Part shown: in pieces, positions 1 through 54,746 of the stretch
Numbering within the stretch: the stretch's first letter is position 1
Layout: each line of letters starts with the position of its first letter
From: an uncultured Lachnospiraceae bacterium
Lineage (GTDB): Bacteria > Bacillota > Clostridia > Lachnospirales > Lachnospiraceae
Assembly (NCBI GenBank): GCA_947165025.1
Contig: CAMUYQ010000003.1
Coordinates: 1-54,746, forward strand
DNA length: 54,746 nucleotides
Direction of reading: 5' to 3'
Position numbers and translations under genes: made by a program
The notes under the pieces: model-generated
What the model saw: only the letters and a program-made list of their open reading frames with translations
Told to the model about the DNA's origin: nothing
Databases searched by the model: none

Positions 1-233
1 AGGTGGACCTTATACTCCTCGACTATGAAATGCCTGTCATCTCGGGCGCCAAGGTTCTCGAGATGATAAGGTCAGAAGTATCCACCCAGGATATTCCGGT
101 CATGTTCTTAACCGCAAAAAACGATAAGGAGAGCGTCATGCAGGTCCTTGCCTTAAAGCCTGAGAAATATCTTCTGAAGACCATGCCACCGGAAGAATGG
201 ATGAAGAATATAGATGATTTTTTCAGCGCTTAA
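1..233 (+). CDS. Response regulator receiver domain, 3' end only
   Basis: The gene enters from the left edge, so only about 77 C-terminal residues are seen. They fit the second half of a CheY-like receiver: the hydrophobic strand with the phospho-accepting aspartate (LILLDYEMP), the strand ending in the conserved threonine (PVMFLTA), and the conserved lysine (YLLKTMP). The protein stops about one helix after that lysine, so the receiver is either the whole protein or its last domain, for example the tail of a hybrid kinase. There is no output domain after it. The target and cognate kinase cannot be judged from this fragment. Confidence 0.85.
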   Translation, partial: VDLILLDYEMPVISGAKVLEMIRSEVSTQDIPVMFLTAKNDKESVMQVLALKPEKYLLKTMPPEEWMKNIDDFFSA

Positions 234-486
234 CCAAGCGCGGAACGGTATTATTTCTAATATTTACAATGCTAATCAAAGTGAGTGAATTGATTAATGC
301 GTTGATCATAGCAAGTGGATCTGAAAAGAGGTCGATGCTTCGACTTACAGCAGGAACCAGCGCTGCTATATGGTGTGCGGTGGTTATCCTCACTGCAATA
401 TCTTTAAGCAGGGTCAGTATAAAACATCTTTAACCGGGCACTTCTAATAATATATCAACTGAAAAAAAATCCGATTCGCGAAGAAA

Positions 487-505
487 TTCTCAATACTATT
501 GAGAA
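487..505. promoter_or_regulatory. Inverted repeat over the -35 box (candidate operator)
   Basis: TTCTCAA and TTGAGAA form a perfect 7-base inverted repeat around the 5-base spacer TACTA. The right arm contains the -35 hexamer of the promoter that follows, so a bound dimer would block RNA polymerase. A further half-site-like TTCTCA lies just after the -10 box. The binding protein is unknown; autoregulation by the ATPase itself is unlikely because it has no visible DNA-binding domain. Confidence 0.5.
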
Positions 506-527
506 AATCCGAAAATCGTTGTATAAT
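499..527 (+). promoter_or_regulatory. SigA-type promoter for the DUF4143 ATPase
   Basis: TTGAGA (499-504) and TATAAT (522-527) are separated by exactly 17 bases. Transcription should begin near 534, about 26 bases before the ATG at 560. The ribosome-binding site GGGAGAAGG lies in the short leader. Confidence 0.75.
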
Positions 528-559
528 TCTCAGTAAATAGTGGGAGAAGGGTACGCACT

Positions 560-1750
560 ATGATAAAGAGAGAAAAATACATATCTGAAGTAAGAGGGTT
601 CTACAATAGTGATCTGATCAAGATAATCACAGGAGTAAGGCGTTGCGGTAAATCTGTTGTGTTGGAACAGATCATGGATGAGATCAGAGCGACAACAGAT
701 AATATTGTATTTCTTGATTTTGAGGATCGTGTAACTACGGAAGAGATAGAAACGTGGAGAGATATTGTCAAATATGTAGAGGATCACAGAACATCCGGTC
801 TGTGCTTTGTATTTCTGGATGAAGTTCAGGAAATAGATAATTGGCAGTTGGCTTGCAAAACCTTAAGAAAGCGTGAGTGCTCCGTGTTCATAACCGGTTC
901 TAATTCAAAACTGTTATCTGCAGAGTTCACAAAGGAATTATCTGGACGATATGTCAGTTTTCGGATACGACCGTTTGTATATAAGGAAATACGGGAATAT
1001 GCAGATCAGTTAGGTAAGGATATTTCTGTTTCGGATTATCTTGTTTGGGGAGGGTTCCCGAAGAGAATAGAACTGAACTCGGAAAACGAGATACGCAAGT
1101 ATATCAATGATCTGGATACAACCATTGTTGTAAATGACATTATCAACAGGTATAAGATCAGAAAAAGCGGAGATTTCAAAAAAGTTGCAGGATTTATTCT
1201 TGTATCAAATGCACGCATTTATTCGGCTAAGTCGATAACAGACCATATGAAAGGTAATGGTGTGACATGTTCAACCAATACTGTGCAAAAGTGGATCGAA
1301 TACTTATCGGAAGCCTATATAATAGACCAGGCAAAGAGATTTTCAAGAAAGGCAAAGAAGGAACTGGAGCAGAGCCATAAATTATATAACAGTGATGTTT
1401 CTTTGAATTCGATCAGGTGTAACAATAACAGATATGATCTGACACACAACATGGAAAATGTTGTTTATAATGAACTCGTTTTTATGGGTTATGATGTCAC
1501 CGTTTATGATAATAATGGAAAGGAGATTGATTTTCTGGCGGAAAAAGGAAATCGCAGATATTTCATACAAGTGGCATACAGTGTTGCCGAGGAAAAGGCA
1601 TATCAGCGTGAAATGGCGGCGTTCTCGGGAATCAGTCAAATAGATAAAAAGATACTCATTACAAATGATGATATAGACTATTCCACAAGCAATGTTGAGC
1701 ATATCCGGCTTAAAGATTTTCTTATGTATCATTCCTTGGAAGAAAAATAA
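560..1750 (+). CDS. AAA-family ATPase with DUF4143 C-terminal domain
   Basis: The 396-residue protein belongs to the common AAA_14 plus DUF4143 family of single-gene ATPases. The Walker A loop GVRRCGKS is at residues 25-32, Walker B LCFVFLDE at 81-88, and a sensor-1-like ITGSNSKLL follows at about 111-119. The C-terminal half from about residue 190 carries the DUF4143 winged-helix region and a nuclease-like end (EIDFLAEKGNRRYFIQVAY). Such proteins are abundant in anaerobes and often sit alone in variable regions; their role is unknown, and a link to nucleic-acid processing or defence is only inference. It is monocistronic, has its own promoter with a palindromic operator, and is followed by a non-coding accessory stretch. 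Confidence 0.9.
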   Translation: MIKREKYISEVRGFYNSDLIKIITGVRRCGKSVVLEQIMDEIRATTDNIVFLDFEDRVTTEEIETWRDIVKYVEDHRTSGLCFVFLDEVQEIDNWQLACKTLRKRECSVFITGSNSKLLSAEFTKELSGRYVSFRIRPFVYKEIREYADQLGKDISVSDYLVWGGFPKRIELNSENEIRKYINDLDTTIVVNDIINRYKIRKSGDFKKVAGFILVSNARIYSAKSITDHMKGNGVTCSTNTVQKWIEYLSEAYIIDQAKRFSRKAKKELEQSHKLYNSDVSLNSIRCNNNRYDLTHNMENVVYNELVFMGYDVTVYDNNGKEIDFLAEKGNRRYFIQVAYSVAEEKAYQREMAAFSGISQIDKKILITNDDIDYSTSNVEHIRLKDFLMYHSLEEK

Positions 1751-1810
1751 TGGCATGGCTATTATGATGGTTAAGATTATGGTTAAGAATCTTAACCCGG
1801 GATGCCCGAA

Positions 1811-1870
1811 CCTCCTTTCTTACTGCATTTGAGGCGTTTTAGGTGACAAGTTCGAATCTTGTCACTCCGA
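1811..1870 (+). pseudogene. tRNA 3'-half relic (left copy of a repeat)
   Basis: The sequence ends like a tRNA: a 5-base T-stem (ACAAG/CTTGT) around the invariant loop TTCGAAT, then the 3' acceptor strand CACTCCG plus A. No 5' acceptor strand (CGGAGTG expected) or D-arm is present upstream, so it is not a functional tRNA. The 21 bases at 1850-1870 recur exactly at 6813-6833, and the preceding CCTTTCTTAC is shared too. tRNA 3' ends are typical integration sites for mobile elements. The amino acid identity cannot be assigned. Confidence 0.6.
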
Positions 1871-2008
1871 CGTTGTGTTTACGGGAGTTTCGGGAAACCG
1901 AAGCTCCCATTACTATGTCCCTATTCTAACTCTATTCTAACTTTTCGCTTTTATTTCATTCTTAATCCCTGTTAGAACATGTATTCATTGCAAGCTAATT
2001 TTTAACTA

Positions 2009-2176
2009 CTATTTCTCCTCCCATATTTTTCGTACAGGCAATAGATTGGCCATGTTTTCGGAAATATCTTTTTTTGCTTCTTTAGTGTTGATATAGAAAC
2101 TCCGAGCCTCACTGTTAAAGAACGATTCATCTATGCAAAGATTTATACAAAAAATAGCAATTTTTGATAATAGATT
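2009..2176 (-). pseudogene. Protein-coding remnant without a start
   Basis: Reading the minus strand from 2176 to the stop at 2009-2011 gives about 55 residues of protein-like composition, including SFFNSEARSFYINTKEAK and a charged end LLPVRKIWEEK. There is a stop immediately upstream and no start codon, so it can only be the C-terminal tail of a lost gene. I do not recognise the family. Confidence 0.3.
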
Positions 2177-2199
2177 TTAGGCCTGAAAAAGGGCGATTT

Positions 2200-2228
2200 G
2201 CGTTCGTAACATATTACGAACGCTTTTT
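2200..2228 (+). terminator. Rho-independent terminator
   Basis: A perfect 10-base stem GCGTTCGTAA / TTACGAACGC closes a 4-base loop and is followed directly by TTTTT. No intact gene now precedes it on this strand; it may be left over from the lost sequences upstream and insulates the NEW3 operon. Confidence 0.75.
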
Positions 2229-2386
2229 AGGTGTTTTTTTGACTCTTTTTGTTCACAGAAAAAACACGGAATTATGAAATTTGCGTCACAAATTGGGACT
2301 AACTTTCAGTACAGGCGTTGCGGAGGAGGTGCTTGACCAATATCGCAAACGATCCTTACATTTTTTTTAAGGAGGCGTGACAGATC

Positions 2387-3646
2387 ATGGGAAGGACAGC
2401 AGGATTTGTGACAGGAAAGAAAAAGAGGTTTGCTTGCGGACTGTTGGCGGCCGGAGTGCTGGCGGCGATTACGGTGCTTATGCCGGCTGCGGTTTTTGCG
2501 GACGAAACAGATACGAGCAGCCAGACAGAGGCGGTAAGTCAGGCAGGTGGGTTGGTCTTTAGCACAGACTACCCCGGGGTTACGGTAAAGCCAGGCGGAG
2601 CCTCAACATTTCCGCTCTATATAACAAATACCGGTTCGAAGGAGACCACGGTTGCGCTTGAAGCGGAAGATCTCCCGGAGGGCTGGGAGGGAGCATTCAA
2701 GAACACCTCAAATGAAGTGTCCATGGTTCATGTAGGTGCTCATCAGAAAAAAGAGGATTCCCCGTCGCTTTCCTATTCGCTGACCGTTCCGGAGGATGCG
2801 AAGGAGGATACCTACACGATCACCTTGAACGCGAAGGGCGGCAGCGTGAACGAGGAATTAAAGCTTTCCGTCAAGGTTGATGCGGAAGAGAAAAAGCTCG
2901 GTGTTGATACCTTCACCACGGATTACGCTCAGCAGGAGGGTCCGGCCGGAACAAAATTCAGTTATACCGCGAAGCTTACCAACAACAGCGGAGAGAATCA
3001 GACCTATTCAATGTCTGTTCAGGGAGCGCCGGAGGGCTGGAACGTAACCTTTACTCCTTCGGATGCCGGCAGCGCAACATCTTCAGTTCCGGTAGAAGCC
3101 GGCGCAACTTCTTCGATCGCTGTGGCAGTCACACCCGCGCAGAATGTAATGGCAGGTGAGTATCCTCTCACGTTCATGGTGGACTGTGCAGGAGAGACAC
3201 TCGAGCTCCCGGTTACCGTTAAGATCACCGGTACCTACGGCCTTACGGCGACTACGCCCAATGGCAATCTTTCCACCAGTACCTATGCGGGTGAGTCGAA
3301 GGATGTGGTTCTTTCCATACAGAATACGGGCAATATCGACCTCAGCAATATAAGCCTTAAGGCACAGGCTTCCACCGACTGGAAGGTCACATTTGACGAG
3401 GACACCATCAGTGATATTCCCGCCGGACAGAGCAAAGAAGTGACCGCCCATATTACTCCTGCGAAGGATGCAATCCTCGGGGACTACGCGGTTCTTGTCA
3501 CTGCGTCAAATGAAGTGGTCAAATCCGAATGCGACTTGAGAGTTGCCGTACAGAATCATACGGGCTGGGGAATTGTGGCGGTTGTGATCATCGCGGCCCT
3601 GGTTGCCGGATTGGTTTACATAATTCGAAAGTTTGGAAGAAGATAA
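2387..3646 (+). CDS. NEW3-domain surface protein, membrane anchored
   Basis: This 419-residue protein has a signal peptide (basic GKKKRFACG then a hydrophobic run ending VFADE at about 38-40), a repetitive extracellular part, and a C-terminal membrane helix (VVIIAALVAGLVYII) with a basic tail GRR. The body holds about three Ig-like repeats of roughly 100 residues with recurring motifs such as LPEGWEGAF, APEGWNVTF and STDWKVTF, matching the NEW3 (alpha-galactosidase-associated) beta-sandwich. The start follows an AAGGAGG site. It is the first gene of a tight three-gene operon with an ABC-2 exporter; NEW3 proteins of this shape are often encoded beside such exporters and probably act as their outside partner. 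Substrate unknown. Confidence 0.85.
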   Translation: MGRTAGFVTGKKKRFACGLLAAGVLAAITVLMPAAVFADETDTSSQTEAVSQAGGLVFSTDYPGVTVKPGGASTFPLYITNTGSKETTVALEAEDLPEGWEGAFKNTSNEVSMVHVGAHQKKEDSPSLSYSLTVPEDAKEDTYTITLNAKGGSVNEELKLSVKVDAEEKKLGVDTFTTDYAQQEGPAGTKFSYTAKLTNNSGENQTYSMSVQGAPEGWNVTFTPSDAGSATSSVPVEAGATSSIAVAVTPAQNVMAGEYPLTFMVDCAGETLELPVTVKITGTYGLTATTPNGNLSTSTYAGESKDVVLSIQNTGNIDLSNISLKAQASTDWKVTFDEDTISDIPAGQSKEVTAHITPAKDAILGDYAVLVTASNEVVKSECDLRVAVQNHTGWGIVAVVIIAALVAGLVYIIRKFGRR

Positions 3647-3661
3647 ACAGTGAGGCAGGCT

Positions 3662-4669
3662 ATGACAGATACACCGATTATCCGCATCATGGATCTGACA
3701 AAGGCTTATGGCTCGAAAACAGCCGTGGATCATCTTAATCTGGAGATCAGACGGGGAGAGATTTTCGGCCTGCTCGGACCGAACGGTGCGGGAAAAACAA
3801 CAACAATATTAATGCTCCTGGGCTTGACCGAACCTACTCATGGAATGGCATTGATCGACGGGCATGACTGCACAAGGCAGTCCATGCTGGTAAAGCGGAT
3901 CACCGGATATATGCCGGACAACATCGGGTTTTACAGCGATATGACAGGACGTGAGAACCTTCGTTTCATGGCGAGGCTTAACGGTATTCCGGAGCATGAG
4001 ATCAACCCGCTGATCGACGGTTTGCTGGAAAAGGTGGGAATGACCCACGCTGCGGATCAGAAGACGGAGACCTATTCAAAGGGTATGCGCCAGCGTCTCG
4101 GGATCGCGGACGTCCTTATTAAGGATCCGGAGGTCATCATAATGGATGAACCCACAACGGGCCTTGATCCGGAAGGTATGCGGGAGTTTTTAAGCCTTAT
4201 AAAGCAGCTGAGCGTTGAGGATAAGAAGACGATCCTGGTATCCAGCCATCAGCTCTACCAGATCCAGCAGATCTGTGACAGGGTCGGTATTTTCGTGGAC
4301 GGAAACCTGATCGCCTGCGGAGGTATCGATGAGCTCGGAAGCCAGATCGAGACGGAAGGGCACTACACTCTGGAGATTGAGACCGAGCCCTGCGACAGCA
4401 GATTTCTGGGATTTATTGAGGGACTTAAGGGAATGACCGGGATAACAAAGAACGGCAATACCTTTGTAATCAATTCCTCGGAGGATCTTCGGGAGGAAAT
4501 CACAAAGTACCTTATAACGAATGAATATAAGCTCTTGCATCTGCATCAGAAGGGCGGGGATCTCGATGAGATCTACCGTGTCTATTTTAAAGAAGCTGAA
4601 AAAGAAGGAGATGATAGTGATGGTAAAGACGGCAGCAGGAAACGCCTTTTCGGCCGCAGAGGGGCATAA
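3662..4669 (+). CDS. ABC transporter ATP-binding protein (ABC-2 type exporter)
   Basis: A complete nucleotide-binding domain is followed by about 110 extra residues, as in the CcmA/NatA-like ATPases of ABC-2 exporters. Walker A is GLLGPNGAGKTTT, the signature is YSKGMRQRLGIA, Walker B is VIIMDEPTTGLD, and the switch histidine is in VSSHQ. The ATG at 3662 is preferred because GAGG lies 6 bases upstream; a GTG at 3650 in frame is an alternative. It lies just downstream of the NEW3 protein and its last 50 bases overlap the permease gene, so the subunits are translationally coupled. Confidence 0.92.
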   Translation: MTDTPIIRIMDLTKAYGSKTAVDHLNLEIRRGEIFGLLGPNGAGKTTTILMLLGLTEPTHGMALIDGHDCTRQSMLVKRITGYMPDNIGFYSDMTGRENLRFMARLNGIPEHEINPLIDGLLEKVGMTHAADQKTETYSKGMRQRLGIADVLIKDPEVIIMDEPTTGLDPEGMREFLSLIKQLSVEDKKTILVSSHQLYQIQQICDRVGIFVDGNLIACGGIDELGSQIETEGHYTLEIETEPCDSRFLGFIEGLKGMTGITKNGNTFVINSSEDLREEITKYLITNEYKLLHLHQKGGDLDEIYRVYFKEAEKEGDDSDGKDGSRKRLFGRRGA

Positions 4670-5654
4670 CAATAAGAGTATCCGTTATCACAGCCTTACG
4701 GCTCTCTACCAGAAGGAAATGGCAGATCACGTAACGGGAAAAAGGTTCATCATTATCCTGATCCTGGTGATCGCTATGACGATCGCAAGCGTTTACGGCG
4801 CGGTTACGGGCATAGGCAGCGCGCTTAAAGACGCGGCAGCGGATCCGAAGGCTTCGTTTGATGCAAGCTTCATGTTCTTAAAGCTGTTTTCCACAGGCGG
4901 AAGTTCAATACCCTCGTATATGTCGCTGATCGCCCTGATCGGGCCGTTCATCGGGCTTATCCTGGGCTTTGACTCGATCAACGCGGAAAAAAATAGCGGC
5001 ACCTTAAACCGCCTTGTGTCACAGCCCATCTACAGAGATTCCATCATTATCGGCAAGTTCCTGGCCTCAAGTACGCTTATCACTGTCATGATCTTCAGCA
5101 CAGGAATCGCGGTAGGCTGCGCAGGCTTTCTCTGCTCCGGGATAAGACCCACGGGTGAGGAGCTTGTGAGGCTCCTGATCTATTTGATCTTTACTGACAT
5201 TTACGTCTGTTTCTGGCTGGCAATGGCCATGCTGTTTTCGGTCTTTACCAGACACGCAACGACCTCGGCTCTTTCTTCGATCGCCTTGTGGCTCTTTTTC
5301 GCGATTTTCATGAGCCTTTTAGCCGGAATTATGGCGAATGCGGCCTATCCTGTCAATACAGAGTATGAGCAGGCGGTCAACGGCCTTAAAAACTATGACC
5401 TTAATCTTAACTTAAACCGTCTTTCTCCGTATTATCTTTATTCCGAGGCCGGTTCCGTGCTTATGAACCCCGCGACCAGGGCGATTAACGCCGTGTCCTA
5501 CGCCCAGCTGGTAGGGGCACTGCGCGGTTACCTGCCGCTGGGTCAGAGCCTGCTGCTGATCTGGCCTCATTTGGTAGGACTGCTGGCGCTTACCTTTGCT
5601 GCGTTTACGATATCGTATGTGGGCTTTATGCGCCAGGAGATAAGAGGGAACTGA
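4620..5654 (+). CDS. ABC-2 type permease, NEW3-associated
   Basis: The roughly 344-residue integral membrane protein has a cytoplasmic N-terminus, a first helix FIIILILVIAMTIASVYGAV, a large outside loop, then five more hydrophobic segments (for example LIALIGPFIGLILGF and LLLIWPHLVGLLALTFAA). The sequence INAEKNSGTLNRLVSQPIYR after the second helix is the typical ABC-2 coupling region with its E..SGTL motif. The ATG at 4620 has GAAGGAG 9 bases upstream, inside the end of the ATPase gene. With the preceding genes it forms an export or membrane-remodelling complex of unknown substrate. The hydrophilic 30-residue N-terminal extension is a little long. Confidence 0.88.
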   Translation: MVKTAAGNAFSAAEGHNNKSIRYHSLTALYQKEMADHVTGKRFIIILILVIAMTIASVYGAVTGIGSALKDAAADPKASFDASFMFLKLFSTGGSSIPSYMSLIALIGPFIGLILGFDSINAEKNSGTLNRLVSQPIYRDSIIIGKFLASSTLITVMIFSTGIAVGCAGFLCSGIRPTGEELVRLLIYLIFTDIYVCFWLAMAMLFSVFTRHATTSALSSIALWLFFAIFMSLLAGIMANAAYPVNTEYEQAVNGLKNYDLNLNLNRLSPYYLYSEAGSVLMNPATRAINAVSYAQLVGALRGYLPLGQSLLLIWPHLVGLLALTFAAFTISYVGFMRQEIRGN

Positions 5655-5955
5655 GTTCCCCTTGCTTTGGCTTATGCTGGTCGTGATATCAGGGCTGTCG
5701 TTTTATGGCGCTAACCCATGCAATCCCATCTGCTTCGCTTATAATAAAAATGAATAGCGTATATAAAATGTGATAAAATGATAAAGAAACGGAGGTGATC
5801 GATACGATGGCAACCGTAACAGTTTATGAAGATACAGTATGAGGGGTAAGTCTTTTACTAAGCCTCACTGATTTAGGGTTTACACCGCTTATTATGTATT
5901 GATTATTATAGTTTTACCATTATAGATATGGTAAAATATATACGGAGGATTTGTT
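5655..5955. other. Non-coding stretch with a decayed mini-gene
   Basis: No intact gene is visible. At 5807 an ATG behind a good ribosome-binding site (CGGAGGTGATC) opens an 11-codon frame that ends at TGA (5840-5842). The same frame stays open to 5902 and reads like continuing protein (GVSLLLSLTDLGFTPLIMY), which suggests a short gene broken by a nonsense change. A TAAAATA-rich patch before the next gene may be a promoter. Confidence 0.35.
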
Positions 5956-6501
5956 ATGATTTGCGTAGATATTGACGTTTTGACTCCGTGTTTGCAGGAT
6001 GCCCTGACAGGAGAAAATGTCGAAACAGAAGTCATCAGAATATAACGTTCCAGCTTTTTGCAAAAATATAATAAAAAGAATGGTTGGTATACTTCCTGGG
6101 CAGATCTGGCAAAGAATAATGAGATCTACGCTTTGGTAATCAAGGGAACAGTAGATATTCAAGGACTACTTGCTATACGGAATGACACGGATATGCAGGC
6201 GGCGTTTGTTTCATGGATGGTTGCGGCTCCTCATAACAACTTACAAATAGTGGAGCAGAAGAAGTATTTAGGTGTGGGTGGCCATCTATTTGCAATAGCA
6301 GCCGCAAAATCCGAAGAATATGGATATAACTGTGAGATGACCGGATTTGCGGCTAACGAGACATTGGAAAAACATTATGTAGAAAACTTTGATGCAATCA
6401 GAATACATATGTTACATCCCTATCAGATTCTGATACCTGAAGAAGCCGGGAAGAGGATAAAGGAGATTTACACGTATGAATGGACAGATGATGAATTATA
6501 A
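5956..6501 (+). pseudogene. GNAT-like protein gene interrupted by a nonsense codon
   Basis: An ATG at 5956, 6 bases after CGGAGG, opens 29 codons (MICVDIDVLTPCL...EVIRI) that stop at TAA 6043-6045. The same frame then continues without interruption for about 150 codons to 6501. A single A-to-T change of AAA to TAA explains the break. The remainder, with VSWMVAAPHNN, GVGGHLFAIAAAKSEEYG and GFAANETLEKHY, looks like a GNAT-type acyltransferase: an acyl-CoA loop-like VGGHLFAIA and a final segment containing FDAIRIHML. If reinitiation occurs, a truncated protein could be made from 6058 onwards. The overlapping downstream gene is intact, so the pair may have been a two-gene unit. Confidence 0.55.
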
Positions 6502-6676
6502 AAGTTATTATGAATCGTTAAAGAATACTCCGGAACCTGAGGAAGTCTTGAATCCTATTGCCATAGACTATAAAGGCCTTATAGCCTACGCCAAGACAAG
6601 GGGAGTTGAGCCTTGCGATTTATCTGATGAAGAAAAAAGCAGATTTATCGTTTCCAAAGAGGCTGCGGTAGTTTAA
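6476..6676 (+). CDS. Small acidic protein overlapping the GNAT-like gene
   Basis: This 66-residue protein begins at an ATG 10 bases after AAGGAG, inside the last codons of the broken GNAT-like gene. It is acidic and rich in Y, E and K (YYESLKNTPEPEEVLNP, DLSDEEKSRFIVSKEAA), with no signal peptide or membrane helix. The tight overlap suggests it served with the GNAT-like protein, possibly as its small partner. I do not recognise the family. Confidence 0.55.
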   Translation: MNGQMMNYKSYYESLKNTPEPEEVLNPIAIDYKGLIAYAKTRGVEPCDLSDEEKSRFIVSKEAAVV

Positions 6677-6773
6677 ATCTAGAATGATTGGTTACCTTTT
6701 TGGCTATCCTGCTTCGAAGAAGAAGGATGCTCCCGGCGAGGGTTACCCTAACGCTGATCGAGGACCTGCGGAT

Positions 6774-6833
6774 CTCCTTTCTTACAGTATTTTCAGCGTT
6801 TCGGTGGGTCCGGTTCGAATCTTGTCACTCCGA
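6774..6833 (+). pseudogene. tRNA 3'-half relic (right copy of a repeat)
   Basis: This copy shares 21 identical bases (6813-6833) with 1850-1870, covering the T-loop TTCGAAT, the 3' side of the T-stem and the acceptor strand CACTCCGA. It also shares CTCCTTTCTTAC further upstream. Its T-stem is broken because the 5' side reads TCCGG instead of ACAAG, so it cannot fold properly. A terminator follows closely, as after a real tRNA gene. Confidence 0.55.
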
Positions 6834-6847
6834 TGATTACTTTGGAT

Positions 6848-6882
6848 CGCAAACCCGCATGGTTGCTGGGTTTGCGGTTTTT
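6848..6882 (+). terminator. Rho-independent terminator after the tRNA relic
   Basis: A perfect 9-base stem CGCAAACCC / GGGTTTGCG around an 11-base loop is followed by G and TTTTT. It probably once ended the tRNA transcript and now also stops read-through from the 6 kb genes. Confidence 0.8.
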
Positions 6883-7134
6883 CTTTGGAGTAAAAAACCT
6901 CTATATTAGCTTCAGAAAAGCAACAGCTGCTGAAACATGAGGAGATACCTATCTACCAATCTGCCGTAGGATAGGAGTAAAGGCTGTGCAAGAGATACTT
7001 CCACACCGGGAATAGTTATGTAAACCAAGCACTGAAATTTGAAATTCACATTACGCTATAGAGAACACTATAGAGAAGGCTATACCCTTTAAAATGTGGC
7101 ATAATTATAATACAGTTGTGCTACAAAAAAGGAG

Positions 7135-7242
7135 GTGCACGTCCATGCCTATATCCATCATACTTATGAGACCGAATGGCTTAAAAAACTCGGATATGAG
7201 GTCGTTCTGTGCTGGGACGAAAGAGGCATACTCTGGTCTTAA
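7135..7242 (+). pseudogene. Possible coding remnant, 35 codons
   Basis: The frame from the GTG at 7135 to the TAA at 7240-7242 reads like the end of a folded protein (HAYIHHTYETEWLKKLGYEV then WDERGILWS). The AGGAGG before it overlaps the GTG too closely to serve it. I cannot name a family; it is most likely a fragment of a lost gene. Confidence 0.25.
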
Positions 7243-7256
7243 GGTGAGCGCAAATA

Positions 7257-7285
7257 TTGACAATCTAGCCGCCTGAGAATATTGT
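7257..7285 (+). promoter_or_regulatory. SigA-type promoter for the Lpl-like importer operon
   Basis: TTGACA (7257-7262) and TATTGT (7280-7285) are spaced by 17 bases. The leader to the ATG at 7329 is about 37 bases and carries AGGAGG. No operator-like repeat is obvious. Confidence 0.65.
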
Positions 7286-7328
7286 TTTAGAGGATTAGAC
7301 TTGATGAGGTTCAATAGGAGGCTTTCGT

Positions 7329-8810
7329 ATGAAAAATAGGCTGATTTCGCTTTTTCTTACAGCGTTCATGATGATCACTGTGTTGTCGGGATGCCAAAAT
7401 GCATCTTCAGGCACATCGGACACTTCCGCAGATTCTTCGGATAAGGTTGAGATCAATATATATCACTGCACGTTTAACATCGCATCGGCAGATAGCGCAG
7501 AAGTTTCTGCAATCGAAGATGCGATCAATGACTATATCGCAGACAAGATCAACGTCAAAATAAAACTCACGGATTTGGGCCAGGGCGAATATGAAGACAA
7601 ATGCAATCTTGCCATAGCAAACGGCGAAGCGAATCTTTTCTGGACTGCAAGCTGGATGGGTAGCGTGTCCACCGATAACCTTGTATCTGGGAAGGCCGCA
7701 TACGACTTAAGTGAATTACTTCCAGGAACAGATTTATATAATTCCATACCCGAAGCAGTATGGGAGTCTTCCCGATATAATGGAAAGGATTATTTTATTC
7801 CCTGTTATAAGGAGTCATCAGAAGGATATGATCTAGTTTATCCCACGGAAAAAGCGTTGAAATACGGATGGGATCTGTCGTCCGTGAAGAAATTGGAGGA
7901 CCTCGAGCCCATGCTTGAGCAGCTGAAACAGGATGGCGTGAAGTATCCGCTGCTTTTACAGTTGATGCCTTTCTTTAGTAAATTCTACCTTGATGATTAT
8001 GAATTCATCCTGGGAGGTACGATGATCGCTGTTGACCGTGATACCGATGAAGTGGTGGATTGTCTCCCCCTTCCCGAATACAGAGAATTTCTGGACCTTA
8101 TGAGCGGGTGGGGAGAAAAGGGCTACATCAGCGAAGAAGAAGCCACGATGACGGTACCGGAAAATGCGATCAATACCACTGACTGGGGCTTCGCAGCATG
8201 GTGGGACGTGCCGGTCAATGAAGATGCCTCTGTAACCTACGGGCAGGACTGTGATGTCATCCATATGACCAAGAATTATCTCAATTCCTCGAGTACCTTG
8301 GGCTCGTGCTTTGCAGTCTCCTCTGCAAGTACGAAGGAACAGGCAAAGGCCTGTGTGGATTTCATGGGGTTGATGTATACGGATCCGGTACTGGCCGGAT
8401 TATTCACCTTCGGTATCGAGGGAACCGATTATGATATTGAGGATGGTTTTGTTGTCAAAAAAGGCGGACTCTATGATCATAGTTCATGGGAATCAGGATC
8501 GATCGTATCGATTCCTCTCGAGGTGGGTGAGCCTGAAAACAAAGTGGAATTGTATGAGAAATTCAATGAAAACTCCGTGGAAGCTCTTGCGAATGGGTTC
8601 CGGTTTGACTTTACTCCCGTAGAAGCCGAGTGGACAGCGTGTTGCAGCCTCTTTGATCAATATGGTTTTGTACTTGAGCAGGGGGGATGTCCCGCCGCTG
8701 AAGTGGATGCCAGACTGGAAAAATTCCGTTCAGAGCTTGATGCTGCCGGATACCAAAAGGTTTTTGCCGAAGTAGTAAAACAATATGATGCATGGAAAGC
8801 TTCAAAATAA
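7329..8810 (+). CDS. Extracellular solute-binding lipoprotein, LplA-like (DUF3502 type)
   Basis: The 493-residue protein has a lipoprotein signal (hydrophobic FLTAFMMITVLSGC, with the lipid-bearing cysteine at about 21) and a Ser/Thr-rich linker. The body fits a carbohydrate-type binding protein, and the last roughly 70 residues (FTPVEAEWTACCSLFDQY to DAWKASK) resemble the DUF3502 end of LplA. It would bind an oligosaccharide or sugar derivative outside the cell and hand it to the two permeases at 10580 and 11498. Its last codons overlap the MATE-fusion gene by 26 bases. No ATPase is encoded here; members of this importer class usually share an MsmK-like ATPase encoded elsewhere. Confidence 0.85.
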   Translation: MKNRLISLFLTAFMMITVLSGCQNASSGTSDTSADSSDKVEINIYHCTFNIASADSAEVSAIEDAINDYIADKINVKIKLTDLGQGEYEDKCNLAIANGEANLFWTASWMGSVSTDNLVSGKAAYDLSELLPGTDLYNSIPEAVWESSRYNGKDYFIPCYKESSEGYDLVYPTEKALKYGWDLSSVKKLEDLEPMLEQLKQDGVKYPLLLQLMPFFSKFYLDDYEFILGGTMIAVDRDTDEVVDCLPLPEYREFLDLMSGWGEKGYISEEEATMTVPENAINTTDWGFAAWWDVPVNEDASVTYGQDCDVIHMTKNYLNSSSTLGSCFAVSSASTKEQAKACVDFMGLMYTDPVLAGLFTFGIEGTDYDIEDGFVVKKGGLYDHSSWESGSIVSIPLEVGEPENKVELYEKFNENSVEALANGFRFDFTPVEAEWTACCSLFDQYGFVLEQGGCPAAEVDARLEKFRSELDAAGYQKVFAEVVKQYDAWKASK

Positions 8811-10560
8811 CAAAGTACTCAAAAGGCTATTTTTTAAACTGTTGCCGGTACAGATCGTGCTCTTCGGTATGGGCTCCATCAATTCCATCATAGACGGAAC
8901 CATAGCCGGGCATTACATTGATGAGAGAACGGTCGGTGCTATCGGCCTGTTTTATGCGGTGATAACGATCATAGGGGCGATCAGTTCGATAATCCTTAGC
9001 GGCGGATCAGTCATCAGCGGAAATCATATCGGATGCGGGGACATTCAAAAGGCCGGCGGCATCTTTTCCCTATGCATCGTTCTTTCACTTATGTTGGGTG
9101 TGATAACCACGCTGATATGCGTCTGCTTTCCCGGGCCGATTGCCACATTCTGCGGTGCTGATGATTCCTTAAAAGAAAGTGTTGCACAGTATGCAAGGGG
9201 CTACTGTCTCGGATTCATACCCATGTTTTTATCAGAGCAACTCTCGTATTTCCTTCAGGTTGAAAATCAGAGCAGGAGAAGTTATGTCAGTGTTGTTGTC
9301 ACGATCTTCTGCAACATAGCCCTCAATCTTTTCTTTGTTAAAGTACTTGATCTGGGGATCATTGGACTTGCATATGCGACCAGTGCCTGTAATTGGATAT
9401 TCTTCCTGATACTGGTATCCTACTATTTTTCAGATAAAGCACAGTTAAAATTCAGTCTCGGAAGTATTCCCTGGGAAAAGACCATTGACCTGATCAAGAT
9501 AGGAAGCCCCTCCGCTTTGGAGCAGTTGTATTTGGCCGTAAACAGCCTCACGATGAACAGGATCATACTGAAATATGGGGGAGCGCAGGCTCTTTCCGCA
9601 AGGGCTTCCCTGGAAATGCTTGGGGGATTTTTCATCGCAGCACAAGTGGGGTGCGGTGCGGTTGTTAAAACACTCTCCAGTGTCTATATCGGTGAGGAGG
9701 ACAGGGATTCCATCAAATATCTGATGAAGCTGGTACTTACGAAAATCATGGCCCTCACGTTCGCAATCATGATCCTCATGATGCTGTTTTCCCAAACCAT
9801 GGCACTTATCTTCTTCCCGGACAAAACCTCTGACGCATACGTTCTTACCAGGCAGCTGTATGTGATCTATGCGCTGGCCCTTCCCTTGATACTTGTGATT
9901 CAGATACAGTCCAATTATCTGCAGGCAACCCAAAACAACATTGCGGCTCATGTCTCATCTGTGGTGGATGGTTACTTTGCGACGATTATCCCGGCGGTTG
10001 TCCTGGCTCCGGTAATCGGCATCCTCGGTGTATGGTGGGCGGACCCGATCGGGGGTGTGATTACCGCACTGGTTTATCCTATCTATGCCATCATTTATTG
10101 GAAACGTATTCCAAGGAATACCGATGAGTGGCTGTTACTTAGAGACGACTTTGGGGTAAAGGAGGATGACCGGTTGTGTATTGATATAACCGGCATGGAA
10201 GATGTCATAGGGTCTTCTTCGAGAATACAGAGCTTTGTGGAAGAACGTGGATATTCCCACAGGACAGCCTTTTTCTCTGCGCTCGCCCTGGAGGAGATGG
10301 CCGGCAATATTGTTAGCTACGGGTTCGGTGCCGACCGTAAAAAGCATGATATGGATGTAAGGGTCGTCTCAACGAAGAACGGCGTATTACTCAGAATCAA
10401 GGATGATTGCAGAGCGTTTAATCCCGTGGAAATGAATCAGATATTTAATCCCGATGATCCTTCCAAAAACATCGGGATACGCATGATATCAAAAATAGCA
10501 GATGAATTCTCGTATCAGAATACCTTCGGACTGAATGTTCTGACTATCGTGATAAAATAG
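8785..10560 (+). CDS. MATE-family transporter fused to a C-terminal anti-sigma-type ATPase domain
   Basis: Residues 1 to about 455 form a twelve-helix MATE (MOP superfamily) transporter, with MATE-like GSINSIIDGTIAGHYIDE at the start and a second half beginning near residue 230. Residues of about 470-591 form a GHKL ATPase domain of the RsbW/SpoIIAB type: N-box ALEEMAGNIVSYGF (Asn about 508), G1-like IKDDCRAFNP (about 538-547) and G2-like KNIGIRMI. The usual DxG of the G1 box is DDC here, so nucleotide binding may be altered. The gene sits between an importer binding protein and its permeases and overlaps the former, which suggests co-regulation with sugar uptake. Such a domain could sense nucleotide or bind a STAS partner; both are inference. 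Confidence 0.88.
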   Translation: MMHGKLQNNKVLKRLFFKLLPVQIVLFGMGSINSIIDGTIAGHYIDERTVGAIGLFYAVITIIGAISSIILSGGSVISGNHIGCGDIQKAGGIFSLCIVLSLMLGVITTLICVCFPGPIATFCGADDSLKESVAQYARGYCLGFIPMFLSEQLSYFLQVENQSRRSYVSVVVTIFCNIALNLFFVKVLDLGIIGLAYATSACNWIFFLILVSYYFSDKAQLKFSLGSIPWEKTIDLIKIGSPSALEQLYLAVNSLTMNRIILKYGGAQALSARASLEMLGGFFIAAQVGCGAVVKTLSSVYIGEEDRDSIKYLMKLVLTKIMALTFAIMILMMLFSQTMALIFFPDKTSDAYVLTRQLYVIYALALPLILVIQIQSNYLQATQNNIAAHVSSVVDGYFATIIPAVVLAPVIGILGVWWADPIGGVITALVYPIYAIIYWKRIPRNTDEWLLLRDDFGVKEDDRLCIDITGMEDVIGSSSRIQSFVEERGYSHRTAFFSALALEEMAGNIVSYGFGADRKKHDMDVRVVSTKNGVLLRIKDDCRAFNPVEMNQIFNPDDPSKNIGIRMISKIADEFSYQNTFGLNVLTIVIK

Positions 10561-10579
10561 TTATAAGGGGGGTTACAGG

Positions 10580-11482
10580 TTGAGCTTTATGAAGATACCC
10601 CGGAGATTCCGGGCACTCATCTTAATGGCACTTCCCGGAGTTCTTATCCTTTTCTTTTTTGATTATATGGTGATGGGAGGTTTGGTACTGGCCTTTAAAA
10701 ATTTTGATTACAGGCTGGGGATATGGAGCAGTCCGTGGAGCGGAATTGAAAATTTCAGGTTTCTGATTGCGTCCAGATCCACATTCTTTACCATTACACG
10801 TAATACGCTTATGTATTACGTGATATTTACCGTCACGGGAATGATCCTTGAGATCAGTCTGGCGATTGCGATGGATCAGCTGGTCTTTAAAAGGATCGGG
10901 AAAGTGATGCAGAGCATATTTGTGATCCCGGTATTTATATCATTTACAGCTGTCCAGTTCATTGTTTATGCGTTCTTAAGTACGGACATGGGGATGATCA
11001 ATCATCTGTTTGGCTTATCTGTCAGGTGGTACCTTGAGGCAAAGTACTGGCCGGTGATCCTGACTATCGTAAAACTGTGGAGCGGTACCGGTTATGGGGC
11101 GGTGCTTTTCATGTCAGTCCTTGCGGGGATCGATCCCGGACTGTATGAAGCGGCCCAGATGGATGGGGCGGGAAAGTGGCAGCAGATATGGCACATCACC
11201 CTTCCATTACTGAAGCCTATGGTCACCATAATGCTCCTCTTATCTGTCGGAGGAGTCCTGCACTCGGATACAGGGCTGTTTTATCAGGTAACAAGGAACA
11301 GCGGATCGCTATATGACACCACACAGGTTCTGGATTCGTATATATTAAATGCCGTTTTCCATAACGCTGATTTCGGATTTACGGCGGCAGCATCATTTTT
11401 CCAATCGGTTGTCGGAACTATGCTGATCCTTCTTGCCAACATGGCGGTTCGCCGGATCAATCCTGATGATTCATTGTTTTAG
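10580..11482 (+). CDS. Sugar ABC transporter permease, LplB-like
   Basis: This 300-residue binding-protein-dependent permease has six hydrophobic segments, the first being LILMALPGVLILFFFDYMVMG. The EAA motif of the ATPase-docking loop is visible as YEAAQMDGAGKWQQIWHITLP. It resembles the LplB/YteP group of CUT1 permeases, which pair with LplC/YtcP. A TTG at 10580 is chosen because GGGGGG lies 7 bases upstream, whereas the in-frame ATG at 10589 is 16 bases away. It follows the MATE fusion by 19 bases and precedes its partner permease by 15. Confidence 0.9.
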   Translation: MSFMKIPRRFRALILMALPGVLILFFFDYMVMGGLVLAFKNFDYRLGIWSSPWSGIENFRFLIASRSTFFTITRNTLMYYVIFTVTGMILEISLAIAMDQLVFKRIGKVMQSIFVIPVFISFTAVQFIVYAFLSTDMGMINHLFGLSVRWYLEAKYWPVILTIVKLWSGTGYGAVLFMSVLAGIDPGLYEAAQMDGAGKWQQIWHITLPLLKPMVTIMLLLSVGGVLHSDTGLFYQVTRNSGSLYDTTQVLDSYILNAVFHNADFGFTAAASFFQSVVGTMLILLANMAVRRINPDDSLF

Positions 11483-11497
11483 GCGGTGACAGAATCG

Positions 11498-12394
11498 ATG
11501 CGAAAGAAAAGAAAGATAACAACCGGGGAGATAGTTCTTTTTTTGATATTGCTGATGCTTGCAATCACCACAGCAATCCCTGTCCTGTTTGTCTTTACAA
11601 CTGCATTTACCGATGAGAGTGTCCTTGCGAGTGAGGGATACAGGCTGCTGCCTTCCGCACTGTCGCTGGATGGGTTTCGTGCGGTTTTAAAATATGGGAA
11701 GAAGCTTTTCGTATCATATGGAGTGACTATATTTGTCACGGTAACAGGAACCATATTCGGAATACTTGTTATGAGCATGTATGGATATGTCCTGAGCAGG
11801 AAGGATTTTCCGTTAAGGAAGTTCCTGACGGTATTTCTCATGATTCCTATGCTCTTTAGCGGCGGTCAATTATCAATGTATATCATATTCACATCCCTTT
11901 ACCATATGAAGGATAATATTCTGTTATTGATATTGCCGCAAAGTGTGCAGACCATTTATGTCATTATCCTAAGGACCTATATCACAAGCAGCGTGCCGGG
12001 GGAGTTAATGGACTCTGCCAGAATTGACGGTGCCGGAGAGTATACCACTTTTTTCAGAATTGTATTTCCGCTTATGAAGCCTGCGTTGGCATCCGTCGGA
12101 TTTATGATGGCGACCATGTACTGGAATGACTGGCAGAACGCTCTTCTGTTTATGGATAGTGATAACAAGAAGCCTTTGCAGCTTCTTCTTATCAATATAC
12201 AAAGGAGTATAGAAACACTTTTATCGAACAGAAATATCCCTTCTGCTGCGCTTGCAGCAATGCAGGGAAGGGTTCCGCAGTACTCCGCGACAATGGCGAC
12301 CGTTGTGGTTGTCATTTTGCCTGTTATGATTGCATATCCCTTTTTTCAGAAGTATTTTATTAAGGGGCTGACGATTGGTTCCGTTAAGTATTGA
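11498..12394 (+). CDS. Sugar ABC transporter permease, LplC/YtcP-like
   Basis: The roughly 298-residue protein is the second half of the importer channel. It has a basic N-terminus (RKKRKI), a first helix IVLFLILLMLAITTAIPVLFV, six hydrophobic segments and the docking motif MDSARIDGAGEYTTFFRIVFP. The end TIGSVKY is typical of LplC/YtcP permeases (usually KG(I/V)MVGSVKG-like). ATG 11498 follows AGGCGG; a GTG at 11486 in the same frame lacks a site and would only add four residues. It closes the operon; no terminator is evident after it. Confidence 0.9.
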   Translation: MRKKRKITTGEIVLFLILLMLAITTAIPVLFVFTTAFTDESVLASEGYRLLPSALSLDGFRAVLKYGKKLFVSYGVTIFVTVTGTIFGILVMSMYGYVLSRKDFPLRKFLTVFLMIPMLFSGGQLSMYIIFTSLYHMKDNILLLILPQSVQTIYVIILRTYITSSVPGELMDSARIDGAGEYTTFFRIVFPLMKPALASVGFMMATMYWNDWQNALLFMDSDNKKPLQLLLINIQRSIETLLSNRNIPSAALAAMQGRVPQYSATMATVVVVILPVMIAYPFFQKYFIKGLTIGSVKY

Positions 12395-12512
12395 TTTGTT
12401 TCCCCTTTTGGCGAACTCCCTCATTTGCAATAAATGCCATGACCTTCTAAAAATTGTATAAACGGACAAATAATGGAAGTCTGTTAATTATTCTTTGTTG
12501 AAGGGATGTATT

Positions 12513-13250
12513 ATGAGAAGTACTGAAAAATCCATCAGCTGTATTGTACTGATCTGTTTCTTGAGTTGTTTTCTTGTGGGTTGTCCATCTCCCAGAGATG
12601 AATCAAAACAGGCAGAACAACATGCCAAGCAGGCCATTTCTCTGGCGGAGGAGGAATTACCTAAGTATTATCCTAATGCAAGGATCAAGGCGAATACATT
12701 TTATGGCATCAGCGGAGTTGATATAGGCCCGGATCATCTTATGACAGATTGGGTGAGGGGTAAGTATCTGGACGGCGGAGAAGAGACGATTCTGATCAAT
12801 GTTCTGACAAAGGAGATTTTTGTTACCTCGGAGTGGTATAAGATAAACTCCTTTGGGAGGAGATTGGTCACAGATCTTTACGGGCTTGATGATACGAACA
12901 TGAGATGCTCCGTCGTCGGCTATATGGAAAGACCCTATTGTATTGATGATCCGGATAAATACGGCAATCTGACAATAGGGGGTGTGCTTCCGCTTGGAAC
13001 CGTTGTTAACGATGATTTTGCCAGAAATCTGTTAAATAGTGATGATTACAGTATTAAATATAAGTTGGAAGTGAACGAAGATGTGGACATGAAGATCTTC
13101 GAAGAAACGGATTACAGCCCGCTTGGAAGTAATGTACAAATACAGGTAAAACAGTATGATAATGAGTACTTTAGACTTAAAAGTTTAAACTATAATACAG
13201 ATCCCGGACCCGATGAGCCCATAGCTACTTTTGATTCGGAAAATGTCTGA
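12513..13250 (+). CDS. Putative lipoprotein of unknown function
   Basis: The 245-residue protein has a lipoprotein signal with lipobox LVGC about 25 residues from the start, followed by a charged region (SKQAEQHAKQAISLAEEELPKY, shown in part) and a soluble domain of roughly 200 residues. The ATG at 12513 follows AAGGGA by 6 bases. No catalytic motif is visible. It stands alone between the importer operon and the next cluster, and an AT-rich inverted repeat (TGTTAA ... TTAACA, 13254-13268) follows its stop. It does not resemble the binding proteins in the window. Confidence 0.75.
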   Translation: MRSTEKSISCIVLICFLSCFLVGCPSPRDESKQAEQHAKQAISLAEEELPKYYPNARIKANTFYGISGVDIGPDHLMTDWVRGKYLDGGEETILINVLTKEIFVTSEWYKINSFGRRLVTDLYGLDDTNMRCSVVGYMERPYCIDDPDKYGNLTIGGVLPLGTVVNDDFARNLLNSDDYSIKYKLEVNEDVDMKIFEETDYSPLGSNVQIQVKQYDNEYFRLKSLNYNTDPGPDEPIATFDSENV

Positions 13251-13428
13251 TTTTGTTAACTATTAACAGGTTGTTCATATTTTTGCTGTTTTTTTTCTGC
13301 TTCGGGTGTGTAAGATTTGACCTCATATTTTTCGATTTGAGTACGAGGATATCTGTTGTTTCTCATCCGGTCATCTAGGGTACGGAATATGATATAATAT
13401 AGGTCTGATATTTAAGGAGGAGAAAAAC

Positions 13429-13866
13429 ATGGCTATCATTCCGATTAAAGATATACCCCAAACAAGAACCCTGGCTCCTACACAAAGAGATTTCATACGA
13501 GCTGACATACGGGAAGCCATCAAGCTTGGCGTGTCTAAATTTGAGTTCGATGGTGATTTTTACAAATACAAAACGCTCAAAAACAACGCGAAAGAGGCTT
13601 TCAAATCGCTCTTTATCAACGAGATATACAATCCCGGAGTTGAAAAATCCGAAAAACGTCTGAAAAAAGAACTTCCCGGTGAAACCATTACTATGCCCAC
13701 ATACGACAGATATATCGATAAAGCGGCAACATTCTCAGCTGTAAAAGCCCAGGACAGAATACATGTATATTGTGCGCTTAATCTCAATCTTATAAACGGG
13801 ATAGACGGCTATCTGTATATAGACGCCCTTAAAGCTTTATATAAGAATTTACCTAATAAAGGTTGA
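13429..13866 (+). CDS. Hypothetical protein, first gene of the ATP-grasp cluster
   Basis: This 145-residue soluble protein starts behind an AAGGAGGAG site; a TATAAT at about 13393-13398 may be its -10 box, but I see no good -35. It is basic, has no signal peptide or membrane helix, and contains no motif I recognise (IKDIPQTRTLAPTQRDFI, FEFDGDFYKY, DRIHVYCALNLNLI). It opens a run of six co-oriented genes that ends with a MATE fusion, with short gaps throughout, so it probably belongs to that operon. Confidence 0.75.
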   Translation: MAIIPIKDIPQTRTLAPTQRDFIRADIREAIKLGVSKFEFDGDFYKYKTLKNNAKEAFKSLFINEIYNPGVEKSEKRLKKELPGETITMPTYDRYIDKAATFSAVKAQDRIHVYCALNLNLINGIDGYLYIDALKALYKNLPNKG

Positions 13867-13886
13867 ATAAAGGATTAAGAAATACA

Positions 13887-14384
13887 ATGCGTAACGATAA
13901 GGTTAAACTCAGACGTTTTCAGGATGACCTCAATGTCGGAGGGCTGGGAGTAGTAATACTTGGAGCCTGGGATGTTCTGAAAGTTATCATGCGTCTGATA
14001 ATAGAATTAAATAAACAGATCGATCTTGAAGAGTTTGTCGGGGAAGAGAGACCGGTCGCGGTTGCCGTTATTATAGCTGTGATCGCAGTGATAATTCTTT
14101 TTATGCTCCTCATTTTCAAGATACACATGTATATCGGTCTGAATGCATCAAAAGCCGCCAGGGGTGAACCATACAAAAAGGGATACTATACGGGAGCGGT
14201 CATACTGCTGGTGTTGTCTGTGCTGGGTATGTTCACCTACATTCATGAACTTAAGGATCTGGATAATATTGAGACCACCGTAGCTTCTTTTGTTGTTGAT
14301 CTGACTTCGGTCTATATTCTGTGGATCGTTGTATCAAGTACACGGAAAATCAGAGAGCTGGGATCATTACAAGCGCAGGAGTAA
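13887..14384 (+). CDS. Four-helix membrane protein of unknown function
   Basis: A 165-residue protein with four hydrophobic segments (VVILGAWDVLKVIMRLI, AVIIAVIAVIILFMLLIF, AVILLVLSVLGMFTYI and VVDLTSVYILWIVV) and short basic ends. ATG 13887 is the likely start; an in-frame TTG at 13863 overlaps the previous stop. It sits directly between a soluble unknown and the DUF6765 gene, in the same operon. Family not recognised. Confidence 0.75.
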   Translation: MRNDKVKLRRFQDDLNVGGLGVVILGAWDVLKVIMRLIIELNKQIDLEEFVGEERPVAVAVIIAVIAVIILFMLLIFKIHMYIGLNASKAARGEPYKKGYYTGAVILLVLSVLGMFTYIHELKDLDNIETTVASFVVDLTSVYILWIVVSSTRKIRELGSLQAQE

Positions 14385-14390
14385 CAGATC

Positions 14391-15491
14391 ATGCAGATGG
14401 ATTTTCACTATTATGCGACATATTGCGCGGCATTCATTGCAGGTTATTCCCATGAAGAGAGCCTGGATATAGCTTACAGTGCGCAGTTTGTCGATCACTG
14501 TACAAGGACGCTTTTGTCAAAGATCAAAGGTCCGTTAAATGCGGCGACTACGCAGATGCAGCTTGAGATGATGGATTCAAGAACGGATTCGTTAGGTCTT
14601 CAGGATATTACAAGGATATGGTCACCGTTTCATTTTCTGCCCCGTGATCTGTATGCCGTTAAAGAAAAAAAGTGCTCAAAGCAGTATCTTAACAAGTACA
14701 GACTCATATGCGGTCCCAACGGGGATCTTGTTGAAAAAACTGTGGAGCTTGCAAAAGGCAGACCCTTGCAGTCGGTTGGTATCGCAATGCATGTCCTTGC
14801 GGACACATGGGCGCATGCGAACTTTGCGGGAACCCCGTCACTTGTCATAAACAATACGAACTATGTTTTCTATGAACTGTTCCCTGATGGTGAAGGATAT
14901 AAGGAAAAACAGATAAAGTTTGTACACAGGACTTCGGTACCTGATGATCTTGATAACAGTGTATACACCAACAGCCTGTATCAGAGAAGCGAGAATACGA
15001 TAATGAACCTGGGCCACGGACGTGCAGGCCATCTTCCGGATTACAGTTTTGCAAGGTACAGATATCTTCCCGCATGGGGAGATTATGAAGAGATCGTCAA
15101 GGATAATCCGTCCGATTACATGAAGGCATTTACACAGATGATATATGCGATGAAGTTTATCCGCGGTGAACACGACGCCTTCACAAAGGATACATATGAT
15201 ACTGATGCGGTAGAGCCGTGGCTGTCCCGGATCAAGGAGATCATCGAAAAAAGGCAGTTGATCGCCAGCGATGACTGGAAAGCGTTCGGAGAAGAACTGT
15301 CGGGAAAGACCATAACGGATTATTCAATGGATACGTATTTTGACGAGTATACGAACAGCCCGGAAGAAGAAAAGGATGATACTTTTTTGGGCAGGTTTTT
15401 CCTTGGTGCAACAGTGCATAAGGGTATGGTCATCGATGAGATATTCAGATCGGGAAACATGCTCGCCGGTTTCTCAAAGAAAAAAGATTGA
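14391..15491 (+). CDS. DUF6765-family protein with phospholipase C-like histidines
   Basis: The 366-residue protein begins with MQMDFHYYATYCAAFIAGYS, characteristic of DUF6765. A histidine/aspartate pattern HVLADTWAH (His134, Asp138, His142) resembles the HxxxDxxxH zinc ligands of the phospholipase C/S1-P1 nuclease fold, and other conserved His include His6 and His36. It has no signal peptide, so it would act in the cytoplasm. This suggests a metal-dependent hydrolase, but the substrate is unknown. It follows the membrane protein by 6 bases and precedes an HdeD-like gene by 16, in the ATP-grasp/MATE operon. Confidence 0.75.
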   Translation: MQMDFHYYATYCAAFIAGYSHEESLDIAYSAQFVDHCTRTLLSKIKGPLNAATTQMQLEMMDSRTDSLGLQDITRIWSPFHFLPRDLYAVKEKKCSKQYLNKYRLICGPNGDLVEKTVELAKGRPLQSVGIAMHVLADTWAHANFAGTPSLVINNTNYVFYELFPDGEGYKEKQIKFVHRTSVPDDLDNSVYTNSLYQRSENTIMNLGHGRAGHLPDYSFARYRYLPAWGDYEEIVKDNPSDYMKAFTQMIYAMKFIRGEHDAFTKDTYDTDAVEPWLSRIKEIIEKRQLIASDDWKAFGEELSGKTITDYSMDTYFDEYTNSPEEEKDDTFLGRFFLGATVHKGMVIDEIFRSGNMLAGFSKKKD

Positions 15492-15507
15492 TAAAGAGGG
15501 CAGATAA

Positions 15508-16044
15508 ATGACGGTTTACCAGAGGATCAAAAGAATACTCTTCAGTTTGTGTATGCTCGCGGTCGCACTTTTCTTTTTCTTCAACCCGTCGGATCCGGCT
15601 TATAAGATCGTTGTGGCTATATTATCGCTTGGATTGATCATAGCCGGGATAAAGGATATCGTTTTCTATTTTACGATGGCAAGACACATGGTCGGAGGTA
15701 AGATGATCCTGATCCAGGGCGTTATAATCTTTGATTTTGCGATCATTACAGGTTCGCTGGCAAATGTGCCAAAGATCTATATTCTCCTGTATCTGATCGG
15801 AGTTCATGCTTTTTCGGGTGCGGTAGAGATATTAAGAGCCAGGGAGGCAAAAAATACGGTAGCCGGACCGTGGAAGATGAAGTTCTTTCATGGAGCAGTT
15901 AACATTATCCTTGCGATAGCATGTCTTGTATTTATACGACAGTCAAATACCGCACTGATAATCTACAGCCTGGGTCTGATGTATTCGGCTGCAGTAAGGC
16001 TCATTGATGCCTTCCGGAAAACAGCATTTGTTGTCATAGAGTAA
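15508..16044 (+). CDS. HdeD/DUF308-like membrane protein
   Basis: This 178-residue protein has six hydrophobic segments arranged as three hairpins, e.g. LCMLAVALFFFFNPSDP, KIVVAILSLGLIIAGI and FHGAVNIILAIACLVFI. The repeating pattern of paired helices with a short loop such as NPSDP is that of the DUF308/HdeD family, whose members are of poorly known function. It lies within the operon, between DUF6765 and the ATP-grasp gene. Confidence 0.65.
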   Translation: MTVYQRIKRILFSLCMLAVALFFFFNPSDPAYKIVVAILSLGLIIAGIKDIVFYFTMARHMVGGKMILIQGVIIFDFAIITGSLANVPKIYILLYLIGVHAFSGAVEILRAREAKNTVAGPWKMKFFHGAVNIILAIACLVFIRQSNTALIIYSLGLMYSAAVRLIDAFRKTAFVVIE

Positions 16045-16094
16045 AACGCGAAGTTTCGAAAGGGACCATGTAACAGTAATTTGGAGGTAAGAAC

Positions 16095-17786
16095 GTGAAA
16101 AGTATCATTGTAGTGGATGTGTTATCAACCGGGTACAATTATATCGAGGACATTGTCCGCAGAGGATATGCGCCCGTAAGTCTGGAATCGAAGGTATTGC
16201 GGCATAGTATCGAGTGCGGTATCGACTCGCCGATCAACCCTGACAGGCTTTTCCATCAGCCTGTAATGTTGAAGGAACAGGATACTTACGAGAAGACCCT
16301 TGAGGAGGTCAGGAAATATGATCCGGTGCTTGTAGTGCCGGGGACTGAATCCGGTGTGGTGCTTGCCACGAAGCTTGCTGCTGATCTGGGACTTCCCGGG
16401 AATCCTGTGGAATACATTAAGGCTATGACTGAAAAACCTGCCATGCACGAAGCGCTGAAGGATGCGGGGCTTCGATATCTTCGAGGGAAAACCGTTTCAA
16501 CTCCCGAAGATGCGGTGGCATTTTGCAGGGAAAACGGATTTGAATGTGCTGTCGTAAAACCGGTCAGGGGTGCGGCCAGTCAGGGACTTTTTTTATGTGA
16601 TGATCTTGATGAGGTCAGGAAGGCAGTATCAACGCTTATGAACATGACAAATGATTTCGGAGATAAGATCTCCGAAGTGCTTGTTCAGGAAAGGATAATC
16701 GGAACGGAATACGTTGTAAATATCCTCTCCCGGAACGGCTTTCATAAGCTCACCACTTTCCTTAAATACAATAAGGTTAAGACAAGTGAAGGCGGATATA
16801 TTTATGACAACACTAAATATATCGGTCAGCTTGAGCCGGGGCACACTGAACTGATCGAATACGCCTTTAAAGTAGCGGATGCTATCCATTATCAGAACGG
16901 GATGATCCACGGTGAATTCATGGTGGATGAAAAAGGACCGATCCTTATTGAGGTTAACTGCAGAGCTATGGGAGGGTCGCTTCCTGCCGCGTTTGCAGAC
17001 CTTATCTCGGGCCAGCATGAAACGGATTCCATTCTGGATGCACTTCTGTACCCGCAGAAGTTCATGAATGAACTGAAAAAACCATACAGGCTGTTAAGAA
17101 ACGGCTGTTCCAAGAGCGTCATCGTTTCGCACGATATGGAGGTTGAAGACAGCCCGGTTTTTGAAGTGGCTAAGCATCTAAGAAGCACTTATCTGATCGA
17201 TGTTGCACAGGTCACCAACCCTGTAATGTTATCAAAGACCAGAGATCTTGAAAGTTCCGGCGGAGAGATCTATTTGGTCAATGATGATAAAGCCGTACTT
17301 GATGAGGATCTGGAAATCCTTACAAATGTTGAAACGAGTTTCTTCCAGTTTATTTTTAATGACGGAATGTCCAGAAGAATGGTACCCAAGAGATCCGGAA
17401 AAGAAAAAAGCCCTAAGGAGATCATGGAGTCGGTGGGGTGCTGCGGTGCCGTTCTTGTTGCATCAGATGAGGAACTTGAAATTGAAGGAGCACAATGTAT
17501 AACAAAAGATACGATGTCGGAAGCTCATAAAGGGTTTGATTTTGTTATTGTAAATTATATGGAATCCTTGCTGGGACTTAAAGAGAGGGAATGTCTGAAA
17601 CTGCTGTTTGACACCTTTGACCTTGCCCGCCAGGGCGGCAGGGTCATAGTTCCAAAGAGTTCATATGATTATATGTCATACGGACGCAGAGGTGTGGAGC
17701 AGCTGATGATAGTCAAAGGACTGACAGTGGAGTTCATTCCTGGCTATGAAAGTGAAATGGTGATTGGAACAAATGACCGGATTTGA
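16095..17786 (+). CDS. ATP-grasp ligase with an extra C-terminal domain
   Basis: The 563-residue protein starts at a GTG behind TTGGAGG. Residues of about 1-100 form the preATP-grasp fold, and about 105-315 the ATP-grasp domain, with KPVRGAASQGLFL as the nucleotide loop, VQERIIGTEYVVN, and the metal-binding pair in HGEFMVDEKGPILIEVNCRA (Glu and Asn). This is the arrangement of the L-amino-acid ligase/BacD-like branch, which joins a carboxylate to an amine using ATP. The last 140 or so residues (ending in SEMVIGTNDRI) look like the second half of a Rossmann/methyltransferase fold without an evident SAM motif. It overlaps the MATE-fusion gene by 14 bases, which suggests that product and exporter are made together. 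Confidence 0.82.
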   Translation: MKSIIVVDVLSTGYNYIEDIVRRGYAPVSLESKVLRHSIECGIDSPINPDRLFHQPVMLKEQDTYEKTLEEVRKYDPVLVVPGTESGVVLATKLAADLGLPGNPVEYIKAMTEKPAMHEALKDAGLRYLRGKTVSTPEDAVAFCRENGFECAVVKPVRGAASQGLFLCDDLDEVRKAVSTLMNMTNDFGDKISEVLVQERIIGTEYVVNILSRNGFHKLTTFLKYNKVKTSEGGYIYDNTKYIGQLEPGHTELIEYAFKVADAIHYQNGMIHGEFMVDEKGPILIEVNCRAMGGSLPAAFADLISGQHETDSILDALLYPQKFMNELKKPYRLLRNGCSKSVIVSHDMEVEDSPVFEVAKHLRSTYLIDVAQVTNPVMLSKTRDLESSGGEIYLVNDDKAVLDEDLEILTNVETSFFQFIFNDGMSRRMVPKRSGKEKSPKEIMESVGCCGAVLVASDEELEIEGAQCITKDTMSEAHKGFDFVIVNYMESLLGLKERECLKLLFDTFDLARQGGRVIVPKSSYDYMSYGRRGVEQLMIVKGLTVEFIPGYESEMVIGTNDRI

Positions 17787-19572
17787 ACGTAAGGGAGTTC
17801 TTGTAAACAGAAAGTTCTATCAGTATCTCGGTCCGACTTTACTTAGTGAACTTGCGATATCACTGAATGAATTTGTGGACGGCATCATCGTTTCACAGCT
17901 TCTTGGCAGTGATGCGATGAGCATGGTGGGGATGGCGTCTCCCGTCATGTATGTTTTTGCAGTGATATATATCATACTTGGAGTTGGCGGTTCCGCAGCC
18001 TACGCTGAGTATTCGGGAATGCAAAAAAAGGAAAAAGCGGACAGGCTGTTTTCGGCTGTATTTGTATCGTCCGTAGTCATTTCCGTATTTATCGCGATAG
18101 CAGGTATTCTCTTTATCCGCCCTCTGGCATCTCTTATGTGCGGTGATCCTGAGCTTCTTCCGGATTTTACCGCTTATCTTGCAGTATTGATCATATCGGG
18201 AGTACTGATCATTCCGCTTCAGGTTCTGATCAACTGTTTTGGCGCTTTCGGTTATCCCCAGATAGGTACAAAACTGAATCTGGCTGCTAATGCCATCAAC
18301 CTCCTTATGGATTACTTGCTCATACACTATTTCAATACCGGAGTGAAGGGCGCAGCAATGGCTACTTTTTTAGGGTATCTTATTGCACTGTTGTGGTTCA
18401 TCATGCTACTTGTTGGAAAGAAAGTGTCTGTTCCGTTTGGAAGGATCAGTTTGAAAGACGTGGTATACGTTCGTCGCGCCGCAGGAAGAGGAGTGGCGAT
18501 GTCCCTGAATCAGTTGGGATACGCCGTCAAGACATTTTTCGGCAACAGTCTGGCTATGGCACTGGCCGGGATCGAAGGAGTGACGATTTTTACTCTTTGT
18601 ATGCAGTCGATTTCCATTATATCCATAGCCATGGGCGGAGTCGTGGAAGCCATGGTGCCTATCGGTGCAGCCCTAAAAGGGCAGAGGGATTTTCGCGGGA
18701 TAAAGATACTGCTCAGGACCGCTCTTACTGCTCAGTTTATCGCATGTCTTATTTGTACCGCGGGAGTAGAGATATATCCGCAGCTTTTCCGTTACATGTA
18801 CAATTATTCAGGGACTGATACAGCGGCGGCCGATCTTGGGATCCGTATTTTTTCACTTGTATTTATCTTCAGGGGATTCGTCCTGATATTTATGTATTAT
18901 TTCCAGATCGTATCCAGAAAGATCTACGCTTCTCTGATCAGTATTTATGACGGCTTTTTGGGTCTGATCCCGATAGCGCTTGTTCTTACAAAATTCTTCG
19001 GGATAGAGGGATTGTGGATGGCATTTCCTGCGGCATCTCTTTCGGAACTTGTGATCATCATCCTGGTAAACCTTTATATCGCGTCGCGTTCCGACGGAAA
19101 GTTCAGTGGAATCCTCCTTGTCGAGACAGAAGACGGGAGCATGCCTGTTTATGATGTGACCGTGAGGCTGAATGAGGAAGATATTTCAGATACCGTACTG
19201 TCCATGCAGAGATTCTGCGAAGATAACAATGTTGATCCGAAGACTGCCGTGATGATGGCGCTGTCTTTGGAGGAAATGATCTCGTACATGCTTGATAACA
19301 GGAAGCAGAGCATATCATGTGATGAGGTGGATATCCTTGCGAAGATCAAGACCGACCATATCATGATGGATATCAGAAGCATGGGGACTCCGCTGGATCC
19401 CACTACAGCACCCGCATCGGACTATTCCAATGTCGAGGTGCTGAAAAAAGTGGCAGAAAAGCTGGAGTATACATATGTGCTCGGTATGAACCAGACCAGG
19501 ATAAGAGTAGGACGGAAGTTTTTACCCGGTCGATCAGGGAGTGGACCCGGATTTCACGATCGGAGATCCTAA
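17773..19572 (+). CDS. Second MATE transporter fused to a degenerate anti-sigma-type ATPase domain
   Basis: About 599 residues with the same layout as the protein at 8785: a twelve-helix MATE part to about residue 455, then an RsbW-like domain. Here the ATPase signatures are worn. The N-box reads LSLEEMISYMLDN without the usual Asn, the G1 aspartate is replaced (IRSMGTPLDP), and no G2 GxG is evident. It is therefore probably not an active ATPase but may still bind a partner. The ATG at 17773 overlaps the ATP-grasp gene; an in-frame TTG at 17764 is the alternative. It is likely the exporter for the ATP-grasp product. The tail GRSGSGPGFHDRRS is unrelated to the domain. Confidence 0.85.
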   Translation: MTGFERKGVLVNRKFYQYLGPTLLSELAISLNEFVDGIIVSQLLGSDAMSMVGMASPVMYVFAVIYIILGVGGSAAYAEYSGMQKKEKADRLFSAVFVSSVVISVFIAIAGILFIRPLASLMCGDPELLPDFTAYLAVLIISGVLIIPLQVLINCFGAFGYPQIGTKLNLAANAINLLMDYLLIHYFNTGVKGAAMATFLGYLIALLWFIMLLVGKKVSVPFGRISLKDVVYVRRAAGRGVAMSLNQLGYAVKTFFGNSLAMALAGIEGVTIFTLCMQSISIISIAMGGVVEAMVPIGAALKGQRDFRGIKILLRTALTAQFIACLICTAGVEIYPQLFRYMYNYSGTDTAAADLGIRIFSLVFIFRGFVLIFMYYFQIVSRKIYASLISIYDGFLGLIPIALVLTKFFGIEGLWMAFPAASLSELVIIILVNLYIASRSDGKFSGILLVETEDGSMPVYDVTVRLNEEDISDTVLSMQRFCEDNNVDPKTAVMMALSLEEMISYMLDNRKQSISCDEVDILAKIKTDHIMMDIRSMGTPLDPTTAPASDYSNVEVLKKVAEKLEYTYVLGMNQTRIRVGRKFLPGRSGSGPGFHDRRS

Positions 19573-19709
19573 GCATTTTTATGACAGAAAGTGGCTTACG
19601 AAATTCGTTAATTCATTACCGTGATTTATTATTCTGTTAGAAAATTTCAGTTCAAAGATGATCTTTTTTGTTACATCATACGAAAATCATATGCCAAGCA
19701 CTGTAATGC

Positions 19710-19738
19710 TTGACATGTTAGTTGAGGCTTACTATAAT
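19710..19738 (+). promoter_or_regulatory. Consensus SigA promoter for the exporter/GH120 operon
   Basis: A perfect TTGACA (19710-19715) and perfect TATAAT (19733-19738) are 17 bases apart, the strongest promoter in the window. Transcription should start near 19745, at the left arm of a palindrome, so this promoter is probably held by a repressor. Confidence 0.88.
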
Positions 19739-19744
19739 CGATAT

Positions 19745-19762
19745 TGTTAGAACGCGCTAACA
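19745..19762. promoter_or_regulatory. Inverted repeat at the transcription start (candidate operator)
   Basis: TGTTAG and CTAACA form a perfect 6-base inverted repeat around AACGCG. The repeat starts 6 bases after the -10 box of the strong promoter, the classic place for a repressor to block initiation. The 18-base size fits a TetR/MarR-type dimer. No such regulator lies next to it, so it acts from elsewhere. Confidence 0.6.
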
Positions 19763-19789
19763 ACCGGATATAATTTGAGGGATAGGAAC

Positions 19790-21247
19790 ATGAAAGCTAA
19801 GAATATCGTAATAACCGGCGTATCCATTGCAACTCTTGCGGGGGCGGGACTTCTGCTCAGCGCATTTATGGGGGGAGGTACGCAGTACAGCACGGATACC
19901 GTAAAACGGCTGAATGTGTCGGAACAGGTTGAAGCGACGGGAGAAGTTCACGGGGACAGGAGCAAGACATACTACTCATCCGTAACGGCTCCCGTCAGTT
20001 TTTATGAACTTCGTGTCGGAGACGAAGTAAAGAGCGGACAGAAGGTCGTCGAATACGATCCCGAGGATCTGCTCAATGTCCTGAGTCAGGCAGAGCTTTC
20101 CGCAAAGAGTGCCGAGAACACGATGAACGGACAGGTCACGGCGAGCAACAACAATCAGGCGAAGTTCAACAAAGCCCAGTCGGATATTGAAGTATACAGA
20201 ACAACATACGCCCTGTTCAGACAGGCAAACGACTATGTGAACCAGGGACAGTACCAGGAGAACTGGGACGTAAACTGCATCGCCCAGGGAATAAACAAGA
20301 AGATAGCCGAAAAGACGGCTGAGGTTAACAACAAGACATTCGAACTTGAAGTTGAAGAGGCTCAGCCTGTCCCTAATCCCGATAAGATCAAGCTGCTCGT
20401 AAAGGAGATAGAGGATCTTAACAAATCACTTGGGGATCTGAACTACGATCTCGCGGGACTTCCTCCTGCAAATCTTTCACCCGAGGAATACGCACAGACA
20501 GTGCTCAACGGAAACTGGATGTCGGATATCATGCGTAACTGGACGGAAACGTCAACACTCAAAAATACGTATGAGAACCAGATACTCAATAAATACCAGA
20601 AAGAGCAGCTCAGGAATTCCTACGATCTGTCGGAACTGAGCGTTGCCACTGCCGAGGATAATCTTAACAAGGCATATGACGGAGTGGACATAGAGTTTGA
20701 CGGGATCATTACCGAGAGCTTTATACAGTCAGGTACCGTTGTCACAAAAGGCACCCCGCTCTTTACGGTTGAGGACAGCCATAACATAAGAGTGGATGTG
20801 GGCATTTCCAAGTATGACATCGGAAAGATCGCCGTCGGTCAGAGAGCGGACATCGATATCGCCGGAAATGTTTATTCCGGAAAGGTCACGCTTATCAAGA
20901 GGATCGCCGAGAACAACAATTCCGACAAGGCGAAGGTTACTGTACAGGTAACGTTCGATCAGCCTGATGAGAAAGTCTATCTCGGACTTGAGGCTGATGT
21001 GACTATCTGTATAGACGAAAAGCAGGGAACTCTTACGATACCGGCCGAGGCACTGTACTCCGATGATTTCGGGGATTACTGTTACGTGATCGAAGACGGC
21101 GTCGTAAAGAAGACATATATCACGACAGGGCTTTCCGATGAGACAAGTGTTGAAGTAGAGGCCGGACTCAAGGAAGGCGATGCGGTTATCACGGATGCCG
21201 TAACGGACGATAAGGTCGGAACAAAGGCAAAGAGCAGGCAGGAATGA
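19790..21247 (+). CDS. Efflux membrane-fusion (HlyD/MacA-like) subunit
   Basis: The 485-residue protein has an N-terminal anchor (IVITGVSIATLAGAGLLLSAF), then a biotinyl/lipoyl-like half (SVTAPVSFYELRVGDEVKSG), a helical hairpin from about 95 to 250 that is rich in N, Q and K, and a returning lipoyl and beta-barrel part (GIITESFIQSGTVVTKGTPL, ADIDIAGNVYSGKVTLI). The C-terminal domain has VIEDGVVKKTYITTGLSDE, typical of MacA-like adaptors. ATG 19790 is the real start; GAGG precedes it. The next gene overlaps by 4 bases, so it forms a tripartite-type exporter with the ATPase and FtsX permease. Confidence 0.9.
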   Translation: MKAKNIVITGVSIATLAGAGLLLSAFMGGGTQYSTDTVKRLNVSEQVEATGEVHGDRSKTYYSSVTAPVSFYELRVGDEVKSGQKVVEYDPEDLLNVLSQAELSAKSAENTMNGQVTASNNNQAKFNKAQSDIEVYRTTYALFRQANDYVNQGQYQENWDVNCIAQGINKKIAEKTAEVNNKTFELEVEEAQPVPNPDKIKLLVKEIEDLNKSLGDLNYDLAGLPPANLSPEEYAQTVLNGNWMSDIMRNWTETSTLKNTYENQILNKYQKEQLRNSYDLSELSVATAEDNLNKAYDGVDIEFDGIITESFIQSGTVVTKGTPLFTVEDSHNIRVDVGISKYDIGKIAVGQRADIDIAGNVYSGKVTLIKRIAENNNSDKAKVTVQVTFDQPDEKVYLGLEADVTICIDEKQGTLTIPAEALYSDDFGDYCYVIEDGVVKKTYITTGLSDETSVEVEAGLKEGDAVITDAVTDDKVGTKAKSRQE

Positions 21248-22011
21248 TTTTCTCGAAGAAAATAAAAAAAGAAAACGAGCTTCAGATAGAAGATCTTGAG
21301 AGAGAAGGAGGCACTCTGATCGAGTTCAGGGATGTATGTAAGAAGTACTCCAGGGGTGACCGTGATTTCTATGCCCTGAAGGATGCGAACCTGACGATAA
21401 ACGAAAGTGAGATGGTAGTGATACTCGGACCTTCGGGCGCCGGGAAGAGTACGCTGCTCAACCTGCTCGGCGGGATGGACAGCGCTTCGAGCGGACATAT
21501 TTGGTTTGACGGTGAGGACCTTACAACATATTCGGACAACCAGCTCACAAAATACAGGGCCGAGAATGTCGGCGTTGTATTCCAGTTCTATAACCTCATT
21601 CCGACGCTGACGGCCTACGAGAATGTTGCACTCATGAAGGATATCAAGGACGGCACGAGCGACCCGAGGGAAGCGCTTTCGTCTGTCGGACTTGAGGATC
21701 ATATGCATCAGTTTCCGTCCCAGATGTCGGGCGGTGAGCAGCAGAGAACTTCGATCGCAAGAGCGGTCGCGAAGAACCCCCGGCTTCTTCTTTGTGATGA
21801 GCCCACCGGTGCGCTTGATACCGTAACGGGACGTGAAGTGCTCGCTCTTTTGCAGAACATGAGCCGCGAAAAGAAAAGGACTGTTGTGATGGTCACGCAT
21901 AACAGCTTTTTTGCCGATATCGCCGATACCGTGATCAGGGTTAAGAACGGCGGTATAGAGAGCGTTGTTCACAACGATTCGCCAAAGGATGCTTCGGAGA
22001 TCTCCTGGTAA
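21244..22011 (+). CDS. ABC transporter ATP-binding protein (MacB/LolD class)
   Basis: A 255-residue nucleotide-binding protein with about 25 extra N-terminal residues. Walker A is GPSGAGKST, the signature MSGGEQQRTSIARA, Walker B LLLCDEPTGALD, and the switch histidine lies in MVTHN. The Q-loop region reads VVFQFYNLIPTLT, typical of the LolD/MacB branch. It overlaps the adaptor by 4 bases and ends directly against the permease start, so all three are translated together. Confidence 0.94.
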   Translation: MIFSKKIKKENELQIEDLEREGGTLIEFRDVCKKYSRGDRDFYALKDANLTINESEMVVILGPSGAGKSTLLNLLGGMDSASSGHIWFDGEDLTTYSDNQLTKYRAENVGVVFQFYNLIPTLTAYENVALMKDIKDGTSDPREALSSVGLEDHMHQFPSQMSGGEQQRTSIARAVAKNPRLLLCDEPTGALDTVTGREVLALLQNMSREKKRTVVMVTHNSFFADIADTVIRVKNGGIESVVHNDSPKDASEISW

Positions 22012-24312
22012 ATGTTATTCAGAAAAATGCTGCGCGATCTGCGCAAAAATAAAACACAGTTCATATCGATCTTTCTCATGTCCCTTCTCGGGATGCTCGT
22101 CTTTGTCGGACTCGATGCCGAAAGTTCGGGAGCCGGTGCGGCGGTGGAGTCATACTATTCCAAATACAATCTGTGCGATATATGGGTGGCCGGTTCGGGC
22201 TTTTCAAATGACGATGTCATTACCGCAAATAAGGTTCCGGGTGTCAAAAACGTCGAAAAGCGTCTGTCGCTTACCGGAACGTGCGAGAAATACGATAACG
22301 CCTATATGTATATCAACTTTATGGATTCAAATGACATCAACTCGCTCATGCTATACGAAGGTGAGCCGTTTGATGAAAACACCGAAGGCGCATGGGTCCA
22401 GGAATGGTTCTGCAGGCACAACAACATCAAGCTTGGAGATACCATCAGGATAAAGATAGATTCGATGACGGTAGATGCGATCGTAAAAGGGATAATCGAT
22501 GCTCCCGATTACGTTTACTATGTATCCGAAGCCGATGTGATGTATCCGAACTATACGAAGAACGGACTCGTATTCATGCCGTCGTCGATGTATCCGGATA
22601 AGTCGAACATGATATACAACCAGCTCATAGTGGATGTAAGGGATGATATGACGGACAAGGACAATATCGACCGTCTGAAGCAGAAGATCGAGAAGGCTTT
22701 TGACAGGGATGACATTGCTGTTACCGACAGGGATCAGAATTTAAGCTTTGCAACTTATGATGCTGAGGTCAGGCAGCACAGTGCTATGGGGATAATGTTT
22801 GCGGTAGTCTTCCTGGCGATCGCGCTGCTCGGTATCGTAACTACAATGGCGAGAGTCACGGCGAGCCAGCGTACACAGATAGGTACGCTCAAGGCTCTCG
22901 GTTTTTCGAAAGCGACTATAACCATACATTATGTTTCATACGGTTTTGTAATCAGCGCGCTCGGATGCATCGCGGGTGCCTGGATCGGATATGCAACGAT
23001 GCCGCCGTGGATACTCGGGATGTTTCAGGGTAGTTATCTAGTGCCGGATCTTAAGGGAAAGCTGACCACGCTTGATATAGAGGCTACGATCATCGCGATA
23101 GCGGTAGCTACTTTAGTCAGCTTCCTGTCGTGCCGTAAAGAACTCAAGGATCCTCCGGCCGTCACGCTCAAGCCGCCCGCGCCGAAAAAGATCAGACATT
23201 CCGCACTTGAAAAGAGCAGGTTATGGCTGCTTCTTGATTTTTCCACGCAGTGGAACATAAGGGACGTGCTCAGGAACAAGCTCAGAAGCCTGATGGGTAT
23301 CATGGGTGTAGTAGGCTGCGCAATGCTCCTTATATGCGGGTTCGGGTGTATGGACTCGATAAACGGACTGATTGATAAGATGTACGGCGAGCTTATGACG
23401 GCAAAGAACAAGATAATGCTCTCGTCGGACGCTTCATACGGATATGCGTACGATCTTGCCGAAAAATACAAAGGCCAGATGATAGAGGAGACGAGTGTCG
23501 AGTTCGTGACCGAAAAGGCCAGAAAGAGCGGATCGGCGACGATAATCGACAAGGGCAACTACATCCATATCCAGGACAAAGACTTAAATCCCGTAAAGCT
23601 TAACCGTGAGGGGATCGCGCTCACAAACAAGATGGCGGGGCTTCTCGGACTTTCCGAGGGCGATTTTGTGAAGTGGCATCTTGTCGGCGACGATGAATGG
23701 CAGTACACGCGTATCGCTCAGATCTACAGGGATCCGTCAATACAGGGGATCACTATGTACAGGTCGGTGTTTGAAGATATGGACTACACTTTCAGGCCGA
23801 CTTCGATACTGACGAACAAGAGCGTGCCATCAGATCTCATTGATGAGGATGAGGTCTCGACGGTTCTCAATATTCAGGATATGAAGACTTCATTTGCAGA
23901 GACGCTGGAAATGATGAACGCTATGGTCTATATTATGGTCATAGCCGCAGTTCTTCTCGGAGTGGTCGTACTGTACAATCTGGGAGTTCTGTCGTTTGTT
24001 GAGAAGGTAAGGGAAGTTGCGACACTTAAGGTCCTCGGATTTAAGTCGTCCAAGATCAGAAATATACTGCAGAAGCAGAACATCTGGCTCACCGTGATCG
24101 GCATAGGGTTCGGACTGTACAGCGGATGGGGCATGCTCTATGTCATCTGTACAACCGTATCCGACACTCTGGACATGTTTCCGATAATCAGCGCTGCCAC
24201 TTACCTGATCTCGATAGCGGGTACGTTTGCCGTATCCGTTGCGGTTAACTTCATGTTCTCGGGTAAGGTCAAGACGATTGACATGGTCGATGCGCTGAAA
24301 GGAGTCGAATGA
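22012..24312 (+). CDS. FtsX-like ABC permease
   Basis: The 766-residue protein has two FtsX-type halves, unlike the single half of MacB. An N-terminal helix (FISIFLMSLLGMLVFVGL) and a roughly 230-residue outside domain precede three helices at about 255-375. A second unit starts with the helix IMGVVGCAMLLICGFG, has another outside domain, and ends with three helices (MVYIMVIAAVLLGVVVLYNL and others). This layout is common in Firmicute exporters that extrude peptides, lipids or toxic compounds. Its start codon abuts the ATPase stop and its end overlaps the GH120 gene by 4 bases. Confidence 0.92.
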   Translation: MLFRKMLRDLRKNKTQFISIFLMSLLGMLVFVGLDAESSGAGAAVESYYSKYNLCDIWVAGSGFSNDDVITANKVPGVKNVEKRLSLTGTCEKYDNAYMYINFMDSNDINSLMLYEGEPFDENTEGAWVQEWFCRHNNIKLGDTIRIKIDSMTVDAIVKGIIDAPDYVYYVSEADVMYPNYTKNGLVFMPSSMYPDKSNMIYNQLIVDVRDDMTDKDNIDRLKQKIEKAFDRDDIAVTDRDQNLSFATYDAEVRQHSAMGIMFAVVFLAIALLGIVTTMARVTASQRTQIGTLKALGFSKATITIHYVSYGFVISALGCIAGAWIGYATMPPWILGMFQGSYLVPDLKGKLTTLDIEATIIAIAVATLVSFLSCRKELKDPPAVTLKPPAPKKIRHSALEKSRLWLLLDFSTQWNIRDVLRNKLRSLMGIMGVVGCAMLLICGFGCMDSINGLIDKMYGELMTAKNKIMLSSDASYGYAYDLAEKYKGQMIEETSVEFVTEKARKSGSATIIDKGNYIHIQDKDLNPVKLNREGIALTNKMAGLLGLSEGDFVKWHLVGDDEWQYTRIAQIYRDPSIQGITMYRSVFEDMDYTFRPTSILTNKSVPSDLIDEDEVSTVLNIQDMKTSFAETLEMMNAMVYIMVIAAVLLGVVVLYNLGVLSFVEKVREVATLKVLGFKSSKIRNILQKQNIWLTVIGIGFGLYSGWGMLYVICTTVSDTLDMFPIISAATYLISIAGTFAVSVAVNFMFSGKVKTIDMVDALKGVE

Positions 24313-26303
24313 TGAAATATTACGTTGACTGTAAAGCAAAGGCGGGCGGAGACGGAACATCCGGTCGCCCGTTTAATACGATAAATGCTGCTGCAGCTCT
24401 TGCAATGGCAGGTGATGAGGTCATCGTCGCACCGGGTATATACCGCGAGGACGTGAACCCCATAAATGCCGGTACTGAAAAAGAACGGATCGTTTACAGA
24501 AGCGAAAAGCCGCTCGAAGCTGTCATAACCGGTGCCGACAGGTTCACGACGTGGGAGCATCACGAAGGCGACGTGTATAAGCTCACCGTGCCCAACTCGT
24601 ATTTCGGCGCTTATAATCCCTACACAACACTTGTCGAGGGCGACTGGCTCAACATAACGGTCCCCATGCACACAGGCGATGTTTTCTTAAACGGCAGGTC
24701 AATGTACGAAAAGGACGCATACGCGAAAATCATAAGCCCGGAGTATTACGACTCATCCTGGGACCGTGATTTTACATTGCATACGTGGTATACCGGGCAG
24801 GATTACGACAAAGACGAGACGATCATATACGCAAACTTCTGCGGAGCCGATCCGAACAGTGAGAATGCAGAGATAAGCGTTCGTGCACACTGCTTCTGGC
24901 CGGCAGCGGAGCATGTAGACTATATAACCCTTTCGGGATTTACCGTGACACAGGCCGCAACACAGTGGGCACCGCCGACGGCCCTTCAGGAGGGCATGAT
25001 CGGCCCGCACTGGTCAAAGGGATGGATAATTGAGGACTGTGATGTTTCCGAGAGCAAATGCTGCGGTATATCACTCGGAAAATACAGGCAGCAGAACAAC
25101 GACAACAAGTGGATGCACTTCAAATACAAGGACGGAGCGCAGACGCAGAGAGACTGCAGCCTCATCGCACAGCTTGACGGATGGAGCAGGGATACGATCG
25201 GTTCACACATCGTCAGGAACTGCGATATACATGACTGCGGACAGACGGGTATCGTCGGCAATCTCGGCTCCGTTTTCTCTGTCATCGAGAACTGTCATAT
25301 CCATAACAATAACAACAAGAGAAACCTTGCAGGCGCCGAAACCGGCGGTATCAAGCTTCATGCGGCGATAGACGTCATCATAAGGAACAACCACATCCAT
25401 GACAACGTGCGCGGCATCTGGCTTGACTGGCAGTGCCAGGGAACGAGGGTAACATCCAATTTCTTCCATGATAACAGCATGGCGAGAGACCATCTGTTAA
25501 AGAGCGAGTGCACCGAAGGACTGGGACTTGGTGAAGATCTGTGGATCGAGATCGCGCACGGTCCGACACTTGTCGACAATAACGTAATGATGTCGGAGCG
25601 ATCACTTCGGATCGCATCCCAGGGTATAGCGCTCGTACACAATCTTATATGCGGTTCGATAACCGGAGTCGGAAGAGGTGTCAACAACGGTGCGAACGAG
25701 TATGCATCCCCGAGATACACACCGATACACAGACCGCACAGTACGGCCATCACCGGATTCATGACCGTACTTCACGGAGACATCAGGTTCTACAACAATG
25801 TATTTGTCCAGACCGATGTCAGGGAAGGAATGAAAGAGATATGCAAAGGCGACGGTGATGACTGGGATGATATGAACCTTACAGTCGGAACCGTTCCTTA
25901 CAGCGGATACATGAAAGAAGACAAATGGAAGAGTATGTTTGAAGGATACTGCGGTGAAGGATCCGAGACACCCAGAGACAGATATTACATGCCGCTTCCC
26001 GTATGGACGGGTGGAAACGTGTTCTTTAACGGAGCAAAGCCGTGCGATATCGAAGATGACTGTACGGAAGATACTGCCCATAAGATAAGTGTTGAGCTTA
26101 AGGAGGAGAATGGCCGCATCACGGTCGTATCCGACTTTATGTCATATCTGAAAAGCGCAAAGATGATAACATCACAGACGCTCGGAAAGGCGTTCGAGCC
26201 GGAAGAGCGTTTTGAGAACCCCGACGGATCGGATATCGTGTTTGATACCGATATCTACGGAAAGAAGAGGGGATCATCGCCTGTTGCGGGGCCTTTTGTG
26301 TAA
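24309..26303 (+). CDS. GH120-type beta-xylosidase (right-handed beta-helix)
   Basis: The 664-residue protein follows the pattern I know from GH120 xylosidases: N-terminal GDGTSGRPFNTINAAAALA and PNSYFGAYNPY, a jelly-roll insert, and a long beta-helix core with WAPPTA, WSKGWIIEDC and GQTGIVGNLGSVFS. The expected catalytic residues are both visible: Asp373 in WLDW (nucleophile) and Glu414 in IEIAHGP (acid/base). The N-terminus has no signal peptide, so it should cleave imported xylo-oligosaccharides in the cytoplasm. Oddly it is the last gene of an exporter operon and overlaps the permease by 4 bases, so xylosidase and export are co-expressed. A pectate-lyase-like role is less likely given the catalytic pair. 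Confidence 0.82.
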   Translation: MMKYYVDCKAKAGGDGTSGRPFNTINAAAALAMAGDEVIVAPGIYREDVNPINAGTEKERIVYRSEKPLEAVITGADRFTTWEHHEGDVYKLTVPNSYFGAYNPYTTLVEGDWLNITVPMHTGDVFLNGRSMYEKDAYAKIISPEYYDSSWDRDFTLHTWYTGQDYDKDETIIYANFCGADPNSENAEISVRAHCFWPAAEHVDYITLSGFTVTQAATQWAPPTALQEGMIGPHWSKGWIIEDCDVSESKCCGISLGKYRQQNNDNKWMHFKYKDGAQTQRDCSLIAQLDGWSRDTIGSHIVRNCDIHDCGQTGIVGNLGSVFSVIENCHIHNNNNKRNLAGAETGGIKLHAAIDVIIRNNHIHDNVRGIWLDWQCQGTRVTSNFFHDNSMARDHLLKSECTEGLGLGEDLWIEIAHGPTLVDNNVMMSERSLRIASQGIALVHNLICGSITGVGRGVNNGANEYASPRYTPIHRPHSTAITGFMTVLHGDIRFYNNVFVQTDVREGMKEICKGDGDDWDDMNLTVGTVPYSGYMKEDKWKSMFEGYCGEGSETPRDRYYMPLPVWTGGNVFFNGAKPCDIEDDCTEDTAHKISVELKEENGRITVVSDFMSYLKSAKMITSQTLGKAFEPEERFENPDGSDIVFDTDIYGKKRGSSPVAGPFV

Positions 26304-26336
26304 TGCCTCCAAAAACAATATATTGATAAAAACAAA

Positions 26337-26366
26337 TTGACAAACACTATATCATGCGGTACTAAT
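26337..26366 (+). promoter_or_regulatory. Likely SigA promoter for glmM
   Basis: TTGACA (26337-26342) is followed 18 bases later by ACTAAT (26361-26366), a weaker -10. The leader to the ATG at 26407 carries AAAGGAGA. This separates glmM from the GH120 operon, in a gap of about 100 bases. Confidence 0.5.
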
Positions 26367-26406
26367 GATATGGAGTACTTTTTTTGACCAAAAGGAGACA
26401 AGGACT

Positions 26407-27759
26407 ATGGGTAAATATTTCGGGACTGACGGATTCCGCGGCAAGGCGGGGGTTGTGCTCACGGCCGAGCATGCCTTCAGGATCGGACAGTATCTCGGCT
26501 GGTACTACAGCAGGGAGAAGGCTGCCAAGATAGTGATAGGAAAGGATACGAGACGTTCATCGTATATGTACGAGAATGCTCTTTCGGCAGGTATCACCTC
26601 GACGGGCGGTAACTGCTATCTCCTTCATGTAACGACGACACCGTGCGTCAGCTATATTACGAGAACCGAAGGGTTTGACTGTGGTATCATGATATCCGCC
26701 AGCCACAACCCGTTCTTTGATAACGGTATCAAACTTCTCAACAGCGAAGGCGAGAAGATGGAAGACGAAGTTCAGGATATGATCGAGAAGTTCATAGACG
26801 GTGAACTTGATGATGTAGTGCCCGCCACTGAGGATAAGATAGGTCAGACGATCGATTTTTATTCCGGAAGGAACAGATATATCGGTTATCTTACATCCAT
26901 CGCACCCGTTTCCTTCGAAAATCGCAAGGTCGCACTTGACTGCGCGAACGGAAGTGCGTGGATGATCGGACGTGCCGTTTTTGATGCTCTCGGTGCTAAG
27001 AACTATGTCATGAACAATACACCCGACGGTGTAAATATTAATGCAAATGCAGGCTCGACTCATATCGAGGGCCTTCAGAAATATGTCAGGGAGAACAAGG
27101 TTGATGTCGGATTCGCTTTTGACGGTGATGCCGACAGATGTCTTGCCGTTGATGAGTACGGTGATGTCGTAAACGGAGACATGATCATGTACATCTGTGC
27201 AAAGCATTTCAAAGGCAAGGGTATGCTGCCGAGCAATACTGTCGTTACGACCATCATGAGTAACTTCGGCCTGTACAAGGCACTTGACAATATCGGTATC
27301 GGATACGAGAAGACAAAGGTCGGTGACAGATACGTTTACGAGAACATGAAGGAGAACAACCACATGCTCGGCGGAGAGCAGTCCGGACATGTCATCTTCA
27401 GAAAATATGCTCATACCGGAGACGGTCTTGTTACGGCGATCATGCTCATGACCGTCATGGTTGAGACCCAGCTTCCGCTTTCGGTTCTTGCCGGCGAGAT
27501 CAAGATGTATCCTCAGGTGCTCAAGAACGTCGAAGTTGATGACAAGGAGAAGACGCTTGACGATCCCGCTGTCAAAAAGGCTGTCGAGGATACCGGAAAC
27601 TATCTCGGAAATGACGGAAGGGTACTCCTTCGTGCGTCCGGAACGGAGCCCGTTCTGCGCGTGATGTCCGAAGCGGTAACATACAAAGACTGCGAGAAGT
27701 GTGTCGATGAGATCATCGATGCGATGAAACAGTCAGGCCATCTTATCAAAATAAGGTAA
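26407..27759 (+). CDS. glmM: Phosphoglucosamine mutase
   Basis: A 450-residue member of the alpha-D-phosphohexomutase family, the usual length for GlmM. It interconverts glucosamine-6-phosphate and glucosamine-1-phosphate in the cytoplasm, for UDP-GlcNAc and thus peptidoglycan. Visible are the start GTDGFRGKAG, the phosphoserine loop ISASHNP (Ser99), the metal site DGDADRC, the sugar-binding GGEQSGH and the phosphate-binding RASGTEPVLRV. The fit to GlmM over ManB/PGM rests on the GTDGFRG start and the neighbours. It leads a three-gene run with a hexapeptide-repeat protein and nagB. Confidence 0.93.
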   Translation: MGKYFGTDGFRGKAGVVLTAEHAFRIGQYLGWYYSREKAAKIVIGKDTRRSSYMYENALSAGITSTGGNCYLLHVTTTPCVSYITRTEGFDCGIMISASHNPFFDNGIKLLNSEGEKMEDEVQDMIEKFIDGELDDVVPATEDKIGQTIDFYSGRNRYIGYLTSIAPVSFENRKVALDCANGSAWMIGRAVFDALGAKNYVMNNTPDGVNINANAGSTHIEGLQKYVRENKVDVGFAFDGDADRCLAVDEYGDVVNGDMIMYICAKHFKGKGMLPSNTVVTTIMSNFGLYKALDNIGIGYEKTKVGDRYVYENMKENNHMLGGEQSGHVIFRKYAHTGDGLVTAIMLMTVMVETQLPLSVLAGEIKMYPQVLKNVEVDDKEKTLDDPAVKKAVEDTGNYLGNDGRVLLRASGTEPVLRVMSEAVTYKDCEKCVDEIIDAMKQSGHLIKIR

Positions 27760-27772
27760 AGGGGGAAACATA

Positions 27773-28444
27773 ATGGATTGTACCATTGAAGCGCTTTATG
27801 ACCTGTCGCACACGCAGGCGGCGGATTATCTGAAACAGTTCAAATACCCTTGGGAAGCGCTTGAAGGGATCAAGGAACTGATACTTAAGATCGGGCAGAC
27901 TCTTGATGCGTCGGAATACGATCATCCGAAGGATGATGTGTGGATCGCGAAGGATGCCAGGATATATCCGAATAACTATATCGACGGACCGTGCATCATC
28001 GGCCACAAGACGGAGGTACGTCCGGGAGCTTTTGTCAGAGGATCGGCACTTGTCGGTGACAACTGCGTTGTCGGCAACTCGACAGAACTCAAGAATGTCA
28101 TTCTTTTTGATAACGTGCAGGTTCCGCACTACAACTATGTGGGTGATTCGATACTCGGCTACAAAGCACACATGGGAGCCGGATCGATCACAAGTAATGT
28201 CAAGTCGGACAAGAAGCTTGTTGTCATCAAGAACGGTGACGAGCATATCGAGACGGGACGCAAGAAGGTAGGCGCGCTTGTCGGTGACCGCGTGGAAGTG
28301 GGATGTAATTCAGTGCTCAACCCGGGAACTGTGATCGGAAGAGACAGCAATGTTTATCCCGTATCATGTGTACGCGGTGTCATCCCCGAAAATCATATTT
28401 TCAAGGAGGCAACAAAGATCGTCGTCAAAAAGCGTGACGACTGA
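27773..28444 (+). CDS. Left-handed beta-helix protein, GlmU acetyltransferase-like half
   Basis: The 223-residue protein has a helical N-terminus of about 60 residues, then a hexapeptide-repeat left-handed helix (e.g. VWIAKDARIYPNNYIDGPCI, GHKTEVRPGAFVRGSALVGD, GAGSITSNVK). It resembles the C-terminal half of GlmU but has no N-terminal GTP-type nucleotidyltransferase domain and lacks its LGxGTRM-type loop. It is often annotated as a UDP-GlcNAc pyrophosphorylase, which the sequence does not support. Placed 13 bases after glmM and 33 before nagB, it more likely acts as an acyltransferase on an amino-sugar phosphate, but the substrate is not known. Confidence 0.75.
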   Translation: MDCTIEALYDLSHTQAADYLKQFKYPWEALEGIKELILKIGQTLDASEYDHPKDDVWIAKDARIYPNNYIDGPCIIGHKTEVRPGAFVRGSALVGDNCVVGNSTELKNVILFDNVQVPHYNYVGDSILGYKAHMGAGSITSNVKSDKKLVVIKNGDEHIETGRKKVGALVGDRVEVGCNSVLNPGTVIGRDSNVYPVSCVRGVIPENHIFKEATKIVVKKRDD

Positions 28445-28477
28445 TCATATGGGATAATAAGGAGGGATAAGGATAAC

Positions 28478-29209
28478 ATGAGAGTAATTGTAGCAGACAC
28501 CTACGAAGAGGGCGCAAAGCTCGCAGCAGATGTCATTGACAAGCTCGTCAGAGAAAAGCCTGACTGTACACTTGGTCTTGCGACCGGTTCAAGCCCTGTC
28601 GGCATGTACAAAGAGCTTGCCAGAAGATGTAAGGACGAGGGCCTTGATTTTTCAAAGGTTCATTCGGTAAACCTTGATGAGTATGTCGGCCTTGAGCCTG
28701 CACATCCTCAGAGCTACCGGTTCTTCATGGATGACAATCTGTTCAACCACATCAATATCGACAAGGCTAACACATACGTTGCAAAGGGCGTCGGTGATGT
28801 GGAGGCAAACATTAAGGAATTCAACGACATACTTGATAAGACCGATATCGATCTTCAGGTTCTCGGGGTAGGTCCGGACGGACATCTCGGATTCAACGAG
28901 CCCGGCGCGTTCCTGTATGAGAAGGCACACAAGGAAACACTTGAGGACAGCACGATCGATGCCAACACAAGATTTTTCGCAAGCCGTGACGAAGTCCCCA
29001 GATTTGCCGTTACGATGGGCATGGGAAGCATAATGAAGGCAAAGACCCTTCTGATGATAATCAACGGCAACAAGCAGGATGCCGCAAAGAAGCTTCTGAT
29101 GGACGACAAGATTGATCCGATGTGCCCGGCAACGTTCATGCGCCTTCACAGGGATGCCATCGTTGTGATCGAGAAGAAGCTTGCCGATGAGATCGGATAT
29201 CGCGTGTGA
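28478..29209 (+). CDS. nagB: Glucosamine-6-phosphate deaminase
   Basis: The 243-residue protein is a complete NagB. It converts glucosamine-6-phosphate to fructose-6-phosphate plus ammonia. Visible are the phosphate loop LGLATGSSPVGMYKEL, the catalytic Asp in SVNLDEYVGL, the ring-opening His and partners in GVGPDGHLGFNEPG, and TRFFASRDEVPRFAVTMGM. It follows glmM and the hexapeptide-repeat protein, and there is no nagA beside it. Thus it may balance flux between glycolysis and cell-wall amino sugars rather than serve only catabolism. Confidence 0.95.
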   Translation: MRVIVADTYEEGAKLAADVIDKLVREKPDCTLGLATGSSPVGMYKELARRCKDEGLDFSKVHSVNLDEYVGLEPAHPQSYRFFMDDNLFNHINIDKANTYVAKGVGDVEANIKEFNDILDKTDIDLQVLGVGPDGHLGFNEPGAFLYEKAHKETLEDSTIDANTRFFASRDEVPRFAVTMGMGSIMKAKTLLMIINGNKQDAAKKLLMDDKIDPMCPATFMRLHRDAIVVIEKKLADEIGYRV

Positions 29210-29303
29210 CAGTACTGTGACAGTGCGTCTGATAGTATATATATGATCAAAGACCGGAAGCGGTGATGATCACAGTTGCAACAGTTGTTAAGGAGGAAAA
29301 ACC

Positions 29304-29594
29304 ATGGATAACGAAAAGATCATTAATGATTCAACTCTTGAAGAAGTTAACGGCGGAAAGAGCGAAGGTGAGCTCGAGAGAGAAGAGAAGAGAAAAAATG
29401 AGAGAAAGCTTCACGGCTTTATCGCAAAGGACATGGCAGGTAATGTAACATTTACCGACAAGACAGGTGCGGTTGGCACATTTACGGCATCAGAGTGGAA
29501 CAACCTTCGCAAGAACTGGGATTACACAGGAAATCCCGAGTATTTCATGGAGACGATCAATGTTTCCGAATTAAAAGGGCTGGAAAAGGCATAA
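29304..29594 (+). CDS. Double-glycine leader peptide, candidate NHLP-exported precursor
   Basis: The 96-residue peptide has a short leader ending in a double-glycine site: NDSTLEEVNGG, with Gly-Gly at residues 17-18 and hydrophobic residues at -4 and -7 positions typical of C39 peptidase substrates. The presumed product is 78 residues: a charged KSEGELEREEKRKNERK stretch and a more hydrophobic end (FTASEWNNLRKNWDYTG). There is no Cys, so lanthionine or sactipeptide rings are excluded. An AAGGAGG site lies just upstream. The matching peptidase-ABC transporter is encoded at 31118. No modifying enzyme is nearby, so the product may be exported unmodified. Confidence 0.7.
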   Translation: MDNEKIINDSTLEEVNGGKSEGELEREEKRKNERKLHGFIAKDMAGNVTFTDKTGAVGTFTASEWNNLRKNWDYTGNPEYFMETINVSELKGLEKA

Positions 29595-29681
29595 AAGCCT
29601 GAAAAAAACCTAAATAATCATCAGCATACAGCCGATATATTAATTGAAGGAGTTAACATAAGATTACAAGGAGGTGATCAT

Positions 29682-29873
29682 ATGACATTTGCTTCTTTAA
29701 ACGATATATCGGCTGTTGCAGCTACTTTGCCATATGAAAAGCTCCGGCGCGATAAGGAAAGGGACAGGGAAAGGTCGAAAAAGAAAAAGAAACCCGCGTT
29801 CAGACAATTATTGGAAAAGGAGGCTGAAGAGGAGTTCGGAAGAATGGGCTGCTTCTTCGAGGCAAAAGTATGA
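29682..29873 (+). CDS. Small highly charged protein beside the leader peptide
   Basis: A 63-residue protein with a strong AAGGAGGTGATC site and ATG. After a short start (FASLNDISAVAATLPYEK) it is a run of K, R and E (DKERDRERSKKKKKP), then an acidic helix and a final GRMGCFFEAKV. It has no double-glycine site, signal peptide or membrane helix. A 31-base terminator follows. Its position beside the precursor suggests a second exported peptide or an intracellular partner; I do not recognise it. Confidence 0.6.
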   Translation: MTFASLNDISAVAATLPYEKLRRDKERDRERSKKKKKPAFRQLLEKEAEEEFGRMGCFFEAKV

Positions 29874-29891
29874 TGACAAAACCGGTAAAGT

Positions 29892-29922
29892 AAAACGTCC
29901 TGTCGAACGGCAGGACGTTTTT
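29892..29922. terminator. Bidirectional terminator between the peptide genes and the amidase
   Basis: AACGTCCTG and CAGGACGTT form a perfect 9-base stem around an 8-base loop. It is preceded by AA and followed by TTT, giving an A-run and T-run on either side, so it can stop both the forward peptide transcript and the reverse amidase transcript. Confidence 0.8.
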
Positions 29923-29947
29923 CATGTCAAAGATCATATGATTCGGA

Positions 29948-30745
29948 TCATTTTGAGAGGCCGTAGTATGCTGCAATGCCTCTTGCATCCGCGATGCCGA
30001 GTTCCTGAAGCTGTGCCTGTGTTGTCAGGTGGTTCTGAAGATCGGAAGGAGAAGTGCAGTATGCGTGTTCAACGATGATGCAGGGTATACCTGCGCTTTT
30101 TGCTTTGTTGATGAGCGCGTAGTAATCTTTCGGTGTTCCGTCGGGATAAGTGCCTACGGAAGAATTCCTCATGACTATACCGGTACCCGTCGGGCAGAGC
30201 TTCCAGTTGTTGATCGAAAGGCCCGTTGCCGTAAGCTGCGGCATTATATTCTGGGCAAGCGCAAACGCTGACATGCATACATCCGAGCGGTAGAACGGAT
30301 TAGGGATGACGATCTTGCTCCCGCACTGGCTGCTGTCAAGGTCTGCGTCATAATCGTTGTGAAGGCTGACTATGGCATTGGCACCGATTGATTTTGCGTA
30401 GTTTACGCGCCCCGACAGACATGCTGCAGTCGAAGAAGGATCGGCACCGTACGGGCAGTCGAGAGTAGTCCTTGTCATGTAGACGCTCACGCCTTTGTAT
30501 GTCTCAAGTTCCTGCTTGCAGTACATGGCTATCGCAAGATCGGCGTATTCTTCGACAAAGGAATCGTAATGGCATCCGTTGTGGGTCGTATCATGTCCGG
30601 GATCAAGTACAACTACAACGTTCTTTGCGGCCTTCTTTTTCGGGTTTGTCTTTGCATCTGCCGGGATAAAGATCAGTCCGGCGATCGTGCATGTCAGGAC
30701 CGCGCAGACAAAAGTCCTGATAAAGTGCTTTGCTGATGTGTTCAT
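29948..30745 (-). CDS. Secreted N-acetylmuramoyl-L-alanine amidase (Amidase_3)
   Basis: The 265-residue protein has a signal peptide (FVCAVLTCTIAGLIFIPADA). The catalytic zinc site of Amidase_3 is intact: VVVLDPGHD (His), the acidic EEYADLA, IVSLHND (His) and the general acid in IIVEHAYCTSPSD. It cleaves the amide between MurNAc and L-alanine outside the cell. It runs opposite to its neighbours, in a gap between the precursor peptide and its exporters, with GGGAGGA before its ATG and a shared terminator at its end. There are no wall-binding repeats. Confidence 0.93.
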   Translation of the reverse strand: MNTSAKHFIRTFVCAVLTCTIAGLIFIPADAKTNPKKKAAKNVVVVLDPGHDTTHNGCHYDSFVEEYADLAIAMYCKQELETYKGVSVYMTRTTLDCPYGADPSSTAACLSGRVNYAKSIGANAIVSLHNDYDADLDSSQCGSKIVIPNPFYRSDVCMSAFALAQNIMPQLTATGLSINNWKLCPTGTGIVMRNSSVGTYPDGTPKDYYALINKAKSAGIPCIIVEHAYCTSPSDLQNHLTTQAQLQELGIADARGIAAYYGLSK

Positions 30746-30872
30746 ATTTATCCTCCCTTCAAGTTTACATGTAGATTATACTATATTATATTTTGCTGTG
30801 GCGATAATTTGCGCAAAATGGTAGAATTATCCTGTTAGTCTTTTATTTGTATTATGTATCAAGGAGACGATT

Positions 30873-31094
30873 ATGAGCGAACTGTTTCGTAAAAAAAGTC
30901 TGGAGAGGATATCCTCCCCCGAACAGCTGAATGATTATATCCGTGTTACGACACCTTCCGTATGGCTCGTGCTCGTGGCCACGGTAATACTTCTGCTCGG
31001 ACTTTTAGCATGGAGCATTATGGGTACGATCGATGAAGAGAAGGCGGACGGAACCGTTAAGAGTGTCCACCCGATCACGTTTGTGACAAATTAG
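30873..31094 (+). CDS. NHLP secretion (HlyD-like) protein, N-terminal stub only
   Basis: The 73-residue protein has the N-terminal signature of NHLP secretion proteins (LFRKKSLERISSPEQLNDYI, then RVTTPSVWL) and one membrane helix (VLVATVILLLGLLAWSIMG). It stops about 20 residues after the helix, whereas the family normally continues with a roughly 200-residue adaptor. The transporter gene begins 23 bases on, so the rest is deleted, not frameshifted. An intact AAGGAGAC site and no internal stop mean it is probably still made, as a naturally shortened form or a decayed gene. Confidence 0.75.
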   Translation: MSELFRKKSLERISSPEQLNDYIRVTTPSVWLVLVATVILLLGLLAWSIMGTIDEEKADGTVKSVHPITFVTN

Positions 31095-31117
31095 TAAAGC
31101 GATCTGAATTTGGAAAC

Positions 31118-33292
31118 ATGGCAGATAAACAGATAAAAAAACCGGTAAAACACGGTGTGGCCAAGGTGCCCGTGGTAATGCAGATGGAGGCGCTCGAATG
31201 CGGAGCGGCTTCTCTTTGCATGATACTTGCATATTACGACAGGTGGATCCCGCTTGAACAGGTTCGTACCGACTGCGGTGTCAGCCGTGACGGATCCAAT
31301 GCGAAAAATGTTCTCCTGGCTGCCAGAAACTACGGGCTTCAAGCCGACGGTTACCGTCTTGAACCGGATGAACTTAAAGAAGAAGGACATTTCCCGTGCA
31401 TAGTACACTGGGAATTCAATCACTTTGTCGTTGTAAACGGATTTAAGGGCGATAAAGTATATATCAATGATCCCGCCAGGGGTAACCTTTCCGTTTCAAA
31501 GGAACGTTTCGACGAATCATTTACCGGTATCGTGCTGATGTTTGAACCGACGGATAAATTTGAGCCGGGCGGAAAGCAGCGAAGCGTTGTTGCATTTGCA
31601 AAGGAGAGGTTAAAGGGCGGCTCTGCGGCAATGGCATTTGTCATAGCGACTACGGTGATAGGTTCGCTCATGACGATAATCGGTGCCGGCTTTACAAGGG
31701 TGTTCATGGACCAGCTTTTGGCAGGGCTTAACAGGAACTGGGTTACTCCGTTCTTTATCGGTCTTGCGGTGATCACAGCCCTTCAGATCATATCTGCCTG
31801 GATCCAGGCGGTATATTCGCTGAGGCTTAACGGAAAGATGGATGCGGTCGGCAGCAGCAGTTATATGTGGAAAGTCCTGAAGTTGCCGATGGAATTCTTC
31901 TCGCAGAGAATGGCGGGAGATATTCAGGGACGAATGACATCAAACGCATCGATCTCGGCGACGCTCATCAACACACTTGCCCCGCTCGTACTCGATGCGG
32001 GCATGATGGTGTTTTACCTTGTTGTCATGATCCGTTATTCGCTCATTCTTACATGCGTCGGACTCTTAAGTGTTGCGATAGATGCCGGAATGTCCAGATA
32101 CATATCCCAGAAGCGTATCAACATCACACGCGTCATGATGAGAGATTCCGGAAAGCTTGATTCCGCGACAGTCAACGGTGTCGATATGATCGAGACGATC
32201 AAGGCAAGCGGAGCCGAAAACGGATTCTTTGAAAAATGGTCCGGATATCAGGCATCGGTCAACAGCCAGTCTGTCAGATACGAGAAACAGGATCTCCTTC
32301 TCGGGATCATCCCCCAGGCTGTCAATACCACAATGAGCACTCTCGTACTCATTCTGGGCGTATGGTTCACCATGAAGGGTGATTTCACGGCAGGTATGAT
32401 CTCGGCGTTTCAGCTCTTCATGAATGAGTTCATGGCTCCTGCCGGACAGTTCATCGGAGCCGGACAGATGCTTCAGGAAATGCGTACGTCGATGGAGAGG
32501 ATCGAGGATGTCATGAATTATCCGGAAGATCCCGTTTTCGAAAGCAAAGGCGAGGGAGACAAGTTTGACAAGCTTCCCGGCAATCTGTCGATGAGAAATA
32601 TAACATTTGGTTATTCGAGGCTTGCAGAACCGCTTATCAAGGATTTCAGTCTCGAACTCAAGCAGGGGCAGCGCGTGGCACTCGTCGGAGCATCAGGTTC
32701 GGGAAAGAGTACACTTGCCAAGCTCATATCCGGACTGTACCGTCCGTGGAGCGGACAGGTCCTGTTTGACGGCAAGACGATAGATGAGATCGACAGGAGC
32801 GTTTTCACCGGTTCTGTTGCCGTTGTCGATCAGGACATTATCCTGTTTGAGGACAGCATATCCGGCAATATCAAGATGTGGGATAACTCGATCGAGGATT
32901 TCGAGATGATAATGGCTGCAAGGGATGCCCAGATACATGAGGACATCATGCAGAGAAACGGTAACTACAGATATACGATAACAGAAGGCGGAAGGGATTT
33001 TTCAGGCGGACAGCGCCAGCGTCTTGAGATTGCACGTGTCCTTGCACAGGATCCGACGATGATCATTCTCGATGAGGCAACAAGTGCGCTTGATGCAAGG
33101 ACGGAATATGATGTCGTCAAGTCGATCAAGGACAGGGGCATCACCTGTGTTGTGGTTGCGCACAGACTGTCCACTATCCGCGACTGTGATGAGATAATCG
33201 TGCTTGATCACGGCAATGTCGTTGAGAGAGGCACACATTCCGAACTGATGAAAAATGACGGTGCTTACAAGGCGCTCGTCACTAACGAATAA
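31118..33292 (+). CDS. NHLP-type bacteriocin export ABC transporter with C39 peptidase
   Basis: The 724-residue protein begins with a C39 peptidase: catalytic Cys28 in LECGAASLCM, His102 in FNHFVVVNGF and Asp118 in YINDPARG. A six-helix exporter domain follows (about 165-430), then an ATPase with GASGSGKST, signature FSGGQRQRLEIARV and Walker B MIILDEATSALD. It would cut precursors after a double-glycine site and pump the product out, and the peptide at 29304 has such a site. It corresponds to the peptidase/permease/ATPase subunit of NHLP systems, and its partner follows 12 bases later. Confidence 0.93.
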   Translation: MADKQIKKPVKHGVAKVPVVMQMEALECGAASLCMILAYYDRWIPLEQVRTDCGVSRDGSNAKNVLLAARNYGLQADGYRLEPDELKEEGHFPCIVHWEFNHFVVVNGFKGDKVYINDPARGNLSVSKERFDESFTGIVLMFEPTDKFEPGGKQRSVVAFAKERLKGGSAAMAFVIATTVIGSLMTIIGAGFTRVFMDQLLAGLNRNWVTPFFIGLAVITALQIISAWIQAVYSLRLNGKMDAVGSSSYMWKVLKLPMEFFSQRMAGDIQGRMTSNASISATLINTLAPLVLDAGMMVFYLVVMIRYSLILTCVGLLSVAIDAGMSRYISQKRINITRVMMRDSGKLDSATVNGVDMIETIKASGAENGFFEKWSGYQASVNSQSVRYEKQDLLLGIIPQAVNTTMSTLVLILGVWFTMKGDFTAGMISAFQLFMNEFMAPAGQFIGAGQMLQEMRTSMERIEDVMNYPEDPVFESKGEGDKFDKLPGNLSMRNITFGYSRLAEPLIKDFSLELKQGQRVALVGASGSGKSTLAKLISGLYRPWSGQVLFDGKTIDEIDRSVFTGSVAVVDQDIILFEDSISGNIKMWDNSIEDFEMIMAARDAQIHEDIMQRNGNYRYTITEGGRDFSGGQRQRLEIARVLAQDPTMIILDEATSALDARTEYDVVKSIKDRGITCVVVAHRLSTIRDCDEIIVLDHGNVVERGTHSELMKNDGAYKALVTNE

Positions 33293-33304
33293 AGAGGAGA
33301 GCAC

Positions 33305-35521
33305 ATGGGCTGGTTTGAGGAACAGATACGTCAGCGCAAGCAGGCGGACGAAAATGCTTTTTCCGAATCCTTTAATCAGATCGCGGGAGCGATCATGGGA
33401 AGGCATCTTTATGATGCTCTTAATGACAACAGACTCGTTACGACCGATGCGATAGGAGAGATACTCAAATACTACCACGTGGAAGCATGTGAGGTTCCCG
33501 AAGAGATAACGGATATGAACGAGGTGCTCGAATATCTTATGAGGCCCTGCGGCATCATGCGACGTACCGTCCGTCTTGAAAAGGGATGGCGTAAAGACGC
33601 AGTAGGCGCGATGCTTGGAACCCGCAAAGAAGACGGCAGCGTGGTGGCACTTCTTCCGACGCCAACGGCAGGATACAGATACTTTGATCGTGATGCGGGT
33701 AAGTTCGTTCGTGTGAACCACAAAAACGAGAGCACCATTGATGATGAGGCCATCGCATTTTACAAACCGTTTCCTCTTAAGAAGATCGGTATCAAAGATC
33801 TGTTCAGATATATCGTTGAGCAGATAGCCCCATCTGATGTTGTTATACTTTGCATTACAATGCTCATCGCGACTCTTGTCGGCATGATCATGCCTCGCAT
33901 GAACGATGTGCTGTTTGGCAGCGTTATACATTCGGGAAGTTCGCAGATGCTTATCGGAGCAGGTCTTTTCATCTTAAGTGCTTCCATAAGCGGACTGTTC
34001 TTTGAAGTTGTACAATCGCTTGCTTCATCACGTATCAACGTCAAGCTCGGTGTCAATGTCGAAGCTGCGTCGATGATGAGAATGCTTTCCCTTCCGGCGG
34101 ATTTCTTCAAGGATTACAGCGCCGGCGAACTGTCCAACAGACTGCAGTACATACACACTCTTGCGGACCAGCTTGTAAACATAGTTTTTTCCACGACGCT
34201 GAGTTCGCTTTTCTCACTCGCGTATGTCACACAGATATTCAAATATGCCCCCGGACTTCTGGCTCCTTCGATGATCGTTACTGCATCGACCGTAGTTGTC
34301 ATGATGCTCGGTGTTACGCTTCAGGTTAAGATAACAAGGCAGCATATGGAACTGGAGAGTAAGGAGAGCGGTATAACATATGCGCTCATATCGGGCATAC
34401 AGAAGGTACGTCTGGCTGGCGCCGAAAAGAGGGCGTTCGGAAGATGGGCAAAAGCATATTCGCAGCAGGCGGCTCTTACATACAATCCTCCCCTGTTCCT
34501 TAAGGTCAGCCAGGTAATGGTTACGGCGATATCTCTTATCGGAACGGCTGTCATTTACTTCGTGGCTGTCGAGACGAACGTTACGGTCGCAGAATATTTC
34601 GCGTTCAATTCCGCATACGGAATGGTCAGTACATCATTTGTTGCACTCGCCGGTATCATATCGTCGATCGCACAGATCAAGCCCACACTTGATATGGTAA
34701 AACCGTTCCTTGAGACCGTTCCCGAAGTATCCGAGGACAAAGAGGTTGTGACCAGACTTACCGGTGCTATAGAACTTAATAACATCACATTCAGATACAA
34801 CGAGGATATGCCGGCGGTACTTGACGATCTGTCGATCAGGATACGTCCCGGCCAGTATGTGGCCATAGTCGGTAAGACCGGCTGCGGAAAGAGTACGCTC
34901 ATGCGTATCATGCTCGGATTTGAGACGCCGCAGAAGGGTGCGGTTTTCTATGACAACAAGGATCTGAAGCGCATGGATCTCAAGTCGCTACGCCAGAAGA
35001 TCGGTGCAGTCATGCAGAACGGCAAACTGTTCAACGGAGATATTTATTCGAATATAACCATCTCTGCCCCGTGGCTGTCGCTCGATGAAGCATGGGAGGC
35101 GGCCGAGATCGCGGGACTTGCTGATGACATCAGGGATATGCCGATGGGAATGAACACGCTCATAGCAGAAGGTGCGGGCGGCATTTCCGGCGGACAGAAG
35201 CAGAGACTTCTCATAGCCCGTGCCGTAGCTCCAAAGCCCAAGATCCTTATATTTGACGAGGCAACGAGCGCACTTGATAACATCACTCAGAAGCAGGTAT
35301 CGGAAGCACTTGACCGCATGAAGTGCACCCGTGTCATAATCGCCCACAGACTGTCCACAATCAAACAGTGTGACAGGATCATAGTTCTTGAGGGCGGAAA
35401 GATAATAGAAGACGGTACATACGAAGAACTTATCGCAAAGAAAGGTTTCTTTGCCGATCTTGTGGCCAGACAGCAGCTTGAGGAATCCGAGGAATGCCAA
35501 AAGGAACAAAACAAAAACTGA
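33305..35521 (+). CDS. NHLP export ABC transporter, permease/ATPase subunit
   Basis: The 738-residue protein is the second half of the NHLP exporter pair. It has an N-terminal cytoplasmic domain of about 170 residues, with no peptidase residues, then a six-helix exporter domain (about 190-470) and an ATPase with GKTGCGKST, signature ISGGQKQRLLIARA and Walker B ILIFDEATSALD. It presumably forms a heterodimer with the peptidase-bearing protein. Its end overlaps the WYL regulator by 28 bases. Confidence 0.92.
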   Translation: MGWFEEQIRQRKQADENAFSESFNQIAGAIMGRHLYDALNDNRLVTTDAIGEILKYYHVEACEVPEEITDMNEVLEYLMRPCGIMRRTVRLEKGWRKDAVGAMLGTRKEDGSVVALLPTPTAGYRYFDRDAGKFVRVNHKNESTIDDEAIAFYKPFPLKKIGIKDLFRYIVEQIAPSDVVILCITMLIATLVGMIMPRMNDVLFGSVIHSGSSQMLIGAGLFILSASISGLFFEVVQSLASSRINVKLGVNVEAASMMRMLSLPADFFKDYSAGELSNRLQYIHTLADQLVNIVFSTTLSSLFSLAYVTQIFKYAPGLLAPSMIVTASTVVVMMLGVTLQVKITRQHMELESKESGITYALISGIQKVRLAGAEKRAFGRWAKAYSQQAALTYNPPLFLKVSQVMVTAISLIGTAVIYFVAVETNVTVAEYFAFNSAYGMVSTSFVALAGIISSIAQIKPTLDMVKPFLETVPEVSEDKEVVTRLTGAIELNNITFRYNEDMPAVLDDLSIRIRPGQYVAIVGKTGCGKSTLMRIMLGFETPQKGAVFYDNKDLKRMDLKSLRQKIGAVMQNGKLFNGDIYSNITISAPWLSLDEAWEAAEIAGLADDIRDMPMGMNTLIAEGAGGISGGQKQRLLIARAVAPKPKILIFDEATSALDNITQKQVSEALDRMKCTRVIIAHRLSTIKQCDRIIVLEGGKIIEDGTYEELIAKKGFFADLVARQQLEESEECQKEQNKN

Positions 35522-36486
35522 AGCTGTATTACCTTGCCAGGATAATGGTCGAGAAGACCGATGACGAACATTTCCTGACGATGCCGCAGATCATATCCCA
35601 ACTTGAAGCATACGGCGTATCGGCTGACCGTAAGAGCCTGTATGACGATCTTGAGACGCTACGGGTTCTCGGGATCGACGTTATAGGCGAAAAGGCCGGA
35701 AAAAGCTACAACTATCATGTCGGACAGAAGAAATTTGACGTGGCCGAGCTCAAGCTTCTTGTCGATTCGATCCAGTCATCCAAGTTCATCACCGAGAAAA
35801 AATCAAACGATCTGATCAGAAAGCTGACGTCCCTTGTCAGTGAATATGAGGCGTCCCAGCTAAACAGGCAGGTTGTTGTAAAGGGTCGCGTCAAGACGAT
35901 GAACGAGAGCATATACTACATCGTCGACGACATTCATAACGCGATATCCAAAAATCATATGATAAGCTTTGAATATCTGCGCTGGAATGCAAAGAAGGAA
36001 ATGGAGCCGAAAAGGGAAGCGCCTTACGAGGTTAGCCCGTGGGCACTTACGTGGGATGATGAGAATTACTACCTCATCGCCTTTGATTCGGATGACGGCG
36101 TGATCAAGCATTACCGCGTGGACAAGATGAGAAATATCTCGGTCATCGATAAGATGCGCGAAGGCAGGGATCATTTTGCAAACTTTGACATGGCCGCATA
36201 TTCGAGGATGAACTTTCAGATGTTCTCGGGAGAGGAAGTCAGGGTCAGACTCGGGTTTACCGAAGAAATGGCCGGTGTCATCATCGACAGGTTCGGAAAG
36301 GACATCACGATCATGCCTTCGAAAAAGGACGGGTGGTATGAAACGAGCGTTGAAGTGGCTCTGTCGGACCAGTTTCTCGGGTGGATATTCTCTCTCGGGA
36401 CCGATGTACGCATCATTTCCCCCGAGTCTGTGGTCAGCCGTTTTTGCGAAAAACTCGATGATATGAAAAAATCATACACAAATTGA
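35494..36486 (+). CDS. WYL-domain transcriptional regulator
   Basis: The 330-residue protein has an N-terminal winged helix-turn-helix (QIISQLEAYGVSADRKSLYDD) and a WYL domain at about 140-210 (ISFEYLRWNAKKEMEP, VSPWALTWDDENYYLIAF), followed by a C-terminal WCX-like region. WYL regulators sense ligands, often nucleic acids, and control defence or stress genes. Its ATG lies inside the last codons of the NHLP permease gene (GAGGA site), so it is co-translated with the exporter and probably controls that locus; the target site is not identified. Confidence 0.88.
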   Translation: MPKGTKQKLKLYYLARIMVEKTDDEHFLTMPQIISQLEAYGVSADRKSLYDDLETLRVLGIDVIGEKAGKSYNYHVGQKKFDVAELKLLVDSIQSSKFITEKKSNDLIRKLTSLVSEYEASQLNRQVVVKGRVKTMNESIYYIVDDIHNAISKNHMISFEYLRWNAKKEMEPKREAPYEVSPWALTWDDENYYLIAFDSDDGVIKHYRVDKMRNISVIDKMREGRDHFANFDMAAYSRMNFQMFSGEEVRVRLGFTEEMAGVIIDRFGKDITIMPSKKDGWYETSVEVALSDQFLGWIFSLGTDVRIISPESVVSRFCEKLDDMKKSYTN

Positions 36487-36496
36487 ACAAAAGATT

Positions 36497-36525
36497 TTGA
36501 TTATTCGAAATATCTGCGGTACAAT
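36497..36525 (+). promoter_or_regulatory. SigA-type promoter for the partner-switching operon
   Basis: TTGATT (36497-36502) and TACAAT (36520-36525) are separated by 17 bases. It lies in the 74-base gap between the WYL gene and the STAS gene and gives a leader of about 30 bases with AAAGGAG. So the STAS operon can be transcribed apart from the exporter. Confidence 0.65.
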
Positions 36526-36560
36526 ATAAGGTAGTCTGTAATTTGAAAGGAGATACTGAA

Positions 36561-36860
36561 ATGTTAAACATTGAAAAGAAGATCGACGGCAATGCTATGG
36601 AAGTGGCTCTTTCGGGAAGACTTGATACAACGACCGCTCCCCAGCTTGAGGAAGTTGTCAAAGCCGAGCTTACCGGAAAGGATTCACTCGTGTTTGATCT
36701 TGCGCAGCTTGAGTACATAAGCAGTGCCGGCCTTCGTGTGCTTCTCTCAGCTCAGAAGATCATGAACAACCAGGGAAGTATGGTCGTTAAGAACGTTTCC
36801 GAAGAGGTTAACGAGATCTTCGAGGTTACCGGATTTGCTGACATTCTTACGATTGAATAA
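36561..36860 (+). CDS. STAS-domain anti-sigma factor antagonist
   Basis: The 99-residue protein is a single STAS domain of the SpoIIAA/RsbV type. The phosphorylation site is in LEYISSAGLRVLLSA (the first Ser after Ile). Such antagonists switch partners with an RsbW-type kinase: the unphosphorylated form binds it. The start is the ATG at 36561, 8 bases after AAAGGAG. It opens a cluster with two ATPases and a PP2C phosphatase, the full set for a partner-switching circuit. Confidence 0.93.
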   Translation: MLNIEKKIDGNAMEVALSGRLDTTTAPQLEEVVKAELTGKDSLVFDLAQLEYISSAGLRVLLSAQKIMNNQGSMVVKNVSEEVNEIFEVTGFADILTIE

Positions 36861-36872
36861 TGAGGACGTATA

Positions 36873-37505
36873 ATGAACAGATCAGGCGAATTGTACGTTA
36901 ATAACACCGAGGAGAACGCTGCTGCCGCTCTTACAAAGATCGACGAGTTCATCGGACACCAGAAGATCGACCGCAAGAAGATGATCCATTTAAGACTTCT
37001 TGCCGAGGAGACCATCGGTATGGTCAAGGCCATGACGGATGATTTTATGGCACTTATGTGGATCGAGGAAGAGAACGGGGATTACCGTATCAGGCTTACG
37101 GTCAAGACCGACATGAACAAGGAGAAGAAGAGTGAGCTTCTCTCTGTTGCCACGTCGGGAAAGAACGCAGCTGCAAAAGGCTTCATGGGCAAGATAAGTG
37201 AGATCATCGAAAACGGTCTGCTCAACTACGATAACGTCATGAAGCTGCAGGAAGAATACGGCGGCGGATATAACGATTACATGGGAATGGGAATGTGCGT
37301 TCCGGGTGAGGTGCAGATGACGGGTGATCCGCTCGTCTGGTCACTTTCCAAGTACAGGTCCGCACTCAAAGGCAACAGCGAGCTGATGAACGGTAACGGT
37401 TCAGCCTGGGATGAACTTGAGAAATCAATAGTTGCATCGCTTGCAAAGGATGTAACGGTCGGTGTTAAGAAGGACCGCGTTGACATGGCCATTCTCGCAC
37501 GCTGA
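36873..37505 (+). CDS. Anti-sigma ATPase-like protein with an unusual C-terminus
   Basis: The 210-residue protein starts like an RsbW-type ATPase, with an N-box-like segment LLAEETIGMVKAMTDDFM in which the usual Asn is replaced by Lys. No G1 (DxGxG) or G2 box follows, so it probably does not bind ATP in the standard way. Its last 90 residues (GGGYNDYMGMGMCVPG, SLSKYRSALKGNSELM) are unlike other proteins I know. It lies 12 bases after the STAS gene and 23 before a complete RsbW-like gene, so it is a second, atypical partner in the same circuit. Confidence 0.65.
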   Translation: MNRSGELYVNNTEENAAAALTKIDEFIGHQKIDRKKMIHLRLLAEETIGMVKAMTDDFMALMWIEEENGDYRIRLTVKTDMNKEKKSELLSVATSGKNAAAKGFMGKISEIIENGLLNYDNVMKLQEEYGGGYNDYMGMGMCVPGEVQMTGDPLVWSLSKYRSALKGNSELMNGNGSAWDELEKSIVASLAKDVTVGVKKDRVDMAILAR

Positions 37506-37528
37506 GAATACCGTGCGGTCGGGATCAT

Positions 37529-37951
37529 ATGAGTGATAATAATATTCGTGAACTGAATACGGAAGCTGTTACGGATAATCTCCAGAAGGTACTTGAGTTT
37601 GTCGACGAAGCACTTTGCGAGGCGGGATTTTCGATCAAAGCGCAGATGCAGATCGATGTTGCCGTCGAGGAGATATTTGTCAACATAGCAAGCTATGCAT
37701 ACGGACCGGAAGGCGGGAATGCGAAGGTTACAGTTGAGAAGCTTTCTGATCCCGTCGGTGTTGCGATCACTTTTTATGATAACGGCACACCTTACGATCC
37801 TCTCAAAAAAGAGGATCCGGATGTAACACTTTCGGCGGGGGAGCGTCAGATAGGGGGACTTGGGATTTTCATGACCAAGAAGCTGATGGACAGTGTCGAT
37901 TACGAGTACAGGGAGAACATGAACATACTTCGGCTTGTCAAGAACCTTTAA
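37529..37951 (+). CDS. RsbW/SpoIIAB-like serine kinase (anti-sigma type)
   Basis: The 140-residue protein has all GHKL ATPase boxes: N-box VAVEEIFVNIASYAY (Asn present), G1 FYDNGTPYDPL (Asp present) and G2 GGLGIFMTKK. RsbW-like kinases phosphorylate a STAS partner and bind a target, classically a sigma factor. The partner is presumably the STAS protein at 36561. No sigma factor is encoded nearby, so the target could be another protein. It sits between the atypical ATPase and the PP2C phosphatase. Confidence 0.9.
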   Translation: MSDNNIRELNTEAVTDNLQKVLEFVDEALCEAGFSIKAQMQIDVAVEEIFVNIASYAYGPEGGNAKVTVEKLSDPVGVAITFYDNGTPYDPLKKEDPDVTLSAGERQIGGLGIFMTKKLMDSVDYEYRENMNILRLVKNL

Positions 37952-37964
37952 GGGGAGAGGATAG

Positions 37965-39596
37965 ATGGCGAGAAAGATCGATAAGCTCAGAACCAGCATG
38001 ACATTCAATATGGTCGGTGCCGTTGTCATGCTGCTCGCAGTTTTCGGCGTCATTGTCAGTGTCATCGGTTTTATCAGCTTTACAAGTGCTTTCAAGAGAG
38101 AGTATTCGACTACCACGTATCATATGGCGAATACTGCTGCAACTCTCGTTCACGGCGACAGCCTGGACGATTATCTTGAAGGCGGCAAACAGGATGAATA
38201 CAGCAGAACAAGATCATATCTTGACGCTTATTGCAAGGCGATGAGCGTTTCGATAGTATATGTTATCAAAGTGGATACGAGCGACTACGGGAGCTTCGTA
38301 TCTGTTTTTAATTGTGTGAACAATTCGGTCGATGATACCGATTACGAACCGTGGGAGCTCGGACATAAGCGGGACACCACGAATGAGACATACAGGAAAA
38401 AATACAAAGCGATCTACAGTAAAGAGTCGCCGTATGAGACGATATACCGTACGAAGCCCGGAGAAGGACTGCATCCGCATGTCACGACTCTGGTGCCTGT
38501 TATGGATTCTGATGATAATGTTGCCGGGATACTCTGCCTTCAGAGACCGACGCGTGAGATTAATAACGCAAGGCTTCCGTTCCTTACAAACATAGCGATA
38601 TCAACAGCGCTGCTCGCACTGCTTTTTGGGGTCTTTGTCACGCTTTATCTTCGGGGTCAGTTCGTCCTTCCGATCAGAAAGGTCTCATTGGAGGCCATAC
38701 GTTTCGCGAAGGATAACAAAAAAGGCGAAGAACTCACATCTGATATCAGCAGGATAGCTGAGATATCAGGCCTTGCCTTGTCGATAGATAAGATGGAATC
38801 AGAGATGATCTCCTATATTGACAACCTCACATCGGTAACCGCAGAGAAGGAGAGGATAAGCACTGAACTTTCACTGGCAAGCCGGATACAGGAAAACTCT
38901 GTACCGAACATCTTTCCGGCATTTCCCGACAGGAATGATTTTGACATTTACGCATCAATGAAGCCGGCCAAGGAAGTCGGCGGCGATTTCTATAATTTCT
39001 TTTTTGTCGATGATGATCATCTGGCGGTCGCTATCGGGGATGTATCCGGGAAAGGTATTCCTGCTGCGCTCTTCATGATGGTTACCAACATCCTTCTGTC
39101 CGACAGGGCGAAAATGGGTGGCAGACCTTCGGAGATACTGGAGTATGTTAACGACAATCTGTGTGAGCATAACACCGCTGATATGTTTGTGACGATCTGG
39201 CTCGGGATACTGGAGATTTCAACCGGAAAGCTGACAACCGCAAATGCGGGACATGAAGACCCTGCGGTATACAGAAAGGGCGGATCGTTTGAACTGGTAA
39301 AGACAAAGCACGGATTTGTCGCAGGCGGTATGGCCGATGTCACATATACGGATCATGAGATCACGCTGAACGAAGGCGACAAGTTGTTCATATACACGGA
39401 CGGTATTCCAGAGGCAACCGATGCGAATGAAAGCCTGTACGGACTTGAGAGAATGACGGAGGCGCTCTGCAGCGTGGAAGACAGGTCATGTATGGAGATA
39501 GTTGAAGGCGTGAGACGGAGCGTTGATGTATTTGTCGGTGATGCACCGCAGTTTGATGATCTTACAATGCTGTGCCTTGAGATCGGGAAAAGATAA
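37965..39596 (+). CDS. Membrane PP2C/SpoIIE-type phosphatase with sensor domain
   Basis: The 543-residue protein has an N-terminal helix (MVGAVVMLLAVFGVIVSVIGFI), an outside sensor of about 160 residues, a second helix near 205-225 (FLTNIAISTALLALLFGVFV), a HAMP-like linker to about 300, and a SpoIIE/RsbU phosphatase domain. Metal-binding motifs are EVGGDFYNFFFVD, IGDVSGKGIPAALFM and GDKLFIYTDGI. It would dephosphorylate the STAS protein in response to an external signal and thus feed the switch. Spacing is 13 bases from the kinase gene. Confidence 0.92.
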   Translation: MARKIDKLRTSMTFNMVGAVVMLLAVFGVIVSVIGFISFTSAFKREYSTTTYHMANTAATLVHGDSLDDYLEGGKQDEYSRTRSYLDAYCKAMSVSIVYVIKVDTSDYGSFVSVFNCVNNSVDDTDYEPWELGHKRDTTNETYRKKYKAIYSKESPYETIYRTKPGEGLHPHVTTLVPVMDSDDNVAGILCLQRPTREINNARLPFLTNIAISTALLALLFGVFVTLYLRGQFVLPIRKVSLEAIRFAKDNKKGEELTSDISRIAEISGLALSIDKMESEMISYIDNLTSVTAEKERISTELSLASRIQENSVPNIFPAFPDRNDFDIYASMKPAKEVGGDFYNFFFVDDDHLAVAIGDVSGKGIPAALFMMVTNILLSDRAKMGGRPSEILEYVNDNLCEHNTADMFVTIWLGILEISTGKLTTANAGHEDPAVYRKGGSFELVKTKHGFVAGGMADVTYTDHEITLNEGDKLFIYTDGIPEATDANESLYGLERMTEALCSVEDRSCMEIVEGVRRSVDVFVGDAPQFDDLTMLCLEIGKR

Positions 39597-39611
39597 ACGG
39601 GAGAGAAGAAC

Positions 39612-40727
39612 ATGTCTGAACTTAAATGTCCTCATTGCGGACAGACATTTGTTGTTGATGATGCTGCGCTCGGATCGATAATATCCCAGATAAGGGACCG
39701 TGAATTCGAAAAGGATATTTCCGCGAAGATGGAGCAGATGACGCAGCATCTGAAGGAAAAGCATGAGCGCGAGATCGAAAAGCAGGAACGCGAGATAGAA
39801 AAGCTGAAGAATACGATAGAGGGCATGGAGGACAAGAAGACCATTGCCGTCATGGAAGCTGTCCAAAAGGCTGAAAAAGAGAAGCACGAGCTTGAGAATG
39901 AACTCGTACAGCTTAAGGACAAGGATAAACTCCTGCTCGAACAGAAGGACGAGCAGATAGCCTATTACAAAGATCTTAAAACGAGAATGTCCACCAAGAT
40001 GGTCGGAGAAACGCTTGAGCAGCACTGTGAGATACAGTTCAACATGCTGCGGGCGGCTGCGTTCAAAAATGCCGAATTCGGTAAGGATAACGATGCGAGA
40101 TCCGGCAGTAAGGGCGATTACATATTCCGCGAGAAGGATGAGAACGGAGTGGAGATCGTGTCCATAATGTTCGAGATGAAGAATGAGATGGATACAACCG
40201 CCACGAAGCACAAGAACGAGGATTTTCTCAAGGAACTTGATAAGGACAGGAAAGAGAAGAGCTGTGAGTACGCGGTACTCGTATCGATGCTCGAGAGTGA
40301 CAGTGAGCTTTACAATGCCGGCATAGTCGATGTATCGCACCTGTATGACAAGATGTATGTCGTGCGGCCCCAGTGCTTTATCCCTATCATCACACTCCTT
40401 CGAAATGCCGCGATGAATGCTCTTTCATACAAACAGGAGCTTGCATTTATCAAAAATCAGGACATCGACATCTCAAACTTCGAGGACAGCCTGATGAAGT
40501 TTAAGGACGATTTTTCAAGGAACTACACGCTTGCCCACAATCATTTCGATAAAGCAATCGAAGAGATAGACAAGACGATCCAGCATCTTGAAAAGGTAAA
40601 AAAGGAGCTTCTCGGCTCCGATAACCAGCTTAAGATAGCAAATAACAAGATCGAAGATATCAGTGTCAAGAAACTGACAAAGGACAATCCTACGATGAAG
40701 GAGAAGTTTGCCGAACTGAAGAAGTGA
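39612..40727 (+). CDS. DUF2130-family protein
   Basis: The 371-residue protein has an N-terminal zinc-ribbon-like start (ELKCPHCGQTF with CxxC), a long coiled coil of about 90 residues rich in E, K and Q, and a C-terminal DUF2130 domain with a conserved DYIFREKDENGVEIVSIMFE segment that resembles a PD-(D/E)XK-like nuclease core (acidic pair, then MFEMKNE). Function is unknown. It lies 15 bases after the phosphatase and may belong to the same operon; the next gene is convergent. Confidence 0.85.
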   Translation: MSELKCPHCGQTFVVDDAALGSIISQIRDREFEKDISAKMEQMTQHLKEKHEREIEKQEREIEKLKNTIEGMEDKKTIAVMEAVQKAEKEKHELENELVQLKDKDKLLLEQKDEQIAYYKDLKTRMSTKMVGETLEQHCEIQFNMLRAAAFKNAEFGKDNDARSGSKGDYIFREKDENGVEIVSIMFEMKNEMDTTATKHKNEDFLKELDKDRKEKSCEYAVLVSMLESDSELYNAGIVDVSHLYDKMYVVRPQCFIPIITLLRNAAMNALSYKQELAFIKNQDIDISNFEDSLMKFKDDFSRNYTLAHNHFDKAIEEIDKTIQHLEKVKKELLGSDNQLKIANNKIEDISVKKLTKDNPTMKEKFAELKK

Positions 40728-40730
40728 TAT

Positions 40731-42944
40731 TCAGAGAATTGTAATTTTTTCCTGAGGAAGGAAGCGTATGAGTGCTTCCTCAAGATCACTGCCGAGAATG
40801 GGTTTTGACAGGTAACCGTCAAAGCCCATTTCCATATACTGCTTTTCAACGCCTTCGAGTGCATTGGCGGTCAGGACCACGATAGGTATCACTGCATTGT
40901 GTCCTCCTGCGGCGCGGATCTTCACCATTGTCTCGTATCCGTCGGGATCCGGCATCATGTGATCCATCAGTATCAAGTCATATTCTTCCTCGGAACACAT
41001 CTTTATGGCGGTATTGCCGTCGGATGCTTTTGATATCTGAACCCGGGTTTTCTTCAGAAGAGATGATACAAGCTTGAGATTGAGTTCGATGTCATCAACA
41101 ACAAGTATTTTTGCTCCAGGAGCATGGAATGATTCCTTATACGTTTTCTTGGCCGGAGCTGCTTCCTCCTGAAGAAGGAATTTACCGAGCGGCGCGTTGT
41201 TTATGACCGGCTGTTTAAGCTCGACGGTAAACTCTGATCCCTTTCCGCTATCGCTTTTAACGGAAATGTTACCGTTCATCATTACCGCAAGCTGCCGGCT
41301 GATAGCAAGACCGAGTCCGGTTCCTTCTATGTTGCGGTTCTTCCCCTCGTCAATACGCTGGAATATATTGAACAGCTTGGAGATGTTCTCTTCGGATATC
41401 CCCTGTCCGGTGTCGGATACGACAAATACAAGAGTTCCGACATAGTCCGTGGTTTTCTTCCATGAAACATCAAGGGAAATATAACCCTGAGCCGTGTATT
41501 TGATCGCGTTGGTCAGAAGGTTTACCAGTATCTGCTTGATACGCTGGGTGTCACCGAGAAGCTCACACGGGATATCATCGGCACAGCTTATCCTTATCGG
41601 GAGGTCCTTCTGCTGGGCCCGCGGAGCGACAAGATGGAAGCATTCCCGGATTGTTTTAAATACACTGTACGGAGCGGGATTTATCTCCATTTTTCCGGAC
41701 TCTATCTTCGAAAAATCAAGGATGTTGTTAATGAGAGACATCAGCGCATCGCCGGATCTTTCAATGTCACGTGCATATTCGAGCACATGCTCGTCTGTTG
41801 CCTCACGTATGATCATCTCGTTCATACCGAGTATGGAATTGATCGGTGTTCTGATCTCATGAGACATATTGGCCAGGAAAATACTCTTTGCAGAGTTGGC
41901 TTGGTTAGCCTCGGATCTTGCAGCCTCAAGGCTCTGCATCAGATTCTGGTCAAGGGTTACGTCCTCGAACAGGAAGAAAGAGCCGAGGTGTTGCCCCTTT
42001 GCGTTGACGCAGTTTCTGTAATCGACCTTGATGACCATATCTTCACCGGCGACGGTCATCGGATAGTTTTGCACGAAATTATCGAGATTATCGAAATCTT
42101 TACCCTTCAGCCATACTGAAATCGGGTAATCGCCGAATGAAAAAGATTCCTCGGACAGGTTAAAGAGATCATGTGCACGCTTGTTAATGTAGATTATGTT
42201 TCTCTCGGCATCAAACAGAAGGATGGCTTCATTCATGGAATCAACAGCAAGCTTAAGAGTGTTGTTCATGAGCATACGGGGAACAAAGTAAAGTGAGAAG
42301 AAGAACAGCAGAAGCCCTGCCAGTGCATAGAATTCCACTGACCAGTCAAACGGCAGAGAGAAATACATATATGCCACATTCAGCAACACTATCGCCAGAA
42401 CGGAAGCAAAGATCGGGAAGTACTTGAGCCTGTAAAATCCGTGCGACTTGAAAAACGAATACGACAGGAGGGCCAGTGCTGTAACTATCGGAATATAGCA
42501 AAGAACCAGATGCACGTTAAACAGGAGAGTGGGAGTCGTCTGGTATGCGACTGACCCGTCAGCAAGCTTCATTGAATACATGGTGAACATATGCCCGGTG
42601 AAAATGCTTGCATGCAGGTTTAAAGTATCAAGGATGATCACGATCCTCCATATTTTCGTGATCTTCTTCAGATATTTATCGCGATTTGTATAGATAAAGG
42701 TAAAAATGAGAAGAAAATACGTTATAAAATCAATGCTGGAAAAGTACAGAGCAAATGCAAAGTTGGTAATAAGGCTGATACGTGATATCGCAATGATGAT
42801 ATTGGAAAGCACGGAAAAAAAAGCTGCTATGAACACACGCAGTATCGAATTCCTGAGAACATTGCGCTTTATTAAAAGAAACTGGATAAAAAACAGTAGC
42901 AGAATCTCGGAAACAAGTCCTGCCGTGACAAAAATCATCCTCAT
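40731..42944 (-). CDS. Hybrid histidine kinase with N-terminal membrane domain
   Basis: Starting at the ATG at 42944 it is about 737 residues. Seven or so helices (e.g. GLVSEILLLFFIQFLLI, AFALYFSSIDFITYFLLIFTFIY) form a 7TM-type sensor, a PAS domain follows (AVDSMNEAILLFDAERNIIYI), then HisKA with the phosphorylated His in LANMSHEIRTPINSILG, HATPase_c (QILVNLLTNAIKYT, VSDTGQGIS, GLGLAISRQLA) and a receiver (KILVVDDIELN, LILMDHMMPD, VLTANA). An earlier in-frame ATG at 43112 lies inside the tRNA gene and is rejected. It has no HPt or output domain, so its phosphoryl target is elsewhere. Confidence 0.9.
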   Translation of the reverse strand: MRMIFVTAGLVSEILLLFFIQFLLIKRNVLRNSILRVFIAAFFSVLSNIIIAISRISLITNFAFALYFSSIDFITYFLLIFTFIYTNRDKYLKKITKIWRIVIILDTLNLHASIFTGHMFTMYSMKLADGSVAYQTTPTLLFNVHLVLCYIPIVTALALLSYSFFKSHGFYRLKYFPIFASVLAIVLLNVAYMYFSLPFDWSVEFYALAGLLLFFFSLYFVPRMLMNNTLKLAVDSMNEAILLFDAERNIIYINKRAHDLFNLSEESFSFGDYPISVWLKGKDFDNLDNFVQNYPMTVAGEDMVIKVDYRNCVNAKGQHLGSFFLFEDVTLDQNLMQSLEAARSEANQANSAKSIFLANMSHEIRTPINSILGMNEMIIREATDEHVLEYARDIERSGDALMSLINNILDFSKIESGKMEINPAPYSVFKTIRECFHLVAPRAQQKDLPIRISCADDIPCELLGDTQRIKQILVNLLTNAIKYTAQGYISLDVSWKKTTDYVGTLVFVVSDTGQGISEENISKLFNIFQRIDEGKNRNIEGTGLGLAISRQLAVMMNGNISVKSDSGKGSEFTVELKQPVINNAPLGKFLLQEEAAPAKKTYKESFHAPGAKILVVDDIELNLKLVSSLLKKTRVQISKASDGNTAIKMCSEEEYDLILMDHMMPDPDGYETMVKIRAAGGHNAVIPIVVLTANALEGVEKQYMEMGFDGYLSKPILGSDLEEALIRFLPQEKITIL

Positions 42945-42986
42945 GCCTCGTATTTTACCAATATTTGAAATATATGTAAAATGGTG

Positions 42987-43015
42987 TTGACGAAGAGTGG
43001 TTACTCTGATATTAT
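42987..43015 (+). promoter_or_regulatory. SigA promoter for the tRNA-Leu gene
   Basis: TTGACG (42987-42992) and TATTAT (43010-43015) are 17 bases apart. Transcription should begin near 43022, about 20 bases before the tRNA, and may continue to ddh. Confidence 0.7.
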
Positions 43016-43042
43016 ATTCAAGTCGTCGAAAGATGATGGTTC

Positions 43043-43127
43043 GCGGAAGTGTCGGAATTGGCAGACGAGCAAGACTAAGGATCTTGTGGGCGATTAGCTC
43101 GTGTGAGTTCAAGTCTCATCTTCCGCA
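43043..43127 (+). tRNA. tRNA-Leu(AAG)
   Basis: An 85-base class II tRNA with a full cloverleaf: acceptor GCGGAAG / CTTCCGC plus A, a D-arm with GAATTGGCAGA, anticodon stem CAAGA/TCTTG with loop CTAAGGA, a long variable arm (GGGC/GCTC) and T-arm with loop TTCAAGT. The anticodon is therefore AAG, read as leucine CUU; A34 would need deamination to inosine. The CCA end is not encoded. The A34 anticodon is unusual for bacterial leucine tRNAs. Confidence 0.92.
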
Positions 43128-43132
43128 CTGTG

Positions 43133-43174
43133 AAAGACTCAGAAATGTCGAAAACGGCGTTCCTGAGTTTTTTT
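43133..43174 (+). terminator. Terminator after the tRNA, before ddh
   Basis: AAAGACTCAG and CTGAGTTTTT form a 10-base stem (one G-T pair) around a 20-base loop that itself has a small hairpin (GTCG-AAAA-CGGC), and T-run to 43174. It lies directly before the ddh ribosome-binding site, so it likely ends most tRNA transcripts and leaves ddh to read-through or a hidden promoter. Confidence 0.75.
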
Positions 43175-43189
43175 CTTGGAGGGATGATC

Positions 43190-44170
43190 ATGAAGATTGG
43201 AATACTCGGTTACGGAAATCTCGGAAGAGGAGTTGAATGTGCAGTCAGGCAGAACCCTGATGTTGAGCTTTCGTGCGTGTTCACAAGACGCGATCCGAAG
43301 GACGTTAAGATCCTGACGGAAGGAGTCAGCGTTTACAATGTCGCTGATATTGCCGCGCATAAGGACGATGTCGATGTTCTTATCATATGCGGAGGAAGTG
43401 CTACGGATCTTCCGAAGCAGACACCGGAATACGCTAAGCTTTTCAATGTAATAGACAGTTTTGATACACATGCGAAGATCCCCGAACACTTTGCGAATGT
43501 TGACGCTGCCGCAAAACAGAGCGGTCATACGGCGCTGATCTCGGCCGGATGGGACCCGGGTATGTTCTCGCTCAACAGACTGTATGCGAACTGCATCCTT
43601 CCCGAGGGAAGCGATTACACGTTCTGGGGCAAGGGCGTGAGCCAGGGGCATTCGGATGCGATAAGACGTATCGAAGGCGTTAAGAACGCAAAGCAGTATA
43701 CGATCCCGGTTCCCGAAGCGCTTTCATCGGTAAGAGCAGGAGAGAATCCTGTGCTTACGACAAGACAGAAACATACGAGAGAGTGCTTTGTCGTAGCCGA
43801 AGAAGGTGCCGATAAGGGCAGGATCGAGCAGGAGATCAAAACAATGCCCAATTACTTTGCGGATTATGATACGACGGTACATTTTATTAGTGAGGAAGAA
43901 CTCCTTCGCGATCATGCGGGTATACCTCACGGTGGATTCGTGTTCAGGACGGGTGTTACCGGATGGGAGAAAGAGCATAAGCATGTTATGGAATACAGTC
44001 TGAAGCTTGATTCAAATCCGGAGTTTACGGCCTCCGTCATCGTGGCATATGCGCGTGCGATCGCAAGGCTCAATAAAGAGAACGTGACCGGATGCAAAAC
44101 GGTGTTTGATATAGCTCCGGCATATTTAAGCCCGCTTGGCGGTGAGGAACTCAGAAAGAATCTGTTATAA
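43190..44170 (+). CDS. ddh: meso-Diaminopimelate dehydrogenase
   Basis: The 326-residue protein starts at ATG 43190 behind TTGGAGG. The Rossmann start IGILGYGNLGRGVECAV, the NADP-type CVFTRRDPK segment and the conserved ALISAGWDPGMFSL, WGKGVSQGHSDAIRRI and PHGGFVFRTG mark it as Ddh. It makes meso-DAP from tetrahydrodipicolinate in one reductive step with ammonia, supplying peptidoglycan and lysine. It follows the tRNA terminator by 16 bases and precedes a small membrane protein by 12. Confidence 0.95.
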   Translation: MKIGILGYGNLGRGVECAVRQNPDVELSCVFTRRDPKDVKILTEGVSVYNVADIAAHKDDVDVLIICGGSATDLPKQTPEYAKLFNVIDSFDTHAKIPEHFANVDAAAKQSGHTALISAGWDPGMFSLNRLYANCILPEGSDYTFWGKGVSQGHSDAIRRIEGVKNAKQYTIPVPEALSSVRAGENPVLTTRQKHTRECFVVAEEGADKGRIEQEIKTMPNYFADYDTTVHFISEEELLRDHAGIPHGGFVFRTGVTGWEKEHKHVMEYSLKLDSNPEFTASVIVAYARAIARLNKENVTGCKTVFDIAPAYLSPLGGEELRKNLL

Positions 44171-44182
44171 ACGGAAGAATTT

Positions 44183-44476
44183 ATGGAAATTGTTGTTCTT
44201 GTACTTGGTATAGTCGGCTTTGTCATGTCATGGGTGATCGTGGGCGCAGCCCCCGCAGCCCTTGCGATACTTTTCGGTCTGGGGCGTCTTATGTTCAAAA
44301 AGAAGCCGCTCAGAAGGCTTGGCAGGGTCGAGATAATGATCGGTATCATCTTTGCCGTACTGGCGATAGGCGTGGCAATATATGTCTATGTTGCGGGAGT
44401 CATGGATATCGATTTTGTAAAGCTCGTACGTGAATGGATAGATAACCTCATTCCCGATTCACTTTTCGGAGAATGA
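44183..44476 (+). CDS. Small membrane protein, hypothetical
   Basis: A 97-residue protein with two or three helices (VVLVLGIVGFVMSWVIVG, PAALAILFGLGRLMF and IMIGIIFAVLAIGVAIYVYV) and a short tail (FVKLVREWIDNLIPDSLFGE). It resembles DUF4190-like small proteins but without a clear signature. It is 12 bases after ddh and is probably co-transcribed. Confidence 0.7.
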   Translation: MEIVVLVLGIVGFVMSWVIVGAAPAALAILFGLGRLMFKKKPLRRLGRVEIMIGIIFAVLAIGVAIYVYVAGVMDIDFVKLVREWIDNLIPDSLFGE

Positions 44477-44502
44477 TTTTTGCACCAAATGTGACACTTT
44501 CC

Positions 44503-44531
44503 TTGATTTTGTGGCCGGATGTGACTATAAT
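44503..44531 (+). promoter_or_regulatory. SigA promoter of the chemoreceptor gene
   Basis: TTGATT (44503-44508) and TATAAT (44526-44531) are separated by 17 bases. The start should be near 44538, about 40 bases upstream of the ATG. The -10 lies inside a palindrome (44522-44539). Confidence 0.8.
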
Positions 44532-44539
44532 GATAGTCA
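44522..44539. promoter_or_regulatory. Inverted repeat over the -10 box
   Basis: TGACTAT and ATAGTCA form a perfect 7-base inverted repeat around AATG, covering the -10 hexamer of the chemoreceptor promoter. A dimeric repressor bound here would block transcription. No candidate regulator is adjacent. Confidence 0.55.
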
Positions 44540-44577
44540 TGATGTGGTTACACACATAATAAAAGGAGAGGGTTATT

Positions 44578-46653
44578 ATGGCAACTAAGAAATCCAAGGC
44601 AAAAAACAAAGGCGGTTCAAAGCTGAACATGCGCATGACGCTCATTATGTTCGCTCTGATACCGCTTATTTCATCTGCGGTCATCATCAGCGTTATGATG
44701 ATCAGAGAGAGCAGCTCTGAGATTACAGAGCAGACCCACAATTCTCTTGTTCAGATAATAGACGGTGTGGGGACGTCTTTTGATTCTCTTGCGGACAGCA
44801 ATAAGGCTGCACTTAAGGCTTTTACTTCGGCACCGATCATCAAAGAGGCGCTCAGAAGCTCCGATAATCCGATGATCATACAGAGGGCACAGAAGTATAC
44901 GCTTGATTATTTCTCAAAGCTTGATAACTGGGAAGGAATATATCTTGCAACATGGGACTCCCAGGTCCTGACACATCCGAATGAAGGCGCGATCGGAATG
45001 GTCCTTCGCGAAGGGGACAGCCTTGCGGGACTGCAGAACAACATGCTCTCTGCCAAGGACGGAGTGTTCAACACCGGTATTATGAAGAGCCCGGCATCGG
45101 GACAGAACATCATGTCCATGTATGTACCGATACTTGACGATGACGGGACGCCGCTCGGATTCGCAGGATGCGGATTCTATGTCGGAACTATAGCGAATGC
45201 TATCTCGGATGTATCCGCGCTTAATCTTTCAAGTGCATATATCTATTTCGTTGACAAAGGCGGAACGATGCTTTACCACCCGGACGAGTCCAAGATAGGT
45301 AATCCGGTTGAAAATGCGGCCGTAAAGGGGCTTGTTGCAAAGCTTGAGGCAGGAGAGCATCCCCAGCCCGATGTAGTATCATACGAGTATAAGGGCGCCA
45401 ACAAGTTTGCAGCATACTATGTGGGAGAAGGTGAAAGCTATATTGCCGTTCTTACCGCTGACGAGGATGATGTTCTGTCGGGTGTTTCAAAGATCAGGAG
45501 GAACTCGATCATCATCTGTATCATAAGTGTGCTGTTCTTTGCAGCTCTCGCGCTTGTTATCGAAAGAGTTATCTCGGTACCGCTCATTCAGATATCGAAG
45601 TCTCTTGAAGAACTCAGTACCGGTAATGTTTCCGCAAGATGTAATGCGAAGTCGCACATCAAGGAAACAGTCAGCATTATCAATGCGTTCGGAGCACTCA
45701 AGAATGCTCTTAATACATCGATGAAGTCGGTAAAGGATTCTGCATTCGTACTTAACAATGCGATCGTAAACGTTGACGGAATGACAGGCAACAACGTTGA
45801 ATCCGTATCGCAGATCAATATAGCGATCAATGAGGTTGCAACAACATCACAGAGCGTTGCCGAAAATGCACAGACTATGGCAGAGAAGGCAGCGGATCTC
45901 GGTCAGGATATCGAGAGCCTGACACAGAACGTCGAGGCACTTTACAGTGCATCACAGACGATCAAGGGTGCAAACAACGAAGCTACCGACTGCATGAGAA
46001 GCGTATATGCCGGTGCCAATGAGTCGGTTGAGGCAATGCAGAACATTGCCGACAAGATCAGCGAGACCAACTCGGCCATTGCAGAGATCGGAACAGCCGT
46101 TCAGGCTATTGAGACGATCGCTGCTCAGACGAACCTGCTGTCACTCAATGCTTCTATCGAGGCAGCACGTGCAGGTGAGGCCGGACGCGGATTTGCGGTT
46201 GTTGCCGATGAGATCAGAACACTTGCCGATTCTTCGGCAGAATCTGCAAAAGAGATCAAGCAGATCATCGAGAACGTCATTGCCCTTTCGAACGGTACGG
46301 TTGAGATATCCAACCGCGTGTTCGACGTGATCAGCAAGGAACAGTCCGATATTGAGACAGCACAGGAGAAGTTCAATACACTTTCGGATTCCGTCGAAGC
46401 TTCCATTACAGAGATCGATACGATCAGACGCATGACCGGAGAACTCGACCAGATCAAGATCGAACTTTCAAATACAACGACCGAGCTCGGTGCTATATCC
46501 GAGGAGCTCGGAGCTTCCGCAGAGGAAGTTGCGGCATCATGTCAGACGGTTACGGATGCATGTACGGATACACAGTCTTCAACTGCCGAGATGCGCAATA
46601 TCAACGAAGACATGAGTGCGGCCATCGACTTCTTCAAGCTTTCGGAGGAATGA
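44578..46653 (+). CDS. Methyl-accepting chemotaxis protein
   Basis: The 691-residue receptor has a basic N-terminus, a first helix ([22 protein letters not shown]), an outside sensor of about 250 residues of the double Cache type ([29 protein letters not shown]), a second helix ([18 protein letters not shown]), HAMP, and a long cytoplasmic coiled coil. The hairpin tip is the standard [20 protein letters not shown]. Two-helix and double-Cache layout suggests sensing of a small molecule such as an amino acid or carboxylate; the ligand is unknown. It has its own promoter and a strong terminator. Confidence 0.93.
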
Positions 46654-46686
46654 TCCGAAACGGATATACGATAACAGTTATGTCTG

Positions 46687-46720
46687 CTCTGCCTGCGCCA
46701 TCCGGCGCAGGCAGAGTTTT
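46687..46720 (+). terminator. Rho-independent terminator after the chemoreceptor gene
   Basis: A perfect 13-base GC-rich stem (CTCTGCCTGCGCC / GGCGCAGGCAGAG) around the 4-base loop ATCC is followed by TTTT. It lies between the chemoreceptor stop and the GTG at 46736, and explains why an in-frame ATG at 46616 is not used. Confidence 0.88.
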
Positions 46721-46735
46721 GTAAAGGGGAAAAGG

Positions 46736-47383
46736 GTGCTCAAAGACAGTGATATAAGGGAACCGCTGTTCTTCTTTCTGGAAGAGAAGTACGGGAAGAT
46801 CCGGATACTTGAAGAAAAGAATATCGGAAGATCACGCGCCGATGTCGTTATGATAACAGATGATGCACTGTTTGGGATCGAGATCAAGAGCGATGCCGAT
46901 ACATACGCCAGACTGGCCCGACAGGTCGAGGATTATGACAGGTATTACGATAAGAACATCGTCGTTGTCGGATCGAGCCATGCGCATCATATAAGGGAAC
47001 ATGTACCCGAACACTGGGGTGTCATAACGGTGGAAATGGAAGATGACGCGTATGATTTTTACGTGTTGCGTGAGCCGTCCGAAAACGAAAATGCGTCGTT
47101 TCGCAGCAAACTTGAGTTCCTCTGGCGGCCGGAACTCGTAAAGATCCAGGAAAATCATGAGATGCCGCGGTACAAGGAGAAGAGCAAATCGTTCGTTGTC
47201 GATAAGATCGCCACGTGGGTTGATGACGGAAAGATCGGTGAGGACGCGCTTCAGGGCGAAATATGCGAGTTGCTTTTTGAACGTGATTATAATACTATAT
47301 TCGATGAGATCAACAGGTACCGCGAGGCCGAAGGAATGCACAAAAGAAGACGCCTTAAAAAGCGGAGGAAGAGAAGTAAATAA
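46736..47383 (+). CDS. Sce7726-family protein (nuclease-like fold)
   Basis: The 215-residue protein starts at GTG 46736 with AAAGGGGA upstream. It fits the Sce7726 family: REPLFFFLEEKYG near the start, then SRADVVMITDDALFGIEIKS and DTYARLARQVEDYDRYYDKN, which together have the D...ExK layout of a PD-(D/E)XK-like core (Asp in ADVV, Glu and Lys in EIKS). Function is unknown; relatives appear near mobile or defence genes. The last residues are very basic (KRRRLKKRRKRSK), which suggests nucleic-acid contact. It begins right after a strong terminator, so it needs a promoter I cannot see. Confidence 0.75.
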   Translation: MLKDSDIREPLFFFLEEKYGKIRILEEKNIGRSRADVVMITDDALFGIEIKSDADTYARLARQVEDYDRYYDKNIVVVGSSHAHHIREHVPEHWGVITVEMEDDAYDFYVLREPSENENASFRSKLEFLWRPELVKIQENHEMPRYKEKSKSFVVDKIATWVDDGKIGEDALQGEICELLFERDYNTIFDEINRYREAEGMHKRRRLKKRRKRSK

Positions 47384-47415
47384 CGATAAGGAAGTATGAT
47401 CGAAAGGGGTCTGTA

Positions 47416-48204
47416 ATGGAAAACAGCGAAAACAATGAAAAGAAACAGAGCACAGCATTAAAGAGCATCATCACACTTGCGGGTGTGATCGTGTTAACTG
47501 CAGGTATCGTTGCATGTACGATGATCTTTACAAAAGGACTCGTAACATACAAGACAAACGGCAGCGGCGGACTGTCCGCAACGGGATCGGCAAGCGTGGA
47601 TTTTGAGGCCGATCTTATCGTATGGCGCGGGACGTATTCGACATATGCGCGTACAACATCCGAGGCATATTCAAGACTCGGCGATGATACGAAGAAGATA
47701 AAGAGATATCTCGAGAACAACGGAGTTGATTCATCCGATGTTGTATTCTCGGCTATCGATATATCCAAGAGATATGTGAGCAATTACAACGATGAAGGCA
47801 ATTATGTCGGTGAGACTTTTGACGGATATGAACTGTACCAGACGGTTACGGTCTCATCTGAGGATGTCGACAAGGTCGAGAATGTTTCAAGAGATATCAC
47901 GAAGCTTATTGAAGAGGGAGTCGAGTTTACTTCCAACTCGCCGGAATATTACTACAAGGATCTTGATTCGTTAAAGCTTGAGCTTGTAGAGGCAGCTACG
48001 AAGAATGCAAAGGACAGGATTGACCTTATGGCCGAGGGATGCGGATGCAGACCCGGAAAGCTCGTATCTTCAAGCCTCGGAGTATTCCAGATCACGGCCA
48101 AGAATTCGGCTGAAGATGAATACAGCTCAGGCGGAACATACAACACATCATCAAGACAGAAGACCGCAACTATAACGGTACATCTGAACTACGCGGTGGA
48201 GTGA
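47416..48204 (+). CDS. SIMPL-domain (DUF541) protein, membrane anchored
   Basis: The 262-residue protein has one N-terminal helix (SIITLAGVIVLTAGIVACTM) and a SIMPL domain at about 55-262, starting SATGSASVDFEADLIVWRGT and containing a duplicated pattern. An uncleaved anchor is more likely than a lipoprotein because the Cys is inside the helix. SIMPL proteins are common in envelopes, with poorly known roles. It overlaps the phosphatase gene by one base. Confidence 0.88.
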   Translation: MENSENNEKKQSTALKSIITLAGVIVLTAGIVACTMIFTKGLVTYKTNGSGGLSATGSASVDFEADLIVWRGTYSTYARTTSEAYSRLGDDTKKIKRYLENNGVDSSDVVFSAIDISKRYVSNYNDEGNYVGETFDGYELYQTVTVSSEDVDKVENVSRDITKLIEEGVEFTSNSPEYYYKDLDSLKLELVEAATKNAKDRIDLMAEGCGCRPGKLVSSSLGVFQITAKNSAEDEYSSGGTYNTSSRQKTATITVHLNYAVE

Positions 48205-48758
48205 TGTCTGCGCTTTATGTGATAAGACACGGTATGACGGATTGGAATGTCATCAAAAAGATCCAGGGACATACGGACATACCGCTTAATGACGAAGGTA
48301 TAAAGATGGCCGAAGAGGCTGCGGCAAAGTACAGGGACGTTCACTTTGACATATGCTTCTGTTCGCCGCTCAGCCGTGCCCGCCGCACCGCCGATATACT
48401 TCTGAATGGAAGAGATGTTGCGATAGAATATGATGACAGGCTGCGGGAGCTTTCATTCGGAGAATATGAGGGACTGGAGTATCCGACCCTTCCCGATGAT
48501 CATCCGGTAAAGGCAGCGTTTCTCGATCCTGATAACTATATCCCGGGCAGTGGCGGTGAATCGCTGAAGGATCTGGTCGCAAGGACCGGAGAATTCCTTG
48601 AGGAAAAAGTGTATCCTCTTATAAATGACGGAAAGGATGTGCTGATCGTCGGACATGGGGGCGCAGACTCCGCGATCACGCTTAATGTCAGAAACATCCC
48701 GATCGCAAGGTTCTGGGAGGAAGGCATCGAGAACTGTGTTCTCAAGCGACTTATCTGA
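48204..48758 (+). CDS. Histidine phosphatase (phosphoglycerate mutase-like)
   Basis: The 184-residue protein has the catalytic RHG motif (LYVIRHGMTDWN), a second region CSPLSRARRTADILL, the acid/base region LRELSFGEYEGLEY, and a late His in LIVGHGGADSAI. This is the histidine phosphatase superfamily, with a phosphohistidine intermediate; the substrate cannot be set from sequence. ATG 48204 is the likely start; a GTG at 48201 is an alternative. It is coupled to the SIMPL gene and lies 25 bases before degV-like. Confidence 0.9.
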   Translation: MSALYVIRHGMTDWNVIKKIQGHTDIPLNDEGIKMAEEAAAKYRDVHFDICFCSPLSRARRTADILLNGRDVAIEYDDRLRELSFGEYEGLEYPTLPDDHPVKAAFLDPDNYIPGSGGESLKDLVARTGEFLEEKVYPLINDGKDVLIVGHGGADSAITLNVRNIPIARFWEEGIENCVLKRLI

Positions 48759-48783
48759 ATGAGGGAAAATTGGGAGATGTAAA

Positions 48784-49662
48784 ATGGAAAAGGATTTTAT
48801 CTTAGCTACGGCATCAACTTGTGACCTGACAAGAGAGTATCTGGACGAACATGATATTCCATTCATCAGATACTCATATGTCATGGATGATAAAGATTAT
48901 GAGGACGACTGCAGGGAAGAGACCAGGCAGGAGACATACACTATGATGAGAGAAGGAAAGCTTCTGTCAACGTCCGCAATCAATATGTTCACCTACAGGG
49001 AGTTCTTTGAAGGCCTGTTTGAGAAGGGTGCAAAGAATATCATATTCCTCGACATGACAAGACCGCTCTCGTCATCATACAGATACTGCGAGGAAGCGAT
49101 CGAAGAGTTGAAGGAGGATTATCCCGACAACACGATCTTTAATGTTGATACCAGGTGTGTATCGGGCGGACTCGGACTTCTTGTTAAAAAAGCCGTTAAT
49201 CTCTATGAATCCGGAGAGTCGATGGAATCGATCCTTGAGTGGATCGAGAAGAACAAACTGAAGATCGCACACCGCTTCACCGTTGACGATCTGAAGTGGT
49301 TAAAGAGAGGCGGAAGAGTATCAAACGCTTCCGCACTTGTAGGAACACTCCTTTCCATCAAACCGGTCCTTTATGTTCCCGATGAGGGAACGCTTGTTGC
49401 GGCAAACAAGGTTCGCGGCAGGAAGGTCGCACTCAACACGATATTAAGCTCGGTAAAAGAAGATCTTAAAGAAAACGGGACGGATGAGTTCCTGATCAAT
49501 CATGCCGACTGCATGGATGATGCTGAATATGTACGCGACAGGATTCTTGAGATGTATCCGTCTGCAAAGGTGGAAATATCCGGACTCGGAGTTGTGATCG
49601 GTGCGCACTGCGGCCCCGGGCTGCTGGCGGTGTTTTACATGACCGATGCAAGAAGAATCTGA
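48784..49662 (+). CDS. DegV-family fatty-acid-binding protein
   Basis: The 292-residue protein fits the DegV/FakB family: ILATASTCDL at the start, SAINMFTYREFFEGLF, DTRCVSGGLGLLVKKAVNL, LKWLKRGGRVS and GVVIGAHCGPGLLAVFY at the end. FakB proteins hold fatty acids for the FakA kinase, though binding specificity varies. It precedes rlmH by 3 bases. Confidence 0.92.
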   Translation: MEKDFILATASTCDLTREYLDEHDIPFIRYSYVMDDKDYEDDCREETRQETYTMMREGKLLSTSAINMFTYREFFEGLFEKGAKNIIFLDMTRPLSSSYRYCEEAIEELKEDYPDNTIFNVDTRCVSGGLGLLVKKAVNLYESGESMESILEWIEKNKLKIAHRFTVDDLKWLKRGGRVSNASALVGTLLSIKPVLYVPDEGTLVAANKVRGRKVALNTILSSVKEDLKENGTDEFLINHADCMDDAEYVRDRILEMYPSAKVEISGLGVVIGAHCGPGLLAVFYMTDARRI

Positions 49663-49665
49663 CGT

Positions 49666-50145
49666 ATGAAGATTGATATCCTGACAGTAGGAAAGATAAA
49701 AGAAGATTATTTAAGTGATGCGGCAGCCGAATATATTAAACGACTGTCGCGTTATGTCAAGATAAGCATTTTTGAAGTAAAGGATGAGAAGACGGCAGAG
49801 GGTGCCAGCGATCGCGAGAATGATCTTGTAAAGGCCGAAGAGGCCGGGAGACTGTCGCGGTTTGTTGACGACAAGGCTTTTCTCATCCCGCTTTGTATAG
49901 AGGGAGATGAGCTTTCCAGCGAGCAGTTCGCCGATACGGTCACAAAGATCGAAAACAGCGGATGCTCCCACATCCAGTTCATCATCGGAGGATCGCTCGG
50001 GATAGATGAGTCGCTCAAAAAGAAGGGCGGTCTCAGACTCTCTTTTTCAAAGATGACATTTCCGCATCAGCTCATGAGAGTGATCCTGCTCGAACAGATA
50101 TACAGGGCATACAGGATCAAGAACAACGAGCCCTATCATAAATGA
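49666..50145 (+). CDS. rlmH: 23S rRNA pseudouridine-1915 N3-methyltransferase
   Basis: The 159-residue protein has the full length and motifs of RlmH (SPOUT class): VGKIKEDYLSDAAAEYIKRL, the knot loop FIIGGSLGID, and the conserved end KMTFPHQLMRVILLEQIYRA with YHK. It methylates pseudouridine 1915 in helix 69 of the 23S rRNA using SAM. It is packed directly after the DegV gene and overlaps an earlier ATG of the M16 protease. Confidence 0.97.
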   Translation: MKIDILTVGKIKEDYLSDAAAEYIKRLSRYVKISIFEVKDEKTAEGASDRENDLVKAEEAGRLSRFVDDKAFLIPLCIEGDELSSEQFADTVTKIENSGCSHIQFIIGGSLGIDESLKKKGGLRLSFSKMTFPHQLMRVILLEQIYRAYRIKNNEPYHK

Positions 50146-50168
50146 ACCATTCACACACGGAGAGAAAA

Positions 50169-53100
50169 ATGAAAAGAAAACTTGTAAAGATCACGGCGGT
50201 AATGCTTGCAACAATCATTGTGCTGCTTCCGTATGATACATATGCGAAACAGACCACAGGCGGATCATCGGCCGTTTTGGTAAAGGACATCAAAGAAGGG
50301 GATACGATCGGTGCATTTACCGTTACGGAAGTATCGCGCCTTGAAGCGTTTGGAGCGGATGTCTTTACGATGGAGCATGACAGGACGGGTGCACGTGTTC
50401 AGTTCATCAGGAATAACGATCCGAACAAATACTTCATGCTCTCATTTTCAACCCGTGCCACTGATGACAAGGGACTGCCGCACGTGTTTGAGCATTCCGT
50501 GACAAACGGGTCGAAGAAGTATCCTTCGCATATGCTTACGCTGGCTCTGTACAACAGGTCATACCTGACAATTGGAAATGCCTATACGATCAGCTCATGC
50601 ACCATGTATCCGATAGCATCGTATTCGGAGAAACAGCTTTATAACTTTGCCGATTATTATACCGATCTGTGTTTTAACCCTCTCATACTTGAAGACGAAG
50701 CCATATTCAAAAAGGAGGCGGTAAGGTATATCCTGCCTGATGAGAAGAGTGAAATGACAGTAGGAGGCACCGTATATTCCGAGATGAGCGGAGCGTACAC
50801 CTGTGAGCGTCTGGCTAAGGAGATGGCACACAGGCTTCTTGATCCCACAGATTCGCAGGCATACGATTCGGGCGGGGTTCCCTCGGAAATACTTAAACTT
50901 GGTTACAGTGAAGTGAAGGCTTATCACGAAAAATACTATCATCCTTCAAACTGCATCGCATATCTGTACGGAGATATCAAAGATCCCGGAGCGTTCCTTG
51001 ATCTTCTCGATTCGTATTTTGAGCCGTATGACAAAAAAGAATTCGATACAGAGAAGAAAAGATCAAAGTCAACCGACGGATATTATGAAAAAAAATATGA
51101 TTTTCCGGCCGCGATGGGGTCGGGGGCCGACAAAAGGTCGGCGCTGTATTATGCGATCGATCTCGGCGATCTGACCGATGAAGAAGTTGAAGATTTTATG
51201 TTCCTTTCCGATTATTTCAACAGTGACTCATCGATATTTAACCTAAGGTTAAAATCATTGTATCCGGCTGCGAAATTTGAGACGGATGTATCGCCTGAGA
51301 GCGGTTACGAGACCTTTTCGATATCTGCATCCGGAATGAATGAGAACGATTCGGATCTTTTCAAGGATGCTGTGCAGAGGATATTTGCGGATATCGCACA
51401 AAGAGGCCTGTCAAATGAAGATCTTGACAGTTTCAGGACTAATATGGAAAACGCTCATGCGCTTTCAAGGGAAGGCACACGTCCCGAACGTACGCTTTTG
51501 CTGAGTGCTGCCATATTGGATGGATATGGAAGATGCGATAATACGTTTTTTAACTATACCGACAGAAAAGCTGATATGAAATGGTTTGACAATACGCTCA
51601 TAAAGAGACTTGTTTCAGAGCATCTCAAGGATCCGAAGAGAAGCTCGATGGCCATTGCCGTACCGCGTCCCGGTCTTTCCGAAGAAAACAGTGAGAAGCT
51701 GGAGGCATCACTTAAGAAGATGAAAGAGTCGATGTCGGAAGAAGAGATCAGAAAACTGGTTGATGAAAACAGGCGTGTTGAGCAGCTTTCAGACGATGAT
51801 CCTTCCGAATATCTTGAAAAGATCAATACAGTTAAAGTATCCGATCTGTCCGATCCGAACCGTGTGTACAAAACATCGGATAAGACGGACAAAGACGGTA
51901 CCAGGAGGATAGATGTTTATACACAGAACGACAGGATCAGCCATACCGGACTGTTCCTTGATGTAACGGGTCTTCCTGAGGAGGATCTTTGCTATATGGC
52001 GCTGTATGTAGATCTTGTGAACGGACACTTTATCCCGACCGGCAACTGTTCACGCAATGATCTTCCGGGACGCATCGGCAAATGTACCGTAAAGGGCCAG
52101 ACAATCTCTTATGAGGTCACGACGTGGGGCAGTGATTACAAGCCGTATGTGTATGTGAACTTTATGACCACGAATGACAGATGTGAGGATGCATTTGATC
52201 TTTTATATGACAGACTCTTTGATTCGAAGTTTGATAGTGCCGACCGGATCGCCGAAGGTATCAGTGCCATCCTGAATACCGTAAGAAACAATATGAACAA
52301 AAGTCCTGAAAGGCCGGCAAGACTCCTTGGTGCGTCCGATTCCGCAAAGGGTGCGGCATATTATGAGTACACCCATTATCTTGGATACTATGATTTTCTG
52401 AAAGGCCTTCAGAAGAAACTTAAAGAGGACCCGAACAGTGTTTGTGAAAAGCTGTCCCAAATGGGCGATCATATAAATAACAGGTGCGGTGCCGTTTTCG
52501 GATGCGCCGTGAGCGAGCAGAATAAAGCCACTTACCGGAAGAGCGCGGATGAGTTTATCGGAAGGCTCGGATGTAAGAAGAGAGTACCCGTCGAATATAA
52601 GCTTACAAAGTATGATTTTCCGCTTGCGGTCGCGATCGACAATCCGGTGGCATATAATATTACAGCTACCGGGGATATTAGTTCATACGGGATCAAAACG
52701 GATGATATGGCGTTTGACATTACGCAGTCCATTATATGCGACGGATACCTTCGTCCGGAAGTAAGGGAGAAGGGCGGAGCCTATGCATATTCATACATAT
52801 TCGAGCATCCCATCGACAGTATATTTACTGCAAGGGATCCGAATATTGCCAGGACGATGGATATATTTGAAAACATGGGCGAGGCTTGGATAAATGTCCG
52901 AAAGGGAATGGATCAGAAGACACTTGATGAGTACATAATCAAAGAGTATTCAGTTTTGTCGCTAAGCACCGGAGATATCGGTGACGCATCAAATATCATC
53001 ATCAAAATGGCGGAAGGAAAAGGTGCCGATTACCGGTCAAAGAAGCTTGCGGCGCTGAAAAAGGTCACGCTTTCGGACCTTCAGAAATATGACAGCGTGG

Positions 53101-53216
53101 TGGAAAAGCTTGGAAAAGATGGCAACCGGGTGACGCTTGTATCGGGTGATATGATCGACAGGAACAAGGAACTCTTCTCGCAGATCATCAGACCTTTTGA
53201 CCGGACTGCCAGATAG
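50169..53216 (+). CDS. Secreted M16C-type zinc metalloprotease (insulinase family)
   Basis: The 1015-residue protein has a signal peptide (basic KRKLVK, then ITAVMLATIIVLLP, ending near DTYA). The inverted zinc motif HxxEH is at His105-Glu108-His109 in KGLPHVFEHS, with the next acidic ligand region in VYSEMSGAY. It has four M16-like parts, as in PreP/insulinase, in which the later halves are inactive. The start at 50169 follows CGGAGAG by 4 bases and places the signal at the N-terminus; an ATG at 50142 would extend it. Secreted M16C proteases in Firmicutes likely trim peptides. No terminator is obvious after it. Confidence 0.88.
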   Translation: MKRKLVKITAVMLATIIVLLPYDTYAKQTTGGSSAVLVKDIKEGDTIGAFTVTEVSRLEAFGADVFTMEHDRTGARVQFIRNNDPNKYFMLSFSTRATDDKGLPHVFEHSVTNGSKKYPSHMLTLALYNRSYLTIGNAYTISSCTMYPIASYSEKQLYNFADYYTDLCFNPLILEDEAIFKKEAVRYILPDEKSEMTVGGTVYSEMSGAYTCERLAKEMAHRLLDPTDSQAYDSGGVPSEILKLGYSEVKAYHEKYYHPSNCIAYLYGDIKDPGAFLDLLDSYFEPYDKKEFDTEKKRSKSTDGYYEKKYDFPAAMGSGADKRSALYYAIDLGDLTDEEVEDFMFLSDYFNSDSSIFNLRLKSLYPAAKFETDVSPESGYETFSISASGMNENDSDLFKDAVQRIFADIAQRGLSNEDLDSFRTNMENAHALSREGTRPERTLLLSAAILDGYGRCDNTFFNYTDRKADMKWFDNTLIKRLVSEHLKDPKRSSMAIAVPRPGLSEENSEKLEASLKKMKESMSEEEIRKLVDENRRVEQLSDDDPSEYLEKINTVKVSDLSDPNRVYKTSDKTDKDGTRRIDVYTQNDRISHTGLFLDVTGLPEEDLCYMALYVDLVNGHFIPTGNCSRNDLPGRIGKCTVKGQTISYEVTTWGSDYKPYVYVNFMTTNDRCEDAFDLLYDRLFDSKFDSADRIAEGISAILNTVRNNMNKSPERPARLLGASDSAKGAAYYEYTHYLGYYDFLKGLQKKLKEDPNSVCEKLSQMGDHINNRCGAVFGCAVSEQNKATYRKSADEFIGRLGCKKRVPVEYKLTKYDFPLAVAIDNPVAYNITATGDISSYGIKTDDMAFDITQSIICDGYLRPEVREKGGAYAYSYIFEHPIDSIFTARDPNIARTMDIFENMGEAWINVRKGMDQKTLDEYIIKEYSVLSLSTGDIGDASNIIIKMAEGKGADYRSKKLAALKKVTLSDLQKYDSVVEKLGKDGNRVTLVSGDMIDRNKELFSQIIRPFDRTAR

Positions 53217-53290
53217 CGCGATATTTACAATAAAAGCGCTGTATGATAACATAAAACAGTCACTATCATCAGTAAACAGGAGTGTGTATT

Positions 53291-54079
53291 ATGAAAAAAG
53301 GAATTGCATTGTTACTTGCATCAGTGATGCTGTTATCTCTTGCGGGATGCGGCGGCGCAGCTGCGACCTCGGAAAAGAGAGTTTTCAAGCATGGATTCGA
53401 CCTTGATTATCCTCCGTATTCATACATCAATGAAGACGGAACGATGGGAGGATTCGATGTCGAACTCGCACAGGCTGTATGCGAACATCTCGGCTGGGAG
53501 TACCAGGCTGTTCCGTTCAACTGGGACGCCAAGGATGCCGAGCTTAACGCAGGCAGCTGCGACTGTATATGGTCGGGATTCACGATCAACGGACGTGAGG
53601 ATGATTACACATGGAGTAAGCCTTATTCCGACAACACCCAGATGATCATGGTCAAGAAGGACTCTGGCATTAAGACACTTAAGGATCTTGCCGGCAAGAC
53701 GGTCGGCGTACAGACTGCAACGAGTGCATATGATCTCTTAAACGATGAAGAGGGTCAGGCAGAGCTGTGCAAGTCATTTGCTTCACTTGAAGTGTATGAG
53801 ACTTATACGATAGCATTCAACGATCTTAAGGCAGGTGCCATCGATGCGATCGCGATCGACGTAACGAGCGGACAGTTCCTGATGAGCGGATCTGAGGAGT
53901 ATACTTTCCTTGATGAGATGCTCGGAAGTGAGCAGTATGCGATCGGATTCAGGAAGGAAGATACCGAGCTTCGCGATACTGTCAACAAGGCTCTTGATGA
54001 TCTTGTTGCTGACGGCACTTATGCAAAGATCGGCGAGAAGTATCCCGAGATCAAGGATTTCCTCTGCCTCGGCAAATAA
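53291..54079 (+). CDS. Amino-acid ABC transporter binding lipoprotein (family 3)
   Basis: The 262-residue protein has a lipoprotein signal with lipobox LAGC and a family 3 binding fold (HGFDLDYPPYSYINEDGTMG, GFDVELAQAVCEHLGW, then GKTVGVQTATSAYDLL and ITFND-like AFNDLKAGAIDAIAIDV). It is of the glutamine/cystine/polar amino acid class. The start ATG 53291 follows AGGAG. A terminator-like hairpin separates it from the permease, which would let the binding protein be made in excess. Confidence 0.93.
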   Translation: MKKGIALLLASVMLLSLAGCGGAAATSEKRVFKHGFDLDYPPYSYINEDGTMGGFDVELAQAVCEHLGWEYQAVPFNWDAKDAELNAGSCDCIWSGFTINGREDDYTWSKPYSDNTQMIMVKKDSGIKTLKDLAGKTVGVQTATSAYDLLNDEEGQAELCKSFASLEVYETYTIAFNDLKAGAIDAIAIDVTSGQFLMSGSEEYTFLDEMLGSEQYAIGFRKEDTELRDTVNKALDDLVADGTYAKIGEKYPEIKDFLCLGK

Positions 54080-54089
54080 ATGATAATGC

Positions 54090-54127
54090 AAAATGTCAGG
54101 ATGGGCTTGCCTGTTCTGACATTTTTT
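54090..54127 (+). terminator. Intra-operon terminator-like hairpin
   Basis: AAAATGTCAG and CTGACATTTT form a perfect 10-base stem around a 16-base loop, followed by more T. It lies between the binding protein and the permease and probably attenuates transcription, leaving the permease at lower levels. Confidence 0.75.
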
Positions 54128-54144
54128 GCTTTTAGGAGTAATTT

Positions 54145-54746
54145 ATGAGTTTTTCCACAATGCTTGCAACGATGTTTGCCGGAATGCTCCGCACGGTCGG
54201 GATATTCCTGCTCACGCTTATCGGATCGCTTCCTCTCGGCATGATCATCATGTTCGGGAGAAGATCAAAAAACAAGGTTTTATCCGCGATAGTCAAAGGA
54301 TTCATTTCGATCATCCGCGGAACACCTCTTATGCTTCAGCTTCTCGTATGGTATTTCGGACCGTTCTATCTGTTCGGTTGGTCGATCAAGGGATACCGTT
54401 TCCCTGCGATCATAATCGGTTTTGTCGTAAACTACGCATGCTATTTTGCGGAGATATACCGCGGCGGTATAGAATCGATGGACAAGGGACAGTACGAGGC
54501 CGCCGAGATACTTGGATATTCCAGATCCCAGACATTTTTCAGGATAATACTCCCACAGGTCGTAAAAACGATACTTCCGAGCGTGACGAATGAAGTCATC
54601 ACGCTTGTTAAGGATACATCGCTGGCGTTTACACTTGCATACCAGGAAGTGTTCTCGCTCGCAAAACAGATATCCGCATCGGAAACGTCATTTATGCCGT
54701 TTGTCGTTGCGGGCGTGTTCTATTTTGTCGCAAACTATGTTGTTGC
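54145..54746 (+). CDS. Polar amino-acid ABC transporter permease, 5' part
   Basis: From the ATG at 54145, behind TAGGAG, the frame stays open to the edge of the window, so about 200 residues are seen. It has helices MFAGMLRTVGIFLLTLIGSL and FPAIIIGFVVNYACYFAEIY, and the EAA docking loop YEAAEILGYSRSQTFFRIIL (with G and P nearby). This matches the HisMQ family permeases. The phrase IRGTPLMLQLLVWYFG is characteristic. The C-terminal helices and the partner ATPase lie beyond the edge. Confidence 0.93.
   Translation, partial: MSFSTMLATMFAGMLRTVGIFLLTLIGSLPLGMIIMFGRRSKNKVLSAIVKGFISIIRGTPLMLQLLVWYFGPFYLFGWSIKGYRFPAIIIGFVVNYACYFAEIYRGGIESMDKGQYEAAEILGYSRSQTFFRIILPQVVKTILPSVTNEVITLVKDTSLAFTLAYQEVFSLAKQISASETSFMPFVVAGVFYFVANYVV

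What the first reader, a model, noticed from the sequence alone, without database searches (positions are those of the whole stretch)
8785..10560. MATE transporter fused to an RsbW-like ATPase domain, inside a sugar-importer operon
The protein joins a complete MATE transporter to a GHKL domain with N-box (Asn kept) and G2 motif. It is placed between the binding protein and both permeases of an LplABC-like importer, overlapping the first gene by 26 bases. MATE proteins are normally secondary transporters with no ATP-binding part. The fusion suggests that transport or a signal to a STAS partner is tied to nucleotide state or sugar uptake. The order of genes and motifs is seen; the signalling idea is inference.
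Basis: partly seen in the sequence, partly recalled or inferred. Interest (0 to 1): 0.7.

Follow-up and report, generated by a model that had tools for sequence, protein, structure and literature searches.

The report
Membrane exporters carrying switch-protein docking domains
Gut and rumen bacteria repeatedly fuse small-molecule exporters, and some amino-acid importers, to a regulatory domain normally found in proteins that switch genes on and off, which suggests that this old switch can control transport directly.

Summary
Window 8785-10560 encodes one protein: a DinF-like MATE transporter (TM1 Asp kept) plus a C-terminal RsbW/SpoIIAB-type GHKL domain, between the binding protein and two permeases of an LplABC-like importer. 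Named relatives keep the fusion, so it is not an assembly error. The 26-base overlap is a local 59-nt deletion.

The fusion is not unique. The genome holds four MATE-GHKL proteins (a second at 17764) and one GHKL-symporter. At least 42 of 299 same-family genomes carry it. Around 92 such proteins, STAS genes lie within 8 kb of 25 and PP2C of 32 (about 2 of each expected); 9 of 20 GH3 ligase genes in these genomes are that close too. Weaker but related domains are fused to SDF symporters and amino-acid ABC ATPases. No SigB/F/G passes cut-off in this genome. The N-box Glu is kept in 92 of 92, the Asn in 57.

Best reading: the domain is a docking site by which a STAS/RsbW/PP2C partner switch controls transport directly, without a sigma factor. 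Anatomy, spread and clustering are shown; docking and gating are inferred. The window's 8785 gene has no STAS beside it; the switch operon is 26 kb away.

The parts
7329..8810 (+). LplA/LipO-like solute-binding protein (SBP_bac_8 + DUF3502)
   Evidence: Pfam
8785..10560 (+). MATE-GHKL fusion, 591 aa; TM1 Asp37 aligns with residue 40 of DinF-BH and 41 of the 3vvn MATE
10225..10551 (+). RsbW/SpoIIAB-type GHKL domain (residues 481-589); Glu504 aligns with SpoIIAB residue 46, Asn508 with residue 50
10580..11482 (+). ABC importer permease 1 (BPD_transp_1)
11486..12394 (+). ABC importer permease 2 (BPD_transp_1)
16095..17786 (+). ATP-grasp ligase, overlaps the second fusion gene
17764..19572 (+). 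Second MATE-GHKL fusion, 602 aa, N-box Asn replaced by Tyr; GHKL region missed by Pfam but found by a profile that did not contain it (E 6.0e-10)
36561..36860 (+). STAS protein, 99 aa, with the YISSAGLR site that holds the phosphorylatable Ser
36873..37505 (+). 210-aa protein of unknown family between STAS and RsbW
37529..37951 (+). Free RsbW-type kinase, 140 aa; profile match to the fused GHKL domains at probability 97.3
37965..39596 (+). SpoIIE-type PP2C phosphatase

Best explanation
The C-terminal GHKL domain is a retained RsbW/SpoIIAB-type STAS-binding module. A partner switch (STAS protein, RsbW kinase, PP2C phosphatase) sets the phosphorylation state of STAS. One of the two STAS forms docks on the GHKL domain of the transporter and changes its activity, so the output is transport and not transcription. 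Where the N-box Asn is lost the domain would bind STAS without phosphorylating it; where Asn is kept, as at 8785, it may also phosphorylate STAS itself. In this genome one switch (STAS 36561, RsbW 37529, PP2C 37965) would act in trans on five transporters: four MATE-GHKL and one GHKL-SDF symporter. Shown: the fusions, their spread, their clustering with switch genes, and that no SigB/F/G passes cut-off. Inferred: STAS docking, the direction of the effect, and the substrate.
For: Profile search places the domain nearest to SpoIIAB and RsbW in the PDB and matches the window's own RsbW. In 92 MATE-GHKL proteins, STAS genes lie within 8 kb at 25 and PP2C at 32, against 0 and 2 of 20 plain-MATE loci; genome-wide densities predict 1.95 and 2.05. 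Loci such as L079, L081, L083, L206, L219 and L228 hold STAS, MATE-GHKL and PP2C together. Profiles of the MATE-fused domain also match the C-terminus of amino-acid ABC ATPases (5, E 1.4e-17 to 8.1e-8) and the N-terminus of SDF symporters (two in the full set, E 1.2e-7 and 2.2e-5; two more in a small set); the 5 ABC and 2 SDF domains form separate clades. The STAS Ser site is kept in 42 of 44 STAS domains. No SigB/F/G over cut-off; the two best matches read as RpoD and FliA. The N-box Glu is kept in 92 of 92 fusions even where Asn is lost. A partner switch that acts directly on an enzyme is known: SiaC on SiaD (PMC8457831, passages).
Against: No interaction was tested. 29 of 92 fusions have none of the counted switch or enzyme genes within 8 kb. 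The 8785 gene has no STAS, PP2C or other GHKL gene within 8 kb, only the second fusion, the ATP-grasp and ABC genes; its nearest STAS is 26 kb away. STAS and SpoIIE domains occur in 49 of 49 fusion genomes, but STAS also occurs in SulP transporters, so presence alone does not discriminate. The ABC- and SDF-fused domains fall below the Pfam cut-off or are not listed by Pfam. Asn loss with a PP2C neighbour (p 1.4e-5 uncorrected) cannot be separated from shared ancestry. The TM1 Asp is replaced in 10 of 92 fusions and unaligned in 4, against 20 of 20 kept in plain MATEs. FliA or an unlisted sigma factor could still be a target of the switch.
Confidence: 0.52

Rival explanations
1. Transceptor: the signal runs the other way. 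The MATE core senses its substrate and the GHKL domain, acting as a membrane-bound RsbW, phosphorylates or sequesters STAS, which then acts on something else.
For: N-box Glu and Asn are both kept at 8785 and in 57 of 92 fusions. In L086, L215 and L221 a STAS lies within 8 kb of a MATE-GHKL that keeps Asn and no other GHKL gene was called in the fetched stretch, so the fusion could be the kinase there.
Against: 35 of 92 fusions, 5 of 5 ABC-GHKL and 2 of 2 scored SDF-GHKL lack the Asn, so a kinase role cannot be general. The G1 Gly is Cys at 8785. My gene calls can miss a free RsbW: in L085 one seen was masked by a longer frame.
Confidence: 0.22
2. Physical channel: STAS and GHKL domains act as plug and socket that hold synthesis enzymes (NRPS, GH3, ATP-grasp) next to the exporter, so that the product is handed over directly.
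For: STAS fused to a condensation domain (L243 by Pfam, L244 by local profile) and to an AMP-binding enzyme (L232); AMP-binding followed by a GHKL-like domain below Pfam cut-off (L261). Nine of 20 strong GH3 genes in 49 fusion genomes lie within 8 kb of a MATE-GHKL; 0.22 expected.
Against: Such enzyme fusions are few (4 proteins). AMP-binding genes alone are not enriched over controls (23 of 92 against 3 of 20, p 0.4). The 8785 gene has no synthesis enzyme in its own operon.
Confidence: 0.15
3. The GHKL domain binds ATP and energises or gates the MATE transporter according to energy state.
For: ATP-binding motifs are largely kept at 8785.
Against: Asn loss in 35 of 92 relatives; the clustering with STAS and PP2C is not explained.
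Confidence: 0.07
4. A chance fusion with no role for the domain.
For: None beyond the lack of direct tests.
Against: Purifying selection on the domain; kept in at least 42 of 299 family genomes and 6 genomes outside the family.
Confidence: 0.02

Closest known systems
Partner-switching modules RsbV/RsbW/RsbU and SpoIIAA/SpoIIAB/SpoIIE
   Same: Same three protein types; the GHKL domain is nearest to SpoIIAB and RsbW among solved structures; STAS Ser site kept.
   Different: No SigB/F/G over cut-off in this genome; GHKL domain fused to transporters.
SiaABCD of Pseudomonas aeruginosa (PMC8457831, passages read)
   Same: Kinase SiaB and phosphatase SiaA set SiaC, which acts directly on an enzyme.
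   Different: SiaC appears there as a DUF1987 protein, and the target is a diguanylate cyclase, not a transporter.
SulP/SLC26 transporters with a STAS domain (PMC8256260, passages read)
   Same: A transporter fused to one half of the STAS-GHKL pair.
   Different: Here the transporter carries the GHKL half, and in three unrelated transporter families.
ClbM, MATE exporter structure 4z3n (matched; its colibactin role is recalled)
   Same: MATE transporter tied to a peptide-synthetase pathway.
   Different: No GHKL domain is known to me in ClbM.

Membership tests
MATE (DinF-like branch) | Pfam MatE over cut-off | tested here: met
   86.3 bits against 24.9
MATE (DinF-like branch) | NCBIfam TIGR00797 over cut-off | tested here: not met
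   120.9 bits against 147.4
MATE (DinF-like branch) | TM1 Asp (its proton-coupling role is recalled) | tested here: met
   Asp37 aligns with residue 40 of DinF-BH and 41 of 3vvn; 78 of 92 fusions keep Asp
MATE (DinF-like branch) | MATE fold | tested here: met
   Foldseek 6hfb_C, TM 0.83 on the target
RsbW/SpoIIAB-type GHKL (HATPase_c_2) | Pfam HATPase_c_2 over cut-off | tested here: met
   39.3 bits against 27.4
RsbW/SpoIIAB-type GHKL (HATPase_c_2) | N-box Glu and Asn | tested here: met
   Glu504, Asn508; Asn lost in 35 of 92 relatives
RsbW/SpoIIAB-type GHKL (HATPase_c_2) | G1 box DxG | tested here: not met
   DDC at 8785; Gly in 43 of 92 fusions, 10 of 12 free RsbW
RsbW/SpoIIAB-type GHKL (HATPase_c_2) | GHKL fold by structure search | tested here: inconclusive
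   Secondary structure fits; the 50 matches shown were MATE, MurJ or WzxE
Anti-sigma B factor RsbW | Match of the fused protein to the NCBIfam RsbW models | tested here: not met
   No RsbW model listed for the fusion at E 0.001; the free RsbW 37529 matches below cut-off
Anti-sigma B factor RsbW | Cognate SigB/F/G in the genome | tested here: not met
   None over the TIGR02980 cut-off; best read as RpoD and FliA
Anti-sigma B factor RsbW | Serine-kinase activity on STAS | not testable with these tools
   Needs a biochemical assay
LplABC-type importer | Binding protein with DUF3502 and two permeases | tested here: met
Partner-switching operon | STAS, RsbW and PP2C in the same operon as the fusion | tested here: not met
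   Not met for 8785 (operon is 26 kb away); STAS or PP2C in the same-strand run for 31 of 92 fusions

The most novel reading that the evidence does not exclude
STAS and RsbW-type domains form a general plug-and-socket wiring for whole metabolic routes in these bacteria: amino-acid importers (SDF, ABC), activating enzymes (NRPS, GH3, ATP-grasp, AMP-binding) and exporters (MATE) each carry or sit beside one half of the pair, and a single phosphatase-kinase switch turns import, conjugation and export on together without any sigma factor.
Probability: 0.35. Interest if true: 0.87.

Novelty: new variant of a known kind. Interest (0 to 1): 0.68.

Why it matters
Partner switches are known mainly as regulators of sigma factors, and several orphan switches have no known target. 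If the GHKL domain on these transporters is the docking site of STAS, it gives a direct, testable output for orphan switches and a way in which one phosphorylation event controls many membrane transporters at once. The clusters also point to unstudied amino-acid conjugates that these bacteria may make and export.

Tried and rejected
Rejected: assembly artefact (fusion kept in named relatives, and under purifying selection). Rejected as general: sugar-uptake coupling. Not supported after allowing for ancestry: Asn loss as a consequence of a nearby PP2C or RsbW (raw p 1.4e-5 and 0.0021; independent pairs uninformative). Not proven: 36873-37505 as a GHKL domain (hhalign probability 12). The plasmid collection gave 37 records with a match, none over 80% of the query.

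Weak points of the counts. The 92 proteins are good GHKL-profile hits, not a random sample, and include close relatives, so the probabilities overstate. The first regions were partly picked because an RsbW-type hit lay nearby; one search was picked for other architectures. The 20 controls were high-scoring plain MATEs picked by hand. Gene calls in the scripts are a simple longest-frame scheme that loses genes (L095 lost its fusion; L085 lost an RsbW). APH in STAS-APH was checked by Pfam for L203 only. Two 'GH3' labels (L215, L231) are partial cross-matches, so the GH3 count of 13 and the enzyme count of 41 of 92 are too high; the Pfam count of 9 of 20 is the one used. The control tally for 'neither' was not computed. 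Of five SDF proteins with an N-terminal extension, four matched the GHKL profile in a five-sequence set and L207 did not. One of the three STAS hits in this genome is a contig-edge fragment with a stop. In one search only 3 candidates per genome were scored.

Literature: nine searches listed no paper whose title or abstract start concerns MATE-GHKL fusions or transporter-fused RsbW domains; two searches showed 12 of 387 and 10 of 12 papers. The library holds only open-licence PubMed Central papers. Passages were read from PMC8256260, PMC8457831 and PMC4517449; a word search in PMC6118326 found nothing. Other papers were seen as listings only. The catalytic role of SpoIIAB E46 and the name PfMATE are recalled.
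Full report
Check of the observation. The 591-aa frame at 8785-10560 matches MatE and, at residues 481-589, HATPase_c_2, both over the Pfam cut-offs. Gene order is binding protein (SBP_bac_8 with DUF3502), fusion, two BPD_transp_1 permeases. Close relatives L010-L014 keep the fusion in frame; L011-L014 and L019 keep the gene order, and L010 keeps it as far as its contig reaches. dN/dS in the GHKL part is 0.12-0.17. The 26-base overlap is real but derives from a 59-nt deletion shared with L011; L012, L013 and L014 have a spacer there.

The transporter part. By profile it is nearest to DinF-BH and the 3vvn MATE (PfMATE, name recalled) among solved structures, and Asp37 aligns with their TM1 Asp at residues 40 and 41. 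Foldseek of the AlphaFold model (pLDDT 82.4) ranks 6hfb and 3vvs first. So the core looks like a working exporter. Ten of 92 fusions have another residue at that Asp and four more are unaligned there, against 20 of 20 plain MATEs with Asp, so some relatives may not transport in the usual way.

The GHKL part. A profile of 26 fused domains matches six PDB sequences at E up to 0.01: four SpoIIAB sequences (1tid, 1th8, 1til, 1l0o), RsbW (6m36) and SenB (9qih). It matches the window's RsbW at probability 97.3. The alignment puts Glu504 on SpoIIAB residue 46 and Asn508 on residue 50. Across 92 MATE fusions the Glu is kept in 92, the Asn in 57, the G1 Asp in 76 and the G1 Gly in 43; 12 of 12 free RsbW and 17 of 17 PP2C-fused domains keep Glu and Asn.

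Spread. The genome has four MATE-GHKL proteins (8785, 17764, C7:134158, C3:190567) and one GHKL-SDF symporter. At least 42 of 299 genomes of the same family carry a confirmed fusion, as do 6 genomes outside it in a 398-genome phylum sample. The 92 proteins need 3 label changes on a GHKL tree of 133 domains (at least 2 forced by well-supported branches) and 3 on a MATE tree of 121 rows (3 forced), so few origins, with secondary gains or losses. Five ABC-GHKL and two SDF-GHKL domains each form one separate clade.

Neighbours. Within 8 kb of 92 fusions: STAS 25, PP2C 32, another non-MATE GHKL protein 18, any of these 43, NRPS 16, AMP-binding 23; none of the switch or enzyme genes in 29. In 20 plain-MATE loci: STAS 0, PP2C 2, other GHKL 0, NRPS 0, AMP-binding 3. 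Fisher p is 0.006 for STAS, 0.032 for PP2C and 0.0022 for any switch gene; it is not significant for AMP-binding (0.4) or NRPS (0.071). Genome-wide densities (177 STAS, 186 SpoIIE and 20 strong GH3 hits in 146.8 Mb of 49 genomes) predict 1.95, 2.05 and 0.22; seen are 25, 32 and 9. Six of the 92 proteins lie outside those 49 genomes, and these figures ignore relatedness. In same-strand runs, 31 of 92 fusions have STAS or PP2C, 30 have an activating-enzyme label, and 18 have both; of the 20 controls one has AMP-binding and none has STAS or PP2C.

Other architectures found in the fetched loci: amino-acid ABC ATPase-GHKL (L016, L206, L250, L251, L252; local-profile E 1.4e-17 to 8.1e-8, but below cut-off or unlisted in Pfam for the two tested, L016 and L206), SDF symporters with a GHKL-like N-terminal extension (L017, L219, L252, L259; L207 by alignment only), STAS-APH-like proteins of 370-410 aa (8 counted by length; APH shown by Pfam for L203), STAS-condensation (L243, L244), STAS-AMP-binding (L232), AMP-binding-GHKL (L261) and GHKL-acetyltransferase (L253; L254 by length and profile only). 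L206 holds STAS, ABC-GHKL, MATE-GHKL, GH3, PP2C, a second MATE-GHKL, a PaaK-like enzyme and an NRPS in one stretch.

The switch in this genome. STAS 36561, RsbW 37529 and PP2C 37965 lie in one same-strand run; there is a second SpoIIE-type phosphatase (C5) and a STAS-APH-like protein (C4). No SigB/F/G passes the TIGR02980 cut-off (best 134.8 of 234.35 bits); the best two read as RpoD beside a DnaG fragment and FliA beside CheC/CheD-like genes (names by eye). So a classical output is not evident, though FliA cannot be excluded.

Mechanism. The most economical reading is that STAS docks on the transporter's GHKL domain and gates transport. Loss of Asn with the Glu always kept fits a domain that still meets the STAS Ser but no longer needs ATP. 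Asn loss is commoner beside PP2C (22 of 32 against 13 of 60), but it changes only 7 times on the tree and independent pairs do not settle it. For the 8785 gene the switch would act in trans: within 8 kb it has only ABC genes, the ATP-grasp and the second fusion. Direct action of a partner switch on an enzyme has a precedent in SiaC-SiaD, and a STAS protein with no evidence of a sigma target is described in Vibrio.

What the 8785 protein moves is unknown. Its operon imports a solute through an LplABC-like system; exchange of an imported solute for an exported product is possible but untested.

Noticed in passing
window 17764-19572: Second MATE-GHKL in the window with a degenerate GHKL domain, overlapping an ATP-grasp ligase gene (16095-17786); the pair recurs in L220 from the same genus.
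   Followed up: partly
window 36873-37505: 210-aa protein between STAS and RsbW with no convincing Pfam or NCBIfam match; N-terminal part resembles a GHKL domain by eye only (hhalign probability 12).
   Followed up: partly
L288:1474-2673 (own genome C4:171473), L203, L226: STAS domain followed by an APH-like phosphotransferase (Pfam for L203, by eye for the others), about 390-400 aa; in L203 and L226 beside MATE-GHKL genes.
   Followed up: partly
window 8806-8810 and L011:6004: A 59-nt deletion against L012-L014 removed the spacer and the start of the fusion gene and created the 26-base overlap.
   Followed up: yes
L196:8015-10666: MATE-GHKL protein of 884 aa with an extra C-terminal region that looks like an HD domain by eye.
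   Followed up: no
L253:7890-9395 and L254: GHKL domain fused to a GNAT acetyltransferase (Pfam for L253); N-box Glu and Asn kept, G1 Asp replaced by Glu.
   Followed up: no
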